The notes beneath the pieces were generated by a model. It was not told the DNA's origin. It did no database searches and saw only the letters and a list, made by a program, of their open reading frames with translations. A DNA stretch of 64,000 nt, taken from Thermoplasmatota archaeon. Lineage in GTDB: Archaea; Thermoplasmatota; Poseidoniia; Poseidoniales; Thalassarchaeaceae. Shown here piece after piece: positions 1 to 64,000 of this stretch. The position numbers and the translations under genes were made by a program. How positions within the stretch are numbered: the stretch's first letter is position 1; each line of letters starts with the position of its first letter. The stretch spans positions 1 through 64,000 of the forward strand of contig JAURCP010000003.1 of assembly GCA_030828405.1 (NCBI GenBank), read 5' to 3'.

Positions 1-334
1 TATCAATCCAATGATAATTTCCTCCACGTGGTTTCCCCATTAACAGAGAATGATACTTGAATCCCTTTTTATCAAGCCATATCTCTGTAACTTCTCTATG
101 TTCTTCAGTCCGTGCAGTAAAAAAACAAATATGGTGTCCTTCGATATACCATCTGTTAATTGTTTCAATAGCATCGAGGTAAGCTTCAGCAGTTGCCATT
201 CTTTCAGCCTCTTCATTAGGTATGTCTTCACCTACAGTTCCATCTATGTCTATGAGATAGTTTTTTTTTCCCGGTGGAAGAACCGGACTCAATTTATTTC
301 CTTGTTCATCCAAACTCTCGACCAACCTATCCAT
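1..334 (-). CDS. HAD-like phosphatase/hydrolase family protein, 3'-truncated by the window edge
   Basis: Manual translation of the minus strand from ATG at 334: MDRLVESLDEQGNKLSPVLPPGKKNYLIDIDGTVGEDIPNEEAERMATAEAYLDAIETINRWYIEGHHICFFTARTEEHREVTEIWLDKKGFKYHSLLMGKPRGGNYHWID. It has DIDGT (HAD motif I) and FFTAR (motif II-like). It is absent from the ORF track because it runs off the window. Confidence 0.8.
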   Translation of the reverse strand, partial: MDRLVESLDEQGNKLSPVLPPGKKNYLIDIDGTVGEDIPNEEAERMATAEAYLDAIETINRWYIEGHHICFFTARTEEHREVTEIWLDKKGFKYHSLLMGKPRGGNYHWID

Positions 335-367
335 GCGTTTCGCATTGTAAGAATGTAAATTAATAAG

Positions 368-1273
368 ATGGTGGATAATGTTGAAATTACTGAATTATGG
401 AAATCATTTTTCCTTAATATTACATTTTGTATCCGTATTCCGAAGCATTATGTACAGACCCTAGGACGGAGTAACGTGCCAGGAGCATATGACAGGAGTC
501 GTAAATCTGCTGTAGTTAGGAGTATTTCTTCTAATTACAGTAAAGCCCTCTCAAGTTATTTTGGTACAAAAACACCTAATCAAGAAGAAGCGATAGGCTC
601 TCATAACGCGTATGTCACAGCTCTAAGGGCACACGGCACGGAAGTTACCGTTTTACCAGAACTGCCCAATTTTCCAGATAGCTGTTTCGTTGAAGATACC
701 GCTGTGATGGTAGATGGTAAGGCAATAATACCGAATATGGGGCACCCTACTAGAGAAGGCGAGCAACAGGCAGTAATGGATCATATGAGTAATTTTGCTG
801 AAATCGTTAAAATGCCGAAGGGTGCTAAATTAGATGGTGGAGATATAATATTTTTTGATGACAGATACCTCTTAGGCATTTCAACAAGAACAAACAAGGA
901 AGGCGCAGATTTCCTTTCTACTTTCATCAAAGAAGCCGGATACGATGTCGAATTAATAAATGTCCCAGATACGACTTTACATTTGACAACAGTATGCTCA
1001 TCTCCTAGAGAAGGTACTGTTATTGCTGCAGAAGGGCACCTTAAGGAAAATCAGATTTCACGATTTGCTGAAGAAATTATTTGGATACCGAATAATGAAA
1101 CCTACGCTTCTAACACAATTGGATATCCAAATGATAGATTAATTGTTGCAGAGGGTTTCCCTAAGACAAAGAACATCCTTCAAAATGAAGGATTCAGACT
1201 CATGTCAGTTGATATGGAGCCAATAATGCAAGCAGACGGCTCTCTTACCTGCCTGTCTGTTTTCACATCATAA
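368..1273 (+). CDS. Dimethylargininase (DDAH)-like / amidinotransferase-superfamily hydrolase (true start probably internal)
   Basis: Pentein-fold signatures PNFPDSCFVEDTAV, LDGGDI, TTLHLTTVC and C-terminal SLTCLS (catalytic Cys region). Confidence 0.8.
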   Translation: MVDNVEITELWKSFFLNITFCIRIPKHYVQTLGRSNVPGAYDRSRKSAVVRSISSNYSKALSSYFGTKTPNQEEAIGSHNAYVTALRAHGTEVTVLPELPNFPDSCFVEDTAVMVDGKAIIPNMGHPTREGEQQAVMDHMSNFAEIVKMPKGAKLDGGDIIFFDDRYLLGISTRTNKEGADFLSTFIKEAGYDVELINVPDTTLHLTTVCSSPREGTVIAAEGHLKENQISRFAEEIIWIPNNETYASNTIGYPNDRLIVAEGFPKTKNILQNEGFRLMSVDMEPIMQADGSLTCLSVFTS

Positions 1274-1293
1274 TTTGTATAAATTAACTTGAG

Positions 1294-1322
1294 TCGATAC
1301 GCCGGATGTGCCGGCGTATCGA
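1294..1322. terminator. Perfect 12-bp inverted repeat between convergent genes (bidirectional terminator-like hairpin)
   Basis: TCGATACGCCGG-atgtg-CCGGCGTATCGA. Confidence 0.6.
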
Positions 1323-1348
1323 TTTACAATATTCTTGATATCAGAATT

Positions 1349-1660
1349 TTATTCCTGACCAGCGAGGAATGCACATTCTACAAATCCCCACGGGAAAAGT
1401 ATCAACCTAAGTGCGAATTCCATAATCTCAGTATATCCTCTGTCCCTCAATCTTCCTACTGCAACAGAGATTCCAATCCATACAATCATCAAAGTAAAAA
1501 TCATACTCACGATGTCTATTCCCTCACTAATGATCGAAGCAATAGCCAGAACAATTCCAACAACAATTTGAACTACAAGTAGCCCTAACGTCCATCCCCA
1601 CCAAGCACCTCTACTCAGTGAAACCTCACTATCAAATTTCATCATTTCAACAATTCCCAT
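1349..1660 (-). CDS. DUF805-like small membrane protein
   Basis: Multiple hydrophobic helices and a GRLRDRG motif typical of DUF805. Confidence 0.6.
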   Translation of the reverse strand: MGIVEMMKFDSEVSLSRGAWWGWTLGLLVVQIVVGIVLAIASIISEGIDIVSMIFTLMIVWIGISVAVGRLRDRGYTEIMEFALRLILFPWGFVECAFLAGQE

Positions 1661-1738
1661 ATTATCTATCTCCGTAACGCCTCTCGGCGAAAAAACATTT
1701 TTATGATTATAGATATACTTGTTGCCGGCACACCGTTT

Positions 1739-2302
1739 TCACAGGTCAAATTCAGTGTTTACATTTTTAATCAAAACATGATCCACCATTAATAGAGAAT
1801 GAGGTATTTTAAGAAATAATACCTGCAGAGGCACACCATCCCAATTTTCTAATGAATTGAGTAGTAATTTTGGCCGAATTAAAGAGAGTAAAGGTTGTAA
1901 CAATTCGCCATCAGTCGGTATTATCACTTCATCATTTTTTGATATCGAATTTTCCAAACTAGAGAATACTTCATGGGTTATCCAAGGAACATCTACGGTT
2001 GCAAGTTGAATAGTATCTTGTTCTAAACAAAAAGGGTCTTTTAGATTTTCAATTATTGAATCAACCGGTCCTCCGTGTTGTATCGAATCTAAAACCCATT
2101 CAATATCATAATCGGGGCCAATCGCTTTTGCATATTCTTCCATTTTTTCAGGATTCGCAACAGCAATTCTGATTGGTTCCCTACCAGCCTTTTTCAAAGC
2201 CTCAACAACTCTCGTAATCATCGCTTTCCCATCAATTTCGATCAGTGCCTTATCATGACCCATTCTCTTTGATCTTCCTCCCGCAAGAAGTAAAGATTTC
2301 AT
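1739..2302 (-). CDS. mobA: Molybdenum cofactor guanylyltransferase-like NTP transferase
   Basis: N-terminal LLAGGRSKRMGHDKALIEIDGKAMI and an ATVDVPW motif (MobA-like nucleotidyltransferase). Confidence 0.75.
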   Translation of the reverse strand: MKSLLLAGGRSKRMGHDKALIEIDGKAMITRVVEALKKAGREPIRIAVANPEKMEEYAKAIGPDYDIEWVLDSIQHGGPVDSIIENLKDPFCLEQDTIQLATVDVPWITHEVFSSLENSISKNDEVIIPTDGELLQPLLSLIRPKLLLNSLENWDGVPLQVLFLKIPHSLLMVDHVLIKNVNTEFDL

Positions 2303-2306
2303 GTAC

Positions 2307-2516
2307 TCACCTTAATTCATTAAGTCGATTTAACGCATACTGTATTTCATCCATTAAATCCATAGCTCTATTCAATAAAACTTGCCTATCTCTTCTTATT
2401 TCTGTAGTTTCCATCCATCTCATTAGTTGTGTAATGTCTTTTGAATCTCTCTTAATTGTCCATTCTAGGACCTCTTCTGCTATGGGATCATCGGAGGGCA
2501 ACAAGCGCTCGACCAT
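2307..2516 (-). CDS. Hypothetical protein (69 aa), same operon orientation
   Basis: Ends 5 nt before the mobA-like start; compact intergenic spacing. Confidence 0.45.
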   Translation of the reverse strand: MVERLLPSDDPIAEEVLEWTIKRDSKDITQLMRWMETTEIRRDRQVLLNRAMDLMDEIQYALNRLNELR

Positions 2517-2553
2517 AGGTGTCGGACACCGTCATCAGCAATCAGTTGTACGC

Positions 2554-3198
2554 TTAATTCTCGTTCAAATTACTCTTAATTCTAGTTAAAATTGAATCTC
2601 CGGGTGGAATCTCAATTGAGGCTATTTTCTCTATCAACCCTTCAGAGAAATCATGTTGATGTATCTTACCTGAGTAAATAACTATTAGAGATAAATGTTG
2701 ATCAATCTTTCTTCCATTTATCCATTTCAAAATTAATTCTTCTGATGGCGGTTGACGTTTTGCTCTGTACAATTCTTCAATATTTAACAACAATGAATCA
2801 ACAGATTCTACAGTATGAATGGAATCTTCCAGAATCTTCCAAGGATTTGTCCCCATTCCTTTATGGTCAATATTGGCAAGCAAAATAGACGCCAAAGCAA
2901 CATCCTCTCTCCCATGTCTTTTCCATAATCTTTTAATTAATTTCAATAGGACTCTATGTGTATTTCCTGCTTCTGTAATCAGCCAGGATGCAAGATTCCT
3001 TAGAAGTTCATCAGGAGTACCTAGAATAAACGAATAACCTGATTCTACCATCATTCTATCAGTACTGGATTTCATTATTAATGCTGGAACTCCAATTGGA
3101 TAAGCATTCCTAACTAGTTTAGCTAAAGCACGATCCGAAGCGTGTATTTTTTTTGATTGATTATTCAGAAATTCATCAAGATTATTCTCAGAGCTCAT
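2554..3198 (-). CDS. Hypothetical protein
   Basis: 214-aa ORF, in series with flanking minus-strand genes. Confidence 0.55.
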   Translation of the reverse strand: MSSENNLDEFLNNQSKKIHASDRALAKLVRNAYPIGVPALIMKSSTDRMMVESGYSFILGTPDELLRNLASWLITEAGNTHRVLLKLIKRLWKRHGREDVALASILLANIDHKGMGTNPWKILEDSIHTVESVDSLLLNIEELYRAKRQPPSEELILKWINGRKIDQHLSLIVIYSGKIHQHDFSEGLIEKIASIEIPPGDSILTRIKSNLNEN

Positions 3199-3207
3199 TC
3201 CAATCCC

Positions 3208-3687
3208 TTATTTTTGTACTCTAAGAGTTTCATAAATCTCTGATAATCTCTCCATGGTTCCCTTTAACTCATATCTTATGTTTTGGCGCACATTACGATG
3301 TACAATTTCTTCTAACTGACGATCTAGACTTCTAAGAATCGCTCTATGTTCAGAATCGCTGAGTTCAAACACTTTCCTCAAATATGCTACGATTCTTAAA
3401 TCATCATCAGTTTTATCAGTGTGGATGAGAAATGTTTCTAAAACTTGTTCATAAGTTGAGATTTTTTCACTACTGGTCAAAGGTATGCCTAATTCAATGT
3501 CGACAGCCTCAATTATTGAATCATATATCATTTTTGGCTCATCATCACTCAATCTCAAAGCCCTCGCAAGTTTTGTAATCAATCTCTTTTCACCAAATGT
3601 AAGGTTTCCATCATTGAGAGCAAGACTGACGACTCCTCGAAAAACTACTCGCCTATCCGAGGAGGGTTCAACCATGAACTTCGTCAA
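3208..3687 (-). CDS. TerB-like helical domain protein (tentative)
   Basis: VSLALNDGNLTFGEKRLITKLARALRLSDDE resembles TerB/DnaJ-associated acidic helical domains. Confidence 0.5.
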   Translation of the reverse strand: MTKFMVEPSSDRRVVFRGVVSLALNDGNLTFGEKRLITKLARALRLSDDEPKMIYDSIIEAVDIELGIPLTSSEKISTYEQVLETFLIHTDKTDDDLRIVAYLRKVFELSDSEHRAILRSLDRQLEEIVHRNVRQNIRYELKGTMERLSEIYETLRVQK

Positions 3688-3762
3688 CGGTTCTATGACT
3701 TAATCTCTATCATCATGCGATATTATTGATAATTCCTCTATATTCATAGGAGCATTCATGAA

Positions 3763-3888
3763 GGGTGTAACCGCGGGCACTGGTTGGTAATCAGCCACAC
3801 TCGCGGGCGTTTTGCGCCCATCCAACCCAGAAACCTACTAGGTAATTGGGGGTGAAGCCCTCTAGTTGGGCCGAAAACCGGAAAGGAA
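3763..3888 (+). promoter_or_regulatory. Structured 5' leader upstream of dnaG (candidate RNA element)
   Basis: Complementary segments CCGCG(3771-3775)/CGCGG(3802-3806), GGTTG/CAGCC, GGGCG(3805-3809)/CGCCC(3815-3819), CCAAC(3822-3826)/GTTGG(3865-3869), GGGGG(3848-3852)/CCCTC(3858-3862). GC-rich relative to surroundings. Confidence 0.45.
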
Positions 3889-3893
3889 TTATT

Positions 3894-5063
3894 ATGTCAA
3901 ATACAGAAGGAAAATATATCATACACGCAACAATTCGTTGTGACGGCACAGTCGCCAGAAAAGACGTCGTAGGGGCCATATTTGGCCAAACCGAGGGTCT
4001 TTTAGGAGACCAGTTACAACTTAGAAAATTACAAAGAACAGGCCGTATCGGGCATGTCGATGTAACACTGAATCAGAACAAGGGGAAAGTGCAAGGAGAA
4101 ATCTCACTCTCTTCTTCTATTGATCAGGTTAGTACGGCAGTCATTGGCGCAGCATTAGAAACAATAGATAGAATAGGTCCATGCAAGGCAGTTATCAAGG
4201 TTAAAGCAATTGAGAATATCAGATCTGCAAAGCGAGAAAATGTGATTGATCGTGCTAAAGCACTATTATTGAACATGGTTAACTCAGGCCAAGATGAATC
4301 TAAGAACATATTAGAAGAAGTACGTTCAGTACTAACTTTGGACACTGAGAAAGATATTTCTGGAATGACAGCAGGACCAAAAGTTTCAGATAGCAGTGCT
4401 ATTATAATTGTTGAAGGACGAAATGACGTTAGAAATTTACTAAAGTTTGGCATTAAAAACGCTATAGCAACAATGGGTTCTGGAATACAAGACGAATTGA
4501 TAGCACTTGCTAAATCGAAAACCACAGTCACTGCCTTCGTCGATGGTGATAGAGGTGGAAAACTTCTGTTAATGGAACTTAGCGGCAAATTAGGCAAATC
4601 ATTAACGCACGTTGCTTTAGCACCTCAAAGCCGTGAAGTTGAGCATCTAGAAGGAAAAGTAATCACTAAATGCCTAGGGCAGAAAGAACTTGCAAACAAA
4701 GTAGTTTCTCGTATACAATCAGATTTAGCGAAAGAAGATGATGCTGCTGTAGGGCGTGGAGAAGAAATTCTCGAAGCACCTGAAGAAATCAAAGGCTGGG
4801 CTGAAATGTTAGAGGGCTTGAAAAGAAACCAAGCAGTCATTATAAATGAAGATGGATCTGGTAGCGAACCAATTGGTGCTAGTTCTTTGGAATCAAAGCT
4901 TGAAGAATCTGAAGGAGCAAAAGGTCTCGTTTTTGCCGGAAAAGTAACAGAAAGAATTTTCACTTTAGCTGCCGGTGCTGGTATCGATAGCGTCGTAGCA
5001 TCTTCAGTTGGAAAAGTAACTAGAAAATCCGGAGTACAGGCTTACTCAGCATCTGACATGTAA
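3894..5063 (+). CDS. dnaG: DNA primase DnaG, archaeal type (the ORF track start at 3846 is probably over-extended)
   Basis: MSNTEGKYIIHATIRCDGTVARKDVVGAIFGQTEGLLGDQLQLRKLQ...; TOPRIM motif IIVEGRNDV and AFVDGDRGG. ATG at 3894 follows a Shine-Dalgarno-like GGAAAGGA. Confidence 0.93.
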   Translation: MSNTEGKYIIHATIRCDGTVARKDVVGAIFGQTEGLLGDQLQLRKLQRTGRIGHVDVTLNQNKGKVQGEISLSSSIDQVSTAVIGAALETIDRIGPCKAVIKVKAIENIRSAKRENVIDRAKALLLNMVNSGQDESKNILEEVRSVLTLDTEKDISGMTAGPKVSDSSAIIIVEGRNDVRNLLKFGIKNAIATMGSGIQDELIALAKSKTTVTAFVDGDRGGKLLLMELSGKLGKSLTHVALAPQSREVEHLEGKVITKCLGQKELANKVVSRIQSDLAKEDDAAVGRGEEILEAPEEIKGWAEMLEGLKRNQAVIINEDGSGSEPIGASSLESKLEESEGAKGLVFAGKVTERIFTLAAGAGIDSVVASSVGKVTRKSGVQAYSASDM

Positions 5064-5165
5064 GATTTTAACCCAATTGGCTAAAATTAATTACTTTAAA
5101 AAAGCCGTTGTAAAGCTACTCAACAGTAGAAGCCATCAAAAGTCTTACATCCCCGCTCCCAATAG

Positions 5166-7466
5166 ATGGAGCAGTCGACGTTGATAATTCTAGCGTTGTA
5201 TGGCTTGGTTGGAATTGCGTTAGCGACCCTATGGTTACGTCATCAATCTGTATTAAGACAGCGAGATGAAATGCGCACCAAACTTGGTAATTTACAGGGT
5301 AATTTAGCTAGCACTTCTAATCGCCTAGATTTACTTTCAAGGGGTGTAGATACTATTCTAGGAGAAACTCCAGAAGTTCATAAATTATTATCAGTCCATA
5401 AATCTCTAGAATCGGCAGAATCATTACTTTTTGAGCAGGATGTAACTATCAGTTCCAGCGAGTCTTGCGCTATAGCAACCCATGCAGCAAGATCGATTCT
5501 TTCTAATTACTTGAATGATTCAGAAACCGAAGGGAGTGAAAATATATTGCCCGGAATTATTCCTTTAGTACTAAGGCTGGATGCAATTCTTACAGAAGCG
5601 GAAATGAAATCTGAAGATTTAGAGCTTAATGGCGATGAACAAAGAGGCTTAGGTGAGTTATTTCATGAATCAGGAAAGTTCGATAGAGCTACAGATTTCT
5701 ATCGTAGAGCAAATTTACTCTCTCCTGAAAGTCTCTCTATTCTCTTATCCTTGGCATCGATACAAAGAGATGAGGCTGATCTTGACTCTTTAGATAGAAC
5801 ATTAGAGCGTTTGATTGCAATTAACCCGGATGATGTAGATGTGTTAAAAGAACAAGCAATATTACTTTCCGGAAGTGAAGATGAACGTTTGAATCGAAAT
5901 ATTAAGAGATTAAATGCATTAGGTGTTGATTTTCAACTATCTGATGCACATAATGAAATTTCAAATATTATAGATAGAGCAAATGATGCACAGAATCAGA
6001 TAAATCCACATCTCAAAGAACCATCTACATCGGAAGGATGGGTATCTAAGTCTTCTAAATTACTCCAATTAGGAGAAATCAGGCCAGCCTTAGAATCCAT
6101 TGAAAGAGCCTTATATCTTGATAATGCTAATTCCGAAGCTTGGTTAATGAAAGCGAAATTATTAGCTGCTGGTGAGAATCAATCGAAAGAAGCCCTTCAA
6201 GCAATACGCCGTGCATCGGGTTTAGGTGAATATACAGTACTCCTTGAGAGTGAAATATTAGAAAATGAAGGGAAGTTAGATTCAGCTAGAGCAGTTTTAG
6301 AAGAATGGTTGGAAATCAATCCAAATGATGCAGAAGTCCGAGGTCGATTGAGCCTAGTTTTATTCCGAGCAGGTGCTATTGATTGGTCAAAGAGAGTATT
6401 GGAAGAAGCACCTACGGAATCTTGGGAAAGCGCATCTTTGCATGTTATGCAAGGCCGCCTACATCTTTTAGCTGCTGATGAGCATAGAGATAAGACCGGC
6501 GAACAAGATCATATTTTATTATTAGATGCAACAATTTCTTTTGATTCTGCTATAGAGAAAGACAGAGAGTCGGGCTTAGCTTGGCTTGGTAGGTCACGTG
6601 CTCTAAGATATCAAGGGTCAATCAAAGAGGCAGAAATCGCTCTAGTAAGGGCAAGAAGACTGATTCCTGATCACCCCTCGATATCTTTGGAAGAAGCCCA
6701 TTTATGTTTAGAAATGGGCAAACTAGATCAGGCTAATGCGTTAGTTTCTGAAGCATCGACTAATATTAGAAACCACCCTTCAATTCCTTTCATTAGAGGT
6801 ATGATTGCAGCGAGGCAGAATCGTTTTATTGAGGCTAAGTCATTTTTCTCAAAGGTTCTCGAAACCGAACCTAATCATATTAGGGCTAGATTGAATAGGT
6901 GTTCTGCATCACTATTAGCGAATGACTTAGTAACCGCTCTTGATGACGCAAACTCACTTATTGAAACGGCCCCTGAATTTAACCTTGCAAGGCTAAGGCG
7001 TTCTGAAATACTAATGAATCTTGGAGACTGGAAAGAGGCTGAAAGTGAATTGCGCAGACTACTATCACAAGATCCAGAGCATATTATGGCGCTTGTACAC
7101 TTAGGTGCTTGTATGATTGCTATGAACAAGTCAGAACAGGCAGAAAGACCATTGAATGACGCAATTCGATATGATCCTAATCATTCCGAAGCATGGTACC
7201 AAAGAGGACTACTATATCTTGACTTTGGAAGAATAGAGGAAGCGAAATCCGACTTCGAAGCAGCAGCAAGATATGACAACAAACATATCGATGCTAGATT
7301 GAGAATTGCAGCCATTCTACACGACGGAGAAGACGCAAATTCTTCTGTTATTGCATGGAGAAAAGTTCTCGATATAGATCCCGAGCATAGATTAGCCAGA
7401 AGAAGACTCCAAGAATCTGTCGATAGACAAGAAAATCTGAAGCAGAAGATTTATCCAAAGGGTTGA
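5166..7466 (+). CDS. Membrane-anchored tetratricopeptide repeat protein
   Basis: N-terminal hydrophobic helix, then many TPR units (e.g. SEAWYQRGLLYLDFGRIEEAKSDFEAAARYDNKHIDARL). Confidence 0.85.
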   Translation: MEQSTLIILALYGLVGIALATLWLRHQSVLRQRDEMRTKLGNLQGNLASTSNRLDLLSRGVDTILGETPEVHKLLSVHKSLESAESLLFEQDVTISSSESCAIATHAARSILSNYLNDSETEGSENILPGIIPLVLRLDAILTEAEMKSEDLELNGDEQRGLGELFHESGKFDRATDFYRRANLLSPESLSILLSLASIQRDEADLDSLDRTLERLIAINPDDVDVLKEQAILLSGSEDERLNRNIKRLNALGVDFQLSDAHNEISNIIDRANDAQNQINPHLKEPSTSEGWVSKSSKLLQLGEIRPALESIERALYLDNANSEAWLMKAKLLAAGENQSKEALQAIRRASGLGEYTVLLESEILENEGKLDSARAVLEEWLEINPNDAEVRGRLSLVLFRAGAIDWSKRVLEEAPTESWESASLHVMQGRLHLLAADEHRDKTGEQDHILLLDATISFDSAIEKDRESGLAWLGRSRALRYQGSIKEAEIALVRARRLIPDHPSISLEEAHLCLEMGKLDQANALVSEASTNIRNHPSIPFIRGMIAARQNRFIEAKSFFSKVLETEPNHIRARLNRCSASLLANDLVTALDDANSLIETAPEFNLARLRRSEILMNLGDWKEAESELRRLLSQDPEHIMALVHLGACMIAMNKSEQAERPLNDAIRYDPNHSEAWYQRGLLYLDFGRIEEAKSDFEAAARYDNKHIDARLRIAAILHDGEDANSSVIAWRKVLDIDPEHRLARRRLQESVDRQENLKQKIYPKG

Positions 7467-7476
7467 ACAATACGGT

Positions 7477-8046
7477 ATGTTAGCATTGTATATGCCTACA
7501 TCACTTGGAATAGAGCCAGGACAACAAGCCCCGTTTTTTCAATTACCTAACGCCAATAAAAATCTAGATTCCGACACATTATCGCTAACTGAAACAATGG
7601 GCAGTAATGGAGTGATAATAACTTTCACTTGTAACCATTGCCCGTATGTTGTAGGTTCAGAATCTAGAATTGAAAAAATGGCCGCTAAGGCTAGAGAGAA
7701 TAATATTGGCTTTGTCGGCATTAATTCCAATGACCCAGTTAATTACGAGTCAGATTCTTGGCCTAACATGGTTAAAAGAGCATCTAAAGGTATGACATAT
7801 GCTTATCTACATGATGCCGATCAATCAATTGCAACACTTTATGGTGCTGAAAGAACTCCAGAATTTTATCTCGTAAATGCATCAGGTACAGTGGTTTACA
7901 GAGGTAGGCTTGACGATTCTCCAAGAGATCCGTCCCATGCTACAACTTCAGAACTTTCTGATGCAATTGATTCATTGGTATCCGGAAAAGAAATTTCTGA
8001 AACTAGAACTCAGAGTATTGGATGTTCGGTTAAGTGGAAAGTTTAG
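7477..8046 (+). CDS. Thioredoxin-like / redoxin (AhpC-TSA type) family protein
   Basis: GIEPGQQAPFFQLPN, FTCNHCPYVVG, TPEFYLVNASGTVVYRGRLDD. Confidence 0.8.
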   Translation: MLALYMPTSLGIEPGQQAPFFQLPNANKNLDSDTLSLTETMGSNGVIITFTCNHCPYVVGSESRIEKMAAKARENNIGFVGINSNDPVNYESDSWPNMVKRASKGMTYAYLHDADQSIATLYGAERTPEFYLVNASGTVVYRGRLDDSPRDPSHATTSELSDAIDSLVSGKEISETRTQSIGCSVKWKV

Positions 8047-8054
8047 GTGACAGA

Positions 8055-8870
8055 ATGTCGATGGGTGTCCCAGCTAGAATATTTGCCACCCTACTCAAAT
8101 TTTCTCCATCTTCCATACAGAATAGACTGTGGAAATGGTGGTATCAACGAATTTCCAAAGCCCATAATAAGGTAGATTTTAGATTTATGAATTATGGTTA
8201 TATTGACGCAGAAAAACCAGTCTTAGAACCAGAAGATGAACCTTATAGATTATTCATACAACTTTATGAAATGAATATAAGAAATATTGAGTTGAACAAC
8301 AAGCAGGTATTAGAAGTTGGTTCCGGACGTGGCGGAGGAGCTAGTTGGATTGCTAAGTCTAAGAAACCCTCCAACTTAATTGGAGTAGATTTTTCAAAGG
8401 AAGCAGTATCTTTATGCAATAAGTGGTATGAACAGAAAAATCTCAAATTTTTAGAAGGAAACGCTCAAAATTTACCATTTGAAGATAGTAGTTTTGATAC
8501 GGTATATAATGTAGAATCCTCACATTGTTATGGAGATATGAACAAGTTTGTCAGTGAAGTTTATCGGGTTTTGAGAGAAGGAGGCAATTTCTGCTGGACT
8601 GATTTTAGAAACGAAGAAATCATGAAAGAAACGGAAGAGATATTTACCGCTACTGGTTTTTCAATCCTTTCAAAAAAAGAAATCACGGATGAAGTAATAG
8701 GTGCTTTGGACATGATAAATGATACCAAAAGAGAGAGAATTACCGAACTTGTCCCAAGAACAATTAGACGTAGCTTTGAGACTTTTGCAGGAGTACAAGG
8801 AACTCCAGTATATGATTCATTCAAATCTGGTAAACTAAAATATTACCGATACCTTATGGGGAAGAATTAG
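8055..8870 (+). CDS. SAM-dependent methyltransferase, type 11
   Basis: VLEVGSGRGGGASWIAKSKKPSNLIGVDFS...; NLPFEDSSFDTVYNVESSHCYGDMNKFVSEVYRVLREGG. Track ORF starts at 8034; ATG at 8055 gives a shorter N-terminus. Confidence 0.8.
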   Translation: MSMGVPARIFATLLKFSPSSIQNRLWKWWYQRISKAHNKVDFRFMNYGYIDAEKPVLEPEDEPYRLFIQLYEMNIRNIELNNKQVLEVGSGRGGGASWIAKSKKPSNLIGVDFSKEAVSLCNKWYEQKNLKFLEGNAQNLPFEDSSFDTVYNVESSHCYGDMNKFVSEVYRVLREGGNFCWTDFRNEEIMKETEEIFTATGFSILSKKEITDEVIGALDMINDTKRERITELVPRTIRRSFETFAGVQGTPVYDSFKSGKLKYYRYLMGKN

Positions 8871-9289
8871 TATTGCTCTAAGACTAATTCCGTTTGTGTT
8901 GAAGTTATTTCTCCCGGTGCAGCCAACCACATGCGATCTAATAAATTCCTCAATGAAATTGTGTCATCAACATGAACAATTGCCACTAAATCTGCATCGC
9001 CACTTATTTCGTAGATACATTCAACTCCTGCCCAACCAGAGTATTCTCCAGCAAGGCTTCCAATTTCTACTCCCGAACCAACTTTGAGTCGGATTAATGC
9101 GGTCAAACCTATTCCCGCTTCTCTGATTGTATAACCTCTAATTATGCCATCATCCTCCATTCTTTTCATACGAGTTCTTACAGTACGTTCAGTAACATTT
9201 ACCTTTTTTGCAATATCTACAAACGGGGCTCTGCCAGCATCTCGAAGGTACGCGAGAATGGCTCTGTCAAGTGAATCTACGTCAACCAT
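8867..9289 (-). CDS. Lrp/AsnC family transcriptional regulator
   Basis: DSLDRAILAYLRDAGRAPFVDIAKKVNVTERTVRTRMKRMEDDGIIRGYT plus a ligand-binding domain. Confidence 0.9.
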   Translation of the reverse strand: MVDVDSLDRAILAYLRDAGRAPFVDIAKKVNVTERTVRTRMKRMEDDGIIRGYTIREAGIGLTALIRLKVGSGVEIGSLAGEYSGWAGVECIYEISGDADLVAIVHVDDTISLRNLLDRMWLAAPGEITSTQTELVLEQY

Positions 9290-9442
9290 GATTAATCCGC
9301 AAAGCGAACCCTTTTTGATTGTTATTGTCAGTATGAGTAGTAAATGCTCACTGTTTTTTTCCGTTTTCAGGTAAATATATCTGTTTTATGTCAGAAATCA
9401 CATTAAGTTGCATTCAAATGAGTCGCCGATTTCTGGCAATAC

Positions 9443-9877
9443 ATGTCAGAGGATGATGAGGTAGCCAATCTTCGAGTTCAGGAGTATTTGGATGATGTTT
9501 CTAATCTCAATCTTTCAACCTCAAAATCACAATGGTATAACGTGGATGTAGCGACACTCCTGATTAATTGTAAAGTAGTGGGTCACGATATCGATGAAGC
9601 TACAGGAGCATCTTTGATTTTTCTTGAGAAAAGTGTGCTAATGTGTTGCTGTGATTCTGGTAAAATGCACCATTATCCAAAACATCTTCTGCATTGTTTT
9701 GTGGACGATAAAAGAGACGGACATGATAATCCTGATGGAGTGATATTCAAGGCCGAATTATTTTCTATATCTCCTTCCGAAGAACAACTTTGTTGGGAAG
9801 AAGTATGCCATTCTGAAATCCAAGTTCCTAATGTTCAGAATAAAGTATCTCGTTGGTTGGGTTGGCTTAATTCCTAG
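9443..9877 (+). CDS. Hypothetical protein
   Basis: 144-aa ORF just upstream of enolase. Confidence 0.5.
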   Translation: MSEDDEVANLRVQEYLDDVSNLNLSTSKSQWYNVDVATLLINCKVVGHDIDEATGASLIFLEKSVLMCCCDSGKMHHYPKHLLHCFVDDKRDGHDNPDGVIFKAELFSISPSEEQLCWEEVCHSEIQVPNVQNKVSRWLGWLNS

Positions 9878-9924
9878 TTTCTCCATCCCAACATTCAGAG
9901 ACTAATTCCTTTTGGAACTAATTA

Positions 9925-11175
9925 ATGGGCGGCGTAATCACCGATATTAAAGCGCGCACAATAATTGATTCTAGGGGAAATCCAACGGTAGAAGTTGATT
10001 GTTTTGTAGACGAGATTCTCATGGGCCGGGCGGCAGTTCCTTCTGGAGCAAGTACTGGTAGTCATGAAGCAGTTGAACTGAGAGATGGTACAAAAGATTG
10101 GATGGGTAAAGGAGTAACAGAAGCGGTGAATAATGTCAATAACGAAATTAAAGATTTGTTGATTGGATTAGAGGTATCAAATCAAGAAGAAATTGACGCG
10201 TCAATGCTAAGTTTAGATGGCACTAGCAATAAAGGGAGATTGGGAGCCAATGCGATTTTAGGTGCCTCAATGTCAGTAATACGTGCTGCTGCAAACCAAT
10301 CTAAAAAACCACTATGGTCTTATATTTCCACTACTAATGAGCAAAACTTGCCCGTTCCGTTGATGAATATTCTCAATGGAGGTGCTCATGCAGCATCAAA
10401 TGTAGATGTCCAAGAATTCATGGTCGTACCTCACGGCTTTGGCAATTTCTCTGATGCTTTGCAAGCCGGAACTGAGATTTACCATTCATTGAAATCTGTA
10501 TTGAAAGATGAAGGCCTACTCGGAGGTGTTGGAGACGAAGGCGGATTCGCACCAAACCTACCTTGTAATGAAGACGGACTTAGATATTTAATGGGGGCGA
10601 TAGAAAAAGCTGGTTACTCCCCCGGTACTGAAATCTCTATCGCTTTAGATGTAGCAGCCCAAGAGTTCTTTGATGGTGAAAAATATCATATTGATAATAG
10701 AGTTATTGACGGCAAAGAATTAGCAGCATTATACTCGTCTTGGTTAGACAACTATCCTATAGTATCGATGGAAGATCCATTCGGAGAAGATGACTGGCAA
10801 TCTTGGCGAGATTTTACGAAACTAGAGAGTCATAGAGTACAAGTTGTGGGTGACGATCTGTATGTTACCAACCCATCAAGACTACAGAGAGGGATTGAAG
10901 AAGGTGCTTCCAATGCAATATTGATCAAATTAAACCAGATTGGTACCGTTACGGAAACTCTTCAAGTTATTGAAATGGCTCGTAAAGCTAATTTTGGAAT
11001 CATTATTTCACATAGGTCTGGCGAAACATCAGATGATATAATTGCAGATATTTCAGTTGGTACAAATGCAGGACAAATAAAAACTGGGGCACCGGCTAGA
11101 AGTGATAGAGCCGCAAAATATAACCAACTTCTTCGAATATCCGAAGAATGCCCCAATTATAGTGACTTATTCTAA
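9925..11175 (+). CDS. eno: Enolase
   Basis: IKARTIIDSRGNPTVEVD, PSGASTGSHEAVELRDG, GDEGGFAP, VGDDLYVTNPSRL, ISHRSGETSDDIIADISVG. Confidence 0.97.
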   Translation: MGGVITDIKARTIIDSRGNPTVEVDCFVDEILMGRAAVPSGASTGSHEAVELRDGTKDWMGKGVTEAVNNVNNEIKDLLIGLEVSNQEEIDASMLSLDGTSNKGRLGANAILGASMSVIRAAANQSKKPLWSYISTTNEQNLPVPLMNILNGGAHAASNVDVQEFMVVPHGFGNFSDALQAGTEIYHSLKSVLKDEGLLGGVGDEGGFAPNLPCNEDGLRYLMGAIEKAGYSPGTEISIALDVAAQEFFDGEKYHIDNRVIDGKELAALYSSWLDNYPIVSMEDPFGEDDWQSWRDFTKLESHRVQVVGDDLYVTNPSRLQRGIEEGASNAILIKLNQIGTVTETLQVIEMARKANFGIIISHRSGETSDDIIADISVGTNAGQIKTGAPARSDRAAKYNQLLRISEECPNYSDLF

Positions 11176-12123
11176 TGATGATAGTAGTAACGGCAACACG
11201 ATAGTTGCATCAGATTCAATTACAAATTGGGGTGTATCTGTATCTATCTTTTCCCAACTAATTTTCTCGTTCGGCGGAGCACCAGAATAACCTCCGTAGG
11301 AAGAGCTTGACTCAGAAATTTGAGCAAACCAAGACCAAAGAGCAACATCAAGTCCAACATCCTGTCTTAACATAGGTACAACACATATTGCAAAATCCCC
11401 CGCAATCCCCCCTCCAACTTGTAGTAACCCTGTTGGTGAATTATCTTCTCGATACCAGTCGGCTAATGATTGCATGGCATGTAATCCCCCTAACACTATG
11501 TCAGGAGACGGTATCGTACAATCAATGACTCTTGCAGTAAGTATATTTCCTAATGTTGAATCTTCCCAACCAGGGACAAATATGGGCAGATTAGCATCTG
11601 CTGCTGCTAGTAACCAAGAGTCTTTTGGATCTGCATCAAATTCAAGGTCTCCATGTAATAATAAATCGTATAAATATTCATGGGGATATCTTCTATCTCC
11701 AACTGCAGCAGCGTCCTTCCAAAGCTCCAATAGAGGCTTCTCAATATGTCTAATCGCCTCTTCTTCTGGGATTGCAACATCTGTAACCCGATTCAATCCC
11801 CTTTTCTGTAATTCTTTATCGTCTTCTGCAGTCCAGTTTCTCCAATCTTTTATCTTTTCATATGATGATTTTGCAACTAAATTGAATAGATCTTCTTCGA
11901 GATTTGCACCAGTACAGCAAATTGCATGTATTTTCTGTGACCGAATTGCTGGAGCCAGAGACTTCCCTATCTCTGCAGTTGACATAGCACCCGCCAATGT
12001 TATCATTATTCTCCCATCATTTTTTAGAAATTCTTGTAAAGATTTACTACATTCAGCGAGTGCACCAGCATTGAAATGTTTATAATGAAAATCTATGAAT
12101 TTATTTACATCCATATCAATCAC
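11167..12123 (-). CDS. dys: Deoxyhypusine synthase family protein
   Basis: LAGAMSTAEIGKSLAPAIR, CCTGANLEEDLFNL, VPGWEDSTLGN, and SGAPPNEKISWEK, which retains a Lys at the position of the catalytic Lys. Confidence 0.85.
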   Translation of the reverse strand: MIDMDVNKFIDFHYKHFNAGALAECSKSLQEFLKNDGRIMITLAGAMSTAEIGKSLAPAIRSQKIHAICCTGANLEEDLFNLVAKSSYEKIKDWRNWTAEDDKELQKRGLNRVTDVAIPEEEAIRHIEKPLLELWKDAAAVGDRRYPHEYLYDLLLHGDLEFDADPKDSWLLAAADANLPIFVPGWEDSTLGNILTARVIDCTIPSPDIVLGGLHAMQSLADWYREDNSPTGLLQVGGGIAGDFAICVVPMLRQDVGLDVALWSWFAQISESSSSYGGYSGAPPNEKISWEKIDTDTPQFVIESDATIVLPLLLSSLE

Positions 12124-12499
12124 TTTGATGCCTAAATCTTAAAATCTGATCTTTACTAACAACCTTGATATTCTCCATTTCAGAAACTAATCTTTTGTTG
12201 ATAATATCGATAATTGTATTTGGATCTGAATCACCACAAGTGAAAGCATCAATTGCTAGAATACCCTTATCATAGTAACAATGCGCGCTAACATGACTTT
12301 CGTCTAACAAAACAACGGCCGCGAATCCGTTCGGACTTTTACTTCCATCAAACTCCTCGACATGAGAATGAACTTCTCTTACGTTTGAAAATTTAACAGC
12401 ATAGCGCATCAAATCTAACATCCAAACCCCATTTCGATCTCCACTGAAATCACAATGTGAATAATCTACACAAACCTGTTTTCCGTGTGATTTAATCAT
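12116..12499 (-). CDS. speD: S-adenosylmethionine decarboxylase proenzyme
   Basis: LLDESHVSAHCYYDKGILAIDAFTCGD matches the SpeD self-processing (E-S) and CG motifs. Confidence 0.85.
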   Translation of the reverse strand: MIKSHGKQVCVDYSHCDFSGDRNGVWMLDLMRYAVKFSNVREVHSHVEEFDGSKSPNGFAAVVLLDESHVSAHCYYDKGILAIDAFTCGDSDPNTIIDIINKRLVSEMENIKVVSKDQILRFRHQSD

Positions 12500-12501
12500 A
12501 G

Positions 12502-12642
12502 TTATTCTTCCTCCATATTCTGTTCTATTTTACCCAAACTTGCAGTAAACGCCGGACGCTTACTACAGTATGTGCAACTCTTCCCTTTTGAAATTAAGCC
12601 ATAACCACAAGTAGTACAATAAAATTTAGCTATTCCAACCAC
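12502..12642 (-). CDS. 46-aa zinc-ribbon microprotein (GTG start assumed)
   Basis: Manual translation: (M)VGIAKFYCTTCGYGLISKGKSCTYCSKRPAFTASLGKIEQNMEEE*. Two CxxC pairs; stop codon 2 nt upstream of speD. Below the ORF-track length cutoff. Confidence 0.65.
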   Translation of the reverse strand: MVGIAKFYCTTCGYGLISKGKSCTYCSKRPAFTASLGKIEQNMEEE

Positions 12643-12691
12643 CTCCTTTCGAAGTCGCGGCGTTTTCCATGAAGATATTAAATTATTGTTA

Positions 12692-13822
12692 TTATGCTAA
12701 CCATTTTTTAATACGCTTCAAACCTTCAAATATAACTTCTTCATCTGCTGCATAAGAAATTCTCACAAAACCTTCTCCGCCTGTGATTAGAGATGCAGGA
12801 ATTAATTGAACACCTGCTTTTAGGGCACCATCAGCAAATTCAATATCCGTCATCCCCGTCCCAGTAATATCTACAAATGCATAAAACGCACCTTCTAAAT
12901 CACCAATTCTCAAACCTGGAATTTCAGATAACCCCTGCTTTATTATATTTCTTCTTTTCAAATATTCTGCATTAAATTTCTCTACATAATTGTCACAAGA
13001 AAGTGCTACTCTCGCTGCCTCCATCATGAATGTAGGCACATGAGATGCCGAATTAGCTTGTGATTTAATAGCAGCTTTCATAGCATTTTCCGGCCCCGTC
13101 AGAAAGCCCAATCTCATCCCAGTCATTGCCCAAGATTTAGACCAACCATTGATTATCAGTGTCCTTTCCTTTCCTCCGGGGCAAGTTGCCGGTGATACAT
13201 GAGGATAATCAGTCCAATTTAGTCTGGCATATATCTCATCAGAAACTATCCACAAATCATTTTCCACTGCAATTTCAACAATCTCAGAAATCTCTTCAGG
13301 AGTGAATACTGCTCCAGTAGGATTATTAGGCGAATTCAACAAAATCATAGTAGTTTTATCAGTTACAGCAGATCTAATGGCGTTAATATCTGGATGGAAG
13401 TTATCTTTTCTTACAGGTACATGTACTGGAACTGCACCAATAAATTCTAACATGGGTTCATATGAAGCCCAAGATGGTGCTAACAATATCGCTTCGTCTC
13501 CTGGCATTGTAGTAATCATAAATGAATATAGTAAGGCCTGTTTAGCACCGGGAGTGATAACAACGTTTTCAGCTTCAGTTTCTATCCCATGTTTTTCGAA
13601 AAGATAATCTGCAACTGATTGACATAATTCCATTGAACCAGCACCTCTCGTATACTTTGTATTCCCATCATTTAATTCTTTAATGGCTGCATTAATTATT
13701 TCAGGCGGGGTCTTGAATCCAGGTTCTCCAACAGTCCATCTCACTACTTCTGGACCAGGTGGTTGCAGATAGGGCGCGAAACCAACTCCTAACCCTTCAT
13801 AGCGCGACGAAACGTTAGGCAT
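12692..13822 (-). CDS. Class I/II pyridoxal-phosphate aminotransferase (aspartate aminotransferase-like)
   Basis: VRWTVGEPGFKTPPEI, NSPNNPTGAVFTPEEI, IINGWSKSWAMTGMRLGFL (PLP Lys). Track ORF starts at 13906; MPNVSSRYEG is the likely start (boundary approximate). Confidence 0.88.
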   Translation of the reverse strand: MPNVSSRYEGLGVGFAPYLQPPGPEVVRWTVGEPGFKTPPEIINAAIKELNDGNTKYTRGAGSMELCQSVADYLFEKHGIETEAENVVITPGAKQALLYSFMITTMPGDEAILLAPSWASYEPMLEFIGAVPVHVPVRKDNFHPDINAIRSAVTDKTTMILLNSPNNPTGAVFTPEEISEIVEIAVENDLWIVSDEIYARLNWTDYPHVSPATCPGGKERTLIINGWSKSWAMTGMRLGFLTGPENAMKAAIKSQANSASHVPTFMMEAARVALSCDNYVEKFNAEYLKRRNIIKQGLSEIPGLRIGDLEGAFYAFVDITGTGMTDIEFADGALKAGVQLIPASLITGGEGFVRISYAADEEVIFEGLKRIKKWLA

Positions 13823-14102
13823 GATGTTTAGGGAGTGCACCAACCTCATCAAGATATACGGTTGCAATCCTCTTTCACTTCCAATCAAAATAATAGATTT
13901 TTGCAACTTTTGGCTATCTCATGATGATAGGAGCCAAGTGGAATGTGAAGATGAAGGAGAAACTTGGGACGACGAAGGAAGAGCATACTATCATGCATAC
14001 GATGAGGGCTCAGATCGCGAAAAATAGTTGTTCCATACAATAGATTTTTGATACCCTCTTTCGAAGAATATTCAAACATAATGTCTGTTACGGCTAGTTC
14101 AC

Positions 14103-14176
14103 GCATGGGTGGCAGAGTAGCTATGCAGCGGACTGCAAATCCGCGGACCTGGGTGCAAATCCCGGCCTGTGCTCCA
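14103..14176 (+). tRNA. tRNA-Cys (anticodon GCA), CCA encoded
   Basis: Cloverleaf folded by hand: acceptor GCATGGG/CCTGTGC, D-stem GCA/TGC, anticodon stem GCGGA-CTGCAAA-TCCGC, T-stem CTGGG-TGCAAAT-CCCGG, discriminator T, then CCA. Confidence 0.93.
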
Positions 14177-14201
14177 ATTAAATTACTTCAGCGGATGCTT
14201 T

Positions 14202-14654
14202 TTATCTCCATTCCATATCGTAATGAGGCCCTATATTTTCAATTTCAAAAATATCAGAAACAATCTGAAAGCCGCATCTTGCATACATCGGTACTGCTTT
14301 GATTCTAGCATTGCACCATATCCCTGTTTTTTCTTCCTCTGCAATCCTTTGTAACTCATTTACAATCTTAGAACCTATGCCTTTGTTACGATATTCTGAA
14401 TCTACAGCCATCCCTCTTATTCTATATTTACAACCATCTCTAGAATCAACTTGTAGAGTAGAACATCCTACCATCTTTTGGTTAATATATGCACACAGAA
14501 ATTTCGTCCTAGAGTCATTATCGACCTTAGGATAATGCTCAGTACCTCTTGGCATACCTATTCTTAAAACTCTAAATCGCAAATCAAGATGATCTTGATT
14601 CATCGAATCTAACCAAACTAATCGGCACTCCATAATTACGCGAGTTACTATCAC
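14202..14654 (-). CDS. GNAT family N-acetyltransferase
   Basis: IRGMAVDSEYRNKGIGSKIVNELQRIAEE (acetyl-CoA binding) and YARCGFQIVSD. Confidence 0.8.
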   Translation of the reverse strand: MIVTRVIMECRLVWLDSMNQDHLDLRFRVLRIGMPRGTEHYPKVDNDSRTKFLCAYINQKMVGCSTLQVDSRDGCKYRIRGMAVDSEYRNKGIGSKIVNELQRIAEEEKTGIWCNARIKAVPMYARCGFQIVSDIFEIENIGPHYDMEWR

Positions 14655-14709
14655 ATCAAGAACCCATCTTTAGGGTTGGTTTGAAATCACTTAACGTCTT
14701 GGTATCGAT

Positions 14710-15120
14710 ATGGTCGAGGAGAAGCCGCCAGACTGGCGAATCTACTTTTTCTTAAGCTCAATTCTTTTAATTAATACAATTTTCATTAAATTTTCTTTCT
14801 CTTGGCCCTGGGATTCAAAATCTTTCACTCTTGGAGTGATGGGCCTTACTGGATTGGTTATGTTGTATATTTCTTGGTACCGATTTACATTCAAAAGACG
14901 AGGACTGGTGCCATGGCTAGATTTGTGGGAGAATCCTCAGAGTTCTTCAAAGAAATTATTTTTATTTTCATTAATAATTCTCATTTTGTCTTATCTATTA
15001 GGAAGAGATCAACTCTTCTTCCCCGACCCTACATCATTGATTTTTTCCTTAATTGCTTTACTTACTTTTATTCAAGCAACTTATGTATTTCTAAGCGTTA
15101 CAATTCTTTCTGACGATTGA
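14710..15120 (+). CDS. Hypothetical membrane protein
   Basis: Four hydrophobic segments in the 136-aa ORF. Confidence 0.55.
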   Translation: MVEEKPPDWRIYFFLSSILLINTIFIKFSFSWPWDSKSFTLGVMGLTGLVMLYISWYRFTFKRRGLVPWLDLWENPQSSSKKLFLFSLIILILSYLLGRDQLFFPDPTSLIFSLIALLTFIQATYVFLSVTILSDD

Positions 15121-15121
15121 A

Positions 15122-15661
15122 CTATCTTTTGCCGGGTTTCCAGAATTGTAATGGTAAAGGTTCTTTTCCTTGCATTGCTCTAAACGCTAAATGGTCTGCT
15201 CTTTCATTCCAACGATGCCCTCTATGAGCTCTTACATGCTCTTGAGTTAAATCTCGAAGAGAAGAAACTTCTTTCCATAATTTGTGTACATTCAAAGCCA
15301 ATTCTTTATTCGCCTTAGCTTTCCAAATACCAGTGCCTATTTTTAGAGCATATTGCGAATCCCCCCTAATCACAGCTGGAGCGTCACTACCCTCGACTAG
15401 TAGCCATTTTAGGGAGTGAGCAAGAGCACAGAGTTCTGCTGTATTATTCGACCCAACTTCTGAACCAATGTAATCTTTAGATTTTTTTTCAGTAATAACA
15501 GGACCACTTTTTTCAGTAATTATCTCTCCTTGCCCTTTACCTAAACCAGTATCGCCTATTACTACACAAAACCCCCATCCTGCAGGAGTTTCTGATGATA
15601 CATTTCTGTTTTCTTCGCAAGATCCATCAACATAGATTGAAATCTTACTGGGATTGACCAT
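15122..15661 (-). CDS. rnhA: Ribonuclease H (type HI-like)
   Basis: SIYVDGSCEEN, GSNNTAELCALAHSL, VIRGDSQYALK, HVRAHRGHRWNERADHLA. Confidence 0.88.
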   Translation of the reverse strand: MVNPSKISIYVDGSCEENRNVSSETPAGWGFCVVIGDTGLGKGQGEIITEKSGPVITEKKSKDYIGSEVGSNNTAELCALAHSLKWLLVEGSDAPAVIRGDSQYALKIGTGIWKAKANKELALNVHKLWKEVSSLRDLTQEHVRAHRGHRWNERADHLAFRAMQGKEPLPLQFWKPGKR

Positions 15662-15664
15662 TAC

Positions 15665-16060
15665 TTATTCCTCGATCAGAGACTTGTATGCAGCAGCATC
15701 AAGAAGTGCATCAAGTTCTCCAGGATTATCCATTTTCATTTTACAAATCCAACCTTCACCATATGGGTCGGTATTTATTGTTTCAGGAGCATCCTCTAAA
15801 TCTTCATTTATTTCTGTAACTTCTCCAGAAACTGGCGCATATATTTCACTAACAGACTTAACTGATTCAACATTGGCAAATGAATCCATTGATTTAACAG
15901 ATACTCCTAACTCAGGTAATTCTACCCAAACAACATCTGTTAAAGCATTCTGAGCATAGTCGGTAATTCCAACAGTAATATCATTTCCTTCGACTTTAAT
16001 CCATTCGTGCTCTTTGGTATAAATCAGTCCTTCAGGTATCTCGCTCATGGGTATCGCCAA
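15665..16060 (-). CDS. gcvH: Glycine cleavage system H protein
   Basis: EHEWIKVEGNDITVGITDYAQNALTDVVWVELPELG; lipoyl-Lys motif ESVKSVSEIYAPVSGEV. Confidence 0.95.
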   Translation of the reverse strand: MAIPMSEIPEGLIYTKEHEWIKVEGNDITVGITDYAQNALTDVVWVELPELGVSVKSMDSFANVESVKSVSEIYAPVSGEVTEINEDLEDAPETINTDPYGEGWICKMKMDNPGELDALLDAAAYKSLIEE

Positions 16061-16099
16061 GCCTTACGAAGGTATTCCAAGAGTCAAGGTTTCGCTTCC

Positions 16100-16480
16100 C
16101 TATTCTTCTTCTAATTTGGTTTCTAAATGTTTTTTTTCCATTTCAGACCATCCTGAACCCATATTATCTCCACTGGCATCTAATTGTTCCTGTTTGAGCC
16201 TGGCTCTCATTTCATCCTCTTCTTCCCGGCTAATCCATCTATCAAAAATTCCCTTCTCATGCTCTTTCCCTTTAGAAAAATGGAGTAATAAGTACATCAC
16301 AATACTAATGAGAAGAATAATTGGAAATATAACTGCAAAGATATTTTCTTCTTGACATTCGCTACCATCACAACCCAATATCTGAATCAGGCCCTCAGAT
16401 ATTGCCAGTGCAGTCATTAACAAGAACGACAGAATTACTCCAATCAAAATTCTTTGAACTCTATTTGCTGGTGAATCCAC
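16100..16480 (-). CDS. Hypothetical membrane protein
   Basis: Two TM-like segments followed by a charged tail. Confidence 0.55.
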   Translation of the reverse strand: MDSPANRVQRILIGVILSFLLMTALAISEGLIQILGCDGSECQEENIFAVIFPIILLISIVMYLLLHFSKGKEHEKGIFDRWISREEEDEMRARLKQEQLDASGDNMGSGWSEMEKKHLETKLEEE

Positions 16481-16523
16481 AAAAAATCACCACAGGAGGA
16501 CGTATATTATCTCATCCATTGTT

Positions 16524-17099
16524 TTACTCCAATAATTTATGGATTTTGTAAGGTAACAGCGCTCGATTGACTGGAGTTACTTCTAACACCCGTCCATCAT
16601 CTCTTCTACGTATATCTTGTAATAATGGGTGCCTACTCTTTTTGTGCAAAGTCATCAAAGTAGGTTTATCGTATTCTAAAGCTACACGAACAGCTGCAAC
16701 AAATCCCTCACTTTCCACAGAAAATTTTCCAACCTCATCGATTACTAAAACCTCACATTCATCTAGTGCATCAAGTATCGCAGGTACTGCGACTCTGTCT
16801 AGTTCAGTAGGGTCAATCCCATATCCTAAGATACGAGTTCTAGAATCTATATTCCGATGTGCAATAACTCCCTTGTCTCCAGTCCTCACATTGACACAGG
16901 CGTACCCGACCCTTTCGCCATTTTCTATTATGGCTTCAGTTTGAACACCACCGATAATATCTTTGTATGTCTTTCTCGAATTATTTTTCCTTTCATCTTG
17001 TACCATCTGGATGACTTTTTGCAATACAGCGGACTTACCTGATCTAGGTAATCCAGTGATACCAATCTTTGGATATATTCCCATATTACAACCCTTCAT
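16524..17099 (-). CDS. Nucleoside-triphosphatase, THEP1 family
   Basis: GITGLPRSGKSAVLQKV (P-loop), VLVIDEVGKFSVESEGFV; typical THEP1 layout. Confidence 0.85.
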   Translation of the reverse strand: MKGCNMGIYPKIGITGLPRSGKSAVLQKVIQMVQDERKNNSRKTYKDIIGGVQTEAIIENGERVGYACVNVRTGDKGVIAHRNIDSRTRILGYGIDPTELDRVAVPAILDALDECEVLVIDEVGKFSVESEGFVAAVRVALEYDKPTLMTLHKKSRHPLLQDIRRRDDGRVLEVTPVNRALLPYKIHKLLE

Positions 17100-17236
17100 T
17101 TGTTTGCTTCACGACGCAAGACGGTTTCACCGAGGCTAAGCGTATGTATTAATGGGTTTGGTATTTTTTAGTCAGAAAAACCGAAGAAAGGAAAATAATT
17201 ACCGGAAACCGAAACAATGATTTCCGCTTTGTATCA

Positions 17237-19255
17237 TTACATTGTCATTGAACGTATTTTGTTTGGTTTAGGGAATGGGAGATTTTCAATTTCATAATTA
17301 TTGACATTATTATTAGCAGCCCATGCTCGAGACCAAAGGTCCAGTGTTTCCGAATTTAAATGTACTGCTAACCAATTCAACCCCTTGTCTACAGAACCAT
17401 GTTCTTCTGCAATCCTTTCCATTACTTCAGTAGGTAATTCCAAGAAGTTAACTGAATTTCCTAACACACAATCAGAAGGCACCACAGCCCATCTCAATCT
17501 TCTTTCCAACTGAGCATTTACTATAGCTTGACAAGCAAGTCTTGGTTTTCCTTTAGGCCTAATTGACCCGGTCCATTTTGCTTGTGACCTTTGAACAGAA
17601 TCTTCTTTTAGACCGCCAACATATGCAGGATGAACTATACTAATATCATCGCCCTTAGTGGAGAAATGAGTCCCTCTGATGAAAGCAGTTCCTCTAGAGC
17701 CTGGTTTCCAATCTGTAATTTCTTCTGACCAGTTAGTTTGATCAATTTCTCCCACTCTTACTCTAATTGGTTTTCCAGTAGGGTTTAACCAATTACTTTC
17801 TTCAGATAATTTAGGTTGTTCTGCAAGTTCAGAAATGGCTCTGACAATTCTTCTTCTGTCATATTCATCTCTTGGCATCCTAGGAACTGACCAATTTCCA
17901 TCAGTCCAACTACTCCATGATTTTCGAATCATATCAAAAGTAGGAACACTATTTGCTAATCCATTTTGTGGAGTTATTTCGTTGGTATGCAGAGGGCCAT
18001 AACTAGTCATAATATCCGTTTCTCCACCCTTTGTTATTCCTATCACCAAAACACCTTGCGAAACACCAGGGAAAATTCTTTGATTTTCTGGGAAGGACCA
18101 AGATGAATTCCACCTATTCTTTTCAACCATCAATCTACGCAGAGGAATACTACTTTTCTCCCTCAATAGTGAATCGGGAACAATCATCCTCACTCGCCCA
18201 TCCTTTCTAACAAGCTGCATCCCTCTTTCTAAGAATAAACGATATAGATTCACATTTCCTCTGAGGGTTGAGAATCTTCTACTTCCATCTTTGTTAGTTG
18301 TATTTCTTAACTGTCTAGATAGTTCTTTTCTCAATTCACTACCTTCTGGATGGCCTCTAAATCTATCTTTAATTCTTAACCAAGGAGGTCTGCAAACTAG
18401 TAGACCCGGCTTCTCATCCCATGGCCATTCTCCTCTCAAAGCATCTCCAGATTGAACCGTGTTTTCTAGTATTTTCTCGACTTCCTTTCTCCCAATTTTT
18501 CCTACATCGCCCTTTCCATCTAAGTCAACAAGATCACATCTTGAAAGAGCGATTAAGATTCTCCGACGAGCGCACTTAATTACAATCTCAGAATTATCTA
18601 ACATCTGAAAACCCTTCAGTAGAACTAAAGTATCTTTCTTTCTTTCCTCAGGAGTAAATTTTTCGCTTCTATCTGCATGTATTCTAATTAGTCTGGCTGC
18701 GAAGACACCAGCTCCGACCGATGGATCTGCGAATGGTATTGCAATACCAGAACGTGTTTGTAAACCGTCTTCATCACTATTCGATTGATTATTTTTATCT
18801 TCAGTTACATCTTGATTAAACTGCTGTGCATATGCCCTGAAGCCAGGAGGCAGAGCAGAAAGAGAAAGTGCTGCCGAGGGTTCTTTGGAAACTTCTTCTT
18901 TGGTATCTTTTAATTCATCAGAAAGTATAGCTTCTGCAAATTTTGCAGGTGTGGCGTAAGCTCCTCTAGGAGATCTTCCATCACTCTCTGCCTCGTATCG
19001 AGCCAATAGATGGTCTAGAACCGCACCCGGGTCTGACAGAAGACCTGCAGGCAGTGTAGGCCAATGATTGGGTAAAGTGGCAGCAATGGGTATTCCATGA
19101 CGTGTAGCTTCTTCCCAAGAGTCTAACCAAGTTTCCAGTTGTTGAACCCTATCGGAACACTCTCTGTCAAGCCTTGCGTACCAACCGGATGCGTCACTAA
19201 CCATAGAAATACAAAGGTCGCGACAAGGGTCCCCTCTTTGAAGGAGTCGGCTCAA
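17237..19255 (-). CDS. Large SAM-dependent DNA-methyltransferase-like protein (type IIG / Eco57I-TaqI-like architecture)
   Basis: SPRGAYATPAKFAEAIL, ADPSVGAGVFAARLIRI (motif I), LLVCRPPWLRI (motif IV-like), IVPDSLLREKSSIPLRRLM; C-terminal TaqI-like region NNVNNYEIENLPFPKP. Confidence 0.7.
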   Translation of the reverse strand: MSRLLQRGDPCRDLCISMVSDASGWYARLDRECSDRVQQLETWLDSWEEATRHGIPIAATLPNHWPTLPAGLLSDPGAVLDHLLARYEAESDGRSPRGAYATPAKFAEAILSDELKDTKEEVSKEPSAALSLSALPPGFRAYAQQFNQDVTEDKNNQSNSDEDGLQTRSGIAIPFADPSVGAGVFAARLIRIHADRSEKFTPEERKKDTLVLLKGFQMLDNSEIVIKCARRRILIALSRCDLVDLDGKGDVGKIGRKEVEKILENTVQSGDALRGEWPWDEKPGLLVCRPPWLRIKDRFRGHPEGSELRKELSRQLRNTTNKDGSRRFSTLRGNVNLYRLFLERGMQLVRKDGRVRMIVPDSLLREKSSIPLRRLMVEKNRWNSSWSFPENQRIFPGVSQGVLVIGITKGGETDIMTSYGPLHTNEITPQNGLANSVPTFDMIRKSWSSWTDGNWSVPRMPRDEYDRRRIVRAISELAEQPKLSEESNWLNPTGKPIRVRVGEIDQTNWSEEITDWKPGSRGTAFIRGTHFSTKGDDISIVHPAYVGGLKEDSVQRSQAKWTGSIRPKGKPRLACQAIVNAQLERRLRWAVVPSDCVLGNSVNFLELPTEVMERIAEEHGSVDKGLNWLAVHLNSETLDLWSRAWAANNNVNNYEIENLPFPKPNKIRSMTM

Positions 19256-19278
19256 AACAGGGTCTCTTCCCTATCGTT

Positions 19279-19926
19279 TTATATGTCTAAAGCAAAATGA
19301 TCTTGTTCCAACTCAACAACTATTTGTTTTTGTAGTAGCCAAGTTATTGCTTCATCAACCTCTTCTTCTCTTATCCCAATTTCACTTAATTCTTGTAGTA
19401 GTAAATCAAAGTGTATGGAAGTAAGGCCCTTTGAATTCAATAATTCCATTACATGAATAATATGTTCAGAAACAATTGCTAACAACGGATCATCTCCAAA
19501 TTCTAGATTAGTATAATCAACAGCTGGAAAACCATCTATTTCATTCTCATCATTTTTAATTTCTGGATCTTGTTTTTTCTCATCATCGTAGACATCAAAG
19601 AGATTTTTCTGATGCGGATCTTTCCAAACTACTCCTTCAGCGACTTCTCTATGTCTTTTGAGACGCTTTGCTAATGTCTCTAATCTGTGTAGACGCTGTT
19701 CAAGACGTAATTTCTCTCTTCCCAGTTGCCCTTCAATAAGTTGTAACTCTTCTTTTGCCCTCTCGTCTAGCCACGTAGATATATCCCATGAAGGATCAAG
19801 CCTGAGCATCGTTTCCCATAGTTGTGCAATTGATTCAGGCAAAGTTCTGACATCGATTCGAGGACTCCCTTCACTATCATCAGAAGTGTGTTCCATGTCG
19901 TCTGATTTGTAGTGGACCTCTATCAA
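19279..19926 (-). CDS. Coiled-coil/acidic partner protein of the methyltransferase-like gene
   Basis: Same strand, 23-nt gap to the methyltransferase-like gene; central coiled coil LGREKLRLEQRLHRLETLAKRLKRH. Confidence 0.55.
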   Translation of the reverse strand: MIEVHYKSDDMEHTSDDSEGSPRIDVRTLPESIAQLWETMLRLDPSWDISTWLDERAKEELQLIEGQLGREKLRLEQRLHRLETLAKRLKRHREVAEGVVWKDPHQKNLFDVYDDEKKQDPEIKNDENEIDGFPAVDYTNLEFGDDPLLAIVSEHIIHVMELLNSKGLTSIHFDLLLQELSEIGIREEEVDEAITWLLQKQIVVELEQDHFALDI

Positions 19927-19994
19927 GTATCGTGTCTACAATTGTCAATTGTCGAATAGTTGGATTGATGAAGGAAAAGCATCTGCCGTGTATC

Positions 19995-21179
19995 ATGACA
20001 GAGTACAGACTGACCGTACTGCCGGGTGATGGAACTGGTAAGGAAGTAATGGCAGAGGCTATGCGAGTCTTATCCGTTTTTGAAAAAAATAGTCCAATTT
20101 CTTTCAATATCACAGAAATTCCTTGTGGAGGTGAGTATTATCTTGAAACAGGTAGAGAATGGCCAAAGGGTTCATTTGAACATTGTAGAGATAATTCAGA
20201 TGCGATTCTACTTGGCGCTATTGGTTGGCCGGGCGCGCGCCTCCCAAATGGCGACCTTGCAGGCGGACAAGTAATCCTTGGTCTCCGCTCTGGATTGAAT
20301 CTATATGCTAATGTTCGTCCAGTTAAATTATTTCAAGGAGTAAAGCACAAAGTACACGGTATTCACAAAGATATCTGGGACCCTAACCTTGTAGACATGG
20401 TAATGGTCCGTGAGAATACAGAAGGATTGTACCATTCGTTACTGAGGCGTATGTCTCAGAAGGCAATTGGTGAGAAAGATGACCCGATGGTCATAGAAAA
20501 GTTTCCTGGATTAGACGGAGAAGTAGCCTGGGATACAAGGCCGATTTCAAGAATAGGTAGTGAGCGTGTAATTAAGTTCGCATTTGATTTGGCAGAGCAC
20601 CGTCGGAAGAAGCTCGGTAAACCGCAGAAAGTTACCTGTGTTGACAAATCGAATGTAACACGTGGTTGCCAATTATTTAGAAAAATCTTCCACGAGATAG
20701 CAGAGGAAAAGTATCCAGAAATTGAGATTAATGAAGCGTATATTGATGCTTTTACTATGTGGTTAATGAGAGATCCAGAATCATTAGATGTCGTAGTACT
20801 ACCAAATATGTTCGGCGATATTGCTACAGATTTAGCATCGGTTCTCCAAGGAGGAATGGGTATGGCAGGGAGTGCAAATCTTGGACCAAAACATATGCTA
20901 TTCGAACCAGTTCACGGCTCTTCTCCCAAACATGCAGGCAATAATACTGTAAATCCTATGGCAACTCTTTCATCATTACAAATGATGTTTGAAGCCCTTG
21001 GTTTCCGAAAAAATGATACCGATTTAGATAAATGTGCTGACATATTAATGCAGGCAATGGAGGAACATTTTGCTGAAGGAGGATGTGTAACTTACGATTT
21101 AGGAGGAGATGCATCTACGAGCGACGTTGGTGAAGCAATTGCTGAACGTTGTGAAAAATTATTGAAAGAAGCATTCTGA
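19995..21179 (+). CDS. Isocitrate/isopropylmalate dehydrogenase family protein
   Basis: MTEYRLTVLPGDGTGKEVMAEAM, VMVRENTEGLY, DVVVLPNMFGDIATDLA, LFEPVHGSSPKHAGNNTVNPMA. Confidence 0.9.
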   Translation: MTEYRLTVLPGDGTGKEVMAEAMRVLSVFEKNSPISFNITEIPCGGEYYLETGREWPKGSFEHCRDNSDAILLGAIGWPGARLPNGDLAGGQVILGLRSGLNLYANVRPVKLFQGVKHKVHGIHKDIWDPNLVDMVMVRENTEGLYHSLLRRMSQKAIGEKDDPMVIEKFPGLDGEVAWDTRPISRIGSERVIKFAFDLAEHRRKKLGKPQKVTCVDKSNVTRGCQLFRKIFHEIAEEKYPEIEINEAYIDAFTMWLMRDPESLDVVVLPNMFGDIATDLASVLQGGMGMAGSANLGPKHMLFEPVHGSSPKHAGNNTVNPMATLSSLQMMFEALGFRKNDTDLDKCADILMQAMEEHFAEGGCVTYDLGGDASTSDVGEAIAERCEKLLKEAF

Positions 21180-21980
21180 TTATTCATCTAAGTTATTAGA
21201 AATAATTTTCAGAGTCTCTTTAAGCGCCGAATTGTTATTCCACTTAGTAACATTTGATGAATCTGCAATAACATATTCCAATAACAAATCTGCCATTCTT
21301 GATACCTCATCAACTATAGTTACTGTAGCCATCTTTGCACTTCTAGAAAGTGGATTTAGATCAACAACCAATACCTCTTTTCCTAAGGAAACCAACACCT
21401 CACACCTATCGCCATCTTCAAGAGGAACTAAAATGACATCTGCTTTCTCAATCCCTTCAGCAGAACATATTGCCCTAGGGCCCTCTAATCCGTTAATTCG
21501 TCCGTCTTCTTCTCTTCCAAGAATCCTAACCGACATTACAGCGACCCCCCAATCTCCTTTCCATTTGTCTGGATTTCTTTCTTTTGAAACATTCAACTTC
21601 TGTAATTCTAGAAAATCATAAAGTAACTTCATTCTTTCTTTAGTTCTATAATAGATATTTATTTCAATAGGGCATTGTAAAACCGCAGCAACCCGAATTA
21701 GAGCCTTTCCAGCTAGTACCGCTGTATTTCCATTTACAGAAATCACAGGACTCTTTGCCGAAATTAATCTAGCAGCAGATTCTTTTATCGATAGTTTTGC
21801 AATTTGGCTAGTTTTTTCTCCCAGAAGATAATCAAAAGCCTCACCTCTTCCATGTGCAATCATTGCAGAGTCTGCCAGTAACCCTTTTTTTGTAGCTTCA
21901 ACTATTGTTTTTCTAGAAATCAAAGACTTCCTTCTAGGATGACTTTCGGGAATTTCTGCCACTCTATTTCTCTCCTTCAA
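21180..21980 (-). CDS. 4-phosphopantoate--beta-alanine ligase (archaeal CoA pathway)
   Basis: IPESHPRRKSLISRKTIVEATKKGLLADSAMIAHGRGEAFDYLLGEKT...SPVISVNGNTAVL, characteristic of the COG1701/DUF137 family. Confidence 0.88.
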   Translation of the reverse strand: MKERNRVAEIPESHPRRKSLISRKTIVEATKKGLLADSAMIAHGRGEAFDYLLGEKTSQIAKLSIKESAARLISAKSPVISVNGNTAVLAGKALIRVAAVLQCPIEINIYYRTKERMKLLYDFLELQKLNVSKERNPDKWKGDWGVAVMSVRILGREEDGRINGLEGPRAICSAEGIEKADVILVPLEDGDRCEVLVSLGKEVLVVDLNPLSRSAKMATVTIVDEVSRMADLLLEYVIADSSNVTKWNNNSALKETLKIISNNLDE

Positions 21981-22899
21981 TTATTAGCGAGATATCTAAA
22001 GGCCTCACTCCTCTATTCATCGCTGATGTTGATATTAGATCTACGCCACTAGATGACCATTCAGAAATACTATCTTTTGTGATTCCGCCAGAGCCTTCCA
22101 ATATACACCATTTCCTCAAATCAAGTTTTTCTAGTTCCGTAACCACAATTCTAGCAGTCATAGGACCCATATTATCAAGTAATAATACTACAGAATCGGT
22201 TGTAGAATTTCCTCTCTGTTTTTCAGACCACGTTTCAGCCGCTAATATTGCTTCATTGACATTTTGAACTTCTATAACAGTAAATTTTGAATTTTTCTCC
22301 AAATCTATCTCTGAAATTAATTTTTTCATAGCATCATTTTGATCTTCACCGCTCTCAATTGCCGATGCAAAATCATTTTCTTTCAACATTAGTGCATCTG
22401 ACCGAAATAGTCTATGTGTTAAACCTCCTCCAACATGAACAGCCCATTTATCTAAAATTCCCCATTCAGTTTTTCTCGTACAGGCTAATTGAATATTGCT
22501 AGAGGTAGATTTCCATTCTGATGTAGTTGTGGAAATCCCTGAAAGTCTCCCCAACAAATTTAGCATCACTCTTTCTACTTTCAAAATTTCAGAAGAGATT
22601 CCAGAAATTTGTAAAACATGTTCCTTTTCTTTTACTAGTTCACCCTCACTAATCTTCCAGTCATATGAGCAATTTGGAGCATGTCTATCTAACAGTCTGT
22701 TAATTACAAATTGTCCACAAATCACTCCTTTTTCCTTTGCTATCAGTTTAGCCCTCACTGAATTATTTGATCTCCCTTCTTCACTAATATCATCTGCTAG
22801 CATAGTTTCAATCCAGCGATCCATTGAGTGAGAAAAAATTTCACTAGGAAATCCGTTGTCAACCAATAGTCTCGACCTATCATGAGGAAGGCTCATCAC
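21964..22899 (-). CDS. nadC: Nicotinate-nucleotide pyrophosphorylase (carboxylating)
   Basis: CTRKTEWGILDKWAVHVGGGLTHRLFRSDALMLKEND; ILEGSGGITKDSISEWSSSGVDLIS. Confidence 0.85.
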   Translation of the reverse strand: MMSLPHDRSRLLVDNGFPSEIFSHSMDRWIETMLADDISEEGRSNNSVRAKLIAKEKGVICGQFVINRLLDRHAPNCSYDWKISEGELVKEKEHVLQISGISSEILKVERVMLNLLGRLSGISTTTSEWKSTSSNIQLACTRKTEWGILDKWAVHVGGGLTHRLFRSDALMLKENDFASAIESGEDQNDAMKKLISEIDLEKNSKFTVIEVQNVNEAILAAETWSEKQRGNSTTDSVVLLLDNMGPMTARIVVTELEKLDLRKWCILEGSGGITKDSISEWSSSGVDLISTSAMNRGVRPLDISLIIEGEK

Positions 22900-22994
22900 A
22901 GTATTGCGAATCTAACATATCACTTCAACCGTCCGAATCACCAATTTACCAATAAAAGATGATTTATTACACCTAAAATATCTTCAAGTCATAA

Positions 22995-23240
22995 TTATTG
23001 AAGTGAGTTTAGTGTAGATTCTATTGCACCTAAGCACGCCAATAAATCATCCACAGTACTTCGAACTGTAGCTAAATTTTCTCCTGAAACAACAATTTTT
23101 AATTGACAATCTTCTTTATTTTGTATGATTTTTGCATCGAATGTATCTGGGTCATCGGCTGAAATTCCAGCCAATAAGGCTTCAATATGGCTACGAGAAC
23201 CATTCATTTCAAGAGTCGTAGAAACACTCTTCATGGACAT
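22995..23240 (-). CDS. KEOPS complex Pcc1-like subunit
   Basis: 81-aa protein with Pcc1-like organisation (GISADDPDTFDAKI...LKIVVSGENLATVRSTVDDLLACLGAIE). Confidence 0.65.
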   Translation of the reverse strand: MSMKSVSTTLEMNGSRSHIEALLAGISADDPDTFDAKIIQNKEDCQLKIVVSGENLATVRSTVDDLLACLGAIESTLNSLQ

Positions 23241-23284
23241 CGCAAGACCCTAAGGCATATCTTTCCTCTTGTCTCCCGTTCTTT

Positions 23285-24649
23285 GTGAGTGGCGACCCAG
23301 TTCCGGATGTTCCCTTGTTAGCGGGTATGGGGGGAGTCAATTCTTCAGAATCTCAAAGTATTCATTTTGGACGTAAAGCCATAATACTTACCAGAGGAAA
23401 AAATACCAAAGAAATGTCATCTTTAGCTCAAACAATGGGTATAGAAATTGTAGATATTATATTGCAAAAAGGCAAACCAAACTCTAGAACATATTTTGGA
23501 ACTGGTAAATTACAAGAGATTTCAGAAGAATTAAAAATGGCTGGAAAAGGACATATTTGGGAGAAAGTTGACCTTATTTTGATACATAGTAATCTTAAGC
23601 CTAGTCAGTTAGTCAATATTAATGATTTAACCTCAATTGAAACTTGGGATAGAGTGAGATTATTGCTAGAATTATTTACAATTCACGCATCTTCAGTTGA
23701 AGCTAGAGTACAAGTTCGTATTGCCAGACTGTTAGCCGATCGTTCAGTTTTAAGAGAATTGATTCATCGTGAGCATACTGGAGAACGCTTGGGTTTTGGA
23801 GCCGGCGGACAAACTGGCTGGAGTAATATAATGACGGCTGTAGGGCATGAAATTGCCAAACTTAGGCGCAAATTGAAGAAGATGGGCTCCTCTCTTTCCG
23901 AAAGAAGAAGACAAAGGTCGAAATCAGGTGCTTTGACGGTCGGATTGGCAGGCTACACAAATGTGGGCAAATCTAGTTTATTTTCTGCTCTTTCAGGAAA
24001 ACCAGTATTAATCAAAAATCAATTATTTTCGACACTAGAAACAACAGTTGGGAGAATGGCTAATCAACCCAGAATATTGATGGTAGATACAATTGGATTT
24101 ATTGATAATATTCCTGCAGAATTATTAGATTCATTTTCAGCTACTCTACAGGAATCACTATCTTGTGATATGTTGTTACTGTTAGTGGATGCTTCCGATG
24201 AACCAGATGAGATTCGTCGTAAACTCGCAACTTCTCGTAGAGAACTTTTTGGAAGGATTGATGATGGAAATAGTCACAATACAATTGTAGTTCTAACAAA
24301 AATAGATCTTTGTACAGACGAAGAAATTCTGGAAGCAAAGGAAATAGTACATTATTACAGCCCTTTTGAATCTGTAGCCGTTAGTGCCATAAGTGGACAA
24401 GGGATAGATGAATTGAGGTCAGGAATAATGACGGTTTTACATGGTCCTCCTGTAATAATTAGTGTAAATCCTCCTCAGAAAGAAGGGGATTTGGAATTAG
24501 TTGAACTAATTGCTAGAGTTCACCGTGAAGCCTTAGTGATTGATGTACAGGTTAATTCAGAAAATACTCAGATATCTGGTTGGATGGGTAAAGCAAATAT
24601 GGCCAGAATAACCAAAGATCATCCAGTACAAATTGAGATAAGTAGCTGA
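23285..24649 (+). CDS. hflX: GTPase HflX
   Basis: GKPNSRTYFGTGKLQEI, GAGGQTGWSN, VGLAGYTNVGKSSLFSALSG, MVDTIGFIDNIP. Confidence 0.93.
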   Translation: MSGDPVPDVPLLAGMGGVNSSESQSIHFGRKAIILTRGKNTKEMSSLAQTMGIEIVDIILQKGKPNSRTYFGTGKLQEISEELKMAGKGHIWEKVDLILIHSNLKPSQLVNINDLTSIETWDRVRLLLELFTIHASSVEARVQVRIARLLADRSVLRELIHREHTGERLGFGAGGQTGWSNIMTAVGHEIAKLRRKLKKMGSSLSERRRQRSKSGALTVGLAGYTNVGKSSLFSALSGKPVLIKNQLFSTLETTVGRMANQPRILMVDTIGFIDNIPAELLDSFSATLQESLSCDMLLLLVDASDEPDEIRRKLATSRRELFGRIDDGNSHNTIVVLTKIDLCTDEEILEAKEIVHYYSPFESVAVSAISGQGIDELRSGIMTVLHGPPVIISVNPPQKEGDLELVELIARVHREALVIDVQVNSENTQISGWMGKANMARITKDHPVQIEISS

Positions 24650-24650
24650 T

Positions 24651-25424
24651 TCAGATATTTGATAGAACTTGCATCCTATTATACCATGGCCAAATCACAT
24701 TATGTTTCTCAACAATGTCGAAACCGTTCAGTCCTTGCATTGATCTGAGTATTCCATAATTAGCAAAATCAGCACCATTAGGTCTCTTGCCACCAAAGAA
24801 TTCTCCTTCTATCCCAGAAGACATAGAATCTAATTGAGTTTGTAAGTTTGTACGAGGAGGTTCATTGAACATTTTTGCACGACTTCTACCAATCATTCGC
24901 ATGACAATAGCGCCTAGCCATTTACTCACAATCCTATCTTTCAAACTAAACTTATCTACCTTAGTTACATAGTCCAATGCATGTAGTGATGTGCGATAGT
25001 TCTTGTAAATAACAGCAACAATACTTTTACCTAAAATATCATTTGAAAATTTCATCCACTTATCTTGTTCAGCATCTTCTCCCTCTCTTGGGAATTTATT
25101 GCCATGACTCTCATCAATGTAATGTAAGATATCATTAGAATCGTTTACGTGTGTCCCATCACTATCTACAAAAACAGGTACCTTTTTCCAATCTGACCAT
25201 TTTAATTCAGTCTTTTTCATAGGATCAACTTCAACATTGGAGAATTCTATATCTCTTGATTTCAATAATGATTTAACTTTCAATGAAAATGGACATGTTG
25301 CATAAGTGTAAATTGTTGGTTTTCCTTCAACAGAGCGTTCAGGAACTTTGTTTGGTTGAACTCCTCCAAAAGGCTTGTCTTTCCCATCAATTTTCTTGGC
25401 CATGATTCCGCGAAAGCAACTCAT
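24651..25424 (-). CDS. Glutaredoxin/GST-fold protein, prostaglandin E synthase 2-like
   Basis: IYTYATCPFSLKVKSLLKSRDIEFSNVEVDPMKKTELKWSDWKKVPVFVDSDGTHVNDSNDILHYIDE plus an alpha-helical GST-C region. Confidence 0.75.
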   Translation of the reverse strand: MSCFRGIMAKKIDGKDKPFGGVQPNKVPERSVEGKPTIYTYATCPFSLKVKSLLKSRDIEFSNVEVDPMKKTELKWSDWKKVPVFVDSDGTHVNDSNDILHYIDESHGNKFPREGEDAEQDKWMKFSNDILGKSIVAVIYKNYRTSLHALDYVTKVDKFSLKDRIVSKWLGAIVMRMIGRSRAKMFNEPPRTNLQTQLDSMSSGIEGEFFGGKRPNGADFANYGILRSMQGLNGFDIVEKHNVIWPWYNRMQVLSNI

Positions 25425-25550
25425 ATGTCAAGGTTCTGTATCAAATGTTCATACAAAAAGACAAATCTAGATATTACAACTATCTATAACTATTATTTCA
25501 GCCGTTAGTCTATGAAATCCTATGAAGGAGAAACGTCCGCCTCTAGTATT

Positions 25551-26798
25551 ATGGCTACGCTGTTTACTTCTGAATCAGTGTCTGCGGGCCATCCTGACAA
25601 AGTGTGTGACGCCATTTCTGACGCGATTGTCGATGCGTGTTTACATATTGATCCAATGTCCAGGGTCGCCGTTGAAACAATGGTCAAAGGTAAGTCTGAT
25701 AAGGCTGTAATTATACTAGCAGGGGAAGTCAGTTTATCTGGAAAACTTCCTCAATATGAACAAATTGCTAGAGAAACTGCAGCAAAAATTGGATATACGT
25801 CTCACTCAATTGGAATGGATGCAACTAGTCAAGAATTATGTGATGTCCAGGTACATATTACTACTCAATCACCAAACATTTCGCAAGGAGTCGATGGAGA
25901 TTCAGATGATGATGTAGGTGCTGGAGATCAAGGTATGATGTTTGGCTATGCATGTACTGAAACAGAGGCAGAAGATGAACTAAGAGGTAGATATTTTCCT
26001 CTTCCAGCCGCATTAGCTCAACGAATTTGTCGAAGACTCGATATGATTGTTCAGACCAATGAGATCCCATGGATAAGGCCAGACGGTAAAAGCCAAGTTA
26101 CAGTAGAATACGATGATTCAGGAACTCCTAGTCATGTTCATACAGTAGTTGTGGCGGCTCAACATGATTCAAAATTAAAAGATCAGTTTGATGGTGATGA
26201 AGAACTCGAACACCAATACGTTACAGAAGAAATTCGCAAGCATGTAGTCGAACATGCAATACCTTCCCATTGGTTAAGAAATGGATACAAACTTATCGTC
26301 AATGGTACTGGTAGATTTGCAGATCCAGGTGGACCATATTCTGATGCAGGAATTACGGGAAGAAAAATCGTAGTAGACACTTATGGTGGAATGGGCAGAC
26401 ATGGTGGAGGCGCATTTAGTGGCAAAGACCCGACTAAAGTCGATAGGTCTGCGGCTTACTACTCTCGCTGGGCAGCAAAGCATATTGTCGCAGCAGGTTT
26501 AGCTACAAGATGTGAAATTCAAGTCGCATATGTCATAGGCGTATCTCAACCTGTAAGTTTGCATGTGAATAGTTTCGGAACTGGAATAATTAGCGACAAA
26601 GAGTTAGAAAATAGAATCAATGAAGTATTTGATTTCAGACCTTCAGCAATAGTCCGTGATTTGAAATTAAGAGAGCCTAATTACAGCATCACATCTGCTG
26701 GTGGTCACTTCGGTCGTCCTTCAACAGAAGACGGAAACTTTGAGTGGGAGAGAATAGATGAAAATCGAATCACTGCTCTACAATCTAGTTTGAATTGA
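25551..26798 (+). CDS. metK: S-adenosylmethionine synthase, bacterial/eukaryotic type
   Basis: MATLFTSESVSAGHPDKVCDAISDAIVDACL, GAGDQGMMFGYACTET, GPYSDAGITGRKIVVDTYGG, GGGAFSGKDPTKVDRSAAY. Track ORF starts at 25512. Confidence 0.96.
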   Translation: MATLFTSESVSAGHPDKVCDAISDAIVDACLHIDPMSRVAVETMVKGKSDKAVIILAGEVSLSGKLPQYEQIARETAAKIGYTSHSIGMDATSQELCDVQVHITTQSPNISQGVDGDSDDDVGAGDQGMMFGYACTETEAEDELRGRYFPLPAALAQRICRRLDMIVQTNEIPWIRPDGKSQVTVEYDDSGTPSHVHTVVVAAQHDSKLKDQFDGDEELEHQYVTEEIRKHVVEHAIPSHWLRNGYKLIVNGTGRFADPGGPYSDAGITGRKIVVDTYGGMGRHGGGAFSGKDPTKVDRSAAYYSRWAAKHIVAAGLATRCEIQVAYVIGVSQPVSLHVNSFGTGIISDKELENRINEVFDFRPSAIVRDLKLREPNYSITSAGGHFGRPSTEDGNFEWERIDENRITALQSSLN

Positions 26799-26813
26799 TA
26801 ATTATATTTGGAC

Positions 26814-26948
26814 ATGTCCAAGCAATCACCTAAGTCTACAAGTCTTAGAGATTTGGCTAAAGAACTAAAGATATCGAAATCTTCTGTTTCAAATCATCTT
26901 AATTCATCCGAAAGTAAAATTGTAAGTAATTTCTTTGAATCCGATTAA
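26814..26948 (+). CDS. 44-aa solo HTH_10 (bacterio-opsin activator-type) microprotein
   Basis: Manual translation: MSKQSPKSTSLRDLAKELKISKSSVSNHLNSSESKIVSNFFESD*. Resembles the C-terminal HTH of the 33937-34596 protein. Below the ORF-track cutoff. Confidence 0.7.
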   Translation: MSKQSPKSTSLRDLAKELKISKSSVSNHLNSSESKIVSNFFESD

Positions 26949-26995
26949 TACTCTTATACCGATGAGCACTTGAATAGGTTGTACGCCGGAGTGCT

Positions 26996-28651
26996 ATGGT
27001 TCGTGAGCTGGTAAGGCTAGATGAGATACACCGAACCTTTGGTCCGTTGACTATTTTGGAAGGAGTAAATCTTCGAATTGACGAAGGAGACAGGATAGGA
27101 GTTGTCGGCCACAATGGTGCAGGTAAGACCACTCTCCTAAGGACAATATCAAATCAAGATCAAGATATGGGAGACATTACTTTTGCACCAGGATTACGTT
27201 TAGCATTTCTAACTCAGATTAGAGATTTGGACGAAGACGCAACTTTAGGTGCAGAATTAAATCGACGAGGGCGGCAGTTCCAAGAACTCGTAGATGAAAT
27301 CACGGACATTGAAGCAAAAATGGCATTACCATCATTTTACGAAGGAGATTGGCAACCAACAATGGAAAGATATCAAGAGTTACAAGCTTTAATGGCACGT
27401 TCAGGTGGAGGAGATGTTGCCGGACATGCTCAAGAGATACTGAAAGCTTTAGATTTAGCTCATCACCCAATGGAAACGAAACTTTCTTCTCTTTCTGGAG
27501 GTGAAAAAGCGAAAGTTGCCCTCGCCAGACAATTGGTTGGATTGAAAGAAATAGATTTATTATTTTTAGACGAGCCAACAAATCATCTAGATTTACAAAC
27601 ACTTGATTGGTTAGAAAATTTTCTTTTAAGCTTCCAAGGTGCTTTATTGGTAGTAAGTCACGACAGATATTTCCTCGATAGAGTATGCAATAATATTGTT
27701 GAAATACAGGATGCACACTCCAAAGGTTATCCTGGTAATTATACCTCTTATCTCAAACAGAAAGAATTATTTCTTCAAACCTTAGAAGATAGAATTGACA
27801 AGACGCAGAAAGAATTGAAGAGGCTAAAGGGTGCCATGAAATCTATGAAAAGCAACAATAAATACGATAAATCAATATCTCAGAAACATTTCATGATAAT
27901 GCGTTCAGAGCGCGAATTAAAGTGGCTGAAATCGATAAAGCCAAGACAAAGGAGAATGCTTAATTTTTCTTTACAAGCAACAGAAAAATCTAGCCTCGAG
28001 GTGTTAGATTTCCATAAAGCCCATCTAAGTTTTGACGGTATGAAAAGACCAATTCTCCATGGCCTCGATGTCGGAGTCCGGAGGGGGCAAAAAATTGGGG
28101 TCGTAGGGCCAAATGGTGCAGGAAAAACCAGTATTTTGAGAACAATAATTGGTGAGCTGAAATTAGATTCCGGACAAATAGACGTCCGCCCCGGAGTCCA
28201 AATAGGCTATTTCCATCAAGATCATCGTTCTCTTGATTTTGAAAAAACACCGATAGAACAGATACAGCAATTAAAACCTAGAATGGAGTATAAGAATATC
28301 AGAGCAATGCTTGGCCAATTCCAATTTACTAGCGACATGGTAAATACAAAATTGAAAAAATTAAGTGGAGGGGAAAGAGCAAGAATTGCTATGTTAAAAC
28401 TTCTTCTTGAAGAAAATAATATGTTATTATTAGACGAACCCACCAATCATCTTGATACAGACGCCAAAGAAGCTTTGGAAGATGCTCTAGAAGAATATGA
28501 TGGAGGGATAATTACCGTCAGTCACGATAGATGGTTTTTGGATAAGATATGCGATACTATTTGGGAACTTCCTGGAGATGGTAGTCTATGGGTATGGCCA
28601 GGAAATTATTCTGAATATATCAAACGTAAAGAAAGTATAAAAAACAATTAA
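26996..28651 (+). CDS. ABC-F family ATPase (EttA/Uup-like)
   Basis: Two ABC cassettes: GHNGAGKTTLLR/LSGGEKAKVALARQL/LLFLDEPTNHLD and GPNGAGKTSILR/LSGGERARIAMLKLL/LLLDEPTNHLD, with an ABC-F linker; no TM domain. Confidence 0.92.
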   Translation: MVRELVRLDEIHRTFGPLTILEGVNLRIDEGDRIGVVGHNGAGKTTLLRTISNQDQDMGDITFAPGLRLAFLTQIRDLDEDATLGAELNRRGRQFQELVDEITDIEAKMALPSFYEGDWQPTMERYQELQALMARSGGGDVAGHAQEILKALDLAHHPMETKLSSLSGGEKAKVALARQLVGLKEIDLLFLDEPTNHLDLQTLDWLENFLLSFQGALLVVSHDRYFLDRVCNNIVEIQDAHSKGYPGNYTSYLKQKELFLQTLEDRIDKTQKELKRLKGAMKSMKSNNKYDKSISQKHFMIMRSERELKWLKSIKPRQRRMLNFSLQATEKSSLEVLDFHKAHLSFDGMKRPILHGLDVGVRRGQKIGVVGPNGAGKTSILRTIIGELKLDSGQIDVRPGVQIGYFHQDHRSLDFEKTPIEQIQQLKPRMEYKNIRAMLGQFQFTSDMVNTKLKKLSGGERARIAMLKLLLEENNMLLLDEPTNHLDTDAKEALEDALEEYDGGIITVSHDRWFLDKICDTIWELPGDGSLWVWPGNYSEYIKRKESIKNN

Positions 28652-28657
28652 AAACAC

Positions 28658-28689
28658 CTTTTTTTTTGATTTTCGGACCTGTCCGGTTA
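28658..28689 (+). terminator. T-rich run followed by a short inverted repeat after the ABC-F gene
   Basis: cctttttttttgatttt then CGGAC-ct-GTCCG. Confidence 0.4.
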
Positions 28690-28723
28690 CCTTACTATTA
28701 CCACTTACTCCCCTCAAAGGAAT

Positions 28724-31700
28724 ATGTCTCGTAGCTCCTTAGTGATGAAATATAATAATTTATCAACAATTAATAATACAGAAAATAGGTATAAATCTAG
28801 ACTATCTATTGCTTTAACTTTGATAATGTTTCTGTCGGTAATGGCGCCAAGTCTTTCTCCATCAATCGATAATTTAGATAAAGAGCAAGAAATACAATAT
28901 ACTGCAAATGGGACACTCGATGATACTTCTACGTCTACCTTACTTTCCAATCTTAACGCATCCAATCCAATTGAAGTAATTGGTGTAATGGACGATTCTC
29001 AGAGAGTTCATCTCGTTTGGATAGAAAATGGGACCAATCCTCAGTTATATTTCGCTTTAATTTCGACAAGTGGAATTGACTCAGTGCTCATAGATGCTAC
29101 GGCGATAGGAAATAACTCTACCACAGCATTGTCAAGCCCTTCTTTAGTAATCGACTCTAATTACAGGACACATATTGTTTGGGCTATTACAGACCTTGAG
29201 ATTCTTTACACAATAATCGACTCATCATTGGATGATCGAGATGGAGATGCCGGAGATATTGCCTCAATGACGCTTGTCTCTGAGCATACAGTAGCTGTTG
29301 GAACAGGGGTGAGAAATGATCCAGATATTGCTATCGATTCTTTTGATGCAACTCACATAGTTTGGGTAGATACTTATGATCCCCAAAGTACGTTCTTTGG
29401 GGCATCACTGATTTATTATGCAATGTTCACATTCAATACATCAGGTTCAAATTCAATTTCTACAATGATTAGTAATACTATCATAACACCCGCAATCGGT
29501 TACAAAGGTAGCCCAGCAATTTCCATGGGTCTCAATAATACAGTAATTGTAGTATGGGAAGATACCCGTGGTAGCTTAATAGAATATGTAGGATTGATAG
29601 ATTCTTCAGGCTCTATGACTACAGAGTGGTTAGATATGTGTGCGGTATTTTATGGAGGTAATCTGAGTAGTGGAGAGTATTTCCAAGGAGTCAAACCTAT
29701 GTTAGAGTCAGCTAGCATTACGGTTCTAGAAACTCTTTACGCAATAAGTGGTCAAATGAGTTTTGCGAGTGGCCAAAAAAATTGTGAGGATGCATACGAA
29801 ATAGGTGGTTATGGAGACGGTCCAAGAGATATTTCGCTTGGTCAAAATTCTACTGATACGTCAGGAGGGATAAGGGCATTATCTGATGTAATGTACAATG
29901 GCTCAAGTTACAATATTCCATCCGATTGGGGCTATAATAGTGAAATGTGGGGCCCTGGGTCTACATGGGCGTGCCTTTCTTGGAGAGATAATTCAGGGAG
30001 CATTCCAGGAAATCCAGCAACACCTAGTGATCATCAATGGAATCCAAATGCTACAAGATTGATAATTCCTGTTTCAGATGAAGGGCCGTTTGGTGGAGAC
30101 CCATCACAAGGATCTGACGATAATCAATCGATAGTTGAAGCTCATGATGCTTGTACCAAGGCGGGTATAATTCCTATTGCCATTGCTGGAACTTCAGCAT
30201 ATGGACCATCTACTGCAGCGGGTGGATCTGATTCATTGGTAAGATCTCACATGATGGATTTAGTACAATGTCCTGGAACTACAGTTGGAACTCAACAAAG
30301 AACATGTGATGACTTAACTTGGGGGACTAAAGATGCAGGAGGAGAAATGTACCTTTACCCATCAAATAATATGGCAAATTTCGAAGGTGATTTTGAAAGC
30401 GGAGCACTAACTAATGGTTGGGCCGTTTCTGGGACTTCTAGTAGCCCGTGGTCTGTTGAATCAGCAAATAATGGATTAGTATATTCCAGTATGAATCTGT
30501 GCGATATAGGTGGAACTACAGGAAACCCATCATTCCATTCATTGAATTGTACATATAATCACCCTTCAAATATAAATCCCGTTGAACTTACAGTAACAAT
30601 TGATAACTGGGCTTCTGAGTTTAGTATGGATGTAATTCTACCCAATGGAACGGTAGATTCATACAATTCAAGCGATGTCTCAAATAATTATAACTCTGTT
30701 CTGACGAGTTACACAGACACTGGAAATTATACAATTTATCTCAATGATACATATGGCGATGGAGGCACTTCTGTGTCTGCAGATTATTCTTACATATCTC
30801 AAGTAAATCCTTCATCCACACCAATCTCTGGTGTTTATTCGGCGCAATCTGGAGATATTTCTGATAGCCAAAGTACAAATTTAGAATTTGTCGGTATAAT
30901 GGCTGATGGTTCAGTCACATTTTCATATAATGTTTCATCAGAATCAAATTATGATTTCTTGAAGTTTTATGTTGATGGTATTCAAGTCGCTCAATGGTCA
31001 GGTTCTCAAAGTGGTAATTTCACGACACCAATCACTCTTGGTCAGCATACTCTGATGTGGCAATACGTGAAAGATGGAAGTGTCAGCTCTGGTCTTGATG
31101 CTGCTTGGATAGATGATGTAGTGATTCCAGTTGCGAATTATACTGAAGAATTGAATGCTTTAGTTAATGAGATAGTGTCATTAACTACTGGAAGTGGCTC
31201 AACTGAAACTTTCATGACTGTTCTAAATCCTTATTCACTTCTTAATTCTCCAAGAAGTGGATGGTCGGCTGGAATGCCTGCCATCAGTATCGATGAAGAC
31301 ACTGGAGAATATGTTGAAGATATCGGCCCTAGTCTAGATTATGTGTGGCAAGATAATCTGGGATGGAGTACAATAGGTCACTTTGTTTTAGTTAACGATA
31401 CTCGTTTAACTAATGGGCATGGTTGGTCTGTTAATCCAGAAGTAAATGTTGATGAAGAAGGAAATATCCATGTTGTATGGGTAGATGGACGTGACTCTAT
31501 GCCAGGTAAGGATGTTGCTTCTCAACTACATTACATGCAAATTGATTTGAGCAAGAAAGGTATCCTTGATGGAGAACATGAGGGATTAGATCTCAGCCAA
31601 GTAGCAGTTGTTACGAACTCAGCCGTTCCTGGGTCAGATATGACTTATGGAGCAAACCCACGAGTCGATTTTGATAATGATGGCTCAGTTCATATTACTT

Positions 31701-33889
31701 GGTTTGAATCCTTAGAAAATCCAGATACCTCTGAAGAAAGAGTTGAACTAAGATGGACAAGAATTAATTCTCCACAATTGAACAGTGATGGCGAGCTTCC
31801 AGTTGATCAAACACTGACTGAAGCTTATGGGGTTATCAACACTAGAATTATTACTTCCAGTTCAGACAATTTAATGGGTATCTTTGGTAATAATATACAA
31901 TCAGCCTCTCAACCAATAGTCAATTTTGACTGGCCAAATCGCGACATTATTTGGACAACTGATGATTGTCTTGATTCAACTCAAGAAGAAGAAAAATGGG
32001 ACGTATGTCTTTGGTCAGAAAATGTCTGGGATGTAGAAATTAGTGCATCTCCTGATGAACTGAACTTCTTCCCTTCAGAATCATTCAATACTAACTATCA
32101 AGTTAATGCGATACAATTACCTGGTGAATCTGACATAGTAATTATTGACGTCCAAGGTACTCCACAAAACTGGTTTATTGATGCTGGTTTTGCAGGTAAT
32201 TACCAGCATACAACAACTCTTATTGAAAATCAAATGAATAATTTCGATTTATTTATTCGTGCCCCTACATTGGAGCAAGCTAATCAAGATCAGGAGTTTT
32301 TATTGACAATTTCAATCCAGTCTTCAACCAAAGAAGAAGCAATTATTACAAAACTAATTCAGGTTAATCTAATCAATAATCAGGATTGGAATGATGACGA
32401 TAACGATGGAGTACTTGATGAGGATGATCTTTGTCAATTTGGTGAATCAAATTGGCAATCATCTCTGCTTACTGATCACGATGGAGATGGTTGTCGAGAT
32501 TCCTCTGAAGATTTAGACGACGATAATGATGGTAATTTTGATGACTATGACTCATGTCCAACCGGAGTAATTGGTGAAATACTCGATCAGGACAATGATG
32601 GCTGTGATGATATCTCTGAAGACTTAGACCTAGATGGTGATGGAGTACTGAATAGTGACGACTTATGCCCTAATGGCGCTCAATATTGGGCGGGCTTATC
32701 TGATGATAATGATGGAGACGGATGCCGAGATGCTGATGAAGATAATAATGATGATAACGACCCATTTTTAGATATTAATGATGCATGCCCATCTGGCCAT
32801 TCTTCATGGCAAGACCTATATTTCGATCATGATAATGACGGTTGTCATGATACATTCGAAGATAGTGATGATGACAATGATGGAATTAACGATAGAGACG
32901 ACAATTGTCCACAAGGACTTGTTCTGTGGATATCTAGTCCTGCTACCGATCAAGATGGAGACGGCTGTCATGACACAACTGAAGACGATGATAGAGACAA
33001 TGACGGCATTCTAGATAATTTAGACCAATGTTCGATGGGATTATCCGGATGGTTCTCAACTACGTTGAACGACTGGGATGCAGATGGATGTAATGATTCT
33101 CTGGAGGATTTAGACGACGATAATGATGGGTTCTTAGACACGGAAGACAATTGCGTTAGAAGTGATGTGAATTCCAATCACGGAGGTTCTGATGTAGATT
33201 TAGATGAAGATGGTTGTCTAGACGCTTCAGAAGATATGGATATCGACAATGATGGAATAGATAACGAGATAGATAATTGTCAAGATAATCCCACCTCTGG
33301 TTGGGTTTCAACAATCTTAGAAGACGTTGATCAGGACGGCTGTCATGATGATTATGAGGACTCGGATGATGATAACGATGGAGTTTTAGATAGTTTCGAC
33401 AACTGTCCAAATAGCATTTCCAGTGGCCTAGATATTGATAGTGATGGTTGTATAGACGATACTGAAGACTACGATGATGATGGTGATGGAATCTCTGACT
33501 CAAGAGATAGCTGCCCTAATGGGCTAGTTAATTGGCTATCTTCCAAGAAAACAGATGCAGACAGAGATGGTTGCATGGATTCAATTGAAGACAATAATAT
33601 AGAAATGAGTATAACTCAATTACTTACATCAAGTTCAGTGGTTACTGCAGGTATTTTTAGTGCATTAATCATCTTGCTATCTGGGTTAGTTTTAGTTCAA
33701 AGGAACCGTAATAGATCTGTAATAGCACCTGAATACACTGACGAGATATTAGATAGTGAAATTAAGACATCAGTTTGGACAGAGGATGATTCAGAAAAGC
33801 GAATGAATGATTTGAAACTAGTAGGATACTCTCCTGAAGTAGCACGTGCAATTGTACAAAATGAAAACCAATTTACTGAGGAACATTAG
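28724..33889 (+). CDS. Giant cell-surface protein: signal peptide, degenerate vWA-like segment, tandem thrombospondin-type-3-like Asp/Cys repeats, C-terminal TM anchor
   Basis: N-terminal hydrophobic segment LSIALTLIMFLSVMAPS. About 10 repeats of the form DxDxDGCxDxxEDxDxDNDGxxDxxDxCPxG (residues encoded ~32390-33590). C-terminal TM VVTAGIFSALIILLSGLVLVQRNRNR. Confidence 0.88.
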   Translation: MSRSSLVMKYNNLSTINNTENRYKSRLSIALTLIMFLSVMAPSLSPSIDNLDKEQEIQYTANGTLDDTSTSTLLSNLNASNPIEVIGVMDDSQRVHLVWIENGTNPQLYFALISTSGIDSVLIDATAIGNNSTTALSSPSLVIDSNYRTHIVWAITDLEILYTIIDSSLDDRDGDAGDIASMTLVSEHTVAVGTGVRNDPDIAIDSFDATHIVWVDTYDPQSTFFGASLIYYAMFTFNTSGSNSISTMISNTIITPAIGYKGSPAISMGLNNTVIVVWEDTRGSLIEYVGLIDSSGSMTTEWLDMCAVFYGGNLSSGEYFQGVKPMLESASITVLETLYAISGQMSFASGQKNCEDAYEIGGYGDGPRDISLGQNSTDTSGGIRALSDVMYNGSSYNIPSDWGYNSEMWGPGSTWACLSWRDNSGSIPGNPATPSDHQWNPNATRLIIPVSDEGPFGGDPSQGSDDNQSIVEAHDACTKAGIIPIAIAGTSAYGPSTAAGGSDSLVRSHMMDLVQCPGTTVGTQQRTCDDLTWGTKDAGGEMYLYPSNNMANFEGDFESGALTNGWAVSGTSSSPWSVESANNGLVYSSMNLCDIGGTTGNPSFHSLNCTYNHPSNINPVELTVTIDNWASEFSMDVILPNGTVDSYNSSDVSNNYNSVLTSYTDTGNYTIYLNDTYGDGGTSVSADYSYISQVNPSSTPISGVYSAQSGDISDSQSTNLEFVGIMADGSVTFSYNVSSESNYDFLKFYVDGIQVAQWSGSQSGNFTTPITLGQHTLMWQYVKDGSVSSGLDAAWIDDVVIPVANYTEELNALVNEIVSLTTGSGSTETFMTVLNPYSLLNSPRSGWSAGMPAISIDEDTGEYVEDIGPSLDYVWQDNLGWSTIGHFVLVNDTRLTNGHGWSVNPEVNVDEEGNIHVVWVDGRDSMPGKDVASQLHYMQIDLSKKGILDGEHEGLDLSQVAVVTNSAVPGSDMTYGANPRVDFDNDGSVHITWFESLENPDTSEERVELRWTRINSPQLNSDGELPVDQTLTEAYGVINTRIITSSSDNLMGIFGNNIQSASQPIVNFDWPNRDIIWTTDDCLDSTQEEEKWDVCLWSENVWDVEISASPDELNFFPSESFNTNYQVNAIQLPGESDIVIIDVQGTPQNWFIDAGFAGNYQHTTTLIENQMNNFDLFIRAPTLEQANQDQEFLLTISIQSSTKEEAIITKLIQVNLINNQDWNDDDNDGVLDEDDLCQFGESNWQSSLLTDHDGDGCRDSSEDLDDDNDGNFDDYDSCPTGVIGEILDQDNDGCDDISEDLDLDGDGVLNSDDLCPNGAQYWAGLSDDNDGDGCRDADEDNNDDNDPFLDINDACPSGHSSWQDLYFDHDNDGCHDTFEDSDDDNDGINDRDDNCPQGLVLWISSPATDQDGDGCHDTTEDDDRDNDGILDNLDQCSMGLSGWFSTTLNDWDADGCNDSLEDLDDDNDGFLDTEDNCVRSDVNSNHGGSDVDLDEDGCLDASEDMDIDNDGIDNEIDNCQDNPTSGWVSTILEDVDQDGCHDDYEDSDDDNDGVLDSFDNCPNSISSGLDIDSDGCIDDTEDYDDDGDGISDSRDSCPNGLVNWLSSKKTDADRDGCMDSIEDNNIEMSITQLLTSSSVVTAGIFSALIILLSGLVLVQRNRNRSVIAPEYTDEILDSEIKTSVWTEDDSEKRMNDLKLVGYSPEVARAIVQNENQFTEEH

Positions 33890-33936
33890 AAAAACAAGAA
33901 AGAATCATTTTCTTAACCTCTGGGGGTTACTCAAGC

Positions 33937-34596
33937 ATGAGGCAAAACACCATGCGAGCGGTCAGGATCGAATGTTCACCCTCCTCCATTCTCCATGATA
34001 ATCGTATCCAAAAAGCCCTTGAATCGGTCAGTTGGGACTATCGTGGAAGCCTAGGAACAATTAATGATAATTTGAGAATAATGGTTGAATGTATCACTAC
34101 AGATTCTCAATGTCCACAACCTGGTTATAGTATAGATGGGATTTCAGTGGTAGAAATTTTAGAAGAGTGGACCTCTGATTATTTGACGCACCATTTGTTA
34201 ATTTTGGAGCTCGAATCTAAGTTGATAGGTAATTTTTTCTTGAATAATGATTTATGCATTCTATCAGGTACTAACTTAACATCATCTGGCCTAGTTATCC
34301 AGTTATCAGGACGACAATCTGCTATGGCTAACCTGCTACATTCAATTCAAAATCAGATGCCTGTGGAGCGAATAGTGAGAGCTAGGAACTCGGAGGGAAT
34401 TTCTAATATTGCAACAACATTACAGCAGCATAAAATAGTAAAACTTGCTCATGATAGTGGATGGTATGAAGTTCCTAAAAAGACCTCAATTAGAGATCTA
34501 GCGGTCAAATTAGGGCTCTCCAAATCGACAGTTGCGGAACAGTTGGTGAAGGCCGAAGGAGAGATTGTTAAGCAGTTTCTCAAAAAATCAAAATAA
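33937..34596 (+). CDS. Bacterio-opsin activator-like HTH_10 transcriptional regulator
   Basis: C-terminal SIRDLAVKLGLSKSTVAEQLVKAEGEIVKQFL (HTH_10). Confidence 0.8.
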   Translation: MRQNTMRAVRIECSPSSILHDNRIQKALESVSWDYRGSLGTINDNLRIMVECITTDSQCPQPGYSIDGISVVEILEEWTSDYLTHHLLILELESKLIGNFFLNNDLCILSGTNLTSSGLVIQLSGRQSAMANLLHSIQNQMPVERIVRARNSEGISNIATTLQQHKIVKLAHDSGWYEVPKKTSIRDLAVKLGLSKSTVAEQLVKAEGEIVKQFLKKSK

Positions 34597-34648
34597 TAAA
34601 TAGTAAATAATTTCGATAGTGAATAAATTTATTTAGAAGGTGTTTAAT

Positions 34649-35068
34649 ATGAAAATTCCTGCAACAAAATTACAGCAATTTATTGGCATGGACGATTATG
34701 AAAGAAAATTAACCATTGATCGCCTTTCTAGAGAATTAGGTCTTTCAATTACAGAGATTGAAAATGAAATTAGAGATTTTGAACAAGGGATAAATTCACC
34801 GGGCTCTAAATTAAAAATAGATATACCTGAAAAGAAATCCAATTTTATTTCTTCAGATGAGTCCTCTGAGGGTGCTCCTGAATTTATTAGCGATGCCCAC
34901 AGATATAGGTTTACTTATGATCCAAGTAAAGATGCCAAAGAACGTCAATCTAATGTCAATCAAGCAATTTTATGCCCGCATTGCGATGTTGGAATTGGGA
35001 TTCCTCCGATAAGGCCGATTAAAGTAATGTGCCCTTCTTGTCGAATAGAATCTCTATTTGAGAAATAA
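34649..35068 (+). CDS. Zinc-ribbon protein of unknown function
   Basis: C-terminal LCPHCDVGIGIPPIRPIKVMCPSCRIESLFEK. Track ORF starts at 34640. Confidence 0.6.
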   Translation: MKIPATKLQQFIGMDDYERKLTIDRLSRELGLSITEIENEIRDFEQGINSPGSKLKIDIPEKKSNFISSDESSEGAPEFISDAHRYRFTYDPSKDAKERQSNVNQAILCPHCDVGIGIPPIRPIKVMCPSCRIESLFEK

Positions 35069-36232
35069 TTATACTCCCCAGAATTTATTATTTGAAACAT
35101 TTTCTTCTTCCTGAGTGATTGATTCAACAGCAGTTTTCAATAGATAATATAGTATCAACGTAAATAACGGCAAATCCCAATCATTGGATACCGTATCGAA
35201 ACTCACAATGTATGACTGTCCTTCTAGGATCTTAATCAGTACAGTCAGAGATGCTTCTGCAATCGTGTAAACTATTGCTCCTCTCCCAAACAGAATGATT
35301 GATCTCCCAGTATAAGTTCCTTCACCCCATCTAACTATTCCGATAGCAAGTGCAAATGAGAACACAGATACTACTAACCAAGTCAAAGAATCTTGAATTG
35401 CATTGGACCAAATTAGAGCATCAGAAGACCCCCCAAACTGTTCTGTATCTGAGAAAACTTGGAACATAGTTATTCCAGCTAAGAATACTGAGAAAATAGA
35501 CATCGCCCACAGCATGGAAGAAAATATTCCCTTTTGGGCACTGTCTCGTAAGTCTACCATCAGCCTATCTAACTGTTCTTCCCACCCCAGTCCTTTGGAA
35601 AGAATCCAAACTCCAACTAATAAAGGCATTACACCAATTAAAATTCTTCCATTTGGCAGAATCAAACCGAGACCAATTATCATTAAGAATATAGAAATTG
35701 GAACTAATAATTTCGCTCTCCAACGAGGGTCATCAATGGCCTTTGCAATGTAATAATATGTTGATTCAATACCTTTAGATTGTCTTACAATAATTTTTTC
35801 TAAATGGTCTACTCGGATTCTTGATGTAATTATCGGCATCGATGCTTCATCATCAGCACCATCTGTCACTAGGATGGCAACATCTGGTTGGAACTCTTTA
35901 ATCACTTCATCCAATTGACTAGCAATTGCCCTATCGCTTCTCGGACCTACACGTACGTCACCAGTAAGTATTGCAACCTCAGCTTCATCATTGGGGTCTA
36001 TATTTTCCATCAATCTATCGTAATGATGCAGTGCACCTAGTATTGCATTAGTATCCGACTCTTCAGGATCAGCAATTCCGAGTTTGATAGCAGCAGTAAT
36101 AGTCGGTTTCCTTCCAATTACTGGTCCTCTGATAGCAGCTTTAACGCCAAGGTCGTTATCTCTATCAACTGTTAGAACTAATGTCCTGACCATCCGACCT
36201 ACCTCCTTTAATTGAGTCTTGACTAAAGTCAC
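35069..36232 (-). CDS. DUF373 family membrane protein (start probably at the internal MVRTLVLTVDRDNDLG)
   Basis: MVRTLVLTVDRDNDLGVKAAIRGPVIGRKPTITAAIKLGIADPEESDTNAI plus C-terminal TM helices. Confidence 0.85.
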   Translation of the reverse strand: MTLVKTQLKEVGRMVRTLVLTVDRDNDLGVKAAIRGPVIGRKPTITAAIKLGIADPEESDTNAILGALHHYDRLMENIDPNDEAEVAILTGDVRVGPRSDRAIASQLDEVIKEFQPDVAILVTDGADDEASMPIITSRIRVDHLEKIIVRQSKGIESTYYYIAKAIDDPRWRAKLLVPISIFLMIIGLGLILPNGRILIGVMPLLVGVWILSKGLGWEEQLDRLMVDLRDSAQKGIFSSMLWAMSIFSVFLAGITMFQVFSDTEQFGGSSDALIWSNAIQDSLTWLVVSVFSFALAIGIVRWGEGTYTGRSIILFGRGAIVYTIAEASLTVLIKILEGQSYIVSFDTVSNDWDLPLFTLILYYLLKTAVESITQEEENVSNNKFWGV

Positions 36233-37408
36233 CTATGAAGAATTGTCTTCTTTGGGTAAGTTTTCTTTATTTTTATCTATAGTAACCACCCCCCCACTCT
36301 CTTGGAACCTACGCCTTTGTTTCGCTTTGAGATACTTCAATGGGTGCGTTAACCATTCTTGATCACAAAGCCTATCGTCTCCAGGCGAAACAGGACATCT
36401 TGCACTAGTTTTCAACGCAGCACAGCCATGAGGAGTGTATTTTCTTTCAAAAATTTGATTTATTTGATAACCTGTTGTGTCAGCACTATAATCAGGCGCA
36501 TTTACGAAAAATCCACAAGTCTGCTCTTGTGAAAGTCCCATTGCTAGAGACATAGAGGCTAGAAAAAGTCGACCAGTATGATTTACATTCACACCCTGAC
36601 TTAATTCTGCTACTGCAGACTCAAAACAAGGGGGCCAATCATCTCTTATTGCTGCCGTCATGGGCATTTCCTCCTTTACTTGTTCAGATAATAATTTACT
36701 AACTCTTTCAACAGGGTCTGTAAATAACTCCGCGAATGAATCATCCATTTTATTCATTCTTTCCAAACAGCTATCTGTTAAATTTTCACGGATTCTTTCC
36801 TTAATTAATCTGGCAGTTCTTTGCTGACTTGTTTCACCAGCACCTGAATTCATACAGACCCAACCGTTTTCAACAGGACGATTGATTAATCTCCAATAAT
36901 TACCCGAAATACGCGGACACAGTTCTATAAAATCACTCATCGGTATCCAATAAGTTACTTTTCTTCCAAAATTATCAGGTCTTTCTTTAATGTCAGAAAG
37001 ATATGATCTTGCTAACAAGATAAAATTCTCTTCATCCATACCAAAGAGATGGTCTGCTCTGCTAGCCTCGCCTTCTACCCATCTCGCTAGAAGTCGTTCA
37101 TTGAATGAAGCACAAACTACAAGCATTGCATACAGAAATGAGAGCGACTCCGTCATTTTACCCAAATCTGATGATAAATCGATTGTTGTCGCAGCATCAA
37201 CTCCTTCTTTATGCATAACAGATTCAAGAAGTCTCAACCTTCCTCGTGCACGTACTTCTTCTAACCACGGTTCTTCAATTAAATCATTAACTGTAATTCC
37301 GTTTTTTTCAAGAACAACCTTTAGGAAATCACTACCTTGGGGCAGGAATGGATATCTTGCCATCAGTGCATCATTTTCGATACTTGGTTTGGTGAGCGGC
37401 ATCGGCAC
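36233..37408 (-). CDS. priL: DNA primase large subunit PriL
   Basis: MARYPFLPQGSDFLK...; Fe-S Cys positions in CFESAV, CGFFVNAPDYS, GCAALKTSARCP. Confidence 0.88.
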   Translation of the reverse strand: MPMPLTKPSIENDALMARYPFLPQGSDFLKVVLEKNGITVNDLIEEPWLEEVRARGRLRLLESVMHKEGVDAATTIDLSSDLGKMTESLSFLYAMLVVCASFNERLLARWVEGEASRADHLFGMDEENFILLARSYLSDIKERPDNFGRKVTYWIPMSDFIELCPRISGNYWRLINRPVENGWVCMNSGAGETSQQRTARLIKERIRENLTDSCLERMNKMDDSFAELFTDPVERVSKLLSEQVKEEMPMTAAIRDDWPPCFESAVAELSQGVNVNHTGRLFLASMSLAMGLSQEQTCGFFVNAPDYSADTTGYQINQIFERKYTPHGCAALKTSARCPVSPGDDRLCDQEWLTHPLKYLKAKQRRRFQESGGVVTIDKNKENLPKEDNSS

Positions 37409-37474
37409 ATCATGTCCATGAGCGACGAGGGTTCTTCAATACTCACCGACCCCTTCCACTGGAGTTGAACATAG

Positions 37475-38230
37475 ATGTCCATGGAAATAGACATTCTTCC
37501 ATCGGATGATAGGCTAATCAAGATACAAGATGAAGTACGTATTTTTTTTGATTGGGACCTCAAATCAGATATTGAAAGCGCAAATCAACTTTTGGCAACT
37601 GTTGAAAATACTTCAATTGATAGTTGGACTAGACCACAAAGATCTGTGACAGTGGCGAATCTACGGAGAAGATTGGTTTTAAGAGAAACAAAAATTGCAG
37701 TTTTAGGTGCTGCTATAGAAGAATCAGAGATTATTTCTATGCTCGAAAATCCAACTTTATTCGTTGCCGCCGATGGTGCAGTAGGTGTACTCTCAAAACT
37801 TCCTGAATCTGTATCCGAAAGAGCCTGGTCAAGATTAGTTTGCATAGTTAGTGATGCAGATGGCGGATCAGGTACTATTGAAGCAGTCAAAAGAGGAATC
37901 CCTATTATTTTACACGCACATGGCGACAATGAATCCTCTTGGAGAAATTTATTGGGAATAGCATTGAATATGCAAAATCCTCCGAGGATTGTACTAACGC
38001 ATCAAACTCCAGAAAAGATAACTGGGATGTATAATCCTGGTGGCTTTACCGATGGAGATAGAGCAATTTGTTTTTTGTTAGCCCTTGGCGTCCCTAATGA
38101 TAGAATTCTATTATTAGGTACTCGTACAGATGTTGTAGGTAAATGGTCCGGAGTAACCAATCCAGAAGAGAAATTAATCAAACTTCAGTGGATGGCTAAG
38201 ATTATAGCAATCATTGGAATCAAATATTAA
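37475..38230 (+). CDS. mptE: 6-hydroxymethylpterin diphosphokinase MptE-like (DUF115)
   Basis: VAADGAVGVL, VSDADGG, GIPIILHAHGDN, GGFTDGDRAICFLLALG. Confidence 0.85.
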   Translation: MSMEIDILPSDDRLIKIQDEVRIFFDWDLKSDIESANQLLATVENTSIDSWTRPQRSVTVANLRRRLVLRETKIAVLGAAIEESEIISMLENPTLFVAADGAVGVLSKLPESVSERAWSRLVCIVSDADGGSGTIEAVKRGIPIILHAHGDNESSWRNLLGIALNMQNPPRIVLTHQTPEKITGMYNPGGFTDGDRAICFLLALGVPNDRILLLGTRTDVVGKWSGVTNPEEKLIKLQWMAKIIAIIGIKY

Positions 38231-41200
38231 TTATAAGAAATCAGTTAAAGTCATGACCGTAACTTTGTCATTATTAAACAAAGAGTCAGCACTTTCAGTC
38301 AACCATTTTACTCTTTGTTCAGTATACATACCTACTCCATAATTTTCAATTATCCCTTCCGTGACTTTGATATATTTTCTCACAGCACCTTCGGTAACAG
38401 TTAGTATGACATTTCCTCCACACATTGTCGAATCTTCACCTCTTCGAGCAGATAATCCTCCAATTTCTAATTTATGTGATTGAATACATTTTCCAGCAAG
38501 AGGCATCCTTCGGTATTTCTCTCCACACTTTACACATCTGACCTTTTGTCTTGTAAATGCAACAAGGTTTCCTCTTAAATCAGGTAAAAAGTGAGATTCT
38601 ATCACTTGTGATGCCACTTTTTCTACCCGAACGCTTCTCAGTAAAGATCCTATAGATAATTGACCATTCATTTTGTCTTCCATAGACTTCAGTGTTTTGT
38701 ATGATGAATTTTTTGGCCCTGCATCTAACTCTCCAGATTCATGAGTCCAACCGTAACCTCGCAAATCCCCTATAGTTCCTAAGCGTGTTTCTACTGTCTC
38801 GACTTCATCACTTAATTCACTCGGATGTGGTTGACTCTGTGTTTTCTCATAGAAAGATCTCGTGTAATAATATGAACAATCAACATTTAGTGCTTCCTTA
38901 TCGATTTCACTAGGATTTAGTCTGGTAGTTAAGACAAGAGGTGCATCCATCCTACCTCCTCTCCCAGAGGGTAGAATATGTTTTGAGAAATTTAGCAAAC
39001 CATCCATCAACATCAAGATACTATCTTCGTCTCCATCACAATTCCTTCTTTTCGCTGCATGGAAAAGTGGGTGCGCATATCCAGCAGATGCTGCAGTCCA
39101 TCCAATTATTCTACACAAAACACCCCCTGATGTATGAGGTGCTAAACCAATTGCTAAAGAGCCGACAATATCGTCAATAGTTTTCACATTATAGAACGGC
39201 TTCATGTTATAAAATCGAACTAATAAATCATCTACGAAATTACAAGTAGATATCAAATGTTCTTCAGCATTAAGTGAAGGGATAATGTCTTGAGGAAACA
39301 ACTCCAAAATTTGCTCATTACTGCTTAGTTCCTGCCCAAAAACATCTTTTTCATATCCTAATTGATACAATTTTTCCCAAGAGGTATAAATTTCTTTAGG
39401 TTTGAAATGAGTTACTGGGACATCAATCATATCGTATCTAGAGGTACCATCTCTAAAGACAGAAACACCGTGTTTAGCTCTTAATATCCCCTTTTCTATT
39501 GGTTCAGGTGTTTGTGCTTCAGACAACAGTTCTTTTTGTGCCTTAATCAATGCTGGTAATCTATCCAAGCCAAGGGATCTTCTTTTCACTTCTAACAATT
39601 TATCTAAGTCTACCGTAGTTCTTTCCCCTCTTCTTCTTGAACTAGAACCTCTTTTCCTTTTTTCAACTGTTTTCCCTCCACATTCTATAGGTTCTCCTTC
39701 CAATTTCCTGTTATGACATATAAGATTAGGAGACTCTTTTCCACAATCTTGACAAATACGTCTTGACATTTCAACCCTTATTCTTCCTTTTTTGGCAGCT
39801 TGAATTAGTAATTTTTGACTTCCACCATTTTCACCAATAGGGTATAGTGAATGCGTTAATGGCTTCAATTCCCTTCTAGCAGACTTTTCCGGACGCCCCA
39901 TCCTAGCTCCTATTCTGCAGGGGACCGAATCTTCCCATCTAAGATTAGATGTTTTCCTAACTACCCACAAGCTCCTTTCAACCTCATTTTCATCTAGGAG
40001 TATTTTTGCATTAAGTAAAGCGTCTTCATTATCCGGTCCTTGATCAATAATTTTTGCCGCCGCCTGATCTCCAGCATTCTCTGTTTGTTCAATATTCAGC
40101 CCAGATTGTCTAGCAGCAGTAGTTGCTTCTATTCTAGCTAGGTCTCTTTCTTTCTCTAAATCATTAACTCTTTCGTCTTCCAGACGGATGATATCTGATG
40201 CTTGATTTATTTTTGCCATCCTATCTCTAATGAATGATTCGGTTTCGACTGATTTTCTTATATTATTTCCATAAATTTCGTATCCTAAGCCCTCAAGTAG
40301 CGCTTCCCAGTGTCTAGTGACAACTATATCTCCCTCGTTGTGGAAATGTTCAATGCCCAAAGTCATTAATGAGGATTTAATTACTCCATTCTCCTCAAAC
40401 ATAGTCCATCTTGTTTGAGTTTTAGAAAGCTGTTCAGGTATTTTTTCCATAGTTTCTAAAGGCCAGTTATTGACAACATTTGGAATAATCAATTTATCGT
40501 CTTCAATTATAGAATCTCCAATAATTTGTATTAATGGCGCCATATATGTTATTGGTAAATCTGACCACCAAAGGTTCCATGGAGGAGGAATTGCAGTCCC
40601 AAATTCATTCGATACATGTTTTATTTGTGTCCAGTCTAATTCTAACTCTCTGAGAAATGTAATCCAATTTCTTTTCCTCCATTTCCTATCATTAGGATCC
40701 TCTCCTCCTCTCTTTATTGCCCCGTTAAATGGTAATCCTTTAGGTAAAGATTGCAAATCCTGATTAATAATTTCTGCAAATTTTTCTACCTTTATTGGCA
40801 AATCTAATGATTCAGATAAGTCAGATGCCCACCAGTCCTTATTGTATGATGAGGGTACCAATTTCTTATTATTTTCTAAAAACTCACCATAACCTATCAG
40901 AATTTCTCCAGAGTCCCAGATAGATTTTACATTTGGAACATTTAATCTCCAATCATCTAAATTTCGAATTTTCCTAAACTCTCCATCATTCATCAATACA
41001 GTAGGACCATCAATTTCAGTACATGGAGTTACGGCACAAGCCTTCCCCGGTCTTTCCATTTTCATCTGAGTGCCTACTGCTAGAAACCCGCCCATTGCTT
41101 CCATCGTAACAGGGTTCACTCCAGCCGCCGCCAAACCTGTGATTCTACTTCGTCCATACCTCAACCTAAATCCTCCTGGATAATTTGGTTCACCAAAAAC

Positions 41201-42193
41201 AGGCCTACCTGCTATTACATCATCCATATAGCGGCTAATTGGCTCAATCCTTCTTGGCTTGAATGAATCTTTATTTTCTCCACCTTTTTTATTTTTATTA
41301 GCGAATTGTGCTATAAATTCCCAACCTTGGATATTCATTCTTTCTGTATGTTTTTGTACTTTTGGTGCTTTAAGGCACAAACCCTCTCCAATTACGAGCA
41401 TTACTCCTCCTCTAATTCTAGTTCGATAAGATCCATTTGAATTTACTATATTTCTGACTTCCTTGAAACCAGAACATTCTATTTTCTCTGTTTCCTCTCC
41501 GTTAACCATTACAGGACATGCTCGGATAATGGTCTCAATTTCTTCTGGAGGTGGTTTGTATTGTAGCCCAACTCGGTAAAGTCCAAATTCTTCTTTAACC
41601 CGCTCAACTTCTTGTGTTGTGGGGATATATCTGTTTAACCCAAGCTCTCTTCTAACCATATCTCCAATCAGTACACCCAAGGCTTGAGCAGTACCTCCAG
41701 CTGCTCTAATAGGTCCACAAAAGTCAATTGAAAGAAATTCTGTCCCATCTGCATTATTCAGAATTCGGACATCTCCAATTCCATCTAGCGGTGCAACTAG
41801 GACCGCTTCCGTTAATACCGCTAAACCTACTCTGAGACCACAATCTATTGATTTTTGCATGTCCAATGTTTCTTCATTCATTCTTCTTGCTACATCTACT
41901 GCAATTTGTATAGAGGCACTTTCTCTATCTGTTGTATTGAGTAAATTTCGTAACTCTTCCTCTATTTTCATACCATCCAAATAGTCTTCCAGTAATTTTT
42001 CAGTTCTACTAGCTAAATCTGAAGCCCTAGGGATTTCAATAGTATTTTCAAAATCTAAATTTTTAGATTTTGCAATACTTGCGATTTGATAAACACTTTC
42101 TGTTCTTTCTTCTAACCATGATTCATACTTTTCTTGCTCTCTTTCAAGCCGCTCCGAATCTATCGTAAAAGTATTCGAATTTACACCAATCAT
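38231..42193 (-). CDS. polC: DNA polymerase II (PolD) large subunit DP2
   Basis: 1320-aa protein with IDFCGPIRAAGGTAQALGVL, CPVMVNGEETE, KRRNCDGDEDSILMLMDGLLNFSKHILPSGRGGRMDAPLVLTT and zinc-binding Cys clusters; no intein. Confidence 0.97.
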   Translation of the reverse strand: MIGVNSNTFTIDSERLEREQEKYESWLEERTESVYQIASIAKSKNLDFENTIEIPRASDLASRTEKLLEDYLDGMKIEEELRNLLNTTDRESASIQIAVDVARRMNEETLDMQKSIDCGLRVGLAVLTEAVLVAPLDGIGDVRILNNADGTEFLSIDFCGPIRAAGGTAQALGVLIGDMVRRELGLNRYIPTTQEVERVKEEFGLYRVGLQYKPPPEEIETIIRACPVMVNGEETEKIECSGFKEVRNIVNSNGSYRTRIRGGVMLVIGEGLCLKAPKVQKHTERMNIQGWEFIAQFANKNKKGGENKDSFKPRRIEPISRYMDDVIAGRPVFGEPNYPGGFRLRYGRSRITGLAAAGVNPVTMEAMGGFLAVGTQMKMERPGKACAVTPCTEIDGPTVLMNDGEFRKIRNLDDWRLNVPNVKSIWDSGEILIGYGEFLENNKKLVPSSYNKDWWASDLSESLDLPIKVEKFAEIINQDLQSLPKGLPFNGAIKRGGEDPNDRKWRKRNWITFLRELELDWTQIKHVSNEFGTAIPPPWNLWWSDLPITYMAPLIQIIGDSIIEDDKLIIPNVVNNWPLETMEKIPEQLSKTQTRWTMFEENGVIKSSLMTLGIEHFHNEGDIVVTRHWEALLEGLGYEIYGNNIRKSVETESFIRDRMAKINQASDIIRLEDERVNDLEKERDLARIEATTAARQSGLNIEQTENAGDQAAAKIIDQGPDNEDALLNAKILLDENEVERSLWVVRKTSNLRWEDSVPCRIGARMGRPEKSARRELKPLTHSLYPIGENGGSQKLLIQAAKKGRIRVEMSRRICQDCGKESPNLICHNRKLEGEPIECGGKTVEKRKRGSSSRRRGERTTVDLDKLLEVKRRSLGLDRLPALIKAQKELLSEAQTPEPIEKGILRAKHGVSVFRDGTSRYDMIDVPVTHFKPKEIYTSWEKLYQLGYEKDVFGQELSSNEQILELFPQDIIPSLNAEEHLISTCNFVDDLLVRFYNMKPFYNVKTIDDIVGSLAIGLAPHTSGGVLCRIIGWTAASAGYAHPLFHAAKRRNCDGDEDSILMLMDGLLNFSKHILPSGRGGRMDAPLVLTTRLNPSEIDKEALNVDCSYYYTRSFYEKTQSQPHPSELSDEVETVETRLGTIGDLRGYGWTHESGELDAGPKNSSYKTLKSMEDKMNGQLSIGSLLRSVRVEKVASQVIESHFLPDLRGNLVAFTRQKVRCVKCGEKYRRMPLAGKCIQSHKLEIGGLSARRGEDSTMCGGNVILTVTEGAVRKYIKVTEGIIENYGVGMYTEQRVKWLTESADSLFNNDKVTVMTLTDFL

Positions 42194-42329
42194 GTTCGCC
42201 CCCTACCAACCAATAACCCCTCAAGAATACCCAACGCCCAATAACATTCAGTGTGAACACTGTCAGATATTACGATTTAATGTGGTAACATTCATTCGAT
42301 TAACTCACGTCGTATAAAAAGATAATAAC

Positions 42330-42914
42330 ATGTCGACAAGTATTTTGGATGCTAAAGCCCGCTTAATAGAAAAGGTCAGAGAGTTAGCTTATCTCAATTC
42401 TCCTGATGATTTATTCACTCTTGCCAGCGGACGTCAGAGTCCCCACTTTTTTGATATGAAACCAGTAATGATGGACCCCGAAAGTGCGCATCTTTTAGGG
42501 GTATTAATACATTCAAAAATCAATTCTTTACAAGAAATAGATGCAGTGGGGGGGCTCGAGTTAGGGGCCGTTCCCTTGACAGGAATTGTCATAGCAAAAG
42601 CCGCAAAAGAATCTAAAATCAAAGGATTTATGGTCCGTAAAGAAGCTAAAGGCAGAGGAGGAAGGAAGACAGGTAACCCGCCAGGAATTGAAGGCTCTAG
42701 TCTCAATAAAGGAGATAGAATTATTCTATTAGAGGATGTTACAACAACAGGTGGCTCTGCTTTGAAGGCATCCGAGAGAATGGAAGAAATAGGTTGTGAG
42801 GTTGTTGCCTGTATTACAATCCTCGACCGACAGGAAGGTGGAGCCGAGGCATTTGAAAACGCGGGCGTGTTATTGCTTCCATTGTTGGTACGTTCGGACA
42901 TTACAGGTGAGTAA
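42330..42914 (+). CDS. pyrE: Orotate phosphoribosyltransferase
   Basis: LASGRQSPHFFDMKPVMM, VGGLELGAVPLTG, ILLEDVTTTGGSALKA (PRPP motif). Confidence 0.93.
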   Translation: MSTSILDAKARLIEKVRELAYLNSPDDLFTLASGRQSPHFFDMKPVMMDPESAHLLGVLIHSKINSLQEIDAVGGLELGAVPLTGIVIAKAAKESKIKGFMVRKEAKGRGGRKTGNPPGIEGSSLNKGDRIILLEDVTTTGGSALKASERMEEIGCEVVACITILDRQEGGAEAFENAGVLLLPLLVRSDITGE

Positions 42915-43313
42915 ATGGGTCAACACGAGATAGATGCTGAAAATTTACCATATCATCCTGAAAAACTTCCCAAGAAAGATTACGTAAGTGTCAATGACTA
43001 TTTTTCTCTTGACATTAGGGCTGGTAGGATTATCGATGTAGAGAATTATCCTGAGATGAGAAAACCCTCTTACAAAATCATAGTTGATTTTGGGCCACTT
43101 ATTGGTGAACTTTCTTCCTCTGCCCAGATAACAAATTATTCTAGAAGTGAATTAATTAATCGCTTAGTTGTAGGTGCTATAAATTTAGGGGAAAAAACGT
43201 TACCAGGGGGTTTTATCTCACAATTCTTGGTTCTTGGAGCACTAGATCCCGATGGAACAGTAAATTTACTTGAATTGCCCAGTAATATTTTGTTGGGATC
43301 AATCGTTGCCTAA
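42915..43313 (+). CDS. CsaA-like tRNA-binding domain protein
   Basis: DYFSLDIRAGRIIDVENYPEMRKPSYKIIVDFGPLIGELSSSAQITNYS. Confidence 0.85.
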   Translation: MGQHEIDAENLPYHPEKLPKKDYVSVNDYFSLDIRAGRIIDVENYPEMRKPSYKIIVDFGPLIGELSSSAQITNYSRSELINRLVVGAINLGEKTLPGGFISQFLVLGALDPDGTVNLLELPSNILLGSIVA

Positions 43314-44500
43314 GACATATCATACAAATCTTTGTGTTGATAACAGTAATTACCTTTTCTAAAAGATATTCTTTTACATTTTTTATTACTAATTGTATCA
43401 ACATGCTTGCAATATCCATTCTTTGTTTCAGGATTCCAAGTTGTTTGGAGAAGAGGTGGAGAAGGTATTCTTAACGCCTTAGAACTCTCAGAAATATCAG
43501 TTTTTTCCAGATTACTTGCCTTCTCCTTTTTCTTTCTGATTTTTTCCAGATTATCCTTTTCTCTTTCCATACATTCTCTGCAAAGGAGCATATGCGTCTT
43601 TTTCTTCTTTTTTGAACCTCCGGTAGAAACATTCCCTCCATCCAAGACATCTACAAAACCAGCACCTCCGCTCTCAAGAGCTGCAAAGACTGCAAGTACT
43701 CCTACTCCTACAACTACTGTTCCCACAGCAACTTGCCCCAGAGTCTTTGCATAAACCTCAACTGGATCATCGCCAATACTTTGACAGTCACTACAAATGT
43801 GTGCCCAGCATCCTCCACTTTGACAATTCCAAGCAAGTGATTTATCGGCTTCCAAACATTTGTCGCAAGTACCCGTTGCTAGAGCAATTTCAGGATTCTT
43901 AGTAAATATTGCGATCATCGCTCCAATGCCGATTATTGCTGCTACAAATTGCAGTAACAGCCCCCCTCCAGAGCCAATTGCAAAGGCTCCTATTAACCCT
44001 AATCCTCCAAGCACTCTCCTTACCGTTTCTTTTTTACTCAAATCTTCAGGAGAAAGTGTTTGATCTTCTAGAAGCCTAACTTTTTTTGGATCATTTTTTC
44101 TAAATTTAGGCTTTATTCCATTTAGAAGATCTAACTCTCCTGCATCAAACCAAAACGTGGGGCAATTTCTACAAGAGTCAATAACGACCTTTTCTGTAGT
44201 CATTGCTTGACTTTCAATCATACTAATCTTTTCAATAACGTTTTCTGGGATATCCAACTCAATTTCATCCATCAGTGTTTCGCACATAGGGCAATTACAG
44301 TCGCCTTCACCTCTATTATCGCCCCTATTTTCATCCAACATACTGCCCTTAGATATTACCAATTCAATTGATTTAGCAGCAACTCCCACTCCCCAACATT
44401 GTTTACAAATTAATAGATCTACTCCATCTACTTCTTCATTTGCTTCGATATATAGTCCAACATTGCACCGAGGGCAGGAGTGGCTACTCAATTCACTCAT
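43310..44500 (-). CDS. zf-TFIIB-type zinc-ribbon membrane protein
   Basis: SCPRCNVGLYIEANEEVDGVDLLICKQCWG, DSCRNCPTFWFDAGELDLL, hydrophobic segments and further Cys pairs. Confidence 0.75.
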   Translation of the reverse strand: MSELSSHSCPRCNVGLYIEANEEVDGVDLLICKQCWGVGVAAKSIELVISKGSMLDENRGDNRGEGDCNCPMCETLMDEIELDIPENVIEKISMIESQAMTTEKVVIDSCRNCPTFWFDAGELDLLNGIKPKFRKNDPKKVRLLEDQTLSPEDLSKKETVRRVLGGLGLIGAFAIGSGGGLLLQFVAAIIGIGAMIAIFTKNPEIALATGTCDKCLEADKSLAWNCQSGGCWAHICSDCQSIGDDPVEVYAKTLGQVAVGTVVVGVGVLAVFAALESGGAGFVDVLDGGNVSTGGSKKKKKTHMLLCRECMEREKDNLEKIRKKKEKASNLEKTDISESSKALRIPSPPLLQTTWNPETKNGYCKHVDTISNKKCKRISFRKGNYCYQHKDLYDMS

Positions 44501-44584
44501 GATACTACAATGAACTCATCGTTGATTAGTATTTTCACGGCATCACACCATCAACCTCATGAATGGAGCCGATTACGGTTAATC

Positions 44585-45067
44585 ATGACAATGGTACAAA
44601 TGTCGACTACACTTGGTAACATACAAATAGAACTCTATACAAAAGACTGTCCTGAGACTACAGGAAATTTTCTTAAATTAGTAGATTCAGGATTTTACAA
44701 CGGTTTACATTTTCATCGCATAATTAAAGATTTCATGATTCAAGGTGGTTGCCCTAACTCAAAGAACCCAGACAGTGGAAAGGCAGGAATGGGTGGCCCG
44801 GGATGGCAGATTCCTTGTGAAAAATCCGCTTTAGCAAAGGCTCACGATCGACCCGGACTCTTTTCGATGGCTAATGCTGGCCGGAATACAGGAGGTTCTC
44901 AATTCTTCTTGACCACAGTACCTACGCCTTGGCTCAACGGTAACCATGCAGTATTCGGAGAAGTAGTCAAAGGAATGGATGTTGTAAAGTCAATTGAGTC
45001 TCAAGAAACGGACCGTCGTGACAAACCTTCTACTCCAATGCAAATTATTTCTGTAGAGCGGATTTAG
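44585..45067 (+). CDS. Cyclophilin-type peptidyl-prolyl cis-trans isomerase
   Basis: [25 protein letters not shown]...[13 protein letters not shown]...[18 protein letters not shown]. Track ORF starts at 44480. Confidence 0.93.
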
Positions 45068-45143
45068 TGTAATTAGTGTTTTTTTTCGGAACATTGTAGA
45101 CTTATACTCTAAGTTTATTAATAAGTTATTAACTCGGATAAAC

Positions 45144-46742
45144 ATGGCGAAGCATCGAACAGGAGATAGGAGAATACTAAGCATAAGTATTCCCGAAGAT
45201 TTAGCAAAGAAATTAGATAAGAAAGTAGGAAAAGGTCAGAATGATGGCCGTTCTGCTACAATATCAAAGATGATAGAGAATTCTTTGAATTCTAGTAGTA
45301 ACTCTAAGCCCTATTCTCCTGAAACTCAACGTAGATTCCCGCAGGCCGATCAGGAAATTAGAATTGAGAAGGATACAATGGGCGATGTTGAAGTACCTTC
45401 AGACAGATATTATGGAGCGCAGACAGCTAGGTCACTAATTAATTTCAATATCGGAGAGGATACAATGCCCCATTCCATGATCCGTGCGTTTGGTATTCTG
45501 AAAAAGGCTGCTGCAGAAACAAATGTAGAATTGGGAGAGTTAGATCCAAAAGTCGGTGCTTTGATATCTTCTGCATGTGAAGAAGTAATCTCAGGCTCAT
45601 TAAACGAACACTTTCCTTTACGAGTATGGCAAACAGGATCGGGTACACAGACTAATATGAATGCTAATGAAGTCATAGCAAATCGCGCAATTGAACTTAC
45701 TAACGGACGTTTAGGAAGTAAATCTCCAGTTCATCCAAATGATCATGTAAACAGGGCTCAATCAAGTAACGATACATTTCCAACTGCTATGCATATTGCT
45801 GCTGCAGAAGAAATACAACATAGATTATTACCTGCTATAATGACTCTGAGAAATTCACTTGATATCAAATCAAAACAATTTTCAGATATTGTTAAGATAG
45901 GTAGAACACATTTAATGGATGCAGTACCTTTGACTTTAGGACAAGAGTTTAGTGCATATGTTTCGATGTTGGATTCTGACATCTCTAGAATCGAAAATGC
46001 TCAATTAGATTTATTTGAATTAGCTTTAGGAGGTACAGCAGTAGGAACAGGACTTAATACTCATACAGATTTTGCAGAAATAGTAGCTAAAAAAATAGCA
46101 GATTATACTTCATTAGATTTTATTAGTGCAGAGAATAAGTTCTCTCAACTAGCATCCCATGATGCTATAGTGGCAGCATCAGGAATGTTGAATACATTAT
46201 CTGCATCTTTGATGAAAATTGCAAATGATATTCGGTGGTTAGGTTCAGGGCCTAGATGCGGTTTTGGAGAATTATCTTTACCTGCAAACGAACCAGGGTC
46301 CAGTATAATGCCTGGGAAGGTTAATCCTACTCAAGCAGAAGCAATGACTATGGTTTGTTGTCAAGTGATGGGCAACAATACTGCAATTTCGATTGGAGGA
46401 AGTCAAGGAAATTTTGAATTGAATGTGTACAAGCCGATGATGATTCATAATTTATTACATAGCATTAGGATACTTTCAGATACATGCATTTCATTTTCAG
46501 AAAAATGCGTAGTAGGTTTAGAAGCTAATCATAATAAAATATCTCAACACTTAGAAAATTCATTAATGCTAGTTACAGCACTAAATCCACACATTGGATA
46601 TGATAACGCAGCAAAAATCGCTAAGCACGCTCATAATAATAATCTTACACTCAGAGAAAGCGCATTGGATTTAGAATTACTTGATAATGAACAGTTTGAT
46701 AAATGGGTAAAACCAGAACAAATGACAGGTCCAAAGAAGTAA
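45144..46742 (+). CDS. fumC: Class II fumarate hydratase with an N-terminal ribbon-helix-helix-like extension
   Basis: N-terminus [40 protein letters not shown] (RHH-like), then [25 protein letters not shown]...[13 protein letters not shown]...[13 protein letters not shown]. Confidence 0.9.
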
Positions 46743-47462
46743 AAAAATGAGCCGAATTACCGATAGGTGGGAGCTAGCAGTGGGTTCTGAACATTGGGGG
46801 ATCATTACCCTCTGCTAACTCCGCAGGGTCCCAGGTTTGTAGGTCCCCTAAGGTTCCTACTCTCCTGGGGTAGATGACTTAGAGACTTCTAGCTCTCTCT
46901 TTGTCTTTTTCCGAATTTTGGAATCTCTTCTTTCAATCCGTATTCGCTTATTTCCCTAGCTCTCACTAGTTTTTTCCACGTCTCAGTACTGATCCTCCAC
47001 GGTTTCCCGCTCTTGTTCTCAATGTGTTTCTATTTAGTTTATTTTCCCCTTCCTTGCGTCCGGTTTTCTTCTTCTTCATTTCCCCACATAATTGCCTCAA
47101 TTTGTCCCCATCTCTGGTTTCTCCTCTTCGCTATTGTACCTCTTCGGGATAGTATTGTACTTCGGTTTATGTTTTCCCCGTTACCGGTTCGGTTGTGTTT
47201 TCCGTACTCCTCTGTGATTTCTTTCCCCTTCCTTGCGTCTGGTTTTTCCCATCTCAGTTCTCCCGTTGTCTTATCATCCACAGATGATTTGACTTTTCCC
47301 CGAAGCTCTTTCGATCTTCGGTTTTACTGCCTCTTTTTTGAGGCTCGGTTGTTGTGGCCCGCGGGTCGTAACAAGTACGCCCACACCCCTCCATCGGAGC
47401 AGCAAAGTTCTCAGGGACGGCTGCGGCTCTTAAACCTTTCCCTAATAGCCTTGCAGTCCACC
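46743..47462 (-). ncRNA. Candidate large structured non-coding RNA (novel, hypothetical)
   Basis: ~760-nt gap without convincing ORFs. Minus strand is purine-rich with several hairpins, a TATA-like AAATATA at 47481-47490 on the 5' side and TTTTTTT at the 3' end; details in findings. Confidence 0.5.
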
Positions 47463-47504
47463 GGAAATAGGGGTAATTAAGGGTATATTTCCAGTGTAAA
47501 TATT

Positions 47505-48581
47505 TCACTCTCTTAAGGCCCTTAATCGTTTTTTTAACAAATTCCTTCTCTCTAAATCTTTACTAACTTCGACTACTGTTTTAATCCTTTTATCTAATGT
47601 TTTCATGTCAAAAAACATTATTTTCCCTTCTTCATCAGATATGGCTAGATTATCATCTACCAATTCCATTAATTGAATTTTATTATTATGGGAGAATTGA
47701 TGTTTGATGTCTCCGTCTTTTTTGTCCAATAGGTACACGGTATTTTTTTCTGAGGTTACAGAAACCCAAATATGATGTTTAGCCTCAACTATTGAATTAA
47801 TTCTGTTTCCGAGCTTTTTTCTCCATCCATCAGAGGAAAAAATATTCCCATTTTTATCTCCTACTTGCCATGAAAATCCTGCTGAGTTCATTGCTGTAAT
47901 TGAATCGTTCCCACATTGAATAGATTTTCTACCACTATCAATAATTTCAGTTATAGATCCATTACTATGCCCTAATAAAAATCCATTATTTGTTTTAATT
48001 CCCATATTTACAGGGCTATCACCATCAGTTCTGCTATGCGATATATCATATTCGCCATCTACTGTCAATATCCCACACCTGGGTCTACCAATGCCCAAGA
48101 TTATCTTATGATTTTGTTTCCCCATAAACCAAGGTTTTTCTTCAAAATTAATAGTTGTAATTAACGTTCCACTCTTATCAAATATCAAAAATGTTGTTTC
48201 TGTATAATCTTGAACTTCAATTTCGTATAATGAAGAAGTTACAAATATTTTTTCTTCATTTATTTCAATCATATCACTGGAACCCCCTATATCTACAGAC
48301 CATTCTATTGTCCCATTTTCTTTATCTATTGCATGTAATTCTGCAGATGCAGTTAGATAAATTCTCTGATCAACACCCAAATCAGAAATAGGTCCTTCAA
48401 CATCTGTAGTCCATTTCTCTTGTCCTGTATCAGTGTCCCAAAGCGTTATTCTCCCTATTTTTGATCCAGCAAGTAAAAAGTTATCACCCATATTTAGAGT
48501 CGTACATTCACTACCTAAATCTCTCACAAATGACGCCAAATCTTCTATTGGTCGTATTTGCATGTTCATTGTAATACCCAT
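47505..48581 (-). CDS. PQQ/WD40-like beta-propeller protein
   Basis: Repeated blades such as GRITLWDTDTGQEKWTTDVEGPISDLGVDQRIYLTASAELHAIDKENGTIEWSVD. Confidence 0.75.
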   Translation of the reverse strand: MGITMNMQIRPIEDLASFVRDLGSECTTLNMGDNFLLAGSKIGRITLWDTDTGQEKWTTDVEGPISDLGVDQRIYLTASAELHAIDKENGTIEWSVDIGGSSDMIEINEEKIFVTSSLYEIEVQDYTETTFLIFDKSGTLITTINFEEKPWFMGKQNHKIILGIGRPRCGILTVDGEYDISHSRTDGDSPVNMGIKTNNGFLLGHSNGSITEIIDSGRKSIQCGNDSITAMNSAGFSWQVGDKNGNIFSSDGWRKKLGNRINSIVEAKHHIWVSVTSEKNTVYLLDKKDGDIKHQFSHNNKIQLMELVDDNLAISDEEGKIMFFDMKTLDKRIKTVVEVSKDLERRNLLKKRLRALRE

Positions 48582-48603
48582 CTTTATTTTCTTACTTTCG
48601 TAT

Positions 48604-50106
48604 TTAAGCCGCTAAATCATATAATCTCTCAACTTTTTGCTTTAGATATTCAATAAAATCGTTTGGTGATGGCGGACGACCAGTAGCTTCTTCAACTAAT
48701 TCTGCAGGAGTTATTATACTCCCCCTTGAATGTACCTTTCTTCTCATCCATTCTAATAATGGTGTAAAATTACCTGTTCGTATATCTTCATCATGATTCG
48801 GTAGATCTTTTCTTGCCGCAGTAAGTAATTGAGCCGAGTATAAATTTCCAAGTGTGTAGGTAGGAAAGTATCCAAATGCACCAAATGACCAATGAATATC
48901 TTGTAGAACACCCAGTGTTCTATTAGGTGCTCTAATCCCTAAGTATTCTTCATACATATCATCCCATACATCTGGCAGGTCATCTACTTCAATCTCTCCA
49001 GCAATTAGTTTCTTCTCTATTTCATATCTTATCATAATATGCAGATTATAGGTCGCTTCATCTGCTTCAACTCTGATTAAACTAGGCTCTACAAAATTTA
49101 CAGAGCGCCATAATTCGTCTGCAGATACATTTTTCATTTGCTCAGGAAAGTATTTTTTCCATGTGGGAAGTGCCCATTCACAAAATTCTTTCGATCTACC
49201 TACTTGATTTTCCCATAGGCGACTTTGACTTTCATGTACTCCCAGTCCATTAGCTGAACCAGCTGGTTGAAAATCTAAATTTCGAGGCCTTCCTTGTTCA
49301 TACAGTCCATGGCCTGTTTCATGTAGAGACCCATATAATGAACCAAATGGATCAGATTCGTCATATCTGGTTGTCCACCTAACATCATCTGGATTTGGTC
49401 CTCCACAGAATGGATGGGTTGATGCGTCTCTTCTACCTGCTTCAAAGTCAAAACCTATCGATTCAGAAATTGATTGGGAAAGTTTCTCTTGACCTTCTTT
49501 ACTCCAATTATTCTCATGAACCCAAGACATTTCTGGTTTCTTTCCATTTTCAATGACCTTTTTCACTAATGGTGCGACGTTTTCTCTAAGTCCAGCAAAT
49601 AATGGGTCAACTTTTGATACTGTTAATCCCGATTCATATAAATCCAGTAATGCATCATACCTCACTTCTTGAAATCCTAAATAATCTGCTTTTTTCCTGG
49701 ACATTTCTACCATTTTGGCTAGATCATTTCTGAAGATAGAAAAATCATTTTTTGCTCTTGCTTCAGTCCAAGAAATCTGAGATTTTGATTTATGCATAGC
49801 CATTTCTGCTACAAAATCAGTAGGTAACTTGGTGGCCTTATTGTAAGAATCTTTTGCTAATCTAACATTTCCTCTCTGAATCTCATCTAGATTGTTATCC
49901 TTCTCTAATATTTCAAGTAATTCACCAATCCTTGAATCAGTTAATTTTTCATGACCGGTTCTTGAAATCCAAGATAATTGTTCTGCTCTTAATTTTGCAG
50001 CCTTTGGTGGCATCAGAACTTCTTGATCCCACCCCAATAATCCTCCAATTTGATTAACTAAGTCAATATCCTTCAACCTTTCTAATAGTTCATCATAAGC
50101 ATTCAT
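48604..50106 (-). CDS. Carboxypeptidase Taq (M32) family metallopeptidase
   Basis: SLHETGHGLYEQG (HExxH), HESQSRLWENQVGRS, full M32 layout. Confidence 0.92.
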   Translation of the reverse strand: MNAYDELLERLKDIDLVNQIGGLLGWDQEVLMPPKAAKLRAEQLSWISRTGHEKLTDSRIGELLEILEKDNNLDEIQRGNVRLAKDSYNKATKLPTDFVAEMAMHKSKSQISWTEARAKNDFSIFRNDLAKMVEMSRKKADYLGFQEVRYDALLDLYESGLTVSKVDPLFAGLRENVAPLVKKVIENGKKPEMSWVHENNWSKEGQEKLSQSISESIGFDFEAGRRDASTHPFCGGPNPDDVRWTTRYDESDPFGSLYGSLHETGHGLYEQGRPRNLDFQPAGSANGLGVHESQSRLWENQVGRSKEFCEWALPTWKKYFPEQMKNVSADELWRSVNFVEPSLIRVEADEATYNLHIMIRYEIEKKLIAGEIEVDDLPDVWDDMYEEYLGIRAPNRTLGVLQDIHWSFGAFGYFPTYTLGNLYSAQLLTAARKDLPNHDEDIRTGNFTPLLEWMRRKVHSRGSIITPAELVEEATGRPPSPNDFIEYLKQKVERLYDLAA

Positions 50107-50179
50107 AACTACCCGGAATAATTATGTTAAATCAACCCCTTCGATTGAGATTCTCAGAATGGCTACTGAATTAATATCC

Positions 50180-51055
50180 TCATAAACCAAAAGATTCTCT
50201 TAATATCAAACCTACCAAGAAAGAAATCATTGTAACTATTAATAGGATAATAACCATTTCAATAAATCTTCTATTGAAAGATTTATCTTGAGCAACCGAT
50301 ACATAAAAATTAAACATCGCAATAATCAATAGTCCAATTATAAAAGTGATGATTAGTGCTTGGATATGCGGTTCTAAGCCGAAAATAATTTCGCTGTTAT
50401 CAGTTAATAGTAAGTAAGGTATTACTAATAGAAATACTGTAATTATATATGCAGAACCTGTAAATAATGCTGCTTTAATTGGTGAACGATTTGAATTCTC
50501 TTCCTTCGTTGCCAAAAATTCTGAAGCAGCCATACTGAAAGAAGCAGAAATACCTGTTACTAAGCCAGCCAATGCAACAATCCTCAATTCTTGAAATGCA
50601 AAAGTAAGCCCCGCCAATGCACCTGTAAGTTCAACTAATGCATCAGATAATCCTAGTATAATGCTACTTAGATAATTTAAAGCATCCTCTTCCAATAATG
50701 ACAAAAGCTCTTTTTCATGTTCATCTTCTTCTTCTGCTATATCGTCATAACCCAGATCTCGATATTCTCGAGCAGCATTTTGCTCTGTTTTCTCCATTAA
50801 CTTTAAAGAAAACGTCAGTCCCAAAAAAATTGAAGTTATTACATGAAAATATACTCTAAACTTTGAATAATCAACATCTTCTCCAGTTTTTTCCTTGAGT
50901 AAATTATAGTGATTATTTTCTTGCATATAGATTTTCTGTAAGATATTTTTATTTTCTGCCTTTTTCTCTCTATTGGCTAGCCTTCTGTAAACTTCCATTT
51001 CGGTTCTTTCCATTCTCTGAAGCCGAATTAATCGCCTTCGTTCCACCTTGTTCAC
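50180..51055 (-). CDS. Ferritin-like/VIT1-CCC1 family membrane protein
   Basis: N-terminal E-rich ferritin-like helices (AENKNILQKIYMQENNHYNLL, EEEDEHEKELL), then ILGLSDALVELTGALAGLTFAF (VIT1 signature) and TM helices. Confidence 0.8.
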   Translation of the reverse strand: MNKVERRRLIRLQRMERTEMEVYRRLANREKKAENKNILQKIYMQENNHYNLLKEKTGEDVDYSKFRVYFHVITSIFLGLTFSLKLMEKTEQNAAREYRDLGYDDIAEEEDEHEKELLSLLEEDALNYLSSIILGLSDALVELTGALAGLTFAFQELRIVALAGLVTGISASFSMAASEFLATKEENSNRSPIKAALFTGSAYIITVFLLVIPYLLLTDNSEIIFGLEPHIQALIITFIIGLLIIAMFNFYVSVAQDKSFNRRFIEMVIILLIVTMISFLVGLILRESFGL

Positions 51056-51187
51056 GATAACACTAGTTAAGTAGGAGTTATATCAACTAATCTATCTCTT
51101 TTTTCATTTTATCATTTAACTAATTAATAAAAATTAAACGAACTACAATAGCAAAGACTCTTGAGCGGTTTAATTAGCGCCCGATAT

Positions 51188-53008
51188 ATGTCTAAGAGGA
51201 TGCTGAGTTTATGCTTGGCACTTTTAGTAATCAGCCCATTATTATCTGGTTGCATGGATAAAGCAATTTCAAATCCTGAAATAGAAGATTCTCATTGGTT
51301 ACCGCCTGTTGAAGAAAGATCAGATATGCAATATCAGATTGATGACGTATTTAGCCGAGTATCATCTAACGGCTCATACGATATAGGGACGGTAAGGTCA
51401 GTTTATGTTTCAGTGCCGTCTATTACTGTAAGCGATGGTGGTGCGGGATTAACTGGGGATGCTGTGGTCCACCTTGGATTATGGTTGCCAATAATTGAAG
51501 GATGTGACTACGATTCTGCAGAAATACTAGAAGATTGTCAAGTACCTGTCATCGCAGAAATAGGGCCATATTATGACGATGGAGATGTAGATGCCCTTAC
51601 TCCAGCTGATAGATTAGGTCGATTTTTAATAGAAAATTTTGTACCTCATGGATATGGGGTTGCTCAAGTTAGTGTATTTGGTACTGGAGAAAGTAATCAT
51701 TGTATGGATTTAATGGGTTTAGATGAACAAAGAGGTATCGATGCGGCTGTTGAATATTTAGGAACCGCTCCCTTTTCTAATGGGGCGGTCGGCATAATTG
51801 GAAAGTCATATGATGGTTCTACTCCTTGGGAAGCCGCAGCTATGGGCTCTGAATATCTAAAGACAATAATTCCAATGTCTGGCCTAATTGGGGCACATGA
51901 TTTAATGTGGCGTAATGGAAGTATGGAGGCAAGAGGGGCAATTATGCACAATGGAGTCTATGGAAGCTTTGGTTTAGATGGCGATTTGGAAGATGCCGAA
52001 AATGCATGTGAAGGATATTTAGAAGGATATTATGCTGGACCTGCTGCATACTTATCAGGAGATAATCTTGCATGGCTTGGAAGTGATTATTGGTCAGAGC
52101 GAACTTTCCTTGAAAGAGCACTACAAAATTATAACGGTTCCATCTATATCATTCATGGTATGCAAGATTGGAACGTCGACCCTCATATGGCATTTCCAAC
52201 ACACAATATTTTTCGTGATGCAGGTTTTGATGTGAAGGGCCTTTACGGTCAATGGGGTCATGACTATCCTGATAGAGAAAGCGGCCATGCAGGATTATCT
52301 AGTGGCAGGGGCGCTGAAGCTTTCCCATTTACTCTTAGATGGGATTGGGCTGATGATTTACTAGAATGGTTCGATTATTATCTTAAAGAACAAGGTCCCG
52401 AGCCGAGACTTATAGCTGAAATTCAAGATAACATTGGAGGTTGGAGAGTTGAGCAAACCTATCCTCCTTTAGATCAGGAATTACTACAGTACGACATGGA
52501 TGATTGTGATGTAATAGGAGGTGGAGAAACCATTACTTCAACTTCTCAATTATCTATCGAATGCCCATTTTTTGAATATGAAACTAGAATTATTGGTACT
52601 CCAACCTTCCACGTTGAAGCGACAATATCTTTACTTTCTACAAGTGGTCATCTATTCGTAGAGATGGTTCAAGCGAGTAATGGTATGCACCTAGGTCATG
52701 CTGTAATGGATTTAAGATTCCATAATGGAGGTAAAGAGGGAGAGTCTCTTTCACCTGGCGAGACAGTAATTGCTAAAATGGAATTTTTTGGTATGGATGT
52801 AGTGATTCCAGAAGGTGACGGTATTCACCTTTTAGTAACACAAACAGGTGAAGATTACATCCCAAGCCCCGTTTCAACAATGGCAGTTACTTTAGGATTA
52901 GGCACTAGTAGTATCTTGACATTACCTATCTCACAAACAGATTGTGATGAATTATTTCTCCCCCCAATGCAAGAACCTTATCCTCAATGTTTGATAACAA
53001 TACAATAG
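51188..53008 (+). CDS. Secreted lipoprotein, CocE/X-Pro dipeptidyl-peptidase (S15)-like hydrolase
   Basis: Signal peptide and lipobox LLSGC; catalytic region [23 protein letters not shown]-terminal XPDP-type jelly roll. Track ORF starts at 51161. Confidence 0.8.
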
Positions 53009-53068
53009 TAATATTTTTTTGACACTATAATCCGAACTCTTGATGCCAAATATCGATTCCGAGGTATC

Positions 53069-54607
53069 ATGGTGGCTACAGATTCACGGGTCAATGTGTC
53101 CGTTTCAGATCGTATATTAGCCCATCTTTGGGAACAAGATCACCAAGCTGATCATTATCTTGTAACATTTGAAATGACTAGGCCAGGGATTGCAGAAGTA
53201 TGTGCTCTTCATTTGCCAAATGTCTCGCGTTCTATGAGAGAGTTGATTTCAGACGGTTTAGTATCAGAACACACTAGAGCGGTTAGAGGTGAAGAACGTC
53301 GTCAAAAAACATGGCAGTTAACCGAGGAAGGACGTAAAAATGCTAGAAATAGTATTGAAAAATTACGTTCAATGAAGATTTTAATCCGAGACAAAAAAGG
53401 TAAACTATTGGAGATTAGAGCTGATGAAGCCTCTAAGAAATTACAAACAGAACTCACACTATTGCAAGTTTTGATGCATGCCCAACACGAAGGTGTATTG
53501 AATTTTGGAGATATTAGATTCGGTGCAATTATACGCTCAGACGAAAAGGTTACACCCGGTTCTATATCATTACTTTCGGGAGCTCACTCAACTTACCATA
53601 CTAGACCACCTGAAACTAGAGAAGTTCATGGTCGTTCATTGGAGAAGGAAATAATCAATAAGTGGTATCAATCAAAGACTCCCATGTTTGTTCTTTCCGG
53701 AATTGCTGGTTGTGGAAAAACTACTCTAGTTTCATTTTGGATGGGAAATCTGTTTTCCTCAAATAATAATATCCAAGCTATGTATTATCCTTGTCAGCCT
53801 TGGGATACTTCGTTAGGTATAGCAACTAGTCTATTGCACCGTATTGGGGTGGGTTCAGATGATACATCTTCAGACCCTTATGGTATATTGGAATCTCTCC
53901 CCCTTAAACCAGGAGCGATCTTTAATATTGACTTATTTCGAAGAAGATTAACTGCTCATTTGTTAGATGAAAATAATTTGTTAGAAAATAATTTTTCAGA
54001 GATACTTGTTATTCTTGATGATGTACACAATATAGGTACAGATGGAGCTAACTTTTTCGGCTCATTACTACAAGTATCGGAATCAACAAAAATGCGTCTA
54101 TTACTTATTTCCAGATCTAATCTTGCATTTTATGATCGGCGCGATGTACATACCAGAGGAAAAGTCGAAGAATTAATTTTATCTGGCTTAAATTTAGAGG
54201 AAATTAAAGAATGGTTAAATGATTTAGAAATATCAAATAATGCACCAGTTGAAGAGATTTTTACAGTAACGGGGGGACATCCTCTAGCCCTTGAATTATT
54301 AGAAATATATGGTAATACTTTGCATGAAGATTGGCTTAGATTTCTTGACGAAGAAATTCTTGATGTTCTGCCAGAAGATCATAGGGAATTATTAGCGTTT
54401 TTAGCAGTTTCAGATACACCGGTTCCCTGGAAAATTTTAGCCAAAGCCTCCAATTATAATGGAAAACCTCCTAAGAATTTAATTGAAAGGGGTTTAATGT
54501 TGGAATTAGAAGGAGGTATGTGGTTACATGAAGCTCTTCGTTCTCGGTTACTAAGAGAAGTAGGCACCCCTCTTGACGATAGGGCCAAAAAATTAGGCTT
54601 GAACTAA
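53069..54607 (+). CDS. Winged-helix + STAND-type P-loop ATPase
   Basis: N-terminal MarR-like wHTH (LPNVSRSMRELISDGLVSEHTRAVRGEERRQKTWQLTEEGR); VLSGIAGCGKTTLVSFW (Walker A), EILVILDDVHNI (Walker B), TGGHPLALELL (GxP motif). Confidence 0.82.
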   Translation: MVATDSRVNVSVSDRILAHLWEQDHQADHYLVTFEMTRPGIAEVCALHLPNVSRSMRELISDGLVSEHTRAVRGEERRQKTWQLTEEGRKNARNSIEKLRSMKILIRDKKGKLLEIRADEASKKLQTELTLLQVLMHAQHEGVLNFGDIRFGAIIRSDEKVTPGSISLLSGAHSTYHTRPPETREVHGRSLEKEIINKWYQSKTPMFVLSGIAGCGKTTLVSFWMGNLFSSNNNIQAMYYPCQPWDTSLGIATSLLHRIGVGSDDTSSDPYGILESLPLKPGAIFNIDLFRRRLTAHLLDENNLLENNFSEILVILDDVHNIGTDGANFFGSLLQVSESTKMRLLLISRSNLAFYDRRDVHTRGKVEELILSGLNLEEIKEWLNDLEISNNAPVEEIFTVTGGHPLALELLEIYGNTLHEDWLRFLDEEILDVLPEDHRELLAFLAVSDTPVPWKILAKASNYNGKPPKNLIERGLMLELEGGMWLHEALRSRLLREVGTPLDDRAKKLGLN

Positions 54608-54936
54608 TTCATATATTTTCCAAGCCACTGGTCAAACATGGGTTTTGGTCTTGCCCCTGTCATCTGGTCAACAGCCTGTCCATTGTGGAATAAGACCAAA
54701 GCAGGAATACCTCTAAAACCGAATTTACCCATTGAGAGAGGATTCATATCTGTATTTACTTTAGCAATTGTGATATCTCTTTCTTCTGCAATTTGATTTA
54801 AAATAGGTGCAATCATCTTACAAGGTCCACACCAAGGCGCCCAGAAGTCCACCAGCACCCATTCACTACTTTTCGTCACCATATCAAACTCTGCATCACT
54901 CGCATCTACTACCCGGCCCATACTCACAACCAACAA
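54604..54936 (-). CDS. trxA: Thioredoxin
   Basis: VLVDFWAPWCGPCKMIAPIL, GIPALVLFHNGQAVDQMTGA. Confidence 0.95.
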   Translation of the reverse strand: MLVVSMGRVVDASDAEFDMVTKSSEWVLVDFWAPWCGPCKMIAPILNQIAEERDITIAKVNTDMNPLSMGKFGFRGIPALVLFHNGQAVDQMTGARPKPMFDQWLGKYMN

Positions 54937-55042
54937 ACTTCGAGTTCTAATTACCCCTAATAATAATTTGTTATTTTAAATCATAACTTTAGTAGTAACT
55001 ATTGAGTACCTTGGGCTTATCGTATTGACCAGAGGATAGGTT

Positions 55043-55717
55043 ATGCAGATAGCTCCTAGTATACTTACCGCCGACTTTTGTGAGTTAGGTAAACTGATGG
55101 AAGAACTAGTATCTCAAGGGATTGATTGGATTCATCTTGATGTTATGGATGGTAATTGGGTGATCAATAAAACAATCACTTTTGGTCCTTCTTTAGTCCG
55201 TAGTATTCGTCAAAAATTAGGTTCTGAGATTTTTATCGATTGTCATTTAATGATTACTAATGCTGAAGAAACATGGGAGCAATACGTGGAAGCCGGAGTC
55301 AATTTAGTCATCTTTCATATTGAGGCTGTAAATGATGCCAACGTCCTTATCGACAATCTCCATTCCAGTGGCTGTCAAGCAGGTATTGTACTCAATCCAG
55401 ATACACCTACATCTGAAGTACTTCCATATTTGTCAAAACTTGATCTTGTACTTGTAATGAGTGTAGTACCTGGCAAAGGAGGCCAATCATTTATGCCAGA
55501 AATGGAATCAAAGATTCGTGAGTTTCGATTAGCAATAAATAATCAGATAGATTCCGGAGGACTTCCTACAAAATTAATGATAGATGGTGGAATAAAACAC
55601 TACAATGCAGCTTTAGTCAAGAGTTGGGGTATAGATGTCGCAGTAATTGGTAGTGGAATCATAAATGACAACGGGACTATCGAAGAAAATCTAAAAGAAA
55701 TCACCTCAGCATTGTAA
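55043..55717 (+). CDS. rpe: Ribulose-phosphate 3-epimerase
   Basis: IAPSILTADFCELGKLM, HLDVMDGNWV, DCHLMI, MSVVPGKGGQSFMPEM, DGGI. Confidence 0.95.
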   Translation: MQIAPSILTADFCELGKLMEELVSQGIDWIHLDVMDGNWVINKTITFGPSLVRSIRQKLGSEIFIDCHLMITNAEETWEQYVEAGVNLVIFHIEAVNDANVLIDNLHSSGCQAGIVLNPDTPTSEVLPYLSKLDLVLVMSVVPGKGGQSFMPEMESKIREFRLAINNQIDSGGLPTKLMIDGGIKHYNAALVKSWGIDVAVIGSGIINDNGTIEENLKEITSAL

Positions 55718-55771
55718 AATTGAAGTATTTCATCAGCGAGGTTCAAAGAGGGCGGTCGCTAGAGAGTATAC

Positions 55772-56098
55772 ATGGTGACCGAAGCGTGGATGGTTTCAGA
55801 GATACAAAAAATAGTTCCCGACGCAAATATTGAAGCCACTGATTTACATGGTAGCGGAGATCATTTTCATGTACGTGTAGTTTCAGATTCTTATTTAGGA
55901 ATCAGACCATTACAAAGACAGAGACCAATCTTAAATCACTTTAAGCCATATATTGCACAAAATATTGTTCATGCTTTAGACTTGAAATGTATGACTATTG
56001 AACAAGCAGAATCAACACTTGATACTGCCTTTGACCCTCACTCTGAGAAAAAAACAGAATTTTTTGGAGTGCATATCCGTAGAGAGAAAAAGGAGTGA
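55772..56098 (+). CDS. BolA family protein
   Basis: DANIEATDLHGSGDHFHVRVVSDSYLGIRPLQRQRPI...HALDLKCMT (BolA fold). 4-nt overlap with the following glutaredoxin gene. Confidence 0.88.
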   Translation: MVTEAWMVSEIQKIVPDANIEATDLHGSGDHFHVRVVSDSYLGIRPLQRQRPILNHFKPYIAQNIVHALDLKCMTIEQAESTLDTAFDPHSEKKTEFFGVHIRREKKE

Positions 56099-56430
56099 AT
56101 AAAATGAGTTTTAATTGGACCCCAGATGAATTACAAGAGATAGTAGCCAATAACCCAATTGTGTTGTTTATGAAAGGTACCCCTGAACAACCAAGATGTG
56201 GTTTTAGTAACAGGGCTGCCACTGTTTTAGGACAATTGGAAGAAAAATGGGCAAGTATAGATGTTCTTTCTGACCCTAGAGCAATTCCATCTATTTGTGC
56301 TTGGTCTGATTTCCCAACAATGCCTCAGATTTTTATTAATGGAGAACTAATTGGCGGTTCTGATATAGCATTGGAAATGTACGAAAGTGGGGAACTCCAA
56401 AAGATGATTTCCGAAAGTTCTTCCGAGTGA
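56095..56430 (+). CDS. Monothiol glutaredoxin (Grx4/GrxD, CGFS type)
   Basis: NPIVLFMKGTPEQPRCGFSNRAATVL...WSDFPTMPQIFINGELIGGSDIALEMYESGEL. Confidence 0.95.
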   Translation: MNKMSFNWTPDELQEIVANNPIVLFMKGTPEQPRCGFSNRAATVLGQLEEKWASIDVLSDPRAIPSICAWSDFPTMPQIFINGELIGGSDIALEMYESGELQKMISESSSE

Positions 56431-56431
56431 G

Positions 56432-57355
56432 ATGGAATCAATGCCGGTCAATGGCGACCGAAAAAATATGTTGATTGCTCTATTTGGTTCGACACTAATT
56501 TCTTTCGCACCATTATTCTATCAGTATTCCGAAACCAATCCCGTAACAGGGGCGTTTTTTCGTATGGCGTATGCCCTTCCTGTATTGATATTGTTAATTT
56601 TCCTTCTTAATTCGAAAGATACTCGTAGTCGAGAATCTCGTTCTCTTACATTATTTGCAGGATTATTGATATCATTAGATTTTGTAGGATATCATACTGC
56701 TATTGATTATATAGGGACTGGAATAGCAACTATGATTGGCAATTCACAAGTCATTATTGTCACGCTAGTCAGTTGGAAATTTCTTGGAGAGAAACCAAAC
56801 AAATCGATTCTTTTTGCTTTACCAGTTGTAGTTTTAGGTTTGGCTTTAATATCTGGAATATGGGATGATGAACCGTATGGTGAAGATCCATTTAAAGGAG
56901 TGATTGCCGGAGTCTTCGCGGCGATTTTTTATTCTTCATTTTTGATTGTATATAGATACTCAAATAGAGAAATGGCTCCTGCGCAAAATCTCCAGTTTGA
57001 TGCTACAGCTGGTGCTGCGTTTGGGCTTCTTTTAATTGGGATAATGCCTTTAAATTCACTCGGTGTTGAACCAATAATTCTACAACCTGCCTGGCCGAGC
57101 CATGCTTGGCTAATTCTATTAGCAATTTGTTGTCAAGTGGCAGGATGGATCGCAATAACTTATGCATTACCAAGACTGCCTGGCGCCAAAACTTCTTTCG
57201 CAGTGCTTTTACAACCGGTTTTAACTATAATCTGGGGATTATTGATTTTAGATGAAGAACCATCTTTGCAACAATCTATGGGGATATTGTTAATTCTTGG
57301 CTCAGTAATTTCTGTGACTATATTTGGTAATACTAGAGTTAACACTGAGAGATAA
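56432..57355 (+). CDS. EamA/DMT-family transporter
   Basis: About 10 TM segments; duplicated EamA-like halves. Confidence 0.88.
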   Translation: MESMPVNGDRKNMLIALFGSTLISFAPLFYQYSETNPVTGAFFRMAYALPVLILLIFLLNSKDTRSRESRSLTLFAGLLISLDFVGYHTAIDYIGTGIATMIGNSQVIIVTLVSWKFLGEKPNKSILFALPVVVLGLALISGIWDDEPYGEDPFKGVIAGVFAAIFYSSFLIVYRYSNREMAPAQNLQFDATAGAAFGLLLIGIMPLNSLGVEPIILQPAWPSHAWLILLAICCQVAGWIAITYALPRLPGAKTSFAVLLQPVLTIIWGLLILDEEPSLQQSMGILLILGSVISVTIFGNTRVNTER

Positions 57356-57361
57356 TTAGGT

Positions 57362-57424
57362 GTACAGGGCGAGAGATATTAGCGAGGGGATGGGATGCAC
57401 TCAGCAGAACCTTACGACCTGTAC
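57362..57424. other. 63-nt element closed by a perfect 7-bp inverted repeat (possible small RNA)
   Basis: GTACAGG (57362-57368) pairs with CCTGTAC (57418-57424); purine/GC-enriched interior in an otherwise AT-rich intergenic gap. Confidence 0.3.
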
Positions 57425-57502
57425 GATGATTGATATGGGTAGGTAATTCATAATCCTTCTTAGGTTAAAGTGTAAAAGTTGTGTAAATCTTGATTTTCTT
57501 CG

Positions 57503-58513
57503 TTAAAGTACGGTTAATACTTCAGGACCGCCATCTGTGACAATAACTGTATGCTCGAATTGACCTACATTTCCTCCATCTACATCTCTCAAAGCTTCGT
57601 AAACTTCTAAGAATCTAATAGAAGTTAATTTTTTAGTCATTGCTTTCCATTTCTTTTGTAGAGATTCTTGATCTTCGTTTGGAAATGGTTTTTCCAGTAA
57701 TGGATATGCCCATCTAGCAGCGAATGGAAGAGTATTATAACGCTCTTCTATGTATCTCGCCATTGTTGCACCTAGTGGCTTTAGTTTCCCTTTTGAAAGT
57801 GCTTTACGTATTGAAACGTCTCCGGTAACTCTCAAGATATTCGAAGATCCAGATGGAGGAACATTCTCTACCATACCTGATTCTCCCGTTGTATTAAATG
57901 GTTCAATAGCATAAACACCTCCAACTTCTGCATTTCCTTTGAAACCCGAGTTTGGCCCACAAGCAAATGAAGGTATTGAGGTTCCAGAATGTAAATTCCA
58001 TCTTTCTAGTTGATGACCACATAAATTTCTGATAGGTTGAAATCCAGCATCTTTCGTTACTTGTTCAGCCGCTTTACCTATTTCATGCCAAGAAGTTCCT
58101 GGATGCATTTTTTCTATAGACGCATCTCTTGCCTCTTTAGCGGCTTTAATTTGATCTGTATGATTTTTTCCATTACCAACTTCTAATGTTAACGCATTAT
58201 CTGCTAAAGCACCTTTGATATGGACTCCAACATCTAACTTGACAAGATCTCCTTTTTCAAAAATCATTGGCCTGTCCCATCCTTCTGGAGGTAAATCATG
58301 ATGGCTAGAAGTAAAATGAGCGGCAATATCGTTTACAGAAATTGTAACTGGAAATGCTGCCTGACCTCCATGTCTCCTGATAAATCTCTCTGCAGAATCT
58401 ATTACTTCAATCCAAGATTTCCCCTCTTGAATTTCATCTTTTATTCCTTCTAAAGCCCTTCTAGCAACGTGACCAGCGTCTCTCCATTGTTTTAAATCCG
58501 CTTCTTCCACCAT
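57503..58513 (-). CDS. map: Methionine aminopeptidase (type II, archaeal)
   Basis: PVTISVNDIAAHFTS, GDLVKLDVGVHIKGALADNALT, NLCGHQLERWNLHSGTSIPSF, YAIEPFNTTGESG. Confidence 0.92.
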   Translation of the reverse strand: MVEEADLKQWRDAGHVARRALEGIKDEIQEGKSWIEVIDSAERFIRRHGGQAAFPVTISVNDIAAHFTSSHHDLPPEGWDRPMIFEKGDLVKLDVGVHIKGALADNALTLEVGNGKNHTDQIKAAKEARDASIEKMHPGTSWHEIGKAAEQVTKDAGFQPIRNLCGHQLERWNLHSGTSIPSFACGPNSGFKGNAEVGGVYAIEPFNTTGESGMVENVPPSGSSNILRVTGDVSIRKALSKGKLKPLGATMARYIEERYNTLPFAARWAYPLLEKPFPNEDQESLQKKWKAMTKKLTSIRFLEVYEALRDVDGGNVGQFEHTVIVTDGGPEVLTVL

Positions 58514-59094
58514 TCTAGAATCTCCCTTTTCCCGACCAAACCTTCTCTCAAAACCTCAATCTCGTCACTGTTGGGTGATTTACAGACCGTATACCATGCT
58601 ATCAAGGTACTGGGTGCTCCTCCCGAACAAGTACCTGATAGATATGAAACCATATTCTCCGAAGAAGAAAGTGTTTTTGCAGCCATTTCACAGTCTCTCA
58701 AAGGTTCCGAACCACTAATATTTGCAGAAGTTGCAGTTAGTGGGCCTGTTTTTTCAATTAATTTTTTAGCGACGGGATCGACTAAAATACGGATTGCTAT
58801 TTTATCTCCTCCTAATCTATTATCTAGTGGTTCTTTTGCGGGGAGAATTACTGTTAGAGAACCTTCTGGAAATGCTGAAATGAAGTCTTCTAAATCATCT
58901 GTCAAATAAACTAATTCTGATGCCTGCTGTAGGTTACTAACTCCTACACTAACTATCATTTCATTTGGTCTTTTTTTAATTCTATATAATTCATCCAGAG
59001 ATTTAGATGTTAAAGTACACCCTAAAGCCGGAAGAGTAGATGTGGGGTAAACTATACAATTTCCTTCCAATACTTCTTGTACTTCTTTATCCAA
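58492..59094 (-). CDS. Sua5/YciO/YrdC-family threonylcarbamoyl-AMP synthase
   Basis: IVYPTSTLPALGCTLTSKSLDELYRIKKRP...TGPLTATSANISG. Confidence 0.9.
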   Translation of the reverse strand: MDKEVQEVLEGNCIVYPTSTLPALGCTLTSKSLDELYRIKKRPNEMIVSVGVSNLQQASELVYLTDDLEDFISAFPEGSLTVILPAKEPLDNRLGGDKIAIRILVDPVAKKLIEKTGPLTATSANISGSEPLRDCEMAAKTLSSSENMVSYLSGTCSGGAPSTLIAWYTVCKSPNSDEIEVLREGLVGKREILEWWKKRI

Positions 59095-59103
59095 AATCTC
59101 ACC

Positions 59104-59679
59104 CTATTTGATGTGCTTTCTGTTCGCTGGAGGTAATGAATTAGCATGAGCAACTATTGATCCGACACGTAAATCTACATTTGACTGATGAGTATGGCGT
59201 TGTGAAATACGAGCTAAATCGTATGCTCCAAAGTAGAAACTGAAAGGGAATATTAGGTATATCAGTTTCTTCATAGCCCGTATTTCCCACATTTTATTTG
59301 TCATTTCTGAACCATCTTCTGCTAGAACAGCCAGACCCATTAATTTTTGACCAAAAGAACGAGAGTAATACAAACCGGTGTATTTCCAATAAAGCCAATG
59401 AGAAATTAGAATAATTACGCCCATAGCTAATGCATGATGAAAGTTTGAAGAAGACCAAAGTGTGAGGTTCCAGGCATTAATCATTTTTCCTTTGGAAAGT
59501 ATTAGTAATATTGTATTAACAATTATAGTATCTAAAACAAATGAAGTAATTCTTCTCACTCCTGATGCCAATATAGTTCCTTCTGGAACTGGCCAATGTC
59601 CACCGTCCTCAGAGACTAAAGTCTTAGCAAGTGTAGTGCCGCCTTTATTGATCGAAATTGGTGAGTCATGGTCGTTCAT
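59104..59679 (-). CDS. RDD family membrane protein
   Basis: ASGVRRITSFVLDTIIVNTIL...YYSRSFGQKLMGLAVLAEDG. Confidence 0.75.
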   Translation of the reverse strand: MNDHDSPISINKGGTTLAKTLVSEDGGHWPVPEGTILASGVRRITSFVLDTIIVNTILLILSKGKMINAWNLTLWSSSNFHHALAMGVIILISHWLYWKYTGLYYSRSFGQKLMGLAVLAEDGSEMTNKMWEIRAMKKLIYLIFPFSFYFGAYDLARISQRHTHQSNVDLRVGSIVAHANSLPPANRKHIK

Positions 59680-59688
59680 AGCATCCTC

Positions 59689-61614
59689 TCAATTCATTCC
59701 CAAGAGGTGCCACGCCTCAAACTTACTATCTCGAACATACTCTAACCATGCTCGCCAATTCTTATCACTACGCAAAGTTGCAGGGTCTCCAATAACAATC
59801 AATCCTCTTTTTGCCCTAGTTAAAGCCACATTCAATCGCCTCATTTCAGATAAAAATCCTATATTTTCCTCAGTATTTGATCTCACACATGAGAAAATGA
59901 TTACCTCCTTTTCTCTACCTTGATAGCCGTCAACAGTTTTTACTTCAACATCATCTAATTTTTCATTCATTGAATTACGAATAGCTCTTACTTGTCCAGC
60001 GTAAGGAGTAATAATTCCGATATCTTTCTTCGTAATTTCTCCGGCTTCTAATATGTCATTTAGAATTTTTATGACCCATGATACTTCGGCGGGATTTTCT
60101 CTAGATGTGCCATCAGGAGAAACAACTTCTCCTCCATCAACTGGCACGAAAGCAACAGGATTATCCCAATCTGGCCAAAGTAAACCGGCAGGGGCTAATC
60201 GATTCTCGGACTTTATACCATCATCTAACCTATTCGAATAAAAATGTTGATTGGGAAACTTTGAGATAGCAGGATGCATTCTATATTGTGTAGACAAAAG
60301 TAAGGGTTCAATTCCTAGGTCTACTAACCTTTCAAACAATGACCTTTTCAAGCCTTTTTCTTCTGCCCTAAATGATATAACAGTTGGAGGTAATTGTTTA
60401 TGATCTCCGACTAATACGACTTGCCTTGCCCCTCTCGTTAGTGCCACCAATGATGCAGGTTCTGTAGCCTGTGTAGCTTCATCAATTAGTACTTGAGGAA
60501 ATCTTCTTCCATCTAGAATCTCATTTCCAGATCCAATACATGTACAACAAACAACTTGTGTCTTATCTAAGATATCATCTCTAATTTGATTTTCAATTCT
60601 TCGAATTTCTTTCCATCCTTTTTTAATATCTCGATAAGCTAAACCTTTTTCTTTTCCTTTCATCGAACTAATCCTTCTATTCAATTTTTCATTTAGTTCA
60701 AATTGAGTATCTAGGTCTCTTCTCAACGGATGATTTTCCATTTTTGCATCCATTGTAGCCATCCTTAATTTTTCTCTAACCTTTACCGGTTGCCCTAATC
60801 TCACAACTCTCACTCCTCTAGCTAGTAATCCTTCAAGCAAATTATCGACTGCAACATTTGAATCCGCTACAGCGAGTATAGTTCCGATATCCATTTTTGA
60901 CCAAGATTCTAATATTCTGACTGCAGTATGAGTTTTTCCAGTACCGGGTGGCCCTTGAATTAATGTCAATCTTCTTTCCGCGGCAGCCTTTGATGCAATT
61001 AATTGAGGTTTATTTAAGTCATGAGCATAGGTCGTAGTCCTCCCCCTGACTCCCCCTAGTTCTGGTATCAGACTAGCAGTTCCTGGAGGGTCATGTACCA
61101 TACCAAGCAATAGCTCTCTCAAAGGAACTCCTCCATCTTCATCGAATATACTATTTAGAGCATCTCTCATCCTATCAAAAGCAATTCTGTTAGCGCCTTT
61201 ATCAAGTCTCCAAGTATGTTTTCTAATATCCTTAGGCGGATCTGAGAATACAATTTTTATTGAAGTTCTAGATGTTGAATAAATAGTGCCTTCTAAAGGG
61301 GTTTCTTTCAAAGGATCTTTTTTGGAAATAAGAACAATATCTCCCTGTCTGAAACGATGAAAACCCATATCATTCTTTTTTTTATTGGTAAATTTAATAA
61401 TTCGTTGTCCAAATAGCCAACCATCATTTTTCCCAATCAAATCAAAAAGTGAGATACCGTTTTCAATCAATCTTTTTTTACTCCAGTTTTGTAATTTTTC
61501 TCGAACATTTTCCATTTCATCATCTAATTCCCATCTTATGAGATTCAAGTATAATTCATGATGGTCTTGACTTCTATTAAATTTCACAGGAGGGCTGTCT
61601 GACCCTCCTCTCAT
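59689..61614 (-). CDS. SF1B helicase, IGHMBP2/UPF1-like
   Basis: [90 protein letters not shown] start at 61614. Confidence 0.93.
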
Positions 61615-61750
61615 GATTATGTGCAGAGAGAATACACACATCACGCTTTCGAGTGTTTATTCAGAAAAATCTCATTTTTTGAATTACACTTTCTCACGTG
61701 AGGATTATACGGTATGTTTTGTCGAGTTCGAATGTCTGAGGGGATGCAGA

Positions 61751-62902
61751 GTGTTCGATAAGTTCCGAAATTGGAGAAATACCGAGGAACCTGGAAAGGT
61801 ATGTCCTGCGTGCCAACACAAGAATGAAGAAGATGCAATAAATTGTAAACTATGTTTCTATCAATTGCAAAAACCTTCATTTCAACAGGATTCTGGCCCT
61901 AACCAAGAAATCACAAATGATCTTTTTGATGAACTATTGGGCGATTTTGATGAGGAAGAGTCCGAAGAAATAATCGATTGGTCTAAGACAACTTTCCAAA
62001 TTGACGATGTAACTATCGATGTTCAGCAATACGATGATGATGATGATGGAATAATAGTTTCTCAAAATCCATCTTTTGCCTTGACAGTAGATCATCCAGA
62101 ACCTACTGATGAAGGAGAAGAAGATTATGTTTTGAAACCAGAAGATGCTCCAGAATTTGTTACCAAGTTTGAGATGCCAGATGAGGAGGTTAAAGAATTT
62201 AAAGAGATTACTTACAAACCTGTTGAGTTAGTTCAGCCGGTTGGTGAAGATATTGTTTCAGAAACATTGTTACAACCAAAACCAGAACCTGAACCAGAAC
62301 CAGAACCAGAACCTGAACCAGAACCAGAACCAGAACCAGAACCTGAACCAGAACCAGAACCAGAACCTGAACCAGAACCTGAACCTGAACCTGAACCTGA
62401 ACCAGAACCTGAACCAGAACCAGAACCTGAACCAGAACCAGAACCTGAACCAGAACCAGACCTGCCTCTTATAGAAAATCGCATAGTCCCTCCTCCTCCA
62501 ATAATTCCTCCTCCTTCCGATGAAGTTCTAGCTCCTATGCCCCCTCCACCACTTCCTCCTACCCCTGTAATCTCAGCGGATCAAATATTATCTTCAATTC
62601 CAATAGCAGAACCAAATTATTGGCCTTGGCCTCAGCAAGAAAAATGGACTGACCGGAAAGTCGCTCTACAGGTAAAATCAGCTATGGAAGCAGCCAGAGC
62701 TAAGGACACAGCACAGGCAACAGTATTGCTTGACGAAGTAGGTCCTCATCTAGGAAATCGTTCTAAGTTAATATATCCGATAGGTGCATTATTACAGAGG
62801 ATTGGGCGTTCACAATCTGTCGATAAGATGTTCGAAAATGCTTCAAAATTAATTCCCGACGATAAAAATCTAATCACTGCAAAAAAGAAATTAAGACCTT
62901 AA
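61751..62902 (+). CDS. Zinc-ribbon protein with a long (Pro-Glu)n tract and a C-terminal helical domain (GTG start assumed; track ORF starts at 61613)
   Basis: [31 protein letters not shown]... tract; [13 protein letters not shown]-terminal helical repeat-like region. Confidence 0.7.
62277..62461 (+). repeat. Hexanucleotide-type tandem repeat (GAACCW)n encoding Pro-Glu
   Basis: Direct reading: ccagaacctgaaccagaaccagaacc... across ~180 nt. Confidence 0.95.
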
Positions 62903-62984
62903 TTTTTGAAAATACGGTTCCGTAGAAGTGATGCATTAGTACCTCTTCCGGTGTATTGTGTCAAGACGTGCCACGTCATCAATT

Positions 62985-63545
62985 ATGGTCGATGAAGGAC
63001 TTGTTCTTCGACCAGCATCTTCTACTTACAGTTTAAAATTATTAGAAGCATTCGAAGAAACATGGCCTGAAGTAAGCCGAGCCATGCCATGGATAAATCC
63101 AGACAGACCATTTTTAGAACAAATAAAATCGTTTTTACAAGAAACTGAGAGAATGGGTCGCAGCGGATTAATGCATCATTGGGTTATGATTAGGCCATGG
63201 GATGAAACTCTGTTGGGCCTTATTGGTTTTGATAATATCACTAGAACATCTGAGGCTAAATGGAATCTAGGATACTGGGTAAGAAGTTCTGAACAAAGGC
63301 ACGGATTTGCTAAAAAATCAATAAATGCAACACTAGGGTGGTTAGGTGCGGTGGAAGAGGTAATAGTTGAACTAAAAGTGGATCCAATGAATCTAGCCGG
63401 TGTAAACACAGTTTCTCAAACAGTTAGTAACTGGAACGGTGAGAGAAATATTTCTGGAGATTCCGCTGTAACAGTTGCAGGAGTCAGGACCTTACACCAT
63501 TGTCATTTAGTAGTTACAAGCCCAAAATCAACTGAAATTATGTGA
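62985..63545 (+). CDS. GNAT (RimJ/RimL-like) N-acetyltransferase
   Basis: LVLRPASSTYSLKLLEAFEETWPEVSRAMPW...LLGLIGFDNITR...WNLGYWVRSSEQRHGFAKKSI. Track ORF starts at 62958. Confidence 0.8.
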   Translation: MVDEGLVLRPASSTYSLKLLEAFEETWPEVSRAMPWINPDRPFLEQIKSFLQETERMGRSGLMHHWVMIRPWDETLLGLIGFDNITRTSEAKWNLGYWVRSSEQRHGFAKKSINATLGWLGAVEEVIVELKVDPMNLAGVNTVSQTVSNWNGERNISGDSAVTVAGVRTLHHCHLVVTSPKSTEIM

Positions 63546-63587
63546 AAACATTTCTTGAAGATTCAAAACCCTTTGCATACTCGCCAG

Positions 63588-63607
63588 TCTGCCCCCTTAG
63601 GGGCAGA
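63588..63607 (+). promoter_or_regulatory. Perfect 8-bp hairpin immediately upstream of the aceE start codon
   Basis: TCTGCCCC-ctta-GGGGCAGA, ending 8 nt before the ATG at 63616. Confidence 0.5.
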
Positions 63608-63615
63608 GTGGTCAA

Positions 63616-64000
63616 ATGTCGGGTAACAATCATCATCAGAGGTTACCTGATATAGATCCGGAAGAAACTGATGAATGGTTAGAATCATTACGTTCAGTTG
63701 TAGATTCATCAGGTCTTGAGAGGGCTAGATTATTATTACATGAGATCTTAACCGAAGCACAAGATTTGGGTGTAGAAATAAGTCCAGCTTCTCAAACACC
63801 TTATGTAAACACAATTCCTTGGGATAATCAGACACCTTATCCTGGAAATTTAGAAATCGAAAAAGAGATTCAAAATGCAATTTTATGGAATTCTGCTTTA
63901 ATTGTTTCAGATGCAAATAGAAGAACGGATGGTATAGGGGGGCATATCTCCACATACGCTTCTTCATCTACCATTTATGAAGTAGGATTTAATCATGTAT
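63616..64000 (+). CDS. aceE: Pyruvate dehydrogenase E1 component, homodimeric (AceE-like), 5' part, truncated at window end
   Basis: Manual translation: MSGNNHHQRLPDIDPEETDEWLESLRSVVDSSGLERARLLLHEILTEAQDLGVEISPASQTPYVNTIPWDNQTPYPGNLEIEKEIQNAILWNSALIVSDANRRTDGIGGHISTYASSSTIYEVGFNHV. Missed by the ORF track because it is open at the edge. Confidence 0.9.
   Translation, partial: MSGNNHHQRLPDIDPEETDEWLESLRSVVDSSGLERARLLLHEILTEAQDLGVEISPASQTPYVNTIPWDNQTPYPGNLEIEKEIQNAILWNSALIVSDANRRTDGIGGHISTYASSSTIYEVGFNHV

Follow-up and report, generated by a model that had tools for sequence, protein, structure and literature searches.

dnaG and its translation start

What is the GC-rich, seemingly structured stretch that lies directly upstream of dnaG in this archaeal genome: a cis-regulatory RNA, a small RNA that happens to sit beside the gene, or part of the coding sequence? 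The DNA analyzed here (the window, 64,000 nucleotides) is contig C32 of a 1.4-Mb genome that is 81% complete. The gene, at 3894 to 5063 on the + strand, encodes archaeal DnaG with its Toprim domain (NCBIfam NF003108, 358 bits; Toprim match), a protein that is conserved in archaea and whose role, as primase or exosome subunit, is debated. The initial annotation read dnaG from ATG 3894 and considered a start at TTG 3846, which would turn part of the leader into coding sequence. Relatives keep the start ATG and a Shine-Dalgarno (SD) sequence at the downstream start, and 1-nt indels located between TTG 3846 and ATG 3894 in members of the genus break the TTG frame; the TTG start, and with it a coding extension, was therefore rejected. 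A leader peptide from ATG 3758 (MKGVTAGTGW) was discarded as well: the ATG is missing in other genera and lies upstream of the predicted transcription start.

The divergent open reading frame (ORF) upstream of dnaG in the window (3208 to 3687, − strand; 159 amino acids) gave a marginal Pfam match to the ENT domain, otherwise known from eukaryotes (29.9 against a cutoff of 28.5), and no match in an NCBIfam search.

Conservation of the leader within the order

The order comprises two families (f1 and f2) and 22 genera. Of its 293 genomes, 265 yielded a dnaG gene; the upstream regions of about 130 genomes of the order, plus 13 more, were compared. The element precedes dnaG in every f1 genus examined (g1 to g11), usually as a 5′ hairpin followed by a core, a hairpin termed P3, further hairpins, the SD, and the ATG. 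The f1 core reads CACACUCGCGGG in the window and UCACGCUCACC and like forms elsewhere. Leaders of f2 are more diverged; their core, UUCACAUUCAC or AUUCAC(R), and P3 persist, as does a long-range helix, P1, in several genera.

A covariance model, R1, was trained on 46 f1 sequences, including that of the window, where it matches 3779 to 3887 on the + strand (88 bits; E = 4e-18), the one match in that genome. A search of 194 genomes with R1 matched 64, each at one place and in 64 of 64 cases directly before dnaG; the sole additional signal was one weak antisense echo at the same dnaG place. The model does not reach f2 and the f1 genera g5, g7, g9, and g11, which are too diverged. Among some relatives the gene upstream of dnaG varies (a divergent ORF in L002, a codirectional one in L020), indicating that the element tracks dnaG and not its neighborhood.

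The leader thus shows the constant association with one downstream gene expected of a cis-regulatory mRNA leader. Its single copy, its constant adjacency to dnaG, its near-fixed spacing to SD and ATG, and its variable upstream neighbor bear out the suggestion, made from the window by itself, of a cis-regulatory RNA; the other suggestion, a separate small RNA merely colocated with dnaG, is less likely. On these sequence comparisons, a cis-regulatory function is very probable, and the retention of the leader over the whole order indicates that DnaG levels are under RNA control.

Secondary structure of the leader

Taken alone, the 131-nt leader of the window is only a little more stable than shuffled versions of itself (z = −2.1; 6 of 200 shuffles), and RNAalifold, given 30 naively aligned sequences, did not recover the structure. 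The individual helices described here are all on the + strand. The hairpin P3 (GGGCG-UUUUG-CGCCC, 3805 to 3819) is paired in 98.5% of cells, and three of its pairs are changed on both sides, with GC-to-AU double changes. Just 5′ of it lies the conserved core CACACUCGC (3796 to 3804), which carries an order-wide UCAC/CUC(R)C motif; in alignments A1 and A2, its A, T, and C are invariant or nearly so, as are the Gs that open P3. The hairpin P4 (3826 to 3850; CCCA/UGGG with an inner ACCU/AGGU) has moderate support, its inner stem being ACC/GGU in the window and GCC/GGC in most relatives. In a joint test of three stems, pairing stood at 88% and fell to around one-half or lower once the partners were slid. 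The 5′-terminal hairpin, P2 (GGTTG-GTAAT-CAGCC, 3782 to 3796), is part of the minimum-free-energy fold of the window's leader and, across genera, scored above shuffled sequences (z = −6.5). The SD region GGAAAGGA (3880 to 3887) is followed by ATG 3894, and in relatives, too, the SD is kept a few nucleotides before the ATG.

The best long-range helix is P1, which the initial annotation had not listed. Its 5′ strand (3784 to 3796) consists of UUGGU (3784 to 3788), UC (3791 to 3792), and GCC (3794 to 3796), and its 3′ strand (3869 to 3881) of GGC (3869 to 3871), GA (3873 to 3874), and ACCGG (3877 to 3881), adjoining the SD; in representative folds the end of P1 directly abuts the SD. Cognate P1 duplexes have a mean of −18.1 kcal/mol, compared with −12.7 kcal/mol when strands are swapped between genera, a difference reached in 0 of 20,000 permutations. 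Against dinucleotide shuffles of both strands, P1 scored z = −9.9 across 16 genera, with 24 of 43 sequences individually significant at 5%, and when eleven segment pairs were compared across seven f1 genera, significance was confined to the P1-type pairs (A-C, z = −11.1; B-C, −7.9; B-T3, −5.7). The sequence of P1 changes by genus while its pairing is kept, as UGAAC/GUUCG (g2), UGCAG/CUGCA (g3), and UUGCUU/AAGCAA (g4); further strand pairs are UUACAGG/CCUGUGUAA (g5), CGAGUCA/UGACUCG (g9), and GUUCACAUCCAA/UUGGAUUUGAAU (g15). These comparisons identify P1, P2, and P3 as a conserved predicted secondary structure with compensatory change.

P1 and P2 are mutually exclusive because both use the same 5′ nucleotides. 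In the window the P2 state is the predicted minimum (−36.6), and a fold with P1 forced lies 1.6 kcal/mol higher. The window's own P1 is weak, with 184 of 300 shuffles equally good; not being significant alone, it depends on the relatives. P1 occurs without P2 in g15, and P2 is only weak in g4, g8, and g10, so a switch between the two may not be universal. An anti-SD-like core that would sequester the SD (L179, AUCACCUC) was also considered and dropped, as it is found in a few families and is absent from f1.

All the complementary segments named for 3763 to 3893 in the initial annotation are present in the sequence, and two of the five helices built from them, GGTTG/CAGCC (P2) and GGGCG/CGCCC (P3), hold up across genera. 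The other three do not: CCGCG/CGCGG is not conserved and falls 5′ of the point where the transcript is predicted to begin, CCAAC/GTTGG (post-T3) is at chance (z = −1.0), and so is GGGGG/CCCTC (M-T3; z = −0.4), which had been placed just before the SD. The proposed GTGT/ACAC pseudoknot is likewise not conserved and lies upstream of the predicted start. Lack of covariation across relatives had been named as grounds for abandoning the idea of a structured RNA; compensatory changes are present in P3. The original observation is accordingly confirmed in part, in that the alignments point to a conserved structured RNA directly 5′ of dnaG, with a partly different anatomy.

A probable clade promoter box and the predicted RNA 5′ end

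The box TTCATGAA (3755 to 3762, + strand) has the type and spacing shared by what appears to be the TATA-like element of this clade. Its consensus is (G)GNNTTCA(NN)AA(GG), and in f1, wherever it is cleanly located, its TTC starts 38 to 44 nt upstream of the core. An equivalent box occurs ~31 to 32 nt upstream of the RNase P RNA 5′ end in five of six cases checked and also upstream of the tRNA-Cys gene of the window. Since it is found before these genes as well, TTCA(NN)AA is probably the promoter element that the clade uses in place of a classic TATA box. The RNase P loci compared are L132 to L137.

By analogy with the RNase P RNA genes, adding ~31 nt to the box predicts transcription to start at 3783 to 3787 (+ strand), give or take a few nucleotides. 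The dnaG mRNA would then begin near 3785, giving a structured leader of ~105 nt; in other genera, the same rule falls on the first nucleotides of P1/P2.

A GTCGG motif was seen ~10 nt upstream of the predicted dnaG start in genera of both families (e.g., L020, L022, and L059). It is absent in the window, and none was seen upstream of RNase P RNA; at dnaG promoters, this motif may be an operator.

Relation to known RNAs

That the leader belongs to no recognized family, as first supposed, was borne out by the Rfam comparison proposed as a check. Rfam 15 scans of the window and its relatives, at gathering and permissive thresholds, gave no family matching the leader, and on the RNA's own strand no match was found within the leader at E values up to 10. 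Archaeal RNase P RNA (RF00373) and archaeal SRP RNA (RF01857) were eliminated as identities for it: the leader matches neither, the true RNase P RNA lies elsewhere above the cutoff in 13 of 15 genomes, and the true SRP RNA lies elsewhere in the window's genome (G000) and three others. In the window's genome, only part of the RNase P RNA is present, at the edge of a contig (G000:C6:7-93; 43 bits), probably reflecting an assembly gap.

A search of the literature and Rfam for a leader upstream of archaeal dnaG found none. The dnaG leader RNA is real and apparently undescribed, and no chance fold. To our knowledge, archaea have yielded few examples of cis-regulatory RNAs. Genes for RNA-binding proteins can carry autogenous mRNA leaders, as ribosomal-protein genes do; such leaders are known from bacteria and, in the case of L1, from archaea. 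The dnaG leader resembles them in being a structured 5′ untranslated region before the gene for an RNA-binding protein, with a single target and putative control near the SD. It differs in that dnaG is not a ribosomal-protein gene; DnaG or the exosome is a candidate regulator, and any mimicry of a known rRNA site would be hypothetical. Among archaeal structured RNA candidates, the flpD motif of Euryarchaeota (RF01737) was, like the leader, recognized by comparative genomics (PMC2864571), but the leader does not match it.

dnaG leaders beyond the order

The comparison also took in the DNA preceding dnaG in about 30 further families and in named genomes that a DnaG search returned. A long helix joining the 5′ part of the leader to just before the SD was found in Aciduliprofundum/DHVE2, Methanomassiliicoccales, several uncultured Thermoplasmatota families, and Hydrothermarchaeota/Pyrohabitans, often as G(G)AAAAA/UUUUUCC or AAUAGCAC/GUGCUAUU. 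Of 103 leaders, 18 (13 from the order itself) had a P1-like helix that no more than 1 in 100 shuffles matched; by chance, one or two such leaders would be expected. The element is missing from the dnaG leaders of families f5, f19, and f27 of the phylum.

In the wider-phylum leaders, the stretch 3′ of the closing helix's 5′ strand is occupied by UCAY repeats. Among 68 leaders from outside the order, UCAC ranked first of the 256 tetramers (93 occurrences compared with 40; z = 9.9) and UCAU ranked fourth, and 15 of the 68 had at least four UCAY within 40 nt, compared with 0.5 expected; because the leaders share descent, such figures overstate independence. The commonest UCAY spacing is 6 nt, as in AAUCACAAUCACAAUCAC (L186) and AUUCACAAAUCACCAUCACGAUCAUC (L214). 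We take the leaders of the wider phylum to be probable homologs of this order's RNA, a relationship suggested by position, P1-like closure, and UCAC and not by alignment. Since the RNA is kept by dnaG across an apparently marine order and occurs in simpler form in distant relatives, control of dnaG through its own mRNA is probably very long-standing.

Two features of the distant closing helices were also recorded. In L255 and L258 (Pyrohabitans, Hydrothermarchaeota) the helix is exceptionally long, ~35 nt per strand, formed by CCCCAAAAAAGUGAUUGCUCACUGGAAUCUCACU and its complement. In L176, L179, L188, L194, and L248, from distant families, P1 is nearly constant as AAUAGCAC/GUGCUAUU, beyond what pairing needs.

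Proposed mechanism and alternative explanations

Our best explanation, held with about even confidence, is that the ~105-nt leader controls dnaG translation through P1 and P2, with DnaG as the likeliest regulator. With P2 formed, the SD-proximal strand would be free and ribosomes would load; with P1 formed, the leader would be clamped against the SD and initiation would drop. We put this predicted switch, taken by itself, at about even odds. A protein reading the UCAC core would tip the balance, and the likeliest such protein would be DnaG, alone or in the exosome cap, feeding back on its own level. The N-terminal domain of archaeal DnaG binds RNA, with K6 and Y7 essential; the protein binds rRNA and is an exosome-cap subunit (PMC4227792). 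This, together with a K-Y pair that is invariant across our DnaG alignment and the exosome core genes found in the genomes, makes DnaG the first candidate. The DnaG of S. solfataricus favors poly(A) and not UCAC, which counts against DnaG as the UCAC reader (PMC4227792), and we advance feedback by DnaG or the exosome only tentatively. A broader version is somewhat more doubtful still: the element would be older than Thermoplasmatota and shared with Hydrothermarchaeota, its closing helix and UCAY repeats allowing the exosome cap (DnaG, Rrp4/Csl4) to set dnaG translation by the P1/P2 switch. If true, this would amount to a feedback loop, RNA-based and deeply conserved, acting on RNA decay in archaea. 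The leader also offers a handle on the partners of DnaG, since its binders likely belong to DnaG biology.

The main rival to DnaG as regulator is a KH-domain protein reading UCAY, in which case DnaG would be the target of another RNA-binding protein and not the regulator. YCAY is the classic KH motif, and the ranks of UCAC (first) and UCAU (fourth) among the tetramers and their usual 6-nt spacing fit such a reader. Candidates include exosome Rrp4, a NusA-like protein, and the Pno1/Dim2 factor, which handles the AUCACCUCC end of 16S rRNA. However, no target besides dnaG emerged: each of the 22 UCAY clusters inspected outside dnaG in five genomes is either inside an ORF or antisense to an ORF. 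The f1 core, moreover, is down to one UCAC plus CUCGC, and a literature search for a UCAC-binding archaeal KH protein found none. We regard sensing by such a protein as rather unlikely.

A riboswitch, in which a small metabolite bound to the core, between the P1 and P3 helices, would set P1 against P2, is improbable. The compact junction, the conserved core, the closing helix next to the SD, and the mutually exclusive pairings do resemble translational riboswitches. Unlike them, the leader has no Rfam match and always precedes the same, nonmetabolic gene; its core in the wider phylum is a 4-mer repeat and not a fixed pocket, and its internal hairpins are not conserved there.

We attach similarly little probability to a stand-alone small RNA gene beside dnaG, such as a guide or housekeeping RNA, or perhaps Tan1. 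The leader has a promoter box to itself and is strongly conserved in sequence, and an abundant noncoding RNA, Tan1, of 229 nt and with no known role, exists in marine group II archaea (PMC5069720). Both are structured RNAs from this group, but Tan1 (PMC5069720) is double the length of the ~105-nt leader. The RNase P and SRP RNAs are located elsewhere, the element always precedes dnaG, also where another gene lies upstream (L020 versus L002), its spacing into the SD is near fixed, and P1 stops at the SD.

Finally, several genera have a DnaG frame that stays open 5′ of the gene, giving frames of up to about 500 amino acids, but the view that the leader codes for the protein's N terminus, or that its structure is a chance product of GC-rich DNA, is scarcely credible, refuted as it is by frame-breaking indels inside genera and by stems with compensatory changes, with SD and ATG kept at the downstream start.
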